From Isohypsibius dastychi (lineage: Eukaryota; Tardigrada; Eutardigrada; Parachela; Isohypsibiidae): 26,316 nt of DNA. The stretch's first letter is position 1, and each line of letters begins with the position of its first letter. The notes beneath the pieces are model-generated. The model was not told where the DNA came from. It saw nothing but the letters and a program-made list of their open reading frames with translations, and searched no databases. A program made the translations under genes and the position numbers. Shown here one piece after another: positions 1 to 26,316 of this stretch. Where the stretch lies: positions 1 to 26,316 of the forward strand of contig JAQIWT010000240.1 in NCBI GenBank assembly GCA_034696485.1, written 5' to 3'.

Positions 1-100
1 GAACTACCATAATTTGGCAGTCCGCCAGCCCCGCATGGTAACGTGTTCGCTTGGTCGTACCGGACCCCACCCCCGAGAAGTCTGGACCCCTCGCCCGTCA
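1..100. repeat. left arm of a window-spanning inverted repeat
   Basis: The first 100 bases match the reverse complement of 26196-26295 with about 10 mismatches and no gaps; 71-90 of the left arm is identical. Similarity stops abruptly after about base 100. It is GC-rich compared with its surroundings. The arms are 26 kb apart and face each other in inverted orientation. It could be a terminal repeat of a very large element, or two copies of a dispersed repeat in opposite orientation. The outer flank of this arm is not visible. Confidence 0.85.
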
Positions 101-205
101 GTGCTTGGGATTCCCAGAGCTATTGCATGACCTCAATAGAAAAATTGCTTATGCAATCCGCTCGTACTACTCACTGCGACAGGAGGCTTCCTGATCTTTG
201 AATAT

Positions 206-1143
206 ACTGGGTGGCTCACTATTTTTGACAACAAAATTTGGGGTAGTGCACCTCGCCCCCTCTTGCTCCATAACATATGGCTTTTAGTACAGTCGATAGA
301 GAATTCATTTCTGTACTCGAGACTGGGAAAATGATCCGTTTGGCGCAAATTCTATCCAAGGGGGAGCTGTAATAGCGGGGATCGGTCAAAACCCCCCATG
401 GCTTTTTGAGTTTTTTTTGTTTCAGGAAAGTTTCTATGACAACAGCTATTGATTGGATGATCGGCTTTTCATGTTCTTGATATCAACGCGTACCTGGAAA
501 ACTACTCTTACCAGCTGCAATTTGATTTAGGTGGAAAACTGCGTCGACATAGGAGAAATCACGCCAAAACCAGAACCGGCAGTTTTTGGTGAATTTTTGT
601 GGTTTTTTGAAGCGTTGGAGCTGAGAAATTCGATTTGTGATACAAAAGACATATCAATCTGTTCATCGTGACTTTGACTACTACACAGGTAGCTACATAA
701 GCCGGTTCGATCGTTCAAGAGACCGGCAGCAACGCAAAACCAAAAGTGACCAACCACGTGTCCGCGAAAACGGCTTTTGACGATTTTTCTGTTTACGAGG
801 GGGCTGCATCTCCTCGGTACTTAATCCAACCTCAAAACATCCGCTATAAAAAATGTAGCGCTTCAAAGACTGGCCCCAAAAAGTCTTGAAGATGCAGGGA
901 AAAAGTAGTTGTTCGCGGGTTTGGTAGATTTCAAGTTTTTGGGCCAAGCCAAAAAAAAATCTGACTTTTTCTTGTTCTTTTGACGCTCATGGCGTAAGTC
1001 AGAGGTCCATCAACTATTGGGACAACTGATCAGATAGAGAAATGAATTCTCCATCCACTACGCTAAAAACCACAAGTTTTGAAGCAGAAGGGGGCGAGGT
1101 GCACTACCCCAAATTTTACAGTCAAAAATAGTGGGCCACCCGG
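206..1143. mobile_element. 0.9-kb inverted-repeat element, MITE-like
   Basis: Bases 206-313 match the reverse complement of about 1036-1143 at roughly 80-85% identity. The best-conserved core is the stretch reading GGGGTAGTGCACCTCGCCCC. The arms enclose about 720 bp with no recognisable protein. Long subterminal inverted repeats around a short non-coding centre are typical of non-autonomous DNA transposons. I could not identify a clear target-site duplication, and the true ends may lie slightly outside these coordinates. No transposase is visible. Confidence 0.55.
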
Positions 1144-2183
1144 TAAAGTTCAATAGAGATGTAAATGCTAAGTTTGGCTTCGGTTCAAAAGGTGGTGACT
1201 GACCACTTCTTCGTTCGTTGCTAGTTAAATAGAATTTCATTAAACCTTTGACCTTGGAAAACTTCTACTGGTCATATCCTTTTGACAATGGAACTACGCA
1301 AACGCGATCCCAAAATTTAGTTTTCCTTCAAATCGTTCCAAAATCTCACTAACTATCTTTAGCCAAATTTGCAATCTATCCAATGCAATACATTAAATTG
1401 TGATTAGATTAGTAAATCAAAAATGTTACTGGGCGGAAGATTCAACGTTCTTTTGACCTTGAGTTTTGAATCAATAAAAAAATTCGGCATCGACATACCA
1501 AAATTTCGCTCGATCGTATTTCATCAATTTTTGACCCCGATCTTTTGACATATAGCTACTAATTTTAGGATTCGTATTGGCAAACTAAACTTGGGATCTC
1601 AAGGCTTTTACAGCTCTGTACCAGTCCCCAAGAAATAGTATGTAAATTGCGGTCAGACGGAAGGTCAGTTGATGAAAGCCTCCGGAAAAAACTTCGACTG
1701 AGACTTAGTTGAAACATGAACTCGACAACCGGTCCTTTCAATAGAAAATATTCGCACAATATTGTTTTAAAACGTCTCTTCAGTAGATTCGTGAAATTGT
1801 CGGGTAGAATGTTAATTTCTGCTCGAATGATAGGTTTGTCAAATCTATCTGAACTTTGCTAAGAAACAACAATAGAATTATCGATAATTCTTTTTTTGTT
1901 TGCCGAAGGCACGCATTATGACATGGTAAAGACGTCAACTACCCCTTTGTCCTGTAGATTTCAGCATCAGCTCCTAGGTTCTCTGCTATGAACATGGAAG
2001 TTACGTAGTTATTACGTTGTAATACAAGTTTATCAAACGATCGAATACCGAATGACCCGGGGCAGAGCAATATAATTCGAAGCATACACAGATACAATAC
2101 AGATGTTGTCTGTTGAGCAAAGCAGGTGTCGATCTCCGTTAAATTTCCAGTTTAGCGTGCTCTATAGATTTTGTAAACAAAGA
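1144..2183. other. non-coding stretch upstream of the astacin gene
   Basis: No open frame here resembles a known protein. The stretch is AT-rich and carries four copies of TTTTGAC on the plus strand (near 1279, 1450, 1529 and 1551). It should contain the promoter of the astacin gene. A weak TATA-like string lies near 2070, but I cannot place a transcription start. Confidence 0.5.
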
Positions 2184-4400
2184 ATGATAATGTCAAATCT
2201 CTCGATCGTTTTTGTTTCATTGTTATGCTCCGTGGTCAGGAACACCCTATCTCAAGAGTCGTCACTGCCTGATGCCAGTGGTAAGCTCTCTGCATCTCAA
2301 CAAACAGTCGTCCGTTAAAGTTCCTTGTTTAAGTTTGGTGTTGCCTTTTACCACCCGATGCAGCTGAAGGCTACCCAGATTGCAAAGCCATTTTAACCAA
2401 ATGTGGTGAAGCTGGCGATAGTTCAGAAACTCCCGCCCCAGAAACGACAACTATCCCAGGTACAAGACATAAGCAACATGTGTTTTTGTGAGGAGCTACA
2501 GGCGTATTTGACATTTTAGCGCAGATGAGGATTGATCCGGCGGTGAACCCTAAATTATTCGAAGGAGATATTCAAGGAGTGGACCCCTCTAATGCTGAAC
2601 AGGGTGATGTATGTCGCAACAAAATGTCACCGAACTGTATGACGATTTAGACTGGATGTGTTTTCCTAGTTGGTTGCGTTGAATAACGCCGTAAAAGATG
2701 AGAGCAAACGTTGGCCAAAGGGAGTGGTACCTTACAGATTGACGACGAGTTGGAGTAAGAGTCAAAAAATATTTGAAACAGGTGAATCACTAACAATATT
2801 TTTGTGAATGAAGATAACAAAGAAGCACCGCGAATAATCAGAGATGCAATGGACGTGTTCCACAAGAAGACCTGTGTCAGATTCGTGGAACGGAAAAATA
2901 ACGAGCCGGATTACATTCAGATTCTATCAACTGGGTACACTTTTTATCAATGAACACCGACTTACTGCATTGTTTGTAGCTCATGTAAATGTTCTGCAGG
3001 GGATGCAGTTCATTTGCCGGAAAACAAGGCGGAAAACAGTCGGTCAATTTGGATGAAAGAGGTGAGTATCACTAGGTTCATGAACTACGAATTATTTTCA
3101 CCAGTTGGGTGCTGCCAGGCTGCCTTGAGCCCGGAGTCATCCAGCACGAACTCATGCATGCTTTAGGTGAGATTTGTCATCAAGGGAGAAAGCTAAGAAT
3201 ATTAACTTCTGGTTCTCAATACAGGATTCTATCATGAGCAGTCCAGGACTGATAGGTGAATCAAAAGTTAAGTGAGGCAAATGTAGGTTTAACGAGGATC
3301 TATGGCAGGGATGATTATGTGGACATCAATTTCGACAATATACCTAAAGGTACCTATCCTCAACCCAAGTCTGGAGAAATTGTGGTTTGAGATGCTGTCT
3401 TATTTGAAGATCAGTATTGGCAGTTCAAAAAATACACGGACAAAGAAGTGACACACTTTGGATTCAACTATGATTTTGATTCGGTAAGCCAAAATATATC
3501 ATTCAGAAAATATATGTGCAAGCTATACAGATCCCTGATCATCAAGGTCATGCATTATAAAACCAATGATTTCGGAATCGATATCAACGGATGGACTATC
3601 ATGCCGAAAAGTAAATACAAATCTCAAGCCAACAGGTTGGGCCAACGAGAAGGCCTCAGCGCAATTGACATTGGGAAATTAAATGCCATGTACAACTGCA
3701 CTGTTGCTGGTACGTACTTTGGTTCTCAAGCTAAGTTTTAATCAATGGTGCACTTTTCGCTTTTCAGGACCGTGTCCAACTGGGGAGGCATGGAAGATAT
3801 TTGAAGGCAAATGTTATTTCTTCAGCTTCCTTGGTGGAGCAAAGTGCGTACAGTTTCCAGGTTTTCAAATTCTCTGCAAATGGTTTGTTCAATTCCAGCA
3901 AGGAAACTTGGAATGGAGCTCGCACTTTCTGTCGACAAAAATATGGAGCCATGTTGGTGACCATTCCCAAGAACCTGAAGCCAAAGTTGCAAGACGTCAT
4001 TAAAGAATCACTTGGCGACTCAGAGAACGTGTGGTTGAATAGCCTGAGGACGGTCAGTGGAGTGAGTCCAACTGTAATGGATGGAAAGGGTCCGGAGAAA
4101 CTCCATTTCATGTGTACGAGGAAATTAGCCGCGAAAGCCAGTGGACAAGCTGTTGACGAAACTTGAACTTTGTCAAGATCGACTAGGTGTTCACTGGAAA
4201 CTTTTCAACCACAACTTTATTCCCGTTTGTATCCAGAGCTTTCATACTGTAATAAGAGCGCAAATTAGAAGCACGGGTAGCGCGTTTGATTTTTATTCAG
4301 TGGTGCTTAGATGTCAGAATTCGGGGTATTCCTGGCTAGTCTATCCTACCTGTTACTCAGACAAAACAATGGCTCACCCGAACAGTCTCCTGTATATCAG
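2184..4400 (+). CDS. secreted astacin metalloprotease with C-type lectin domain
   Basis: Zinc endopeptidase of the astacin (M12A) family, probably secreted. My coding exons are 2184-2280, 2364-2459, 2520-2608, 2670-2781, 2814-2934, 3000-3061, 3119-3166, 3225-3255, 3309-3349, 3410-3483, 3547-3709, 3768-3843 and 3899 to about 4061; phases agree at every junction. The start at 2184 opens a hydrophobic signal peptide (MIMSNLSIVFVSLLC). The propeptide carries FEGD, the astacin aspartate switch. The mature enzyme begins near RWPKGVVPY and holds the zinc motif HELMHALGFYHEQSRTDR, split over two introns. The Met-turn is SVMHY. A C-type lectin domain starts with CPTGEAWKIFEGKCYFF and continues with WNGARTFC and LVTIPKNL. 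Beyond about 4040 the frame is uncertain: lectin-like pieces occur in another frame (4043-4110) and near 4291-4370, so the 3' end is approximate. Confidence 0.85.
4040..4370 (+). other. C-terminal part of the lectin domain, frame broken or exons unresolved
   Basis: After VWLNS the original frame runs on without lectin features. The frame two bases further on reads EDGQWSESNCNGWKGSGETP, which resembles the WxDG...GEP loop of C-type lectin domains, and it stops at 4156-4158. A further stretch after an acceptor-like tttattcag (about 4291) reads LRCQNSGYSWLVYPTCYSDK, like the last two cysteines of such a domain. No plausible intron joins the first two pieces, because the gap is too short. This suggests a one-base indel, real or from assembly. 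Confidence 0.45.
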
Positions 4401-4739
4401 CGAAGAGTTCACTGGTCAGAGTGGTGAGAATAGTAAGGGTATTTTAGATAGACGCTTATGTTCTCTGAACACATGATGTTATTTGGTCTTCACATTAGTT
4501 CCAAGTGGATAGTTACCAGTACACATTCTAATAGACTCACAAAAAGATTTTGTGACTCAGAGCTTAGTAATCATGTTTTTCATTGGGTTCCAACAAATAG
4601 CCCTTCGAAATTTTTCACCTGTCGCAATCTCATTTTTTCTAGTGGAGGAGTAATATGGGAATTTTAAGAATTACAGAACAGAGCTTGATACAGCGAGAAA
4701 AAATTTGAGAGAGGCAACATATTTACACGTAGTGTGATT
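4400..4739. other. convergent intergenic region
   Basis: This holds the 3' ends of the astacin gene (plus strand) and the transporter gene (minus strand). I see no convincing AATAAA signal on either strand and no further gene. Confidence 0.4.
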
Positions 4740-6669
4740 CTACTGAAAAACAGACATGCTTCTCGCTCGCTCTTTAGCCTTAAAATTCTCTGGCAGTTCC
4801 ACTTCATCGTTTTCGTCGATCCCCCGGTTATTCCAGACAGACAGTCTTCGTACAATTTCCGAATTTTTCACGTTGATCCGAGCCTCTGGTAGAGCTACCG
4901 GGATAGAACCGCGACGAGTGCTGAGAATCATGCAGGGCTCTGATGACGGATAAAATTCGTAAGAAGTCCTCCGTCCTCGCTTATCGATCATTTCCCCGCT
5001 GGCCGCAAAGATCGAGCTGCGTCTTCGGCCAGCCACAGAATGTTTTCGGCTGTGCACTGAGCCCTTTCGGCTCAAAGTAGCTGAGACCACAGATTCTGAA
5101 CGACCTGACAAGCATTATTCACATCAGCATACTCTAAATTTCAAAATTCAAAATTCGTGGGTTGCTGCTTTTTTTCTGACCTTGATTCTCCAGCGTGAAA
5201 ACGCTGGGCTGATCTGTCGGTGTTTCTTGTTCCTCTTCCTCTTCTAAACCATGTTCAACGCATTGAATTGAAAGAACCGAGTCAGGGATGACCAAAACCA
5301 GAAAAGCTAGACCGATCAGAATCGTGCCAACCATTTGCTCAAGTGGCATTTTGAAATTCCGAAATGTCACGTCAATCGCTGCAAGAAAACACCATCTTGA
5401 AGCTTCATTTTCTAGATACTCTAAAAGTGTTCTCACCGCTGTTTGCGGCAAGAATCAACAGTTCACCGATCGACATGAAGAACGGGCTCGATAGCACAAG
5501 ACCATATCCCGCCGTGGTTGAGCTAACTGGGGTTCACAATGTCTGTCACGGTTTTTTAAATCAGCTCAGTTAGATCAAACTTACTCCCCGTACATATCCA
5601 AGAGGCTATAACGAAACCACATGGCATGTCAGCAATATTGTAGACTTCATACTCTATCAGCCTGAGGATAAGCGGCACCGGCCAGTAAATGACACAGATC
5701 AATAAGTTCATCCCAGTAAGCGCGAATGAAACTTGGCCCAGATCACCCATCGGAAACGCTTTCATGAAAGTAATCTTCAAAAAGAACAAATTATCTCTTA
5801 TTGGTCTTGATCAATCGCATTGTTTCAGTACCTGATGGAGCGAGAGAAACAGAGCTGACAAGAGCGAAGCGACAATGCCGATGATTGTTTTCGATAGCTC
5901 CGATTTCACGGTAAAATTCGCATAAGCAATCATTCCGACTCCCGCAAATGAAACAAGTACAAATAAGCTCTGAAACCATGGTATTATGAATTTTCTCCAA
6001 AAACTGAACTGATTACCTTGATGAGCAGTAGCGGACGCTTGAAGAATATAAAGGTCAATCCATAGGACATGGCAACAGCAGCACAGTATAGAGCCGTGGT
6101 CATCGAAGTTGAAAGGTATGTCAAGCCCATCGTGTAACCGATCTGCATCAGCAGCATTGTGAGTGCAGTTGGCACTGAAAATATTGCGCAGAATAAGAAG
6201 ATGCCGGAACGTGCACAGAAGCGTGACATACGATATTTCATGATGACACATCGCCATGTTACTCCATCAGGACCACATATTTCTTTGCAGTGCCTATTTG
6301 AAATCAGATACCTGAGTGTTGTTTGTTGATTCACACTTACTCTAAGCTAGCAACACTGGTTGAATCTGCATCCCCATACCTCCATAGCTCCGGTAGGTTG
6401 CTGCTCTTCCGTTTACAAACCCGCATGATAAAATTAATAAGCAGATACATCGGAAATGCGAGAGTACGGAACAACATTTTGAACAGGATGAAAAGGAATG
6501 GTGCCTTAAAGTTGGTAGTCTGAGAGAAGGCGATGCTGGTCAGCTGGGATGATACAGTGATCATCGCGACGTATGCCATTAGCATGAGAAACGCGATGAC
6601 CCAGTCACGGGAGGCTGCGATTCGGTGGCGTACTCTGCCAAACGCAGATTTAACCTTCTGGAACTCCAT
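4740..6669 (-). CDS. SLC35F3/F4-type membrane transporter
   Basis: Ten-span carrier of the drug/metabolite transporter superfamily; the nearest human relatives I recognise are SLC35F3 and SLC35F4 (SLC35F3 is linked to thiamine transport). Exons in reading order are 6669-6341, 6293-6017, 5969-5832, 5774-5585, 5526-5437, 5378-5181 and 5104-4740, giving 528 residues with all phases consistent and a TAG stop. Hydrophobic spans include FLMLMAYVAMITV, YGLTFIFF, VLVSFAGVGMIAYA, IIGIVASLLSALFL, FFMSIGELLILAANS and ILIGLAFLVLVIP. Both the segment YTMGLTYLSTSMTTALY and the last spans align with the family pattern. After the last span come an acidic stretch (EEEEEQE) and a hydrophilic tail of about 120 residues rich in basophilic phosphorylation motifs. 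It converges with the astacin gene and diverges from the receptor gene to its right. Confidence 0.85.
4743..5104 (-). other. phosphosite-rich cytosolic tail of the transporter
   Basis: The last coding exon encodes residues 408-528. It holds at least seven basic-Ser/Thr motifs: RKGS, RKHS, RRRSS, RRTS, RRGS, RRLS and RARS. These fit the R-R/K-x-S/T preference of PKA and PKG. Family members usually have a shorter, less regular tail, as far as I recall. The function is inferred, not shown. Confidence 0.6.
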
Positions 6670-7598
6670 CGATTTAGAATAAGGCGGTGAAGTAATGTGT
6701 AAATACGAATTTGCTTCTATGATTTAAAGCACAGCTTGAACTCAGTTTTGCGATGCCGGTAAGCTGAAGTGTCGCTTTGTTGAGAAATGCTTTGTTTTTG
6801 AAGTTGTCAGTTTTGGAAAGTACTCTAGAGACACCGCTGTCATTCAGGTGCAGTCGGCTTCCGTTGTGACACGCGCCGCATGCCAGAGTGTTTTACTGAT
6901 TCATCGCTTTGGAAGAGAATGTCGTCAACTTGCTGTAATGATGCCATGTGATTCCAGAGCAAGACATGTCGCATTTCTGTACGTTGCTGATTCTTGTGTA
7001 ACTTGGTATAATGGTGAATTTACAAAAGCTGGTAGATTTTATAAGCCGTGTAACACAGGCTGATCTCTCCGACGTTAGTTACGTCATCAAACTCAAGGCT
7101 ATTGCATGTTACTGGCTACAGTGACAATAATGACTTCATCAGAGGGGAAAAACACTACGGTAGAATATGATCGGATAATGTAAGCTTGGCGAATTTTTTT
7201 TATGGATTTTTCCTCAGCCTAAAGAAGACTTTGTGCTGTTCGATGCAAGTGAAGTCATCTCAACGTCATCCGGTACTGAATCCCGTACGCTTCGGAAACG
7301 CGCCCAGAAACAGAAATGGCGGTTTTAATATTGATGACAGTAACACAATGTCACATACTCACACCTGAGCTCGGCTAATGTCCGCATATTTCCTTAATAA
7401 ATCTGTACCGTACATGTCATTTCGGGAACGGATGTGCTCTATAGGCCCAATTAAAAGCGTTCTCCATTCGTGTCAACAACAGCGTACGGCGGTTTTTTCG
7501 TGGGGTCAGAAAACAACGATCCCGATCCTGCATTAGAAATTAGGAAATATCCATCCGTTAGTGTTCTTTTCTGTACGCAGATTCTCTGCAGATTCGAG
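6670..7598. other. divergent intergenic region
   Basis: About 930 bp between the start of the transporter (minus strand) and the receptor fragment (plus strand). It should contain both promoters. The small open frames present show no family features, and no repeats or RNA genes stand out. Confidence 0.45.
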
Positions 7599-10441
7599 AT
7601 GCTCAGTAGATACGATTATCTGTTTGGATCGACATGGATTCTTTCGGTGATTTCGGTGACGTACGGTATTTTGCAAGTTGAAATTGTAACCTTGTCTCAC
7701 ATGAAACCGGTGACCTACGGATCAATCTTCTATAACATCGGTCCTGTCATTACTGGTGTCAATCACTTACAGCAGACATATTATCAGTCGATGAATTTCA
7801 CTCACACGTTATTGATGATGGAAAACGGAGTTTCACCTGATGACCTTGTAGCTCAGAGTTCGGCCATTTTGGCCGAATGGTACCACAGGAAAAGATCAAA
7901 GAATACTCATCTCGCGGTCTTCGTCGCACCAGGCAAGTAGCGTTTCATACGATTTCCGTTAAACGAGCTTGTTCAGTATTAATCAACGGTTTGATTAGCT
8001 GGATTAGAACAGGTGACTGTTTGTAGACTACTTGCTAGCTGGAATGTTTTAAGCATAACTGGGTAAGAATTCGAACCACTCATCCGTCGTTTATTGGATC
8101 TCCAACAAATATTGCTCTAGAATCCCAAATGATAAGGCGCTGCGTGACAAGTCGCTCTTCCCAACCGCCATAACAACCGGAGCTCTACAGCTCCGGAGCT
8201 CTACAGCTCTCTCTCTCTCTCTCTCTAGCTCTCTCTCTCTCTGTATCTGGAAGACTGACAGTCGCGGTTTTCAACTTGGTCAAGCACTTCAATTGGAGAA
8301 CAGTATATCTCATTCATGACCAGAATAGCTACATCGCATATCTCCTCATATCAAATTCATTTACCTCTTCCATGCGTGCCGTAAAAGGCTCACAGGTCTA
8401 CATATCCAGAGTCAATTCAAAAAATTCAACAGACTTCAGTTCCTTATTGGATGATCTCAAGCGGCGGAGCAGAAGTGAGTGGAACAATATGATATGGAGC
8501 AATACTGTGAATGGTGTGCATTGTAGTCTGTATTTTCTTTGGAAACTCTCATGCGTTGAGGAGACTGATGGTAAGCCATTCCGAAATTCAGTTGGGCAAA
8601 CTCTTCAATGCTTCTTGTTACTCAACCAGATCCAAGCCGCGTCGAAAAACATGACAACCGGCGAATTTGTAAGTGGCAGATTTCTTCATGAATGTGATGA
8701 TCAAGATTCAGTGTCTGAACAGGTATTCGTCGGAGTAAAATATTACAACACAGAATCTTCCGGCAATTTCTCTTGGCAATACGATGATACCGATGATCAG
8801 ATCGCCAAAGAAGCCTACCGGTCGCTGTTGGTTGTTGGTCCAGACGACGCAGTCAATAACCTTCCATCGGGGCAAATCATGTCAGAATGGGCCAGTCTTG
8901 CAAAGAGCCGCTACAATTACACATTTCAGAGAAACGAAACAGTCAGACGAAATGCCCGATCTTTTACTGATTTTTCAGATTTATTGTTTCTAGCCATGGG
9001 CCGCTTTAATGGGAACATATGTTGCGTTTGATCTACTCGGAATCGTTCTGAATTCTACCTTATCCACACAGCCAGGATTCGACTGGCAAGATGGCTCTTC
9101 ACTGGCCAAGTTATTTTTCAATACAACATTCACGACGAATTACACGTGGATATACATCGATGAGGCAGGTGAGCGGATTGAGAACTATGTCATCGAAGAT
9201 TATCATCCAACAACTGGTCGACAGCGGGTAACTTTTGCAGACTCTGAGTAATTTACTAAAATTACTGATGCATCCGCAGGTCGTGCTCGTTCAAGACGCG
9301 GCCACTCAAGGAATTATTGCTGTCGGTGATATCGATTGGGGTGGCCCTGATGGTGCCAGTGTTCCATTGGATATCCCAATCTGTGGATTCAGCGGTTAAA
9401 GTGGACCATGTGGTACGATGAATTTCAATATCCAATGCGACCCGAATAAGAAGTCCGGGTTATAATTCTTTCACAGTAGCTTTCAGAATGTGTCATTTGA
9501 CAACAAAAGGGCTGTTTTCAGATCAGATATCAAAACAGGGTGTGTCTATTACCGAGGAGTCATGTCTGTAGTAGCGTGTATTCCGGGCAGTGTGTAGCTA
9601 TCACTGGCTAATTTTCGAGGGCTGCGTACCAGGGTTTGCTGCCTGCATGCACCCCCCCCCCCCGCCCCACCCATTCCAGAAGTTAACTCCTGCTTCGAAA
9701 GGGTTTTTGTTTCAATGAACAGCCTTCCTGTTTTCTTGGAACATGCCTTTGCAGACCGTCATTTATTATCAGTGTACGTAATATCAGTCACGACAATACA
9801 GTAAACGCTCCAATCACAACCAATTGCAACAGCATGGGACTGTATCACAGAAATCATACACTGAGACTGAAGAACATGCCTCGTAGAAATGGCTTTCTGA
9901 ATAGTGACCAACGGGAATATACCGGTAAAACTCGCGATTACTGTACCGAGCCCGATGTCTCAGCTCTCAGGTACCAAGCCCACCGAAGTTTTAAGTCAGA
10001 GATTTGCCATTTTTAAACCACTCGTACCTCGAAAACCAGATTTTGCTATTAAAGAGCGGTCTCAGTGACGTCAGCTCAATGTGTGAGGGGCGTGGCCAAC
10101 CAATAGCCGGTGCATCAGACTGACGTCGTATATGGACGACTGGCTGTTGGTCAACCACCTAAGTGGTGGACAAAACGATTGGGTGTCCTTGGATTTTGAT
10201 AGTTTTTCTATTTTTGTAGGAGCGAAAACGATGTCTTCAGCCATAATCGCAATAATAGCAACGGGCAGTATTCTGTTAGTGCTGTGTCTTGCATCGATAA
10301 TTTATCAGTGAGGATTGTCCAGAGCCTTGTTCGGTACGGTATCGATGATTTATTCGTTCGTTCCAGGGTTTCCTTGATCCGGTTGAAGTTCAACGAGAGA
10401 CGATGGGTTATTATTTGGAGTGAGCTCCGTTTTGAATTCCA
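7599..10441 (+). CDS. natriuretic-peptide-receptor-like protein: ectodomain, TM, juxtamembrane; no cyclase found
   Basis: Type I receptor with an ANF_receptor ligand-binding ectodomain, related to membrane guanylate cyclases. Exons: 7599-7932, 8008-8062, 8121-8474, 8527-8570, 8630-8668, 8723-8941, 8994-9227, 9280 to about 9394, 10220-10307 and 10367-10441. The start at 7599 opens a signal peptide (MLSRYDYLFGSTWILSVIS). Family marks follow in order: RLLASWNVLSITG, LFPTAITTGAL, VAVFNLVKHFNW, ICIFFGNSHALRRLM, EFVFVGVKYYN and VPLDIPICGF. The membrane helix is SSAIIAIIATGSILLVLCL; the juxtamembrane piece RRWVIIWSELRFEF resembles the W-x-W pattern before kinase-homology domains. Three problems stand out. 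A CT microsatellite puts exon 3 out of frame. A TAA follows CGFSG at 9397 unless splicing occurs just before it. Kinase-homology and cyclase exons are not recognisable. The gene is either a decayed copy, a clearance-receptor-like protein, or damaged in assembly. Confidence 0.7.
7933..8007 (+). other. GC-AG intron in the receptor gene
   Basis: The exon ends after GCACCAG and is followed by GCAAGTAG, a strong GC donor. The acceptor is ggattag at 8001-8007. Joining them keeps the phase and gives the family-typical VTVCRLLASWN. No GT donor nearby does this. Confidence 0.55.
8179..8242 (+). repeat. tandem duplication plus CT microsatellite inside a coding exon
   Basis: A 15-base unit (GGAGCTCTACAGCTC) occurs twice at a 16-base period and runs into an interrupted CT tract to 8242. 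The unit is itself a near-palindrome. The tract sits between the conserved TTGAL and GRLTVAVFN segments of the ectodomain. The segment from 8122 to 8248 is one base longer than a multiple of three, so the downstream frame is lost. Adding one CT unit, or removing two, would restore it. Confidence 0.8.
9397..10219. other. gene-poor stretch between ectodomain and membrane-helix exons
   Basis: This is probably one long intron, or an intron plus a small lost exon. Splicing from the GTTAAA at 9395 to the acceptor at 10219 keeps the phase and would remove the TAA. Read straight on, the first 60 bases give SGPCGTMNFNIQCDPNKKSG, which looks like continuing receptor sequence after the stop. A run of 12 C lies at 9652-9663. 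Nothing else is recognisable. Confidence 0.4.
9652..9663 (+). repeat. poly-C tract
   Basis: Twelve consecutive C residues, followed by GCCCCACCC. A likely site of assembly or replication slippage. Confidence 0.95.
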
Positions 10442-11240
10442 GTAAAATAAATCATTTTTTTGAGCGTGCGAATGCTATGGAAGTTACTATAACATCGGTT
10501 CTCTTGGCAAAACACTCAAATCTTTAGAATCATTATTATTATTTTACAATATCCCTTTGTTGCAAATGGTATTACCGTAGGGAGAACAAGTCGAATAAAC
10601 GTCGAAACCAAGCACACTTTGTTTTAAGACAGTTCCTTCCAAAATTAGTCACGTTTTGAAGGCGTTATCCGGAAAAGCCTCGGTCGGACAGAGGAACATT
10701 CAAAATCGAGCAGCATTCCAGTTTCGTGTCTTTCAATCGAAACAGAACATGTAAAGTTCGCCACCCAGTGAGCCTGGGTAAACGTTAATCATCATGACAC
10801 TTACGGCTCGGGCAACTTCCACGCGACACCAGGAAACATCCGTGCTTGTAGTGATTGAAGACCACCAGCTGATTTCCCTTAAGTAATAACGTAATCTTAT
10901 TTTACTTGTAACCCGTTAGAGCAAGCTCTCATCAATCTTTGATATCAGCCAATTATTTATGACAGCTCCAAAGCTCAAGGTGAAGTTCAGAACCGTGTTT
11001 GCGCATTCATCCAGGATATTACGCCAGATCACATCGATTTCTTATTCGAGCTAGAGATGATTCCTCCTTGTCGTGCAAAGAAACATTTTTAGCTTGCATC
11101 TAGAAACCTTCACTTCATTCTTTTAACCCGTCGTCATATGAGCACGCAAAGGGCTACTGTGAAAACTATTCGTCGGTTCCTTGATTTCTTTAGTCACAAT
11201 TGAGATACTCCGTAATACGGAGAATTTAGCTTATTTCGAA
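10442..11240. other. stretch with possible remnants of kinase-homology exons
   Basis: About 800 bp between the juxtamembrane exon of the receptor and the first NIT cyclase. Two open pieces follow acceptor-like sites. One starts near 10633 and reads SKISHVLKALSGKASVG. The other starts near 10950 and includes ITPDHIDFLFELEMI. They have the flavour of the region linking receptor cyclases to their kinase-homology domain, but the phases do not join cleanly and no kinase motif is present. The promoter of the downstream cyclase must also lie here. Confidence 0.3.
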
Positions 11241-14200
11241 ATGGCGCCACCGGGACACCGCAAGATGAGCGCCAGCACGATGAGCATCAGCCATGCTTTA
11301 ACGCGTGAATTCTTGAATCTGATTCAAGACAACAAAACCGCCCGACGGATCCGTATTGCAAAATTGGTGGTGATATTCGCTGTGCCAGTTGTTGCTCTGA
11401 CCGTACTGGTAAGTCACTGTATTGTACCATCACTGTCACGACCAATGCGCCAACGAGCCGATGCGAATCTTCTGTATTTCAAAACAGAAAGAAACTAACG
11501 GATCATTTTAAAAGAAGTTCGGCTATTCTTCTCTCTGCGATCGAATATTTTCACTCAAGCTCAAAGTGGCCATCAAAAACGAATGTCATTTTTCAGGCAG
11601 CCATGCAGATCACAGTGGCCCTCCGTGTCAGAGAGCAATCCTCAATACTGAGCAGCTCAGTGGCCACCAGCGTCCAGATCAGTCTGGTTATCACGAGTTT
11701 GGCACGAGAACGTGGGATGACCAGGTATGCCAAGGTTTTCATTCAATTCTTTCGGTAAACTATCTGACCGGACGTTATTGTAGTCTTTACCTCAGCTCAA
11801 GAAGGTATTTTTAACCACTAATAATGGAACTGCAGCATATCGAGGCTATGTGCGACGTTTGTAGCGAAGAAGCATGGGAGAAGCTGGCCAGCTACCGGAA
11901 AGCCTCCCTGGAGTCCGTCGAGGCCGTCAGTGAGTGGCCGGGATCAGAAACTGATGGACCAGCTGTGGCTTCACGTAAAGCGTTTCTGTAAGTCTCAAGA
12001 GGATGACAACGCTAAGTGGTCACCCAGGTGCTCAATGTGCATGAGCTCTTAGATGGGAAGCAGTGCAGTCCTTGAGCTCAGAAACGCGACGTATTTGCTT
12101 TGCCATACGCTATAGCGAACATGTATCGAGTTTCGAACCATATTTCTCGTCGACTGTGGACAGACAAATTGAAATTATTTCCAGGTCGAGCCTGCTGAGC
12201 CACAGATTAAGTCAACGTGATTCCAACCGCACATCCATTCAGGAGGTTTTCTGGTATAAGGAGCTCGTTGAATCTGTCATGCTGTTGATGAACAAAGAAG
12301 TCAAACTGACTGGCGATTCTGGCGGTCAGTTGTGGAAAATGCTCTTTGCTTTGGAACTGCTGGTCAGATCAAAAGAAAGCCTTGGTAAACAAGCAATCAG
12401 TTAACTGGAAAAATATTATTCTATCTCCTTCTTGGCATAAAAACACTCAGGTATCCAGCGTGCAGTTGGCAGCGCGTATTTCGGCAAGGGCTTTAACACT
12501 CCTGTCGAGAAAGCAGTTTTTCGAGGTAGGTGGGCATTCCTGGTGTCTTCAATAAATCCGATGGCCACAACGTGATTCTCTTAGAGCACTACTGGAAATC
12601 CCGAAACTTTCTCACATTATGTCAAGATCACTCGATCAAATCTGAAGAAGCAATCAGATATCTCTCTAAAGACAAAGAAAATCTGATATCAACCCTGGCC
12701 TCAATGAGAGACGTCATCCTCCAAAACCGAAACACACCATCAACCCCCCAAACTGGTTTGGTGAATATCTCTCGAAATCTGATGCTTTTTTGTTCAGCAT
12801 AATTGTTCGAATGAATAGATCTGGTTCGGAAATATGACGATTTATATCGATTCGCTTGCGGCAATTGAAAATGGACTTGTTATTGACATCACGGCGCAGC
12901 TTGATTCCCAGGTGAGATTTATGATACAGCTCGTTGCGTAAGTGCATTACGTTTCATCATAGCAAAATGCGGCACGCAGAGAGCTGGTTGAAGCCATTAC
13001 GTTTTTGACACTGGCGCTCGTGCTTTGTCCTCCGCTATGTGTCTGGTACTTCCGCTCACTGAATATCATCAATCATAACATCAGCAGTGCCGCGAAAGCC
13101 CTGGCTACCGAAGCAACGGAATTGACTGCAGAAAAGAAGCGAGGCGAGAAACTGTTGCAGAGATTGTTGCCGCCGTTTGTAGTTGAAGCTCTGAAGAAGG
13201 GAGTTCCCGTTGCAGCTGAACAATATGATGCAACAACGGTTTGGACAGCTCTTCTCCAAACCGACTATCTTTCTTTCAATAACATTGCAGATTTACTTTT
13301 CTGACATTGTTGGGTTCACGAAGATTTCAGCGAAAAGTACACCACTTCAGGTTATTGACCTTTTGAATCGGCTCTATACGGATTTCGACGCTGAGCTGAA
13401 CTCCCATGATGTCTACAAGGTGGAAACAATTGGCGACGCTTACATGGTATCTATTTTGCTGCGTTGATATGTTAGACGCACTAACGGACTTTTGTTCAAG
13501 GTGGTCAGTGGGATTCCGTTAAGAAATGGTGATGCCCATGGTGGTGAAATTGCAACTTTAGCACTGGAACTGCGGGGTATAGTCACGAAGTTCTGCATAC
13601 CTCACTTGAAGAACGAAAAACTGGCACTCCGAATTGGAATTCATACCGGTGAGTCAGACCACGTTAAACATGAGGTGAGAGCGCGCAGTAAGATATTTTG
13701 ACGCAAGTATCGGTTTACGTATGCTGGCTAATCTTGATGAACAAATTTCCATGCTTGATCCTGTCTCCAATTGACAGAACATTCTTTCAGGGTCTGTCCT
13801 GGCCGGGGTGGTTGGCCGTCGAATGCCACGATATTGTCTATTCGGACAAACTGTTTTAACAGCTGAGCAAATGGAACAGACCGGACTTCGTAAGTGACAC
13901 TACTGTACTGTAATTGCGCTGACATTTCCGCACAGTAGCACTCCGCAAACTGTCTCAATCAGTGTTTTCATCGATGAAGGGGGGGGGGGATACATTCGCG
14001 TTCTTTAAAGCTCCTTCAGTTTAGCCTAAAGTATTTGAGGTTACAGAAGTGGAAATACAGAAAATCTATAAAATTTACCGCGGTTTTTGACTTGAATGGC
14101 CTTTCTAGTGACGAATTTCGTTTGGCTTCACACTGTGATGCCAAACAAGTGATTTTCTGCCCCCCTCCTCCGTAAAAATCACTAAGATGAACAATAAGGA

Positions 14201-14555
14201 TGATATGATCAGTGGCCAACGCAATTCTCTGACAACGTGTCCCTCATTCTAGATTTTGATTCTCATTTCACTTCCTAATTTATGCTGGTTTTAGCGATGA
14301 GAATCCACGTTAGCCATTCCTCTAACCAACTGCTCATGAAGATCGGTGGGTTCGAACTGGTAAAGCGTGACACAACCTACGACCTCAAAGTATGATCATG
14401 AAGATTTCAATGCAACTCAAATTTATTCAATAAAATTCGTGACCCTGCAGACTGACGCCGCAAATGGGAACGGTGAGACGTATTGGCTGCTGCAAAAAGT
14501 GGAAAAAAGACATAGAGTATCTGATGGTGTATCGCACATTGCTTTCAAAACCTGA
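11241..14555 (+). CDS. NIT-domain membrane guanylate cyclase, copy A
   Basis: Predicted two-span cyclase, 620 residues. Exons: 11241-11408, 11597-11724, 11784-11804, 11865-11987, 12185-12384, 12451-12525, 12585-12760, 12819-12911, 12963-13238, 13291-13446, 13501-13648, 13791-13889, 14295-14389 and 14451-14555. A short basic N-terminus precedes the first span ([18 protein letters not shown]). An extracellular NIT domain (about 57-335), the nitrate/nitrite-sensing fold of bacterial receptors, carries the [10 protein letters not shown] signature. The second span is [19 protein letters not shown] helical linker ([17 protein letters not shown]) leads to the class III catalytic domain. The metal aspartates D425 (FSDIVGFT) and D469 (GDAYM) and the guanine-selecting E465 and C537 (RYCLFG) are present. 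The transition-state Asn and Arg are replaced: [11 protein letters not shown] has Leu544 and Gln548. Ligand specificity is unknown; the start is supported by copy B. Confidence 0.87.
11784..11804 (+). other. 21-nt micro-exon of copy A
   Basis: This exon encodes SLYLSSR across phase 2/2 junctions, between acceptor gttattgtag and donor GTATTT. Copy B has an exon of the same length and protein sequence at 15466-15486, which supports the call. Confidence 0.75.
13131..13245 (+). repeat. identity tract shared with copy B
   Basis: These 115 bases are identical to 17427-17541, including the first seven intron bases. Exon 13291-13446 also differs from 17587-17742 at only about five positions. The surrounding exons of the two genes are far more diverged. 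This fits gene conversion over the linker and the start of the catalytic domain. Confidence 0.85.
13890..14294 (+). other. long intron 12 of copy A
   Basis: This intron is 405 nt long, while the matching intron of copy B is 68 nt (18109-18176). It contains a run of 11 G at 13979-13989. No exon or recognisable element is visible in it. Confidence 0.6.
13979..13989 (+). repeat. poly-G tract
   Basis: Eleven consecutive G residues inside intron 12 of cyclase copy A. It does not affect the coding sequence. Confidence 0.95.
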
Positions 14556-15044
14556 AAAAAATACATGTTTACTACACATCTTCAAGATACAGGAGCTACT
14601 GTATAATACTGCGCAGACTAGTTAGCCGTTTCTCCGACCGAAATTCGATCCATAGAAGGCAACTTAATTGCTGCGCACAACTCTCATCATGTCTAGAATT
14701 TTTTTATGTCCATGTTGGCTTCTCATGATTTTATGATGACAAGATTTTATGATTACAGAACATCTTAAGTGTATAAATTGAAATGATAAACATAGGCCTC
14801 ACAAATCTTTCATTCTTCCAACATGCCCGGAAACATGCTATCGGTACGTGTCGAGTCCTCTCTTAATCCATCCCAACAACAAATGCGCAAGTTGAGCACC
14901 ATACACTATCCTACAAGGAATCGATGAATGAGCTGCAATTTCACTCCATATTAGACTATATGAACAAACGCCGCACCACTAAAAGCCTTTTCATCCCTTT
15001 TTCTTCTCGGGGATAACTGCATTTGAAGTCAAGGCTCGTTGAAA
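14556..15044. other. intergenic region between the two cyclase copies
   Basis: About 490 bp, AT-rich. It holds the 3' untranslated end of copy A and the promoter and 5' leader of copy B. I find no canonical AATAAA here, only ATAAA variants near 14773. No other gene is visible. Confidence 0.45.
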
Positions 15045-18000
15045 ATGTCCAAAGTATCGGCCGGACCGCGTATGAGCGCCAGCTCCATAAACATCGGGCA
15101 TGCATTGACCAGAGATTTTCTCTCGATGATCCAGGACTCGAAATCGGCGCGGCGTATTCGCATGACCAAGCTGGCTGTCATTTTCGGAGTTCCAGTTGTC
15201 GCCTTGACAGTCTTGGTAAGAACGCGGATTGCAAGTGACAATTAGTAAACAATTGACATCTCACCACTTCAGTCTGCCATTGAAATCATCCTGGCTCTTC
15301 GTGCTCGAGAGCAATCGTCATTAATCAGCAGCTCTGTTGCTAGCAGTGTACAGATTAGTTTGGCTGTCACTCAGCTCCAACTTGAACGCGGCATGACCAG
15401 GTACCGTTCTTCCGGTATCAGGGAATTTCGAATATAAACTGAAAGGTCTTATTTTATGGTTGCAGTTTGTATCTCAGTTCTCGCAAGTAAGTCGCACTCT
15501 CTCGAGGCAAACTTGTTTTTCTAAAATCAAAAATTCTTCTACCGGCGGTGTCCTTGTGACAGAGTGTCACGTATTTCGAAGACGGAAATGTTGCGTTTTT
15601 AGCCTATGGTAGGCATGATCGAATTAGCATGAAGAAAGCCCAGACACAGCTCAGTTCGTAAAAATGGCAGAACATTCATCGTTCAGACTATTTTTCGTTC
15701 GACGAGCCACGAAACACCTTTGACGTGCGTAGCATGCTTTCAAGCTCAAAACTGCACGGGCAATGTCCAAGTGTATTGATCCACTTGTTTGATAAGTTGT
15801 TACAGTATGTCACGCTATTTTTAATTGAATTCAGCCGGCTCCGGCCCTACTCCTCTAATCTTTTTTGTGGGAAGCCATTTTTATGGAATCATTACATCTT
15901 GAGAAGATGAAAAATAATCGAAAGTTGGTCAATGAGCTAGTAATTTCATAACGCGAGCTAGTATGGACGATGGCCGTTCACCAGACTTTCAGAGAATCCA
16001 ACCTGACACGTCTATCCACTGGTTTATACAGATTAATCTGCAGTCCAGAAGCAGAAGTTTCGAAAAGTAACCAAACGGTTGAAGAGGAAAACATCCATTC
16101 AAACCATCCAGATGCACCACATTACATACACTCAACGAGAGTGGTCATAACCTGAGATTCCATCACCTCAACACTGACCCTAAGTTTTCCCGTATTTTGT
16201 GCAGTGAATCTGAGTGGGGCGATTCATATTTTTTACGAGTGGTTTTGACAGTCCGATCTTTGCACATCTTCCGCTATACCCTTGATATTATCCTGACCTT
16301 TTTAACTTCAAAGTGAGGATGCCTGGGAGAACCTAACCAACTTTCGCAATCAATCCATCCACGCAATCCGTGCGGTCACGGCATGGCCCGGTGAGGATAG
16401 TGATGATGCGCTTGTGCAGACACAAACACAGCTAGAGTAAACAATACCGTCATTAGCCATTAGTTCTGATTACCTCTACTCTGTACATTATCCCAACAAC
16501 AGGCTTGGGCTCATCAGCCATCGAATCGATAAGGGTTCCAATCGAACTTCGATCCAAGAAGTGTTTTGGTATACCAATCTACTGGAATCGATACTGAAAC
16601 TGATAAACCGGGATGTCCGGTTAACCGGAGATACGGGCGGTCAGCTATGGAAATTGTTATTTGCGTTGGAGCTCTTCGTTAAAGCCAAAGAGAGTTTTGG
16701 TGAGAAATATGAGAACGTTTGTGAGTTTGCTTATGTTCGTCAATTGATTCAAGGGATACAACGTGCTGTTGGGAGTGCTTACTTTGGAAAAGGATACAGC
16801 ACTCTGGAAGAGAAAACGATTTTTCGCGGTAAAGCTGCCATTTTCACCAAATACAAATTTGAATAAACCCTACTCTAGAGAACTATTTCAAGTCCAAAAC
16901 ATACTTATCGCTGTGCCTGGACCATTCTGCCGCATCGCAGACAACATATGACGAACTACTAGAAACGAATCAGTTCTTGATTCTATCGATTACCGGAATG
17001 AGGGAAACTATACTGCGGAATGAGATAATCGAAGCTGAACCAGAACGCGGGCTGGTGAAAAATAAACTACTTTTGGAGATTTACCTTGTCAGCTTTGCAT
17101 TTGCATAGGTTTGGTTTGGCAACATGACAAGTTTCATCGATTCGCTGGCCGTGATTGCCGGAGATTTAGTAGATGGTATAACCACGCAGCTGGATTCTCA
17201 AGTAAGCAAATATAGAAATGGTTTTTTCTAGTCAAATTACATTGATTGTTCAACCTAGAAAGCCAAAGCGGAACAAGAGTTAACGGAAGCGATCACATTT
17301 CTGGCCTTGGTCCTGATCCTTTGTCCCCCGCTTTGTGCATGGTATTTTCGTTCGCTCAACACGATCAACCATAACATCAGCAGTGCAGCGAATGCCTTGG
17401 CGACCGAAGCGACCGAACTGTCGGCGGAAAAGAAGCGAGGCGAGAAACTGTTGCAGAGATTGTTGCCGCCGTTTGTAGTTGAAGCTCTGAAGAAGGGAGT
17501 TCCCGTTGCAGCTGAACAATATGATGCAACAACGGTTTGGAATGACGTTTTTCAAACTGACCATCTCCCTTTCAATAATATTGCAGATTTACTTTTCTGA
17601 CATTGTTGGCTTCACGAAGATTTCAGCGAATAGTACACCACTTCAGGTTATTGACCTTTTGAATCGGCTCTATACGGATTTCGACGCTGAACTCAACTCT
17701 CATGATGTCTACAAGGTGGAAACAATTGGCGACGCTTACATGGTACGGCTGAAACCTTATATACAATCTCAGTCCCAACAGAAACTCTTCTGTCAAAGGT
17801 GGTCAGCGGTATTCCGTTGAGAAATGGTGATGCACATGGGTATGAGATCGCATCAATGGCGTTGGAGTTACAGAGCATAGTTGCCAGCTTTGAAATGCCG
17901 CATCTGCCTGATGAGCGCCTGCAAATTCGTATCGGCCTTCATTCAGGTCAGTCGATGTCTTTTCCTGTATATTCTCGGGGAAAACCAATTATTCTGCGAA

Positions 18001-18488
18001 TTGTTAAAGGGGCGGTCTTGGCGGGAGTTGTGGGGAGAAAAATGCCGCGATATTGCTTGTTTGGTCAGACTGTTCTTGGCGCTGAACTGATGGAGCAAAC
18101 TGGAATGCGTGAGTACTGTGGTCTCTGGCAAGTTCGAACAGATGTATTCTGATTCATTCATTTTTGTAAATAATAGCAACTCGGATTCATATCAGCAAAG
18201 ATTGTTACCAGCTTCTGATGAAGATAAGCGGCTTCGAGATGACGAAGCGTGACATTTTCAAAGACAAAATACCAAAAGAGAAGGTGATTTTAGAACTCTG
18301 GGTTCAGCATGCTCTGTACATCAGCTTATCTGTTTTGAGTGAGACCAAGAAAGAGACAAAATACATGGATGACTGATGATTTGTTGCAGATGACAAAAGA
18401 GATTGACATCGGCGACACTTATTGGCTGTTGGGTAAAAGCGCGCCAGCTCCGAGGAAACATAAAGAAAAGTTGAATTTCAATACATGA
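15045..18488 (+). CDS. NIT-domain membrane guanylate cyclase, copy B
   Basis: Tandem paralogue of the gene at 11241-14555, 622 residues. Exons: 15045-15215, 15273-15400, 15466-15486, 16314-16436, 16503-16699, 16754-16828, 16879-17054, 17109-17201, 17259-17534, 17587-17742, 17799-17946, 18010-18108, 18177-18283 and 18390-18488. Eleven of the 14 exons have exactly the same length as in copy A. The first span is [18 protein letters not shown], the NIT signature [10 protein letters not shown], the second span [18 protein letters not shown]. The catalytic domain keeps [17 protein letters not shown] and RYCLFG, so metal binding and guanine choice look intact. It reads [11 protein letters not shown] where active enzymes have FGDTVNTASRM, with Leu544 and Leu548 at the Asn and Arg positions. 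It ends with [18 protein letters not shown], short of any further domain. Intron 3 is 827 nt against 60 nt in copy A. Activity alone is doubtful. Confidence 0.87.
15466..15486 (+). other. 21-nt micro-exon of copy B
   Basis: Encodes SLYLSSR between acceptor tggttgcag and donor GTAAGT, phase 2/2, in the same position as the micro-exon of copy A. Confidence 0.75.
15487..16313 (+). other. long intron 3 of copy B
   Basis: 827 nt long, about 14 times the matching intron of copy A. I see no exon, open frame of note or terminal inverted repeat. A small palindrome (GTGACAGAGTGTCAC) lies near 15555. An old insertion is possible but not demonstrated. Confidence 0.5.
17427..17541 (+). repeat. identity tract shared with copy A
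   Basis: Identical over 115 bases to 13131-13245, covering the membrane-proximal linker and seven intron bases. See that entry for the interpretation. Confidence 0.85.
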
Positions 18489-18888
18489 AAATCATGTCTG
18501 AGCGTGACATTCGCATTTCACCCAATCCCGGAAATTCAGTTGAAGATGTTCAAATGCCAATTATTTCATAGTGTCTGTCTGCAATCTAGATATCAAGATT
18601 GTTGTCTCGTAGTAGCATCATAAGCATGTATAAAAACATATTCAATGTCGAACTAGCTGTGGTTTGGTTGTACGTATCCATATGCACATAAAACGAACGA
18701 AATCGCAGCGATTTTGGAAGAAAAAACATATCCAACCCAACCTAAGGAAATAAAATCTGAAAAACGAGCATGTCCCTGAACGAAGACAGCAGATTCAATC
18801 TCTCAAATATAAAAAAATGAAACAAAATCAAACTAAAACCAAAAGCAAAGTCGCAGGTGGGAAGCCTGATTGTTAAAAAAAAACGCAT
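18489..18888. other. convergent intergenic region
   Basis: 400 bp between the stop codons of cyclase copy B (plus strand) and the Rho exchange factor (minus strand). It is A-rich on the plus strand toward its right end. It must hold the 3' ends of both transcripts. No gene is visible. Confidence 0.5.
18749..18754 (+). terminator. candidate poly(A) signal of cyclase copy B
   Basis: An AATAAA hexamer lies about 260 bases after the stop codon of copy B. A-rich sequence follows. There is no transcript evidence. Confidence 0.35.
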
Positions 18889-21800
18889 CTACAAATGCTG
18901 TATTTCTTCAAGATCACTCGTTGGAGTCAGAGTTGACTCCGGTTGCTCAGGACTAAGAGTCGGAATGATGATGCCATCATCAACAGGCTGAATTTCGAGT
19001 GACGACTCGATTTCCGGTTGGGGAGTTGGGTCGATATCGACGGAGACCAGGGAAGCGTTACTGTTGGCGGAAGACAGGCTGGGAGGGGACCGGAAGGCAC
19101 AATCTTGGTTTCGAAGCTGAGTTTTGACCATCTCCAACTCAGCACGCAGCATCACGCGTTCTTCGTCCTGAGAACAGCCAGAATCTTTCAGTTATAATCC
19201 GTATAATTCGTTTGCGGTTTTGGGTCATCAATCAGACTGTCGAAAAATTTCAACATTACATTCACTTACGGATCGCATAATGGCATTCATCAGCGCTGTG
19301 CATTGGCTGTCGAGGTTGATACTCAACGATGTGAGAAGGTTAGATTCAATGGTCGGAATGGTCGGGCGGGTTTGTATCAGGGAATCAGTTCGGGAGGGAT
19401 TAGTTTCCGAGGGTATCAACTGCACTTCCTCAGAATCAGGAAGCGATAGGGAATCGTTGACTAAACGTGTTAAGGAGATCGTGTTCACGATGATGCTGTT
19501 GATTAAATCACGCGGGGACAGGAGATTCAGCTCGTCATCAGAGAGAGCTTCCAGATCTTTTGGTGGACCACCTGTCAAACCAAAACATCGATTAGTCAAC
19601 TAAAAAATTCAACCAAAAAATGCAGGGCGCCACACATTTTTCTGACTTTATACTGAACTCAGAAGAACTGAAGTACCCACCGAAAATTTGTGCAACAAAG
19701 CGTTGCTTATCAGCCAGCGCCGCTTCAACGATCATTCCACATCGGCGTACTTCCTCTACCGGTGTCATGACAATTTCAACTTCAGCATCCCTCACTTGTG
19801 TCTCAGATTCAAAGTTTTCCGAGGAATCAAGTAGTACGGGCTGGTTGCTATCACGAGAAACGCTAGTCACCGAGTCCACTTCCTCGTAATGTTGCACATC
19901 ACTAGATGTCGGCAGGACAAACCCATCTTGACTATCCAAAGCGGAGGGGGCACTTGCTGAGGGTATTACAGTTGGTTCAACAGGGTGGATAATCGGGATG
20001 GGCTCATATAGCTTCGGATAGTTCTTAATGGCGTCTGAGATGTTACTCGACCACTTTTTCTGCTCGTTAGCGGTATTGGCAACCAATTCGTACATTTGAG
20101 CACCACCTATGAAAGAACAGTTGGATGACATTTTTGGAATTCTGAGTGTCCAAACTTTACAACTCTGACCTGTCTGGGTGATGTTGGTGAACAGGAAGAA
20201 AGCACATCGGTCAGTGGCGACATCTTTAATATACAACTTATCCAAACTAAGAACCGGTGCCCAGTATTTCAGGCTCTCATCTGTTTTCTTGTCGTTAAAG
20301 TTCGGGAGGACCGGCGAAGCGTGGAATTTGAGTATCAGCTTATCATCTTGTTTTGTGACGAGCAATATCAGTCGATCGAGAAGAATGACATGGAGATCGA
20401 CTGATTTCTGCTTGCTGAGACGCCATGTTAGATCGCCGTCAAGTAAAAGCCGATACTTTGAAAGATCAAGTTCCTGAAACAAAGAAAACCCATCAGTACA
20501 TAACAATCCAAAATCCGCAGACAAATTTCAACCAAAAACCAAACCAGTATTTGGAAAAGAACAGCAAAAACTACACTTTTTGACAATTTTGAAGTGGCAT
20601 CAGGTTAAAAGCGCCTGATTGTTGTAAAAAACACACAAGCTGCGGTTGAGAAGGTTTTCACGTTACGAGTCAGAATAACCCTTACTTTGTGCGAAATGGA
20701 GAGCTTGTCTTGTCTGGACACAAATGGCCCCATATCAATCTTCTCCTGAAGTTCACGTAACCGGGCTCGATTAGCAGTCTGATGAACTGCTTCATTCACA
20801 TGATCCAATATTTCTCGGCTACTCGTCAAAGCCTGCCGTATCCTTTCATATTCCAGCTTCTGTTTCTCCGTCTCAACTGCAAAAAAAGACCGGTATTTCA
20901 CCACAGAAGTATTAAACGAACAAAATACATCGTTTCGACTGTTAGTTCCAAAGACTCAATCATCAAATGCTATACGAACTGGAATCCGAAACACAAACGT
21001 TCTCTGGTTTTCTTACAAACACCGGTCATTTTTATTAATCATGGAATATGATTTGTTCTGGTTTGCTCGAACCTGGGGTGTACTTGAGTAAGTTCTCAAG
21101 AAGTAGTGGATATTTGGTCAGTCTCTGCATTCCAGTTGGGATGATGTCTTTGAGTTGAAGTCGTCGACACAATCCATTTCCGGCAGCTTCTTCCAGGAAT
21201 TTGGCCAATTTGGTATCCTTCTTCTGTTTGGCTTTCAACTCTTCCAGACCACGTTCCTGGTTGGCACAAAATTCGGCAGCTGCACGCTTGAAGTTTGCTC
21301 CATTCTCCCCATAAAACCTTCAAAACAAAATCTGAAGCCATTAGTTATCATGATATTTTGGTGAAACCGGCTTTTGTTGTTATTAATCCAACACTAATTT
21401 GAGAAACACGTCAACGTGTAATTTTCTGTGTATGGTTAAAAAACTGACCTGGAAAGCAAGAGTTCTCCGACATCCCCAATAAGTCCGCCAGTCTTTTTCA
21501 TCCTCCTCATTTGCGTATTCAACTCGCTGTGCATTTTGATCATGACTTCCAGATTGGCAAATACTTGAGCGAATAATTCCGGAGGCAGAAGACGTTCGTT
21601 TTTAAGAGGAACAAAAAAAACACGATGAAGGACTTTGAGATTCCGGACGTGGGTTTGTTCCGTATGGAATAATTCCGCGAGGACTTCTTGGCGTTTTCGC
21701 CCTCGAATATCGAGCTCTTGGAGAACGGAATGATCGGAAATGGCAGTTTGCCAACTTGGTATTTGGTCGGGATCAACTTCCAAATCCGAGTCTTTGTCGT

Positions 21801-24800
21801 CCAATCCAGACTGGTGGAATATTAAAAAATATAACGATAAAAGTCGATAAATTAATATTCAATATTTATATATATCAATAAATGTATTCATATTTAAAGC
21901 CAAAAAAGCGCAACTCACCCCTCCAACAGCATCCATGGAAGCATTGGGGCTCTCATTAGTCGAGACACTCTGTAGTGAGACAGATGAGCTTCCATTAAGT
22001 ACAACTCCCTCATCTCCATCATCTCGATAGAAATGCGCCGGATCCGACTTTTTCCTCACTCCAGCTTTTGCTTGGTGCTTCTTTTGCGTCTTTAGAGACT
22101 CACTCCGTCCAACGGCGGTCAACGGCACTTGTTGTTTAGTGGTGGCTCGATCAGGGTCGTCGGTTGTGGAGGCATCATTTTCCTGCATTTTCCCCGTTTC
22201 GAAACGATTAACCACTTGATGAACGTATCCTTTGCTAGTGTCGGGATTGTTTTCCTGATCAGCGTTGGTTGATTCGGATTCTTCCTTCTCTTCTTGGGCT
22301 TTTTTAGCATGCGAAACTGCAAAACGTAGAAATGCATGAACAGGAAAGTACCTCAATAACTAACATCTTTCTCAACCTCAATAACACGGCTATTAACTAC
22401 TTGGAAAATTACGTCTGTTCGGGTTTGAAGCCAGTTTTGGTGATGCAAATTATCTGATTTGCATTATTCGCTTTCAAAATCAAAACCATTTGCCGTAAAC
22501 AAAGCCAGCTGAATTTCCGTAAACAACTGAAACAAATATATGTAATATCATCAAGTCTATCAACGTACAAGAAAGTTAAACGTAATTCTCGATCAAAACA
22601 ATGCCGCAATTTCCAGATGATCGCTGACAGAACTTCCGAAAATGTCCAGAATAATGAAGAAATAATCGATATGAAATAATTTTAATAAGTCCAAGGTGTA
22701 GGAAATGAATATAATTGATCCACTCGTCATTCAGCTATCGAATGCCACCACTCAAAAACCCAAGTATCCAAAAATAATCTTTGGCAGACAGCGCAGAATC
22801 AACCAGTGAAAAGACACATTTGGAGTCAAAACGGGCTTCGGACGAACCTCAGTCAGACGCCGTGTGATGCTCCAAATTCAAAAGTAACTAGTCTACTTGC
22901 AAAACTAGATAGATGTTGAAACTGAAAACTCGAACGTCCATCAAGAAATCTAACAAAGACGAAAAATCCACCGAGCTGCATCATGTTCTTTCTTGGGGAA
23001 GAATTATCTGTTCTGCTCACCTTTTGTTAAAAACTTCTAGATTTGATAAATTGCAACAAAAAAGCCGTTTGGAAAATCCTGGTAGAGACTTGAAATCTCG
23101 AAAACTAATACGATTCCACTAGAAAAATATTTTTAAACAAACCAGAATTCGTCAGAATCTGGGGGCGCGATTTCTCAAGCCAGACTATTTCGGAAGAAGA
23201 AACTTCTAAATTATATTTTTGCAAAATTGACTTACTGGCAGTGGGGCTGTTATTGCTGCGTTTTCTCCCAAACAATCCAAAAGAGTCCATAATAAAAGAT
23301 CGTCGTTCTTTTTTGTCGTCGATAATGCAGGTCTCTTCGACGTTGCGAATACATGCTCGATGAACGATGAAACTGCAACTGGAACACTGATACCCTTGCG
23401 GACTGACTCCCCACATGATCACATCGCATTGCATGCAACTGCGAGATGCCGTAAATGAGACCGGCGCAAATTGATGGCCGCTGACATTGACAGGCTTTTT
23501 CGACTTATCTTTCCACTTGAACCTAAAAAACACCCAGAGACCGACATTTAATATGAGCAGATGAACAAATAATCATGGGCCCAATTAAGTACCATGTATC
23601 TAATTCTGATGTTTATTTTTTCTAGATGGCCATTACTATTACTCCTCTGCAAAACCGTTCGTTAACATCGTAAAAGCCGACTAACGATGCCATCAAAAAC
23701 ACTGAGAAAATACATAACATACATTGTACATGTACTGCCAAAACAGTTCACGACCGAAGAAAACGCTGTCTACCATATTTTTATACTGATCTTGTCATTC
23801 TCAAACCTTCAAAGCTAAAATTAAGAAATCGATAAAAAGAACAATTTACACAAGAATTGATTTATAATGCTCAACTATTTTTAAAACAATTCCATATATT
23901 CAAACTCCAGTTACGATTTGTTTTCCAATAGCAAATTTTGAGCTGCGATTAAATATGCAGGAACAGACTTCTTACTTTCGATTTCAAATAATCGATAAGA
24001 AAACTTGTCAACTCGTATTGATGGAAGACAGAGAAATCCGCGATATCGCAAACAAAATCAGGACTGAAACAATTCCAACAAAATACACAGCGTACTTAAA
24101 TTTTCCCGTTCAGCTAGATGAAGCCAAACAAAAATTAATTCAAATTCAGAATACACCGCAAATAACACACTAAATTCCGCAATGTATACTTTTCCGACAA
24201 AGCACAATGACAACCACAAATTACCGATAAGCAGAAACCAAATCAAGATGTACTGCAGGATGAAGATCAATTTTCACTAACAGATCGCTGATCGGAAGTT
24301 AAATACTCGCTCGAAAAATGCCAGAAAATGAATCTGCCCAAATATTTGTTCAAAATGTACTTCGCCGTTTTAAAAAACTCACCTAGAACGATCTTTTTGG
24401 ACAAAGAGCGGCCATTTATCCACCAAGTATGATCCATCGCGTCCCATAACTTTATAATTATTCATCTTCAAAAACGTCGCTAATGCACAACCACGAGCCG
24501 CTTCCGGATCACAACGGCTTTCCGGCTCTTCATGATGTCCTTGCTGGACAAACTCCAAATCTTTCGCCAATGTTTTCTCCACTATTTCGCGACACTTTTC
24601 CGGAGAGCTCATGGCGTCTTTCAGCTGATGTTCATCGAATTCGCAAAAACCTTTCGTCCTGGCTTGGTTGAATTCCGCGAGGCCGGCATTGATTACATCC
24701 TGCGTCAATCTCCTTCAAATACAACAAGAATTATCCCGAGTGACAAAACAACTGGCATCTGTATTTGATGGGAATGCGATGAAACGGATGAACTAAGAGA

Positions 24801-26101
24801 AAGCGAGCTCACCTGGGAAATATGATTAATTATTCAGCAACAACTATTTGATCAAAATACTTTCCATCAGATGGTTTCCGACGTTCATAATTTCTAATAA
24901 TGCTCTTGTCAGATCAATTTTGACCTACGAATATCGACCTTTTTCTCAGAAAAAAACCTCAGTAACGCCGCATTTTAATTAAACTGGATTATTAATGTTA
25001 CTGCTATCATATTCGATGAATTATTACTTTTTGTAGCTGGAGAAAACACACAAAAAGTTATTCCGAAAACCGATCCAAGAAGTGAGTTCGGAACCAGATC
25101 AAGTTCAAAAGATTCGAAACCAATTATGAAGAACTGGATTACGGTATTTCATCGACGGAAGACGAACCGCAAAAACATTGCTTATTCCGAGTAATTCACT
25201 TCAATTTTCTTTTCAATTTTTTGTGAGAAAAAAATCTCTTTCCTCAAATTCAGCCACAACGACTGACAAAACAAATTATTATGCATTATAACAAAAACCA
25301 TAAACTCACCTAGTATGATTGAACAGGTCTTTAAGCGACTCATCCCCATCCGATTTCGAGAGCGTTTCATCGATCGCTCCGATGCATTGTTGGCATGAGA
25401 CAAGTTCCAGTGGTGAGCCGGGCACCAAGAAGGTAAAATGTATTTCATAAGCCCATCGCTGCATTTCTTTGGAATTTCCCTTTGAATAAAAGTCCGTGAT
25501 GAGGTGAAAAAGTAGAGCGTTAGAACTCGGTGGGTTATTAGTGAACAAATAATGAAGAAAGACGATGAGATGAGGAGGGCAGGATTGTAAGGCAGTAAAA
25601 TTGGAAAAAGGCCCAAATGTGTAGGGAACGGTAGAGAGGAATGACTCTTCCATGGAATAACCCATTGGCGGCATCATCCGAAAAGGCACACTGTTAGAAA
25701 CACCTGCAATGATAAAAGCAAAATTAAAGTCAAGACCTATGGGTTTCCTGTCATATCTACGCTTTTTTCGCAAAATTCCAAAAATCGGGTTTCGATCTTT
25801 TTTTTATTGAGAGTAACTCACCAGAAAACGAATCAGATTTGGGAACTCGCGAGCCGTTATTCTTCAAGGCACTATCAAGATAAGGCGGCGGGCCAGGACT
25901 TCCGGTCGGAGCACCCATATCGGTCATGTCGTGAACCGATGTCGTCCTCGCTCGAACCATCCTCGCTTCACTCTGCGAATTCTTTTTAGGCGGAAGTACC
26001 GGCGGTATATCCTCCGATCCAACCACATCCGACTTTTTCATATTCAACGTGCTGAAGGAGCGCCCGAGTCCAGATGGCGGAAGCTCACGTGACTGCCCAC
26101 C
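18889..26101 (-). CDS. RGS-C1-DH-PH Rho guanine nucleotide exchange factor, 5' partial
   Basis: Exchange factor that couples Galpha12/13 to Rho (ARHGEF11/12, fly RhoGEF2 and worm RHGF-1 group). Exons in reading order: 26101-25822, 25703-25310, 24712-24383, 23522-23236, 22316-21919, 21810-21449, 21317-21073, 20876-20686, 20473-20170, 20106-19681, 19571-19270 and 19167-18889, giving 1,265 residues in the window with consistent phases. After a proline-rich leader (DIPPVLPPKK), the RGS-like LH domain starts near LIVFLHYLF and spans two exons. A C1 domain follows with the H-C-C-C-C-H-C-C pattern (SCMQCDVIMWG, YQCSSCSFIVHRAC). The DH domain has RQEVLAELFHTEQTHVRNL and GMQRLTKYPLLLENLLKYTP. A PH domain (YRLLLDGDLTW, VILLDRLILLV) comes next, then an acidic, Ser/Pro-rich tail. 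The PDZ domain expected at the N-terminus would lie outside the window. Confidence 0.9.
22317..23235 (-). other. long intron of the Rho exchange factor
   Basis: 919 nt between the C1 exon and the pre-DH linker exon. It is AT-rich. I see no convincing extra exon. Confidence 0.6.
23523..24382 (-). other. long intron of the Rho exchange factor
   Basis: 860 nt of strongly AT-rich sequence between the second LH exon and the C1 exon. No further exon or repeat is recognisable. Confidence 0.6.
24713..25309 (-). other. long intron inside the LH domain
   Basis: 597 nt splitting the RGS-like domain. It is AT-rich and I see nothing else in it. Confidence 0.6.
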
Positions 26102-26195
26102 CTAGAAAAAACAAATGTAGACATGATCAAGAAAACCAACACAGACTAGTAAAAGGTGCGAACAAAACCATTCAGGAACCATTAGTTGACAACAG

Positions 26196-26295
26196 TGACG
26201 AGCAAGGGGTCCAGACTTCTCGGGGGTGGGGTCTGGCACGACCAAGCGGGCACGTTACCATGCGGAGGAGGCGGACCGCCAAATTATGGTAGTTC
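26196..26295. repeat. right arm of the window-spanning inverted repeat
   Basis: Reverse complement of 1-100 at about 90% identity. It lies upstream of the first visible exon of the Rho exchange factor, so it is in an intron or the 5' flank of that gene. Outside it the sequence continues with AGAGTTTAGTTTAC. Read on the minus strand it gives a proline-rich frame (FGGPPPPHGNV). Differences between the arms change most of the affected codons, and no stop-free exon with splice sites fits, so I do not call it coding. Confidence 0.85.
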
Positions 26296-26316
26296 AGAGT
26301 TTAGTTTACTTTGGCT

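Follow-up and report, generated by a model that had tools for sequence, protein, structure and literature searches.

Two tandem genes of the tardigrade Isohypsibius dastychi, here called A and B, on balance probably encode alpha-type (metal-half) subunits of obligate heterodimers of membrane NIT guanylate cyclase. As proposed, A-A, B-B and A-B dimers would be nearly inactive, and A or B would each dimerize, by way of the signalling helix, with a NIT cyclase that is complete, for which the P0004 type of Paramacrobiotus would be the natural candidate. Such a pair would hold one working site, with the metals bound via A or B and with Glu, Cys, Asn, Arg and Lys provided by the partner, next to a second site that would be a dead pseudo-site. 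Glu and Cys lie on the Asn/Arg side, so that A or B in a heterodimer would give the metal side only. The NIT ligand, presumably nitrate or nitrite, would switch the single working site on or off.

Gene models and active-site residues of A and B

Both genes lie on the forward strand of the window (the whole stretch of 26,316 nucleotides analyzed, from contig JAQIWT010000240.1). Splice models combined with Pfam matches placed gene A at 11241..14555 (14 exons, 620 aa) and gene B at 15045..18488 (14 exons, 622 aa), with open frames and GT-AG introns in both, and with 13 introns in the same phases. The two proteins were 68% identical over 599 columns. The NIT domain (PF08376) scored above cut-off in A and B, and each covered the NIT and cyclase family profiles almost end to end (in A, NIT at residues 87-319 and Guanylate_cyc at 411-600). 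The class III guanylate cyclase domain was C-terminal, following transmembrane (TM) segments, predicted and judged by eye, and a signalling helix; the kinase domain was absent, NIT and Guanylate_cyc being the only Pfam domains. E95, R96, R155 and R217 of the NIT region were present in A and B, R217 being Arg in only 92 of 195 aligned NIT cyclase rows. The relative P0001 displayed a long-helix layout in its predicted structure, and its cyclase domain matched GC-A and soluble guanylate cyclase (sGC) chains. By domain content and predicted membrane segments, A and B are NIT-domain membrane cyclases.

Splicing bore out the substitutions that the sequence-only reading had placed at codons 544 and 548, coordinates included. 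Exon 12 of A (13791..13889) encodes Leu (TTA, 13856-13858) and Gln (CAA, 13868-13870), and exon 12 of B (18010..18108) encodes Leu (CTT, 18075-18077) and Leu (CTG, 18087-18089). The metal aspartates and the guanine Glu and Cys, described there as intact, were likewise found in both proteins: Asp425, Glu465 and Asp469 in exon 10 of A (13291..13446; at 13303, 13423 and 13435) and of B (17587..17742; at 17599, 17719 and 17731), and C537 in exon 12 (at 13835 in A and 18054 in B). Arg516 was also retained (CGA at 13630..13632 in A, CGT at 17928..17930 in B), and it is the counterpart of the triphosphate-binding Arg574 of sGC alpha according to the alignment and the residue list of PMC3591389. The claim that every other active-site residue was kept did not hold, as exons 13-14 lack the KGxG lysine loop in both A (14295..14555) and B (18177..18488). 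The lysine of this loop occupies position 8 of the site (K593 of sGC beta, K1065 of adenylyl cyclase; PMC3591389).

When the eight-position sGC site map of PMC3591389 was applied, A and B retained positions 1-5 and lacked positions 6-8. The losses comprised the ribose-binding Asn and the phosphate-binding Arg and Lys, all of the other half-site. The features of a self-sufficient homodimer, namely the NxxxR Asn and Arg in each chain and the KGxG lysine, were missing from A and B, which displayed an sGC alpha-like half-site pattern with the metal Asp pair and alpha-side Arg kept and the beta-side Asn, Arg and Lys lost. The dimer logic of the sequence-only reading stands as reasoning: a homodimer or an A-B dimer cannot assemble all known site residues, and a complete cyclase could restore one site. 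An alternative exon 12 bearing Asn and Arg was rejected, as a motif search in all six frames of the window, which an intron-split motif would escape, returned no NTASR-like exon.

Third-position identity between A and B reached 0.91 in a gene-conversion tract (codons about 377-473; 13107..13446 in A and 17403..17742 in B), vs 0.33-0.43 in other segments. D425, E465 and D469 fall inside this recent tract, and A and B are therefore not independent witnesses for these residues. In most segments outside the tract, amino-acid identity far exceeded third-position identity, the excess being weak at the 3' end (0.47 vs 0.40). Exon 12, at 85% amino-acid identity and a third-position identity of 0.33, is under constraint as judged from this pattern.

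Tardigrade relatives and NIT cyclases across animals

In a tree of NIT cyclases only, built without outgroup, A and B clustered with P0001, P0002 and P0003 from Paramacrobiotus and Hypsibius, and next with P0004, which joined this deficient clade with an SH-aLRT of 99. These three closest relatives likewise lacked Asn and Arg, with V/Q in P0001, A/T in P0002 and R/W in P0003 at the positions occupied by L/Q in A and L/L in B, and they retained E465, D469 and C537. A new EQ pair, shortly downstream of the lost Arg, was conserved in all five tardigrade rows. Judging from this distribution, the loss of Asn and Arg is old and common to two other tardigrade genera, and it appears to be more than chance since three related tardigrade proteins share it with different substitutes. 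P. metropolitanus also encoded two complete NIT cyclases, P0004 and P0029, both of which carried KGxG in addition to Asn and Arg.

The alignment was extended to 195 NIT cyclases among the matches listed, where Asn and Arg occurred together in 145 rows and another state in 50. In the rows departing from Asn and Arg, D425 was changed in none of 49 readable rows, D469 in none of 50, and R516 was unaltered in all readable rows. The KGxG motif was present in 130 of 135 complete rows with Asn and Arg vs a single one of 44 complete other rows, 16 incomplete rows being set aside. Many of the departures outside tardigrades were mild, and Asn with Lys accounted for 22 of the 50. On a 130-row tree computed without the trait columns, the Asn/Arg state needed 8 changes, at least 6 of which were forced by starred branches. 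The association of Asn and Arg with KGxG gave no contrary pairs in a test on phylogenetically independent pairs (median p = 0.0625), and a Fisher value of 7.9e-25 (122 rows) that is inflated by shared ancestry.

Complementary changes were found in the sea spider Pycnogonum. P0113 had Tyr in place of Arg and had lost KGxG, and P0133 had His in place of a metal Asp and retained Asn, Arg and KGxG; the same metal Asp to His change was displayed by P0159 of Nymphon. From these residues, P0113 and P0133 are a reciprocal pair of paralogues. It is possible, if somewhat short of probable, that animal NIT cyclases split repeatedly into metal-half and Asn/Arg-half chains, giving several obligate heterodimeric sensor cyclases from a homodimeric ancestor, with tardigrade A and B as the metal half beside a complete partner and the sea-spider proteins as reciprocal halves.

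Partner candidates and alternative readings

The proposed search of the same genome for a complete NIT cyclase, run with P0004 and P0029 as queries on an assembly that is probably partial, yielded exons of the NIT region on the window contig alone. Scanning the whole genome with the Pfam model of NIT was insensitive, picking up a single exon of B, and a PDB sequence search with a NIT stretch of P0004 returned two weak unrelated matches only. Among 38 cyclase loci, 22 read Asn and Arg (23 with C958, read by eye), 9 read another pair and 6 were ambiguous (C100, C114, C1545, C1546 at 9.6 kb, C514 and C936), in a reading that covered a subset of the contigs with cyclase matches by tblastn stitching with NIT anchors only, and that gives wrong residues at motifs interrupted by an intron. 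As controls, the sGC beta on C1546 had Gly at the metal Asp with Asn, Arg and the KGK loop retained, and the sGC alpha on C742 retained the metal Asp with Thr/Lys at the Asn/Arg positions. Only two loci emerged as candidate partners: C1153, where Asp, Glu, Asp, Cys, Asn and Arg were read, and C114, which had a NIT match and whose Asn/Arg exon would lie beyond the contig end. C1153 was rejected as a proven NIT partner, since a custom-made profile did not detect NIT there at any E value up to 1. C1545 was unsupported as the missing half of the gene on C618, a third NIT cyclase copy with an in-frame stop that, like the C114 gene, extends past its contig end. By rough reading, C300 was among the cyclase domains apparently altered at metal or Asn/Arg positions.

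An unlikely but substantial alternative is that A and B are pseudocyclases, i.e., non-catalytic NIT sensors that would regulate or titrate complete cyclases, or serve another output. It is consistent with the disappearance of three catalytic residues and the want of a shared replacement in the five tardigrade proteins, with the altered cyclase domains elsewhere in the genome (C300, rough reading), and with the partner not found by P0004 and P0029. A plain pseudo-enzyme, however, would be expected to lose its metal residues too, and the intact D425, D469 and R516 in all readable departing rows indicate that one half-site alone was degraded. Between the heterodimers and pseudocyclases left side by side by the sequence-only reading, heterodimers are favoured by the tardigrade relatives, the parallel losses in other animals and the sea-spider reciprocal pair. 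The retained metal Asp could also serve the fold or nucleotide binding. Nothing on the partner's side makes pairing obligatory, since no tardigrade partner with a lost metal Asp was seen.

It is more doubtful that A-A, B-B or A-B dimers would be active at a reduced, useful level with other residues replacing Asn, Arg and Lys. The residues for guanine and metal remain in place, and the conserved EQ pair suggests that the loop is not merely decaying, but the substitutes vary among close relatives, and in sGC the division of site residues between chains leaves homodimers inactive (PMC3591389). Relaxed or decaying duplicates on their way to pseudogenes, as the stop-bearing copy on C618 might suggest, are very improbable given the open frames and GT-AG introns of A and B, the excess of amino-acid identity in most non-tract segments (weak at the 3' end), and the same residue state in relatives from two other genera.

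Comparison with known heterodimeric cyclases

Like A and B, sGC alpha (6jt0_A, 3uvj_A) retains the metal Asp pair, the alpha-side Arg, Glu and Cys. In sGC alpha-1, Thr and Lys align at the Asn and Arg positions, where A and B resemble it, and the subunit is not known to have the Lys loop. Unlike sGC alpha, A and B combine a NIT sensor with predicted TM segments, lack the sGC heme-associated modules, and have NIT cyclases as nearest relatives. For the other half-site, sGC alpha depends on its partner (PMC3591389). The half-site design, which the sequence-only reading did not know to be described, is the way sGC alpha/beta operates (PMC3591389), and it has been proposed for C. elegans receptor cyclases (PMC8045692).

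Of the latter, ODR-1 and DAF-11 are proposed to form an obligate heterodimer in which the catalytic residues are shared out over the two chains (PMC8045692, PMC5225109). This proposal has experimental support with native-cell proof pending according to PMC8045692, and is put more firmly in PMC5225109. ODR-1 and DAF-11 differ from A and B in being receptor cyclases with a kinase-homology domain and in that both partners are named, while those of A and B are candidates only. Rhodopsin guanylyl cyclases with NeoR (PMC7655827), like the proposed A and B, are membrane sensor cyclases working only as heterodimers; they are fungal rhodopsins, and in the available text of PMC7655827 their dependence on pairing is not linked to any loss of catalytic residues.

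The animal guanylate cyclases with a NIT domain (PMC7400543, the available text of which leaves catalytic residues aside) share with A and B the TM-NIT-TM-cyclase layout and homology along the length, and differ from them in mostly keeping Asn and Arg, as counted above. A literature search of titles and abstracts, largely open-access, returned no paper that dealt with the catalytic residues of this family or with its tardigrade members. The split-site heterodimer design is known, and no account of it recurring among NIT cyclases turned up in the literature searched.

Animal NIT cyclases are widespread. Their function still awaits testing (PMC7400543). If many of them are half-sites, expression of single genes would give false negatives and assays would require pairs, for which the sea-spider pair and tardigrade A and B with the P0004-type set offer concrete choices. 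If the repeated split is true, the membrane NIT family would provide several independent cases of the transition from homodimer to heterodimer known from sGC, as a recurring replay of the sGC alpha/beta split.

Gene structure and active-site residues of A and B

Genes A (11241-14555) and B (15045-18488), both NIT guanylate cyclases, lie in tandem on the forward strand, and splice models of 14 exons each, with identical intron phases, yielded proteins of 620 and 622 amino acids sharing 68% identity (599 columns). Pfam NIT and Guanylate_cyc domains were detected in both, far over cut-off. Codons 544 and 548 encoded Leu and Gln in A, and Leu and Leu in B, so that the splice model bore out the residues and coordinates of the sequence-only reading. 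An alignment to solved cyclase structures placed these positions on the catalytic Asn and Arg of GC-A (FGDTVNTASRM, the motif that the reading gave for active class III cyclases); they correspond to Thr and Lys in soluble guanylate cyclase (sGC) alpha-1.

According to PMC3591389, the sGC site comprises eight positions, supplied by alpha (Asp486, Asp530, Arg574) and by beta (Glu473, Cys541, Asn548, Arg552, Lys593). A and B retained five of these eight (D425, D469, R516, E465 and C537), and lacked the equivalents of beta Asn548, Arg552 and Lys593. Lys593 was assigned to the first K of a KGxG-type loop by residue counting in the sGC beta of the same genome: with its exon join inferred, this K lies 24 residues past the Tyr that matches human Y569 in the alignment. 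No KGxG loop was found in A or B. The claim that every other active-site residue was kept was thus overstated, and the missing Lys strengthens the half-site idea, one half-site being whole and the other broken at three points.

Elsewhere in the window, forward-strand ORFs at 7455-10311 included one with an ANF_receptor match under cut-off (8174-9028) and a downstream one with a hydrophobic stretch ahead of its stop. They may represent a short-tailed receptor; the window motif scan gave no cyclase motif upstream of gene A. Minus-strand ORFs at about 19595-23572 matched PH_16, RhoGEF and C1_1, and probably form a Rho exchange factor gene.

Conservation in tardigrades and gene conversion

The best relatives of A and B among the matches listed were tardigrade proteins, P0001 (53%) and P0002 (52%) from Paramacrobiotus metropolitanus and P0003 (48%) from Hypsibius exemplaris, in line with a tardigrade origin of the window. 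These carried V/Q, A/T and R/W, respectively, at positions 544/548, while retaining E465, D469 and C537 (the database model of P0002 lacks the D425 stretch). The KGxG loop was absent from P0001 and P0002, and the P0003 sequence is truncated upstream of it. Two further proteins of the same Paramacrobiotus genome, P0004 and P0029, possessed Asn, Arg and KGxG. On a 122-row tree, A, B and P0001-P0003, all five of them deficient, formed one group (SH-aLRT 100), joined by P0004 (SH-aLRT 99).

Exon 12 of A and B showed 85% amino-acid identity against a third-position identity of 0.33, and is therefore under selection. Third-position identity reached 0.91 in codons 377-473, compared with 0.33-0.43 in the remaining coding segments, and delimits a recent A-B gene-conversion tract (forward strand, 13107-13446 in A and 17403-17742 in B). 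As this tract takes in the end of the signalling helix together with the cyclase domain's metal half, D425, E465 and D469 included, A and B are not independent for these residues, while the relatives are.

Half-site patterns across NIT cyclases

A, B and NIT proteins from three database searches (best 120 of 5157, 59 of 59 and best 120 of 5119 matches; 23 listed matches without NIT excluded) gave an alignment of 195 NIT cyclases, a sample that leans towards the queries and whose inspected named rows were animals. Positions 544/548 held Asn+Arg in 145 rows, Asn+Lys in 22 and other residues in 28. D469 was invariant, R516 was Arg in 194 rows (one gap), and E465 was Glu in 194, the exception being P0157, with Asp at E465 and Arg for Cys; C537 was replaced by Thr in five Asn+Lys rows. 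D425 was Asp in 192 rows, a gap in P0002 and His in two Asn+Arg rows. KGxG was scored by a self-made pattern, with 16 truncated rows set apart. Among the complete rows it was present in 130 of the 135 with Asn+Arg, in 1 of the 21 with Asn+Lys and in none of the 23 with other residues. Since Asn+Lys and Ser+Lys are milder substitutions, inactivity is not claimed for every such protein.

On a quick 130-row tree built without the trait columns (65 rows, mostly near relatives of kept ones and including P0157 and P0159, were omitted), the Asn+Arg label required eight changes, at least six of these forced by starred branches; the tree gives no direction, and its long branches P0077, P0029 and P0098 are of unsure placement. 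An independent pairs test agreed on joint loss of Asn+Arg and KGxG with 0 contrary pairs, but at a median p of only 0.0625.

The two His rows belonged to sea spiders, P0133 to Pycnogonum litorale and P0159 to Nymphon striatum, and each retained Asn, Arg and the KGxG loop. Another Pycnogonum protein, P0113, 67% identical to P0133 (650 columns), had both metal Asp and the Asn, with Tyr for Arg and no KGxG. The Pycnogonum pair resembles the sGC alpha/beta split, here within the NIT family, and of all the sequence evidence it argues most strongly for reading the half-site pattern as a sign of pairing. The P0159 gene model includes a reverse-transcriptase-like stretch (read by eye).

Scored likewise, the I. 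dastychi sGC subunits, identified through best matches to sGC beta-1 and alpha-1, reproduced the known split, with Gly for metal Asp and Asn/Arg present in beta (contig C1546), and Asp and Thr/Lys in alpha (contig C742, read from a weak 20-bit match). C1546 also holds, about 5 kb from sGC beta on the same strand, a second cyclase that by eye resembles the C742 alpha (loci L010, L011).

Candidate partners and predicted pairing

The genome searched (30.4 Mb in 1648 contigs) was taken as partial because genes extend past contig ends. P0004 and P0029, used as queries for a complete NIT cyclase in this probably partial assembly, matched no NIT region beyond the window contig. A profile search of the fetched loci outside that contig found NIT exons on C618 and C114 only. 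The third NIT relative on C618 (L062, about 1-2281, minus strand) has an in-frame stop at the position of B's Trp197, the contig does not include its cyclase half, and it is either a pseudogene or an assembly error. The divergent NIT cyclase on C114 (L024, 198-1894, minus strand) has D425, E465 and D469, the contig ending before the Asn/Arg exon. On C1153, a candidate NIT cyclase, Asp, Glu, Asp, Cys, Asn and Arg were read, with a hydrophobic stretch upstream of the signalling helix and a lysine loop KGKD across an inferred exon join. A partner for A and B in this genome is plausible. The cyclase family is very large, with 166 PF00211 exon-level matches over dozens of contigs, and a rough reading gave odd residues at the Asn/Arg positions in C148, C188, C300, C697 and C812.

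The sequence-only reading knew of no description of the design, yet its general form is known from sGC, whose homodimers are inactive as site residues are divided between chains (PMC3591389), and obligate heterodimers are proposed for C. elegans receptor cyclases missing such residues (PMC8045692). For ODR-1/DAF-11, PMC8045692 describes fusion experiments, with formal proof in native cells pending. Within the literature searched, the recurrence of the half-site design in NIT cyclases seems new. A or B alone would be poorly active, and either could pair with a complete NIT cyclase, the mixed pair holding one working site that the NIT domain would control.
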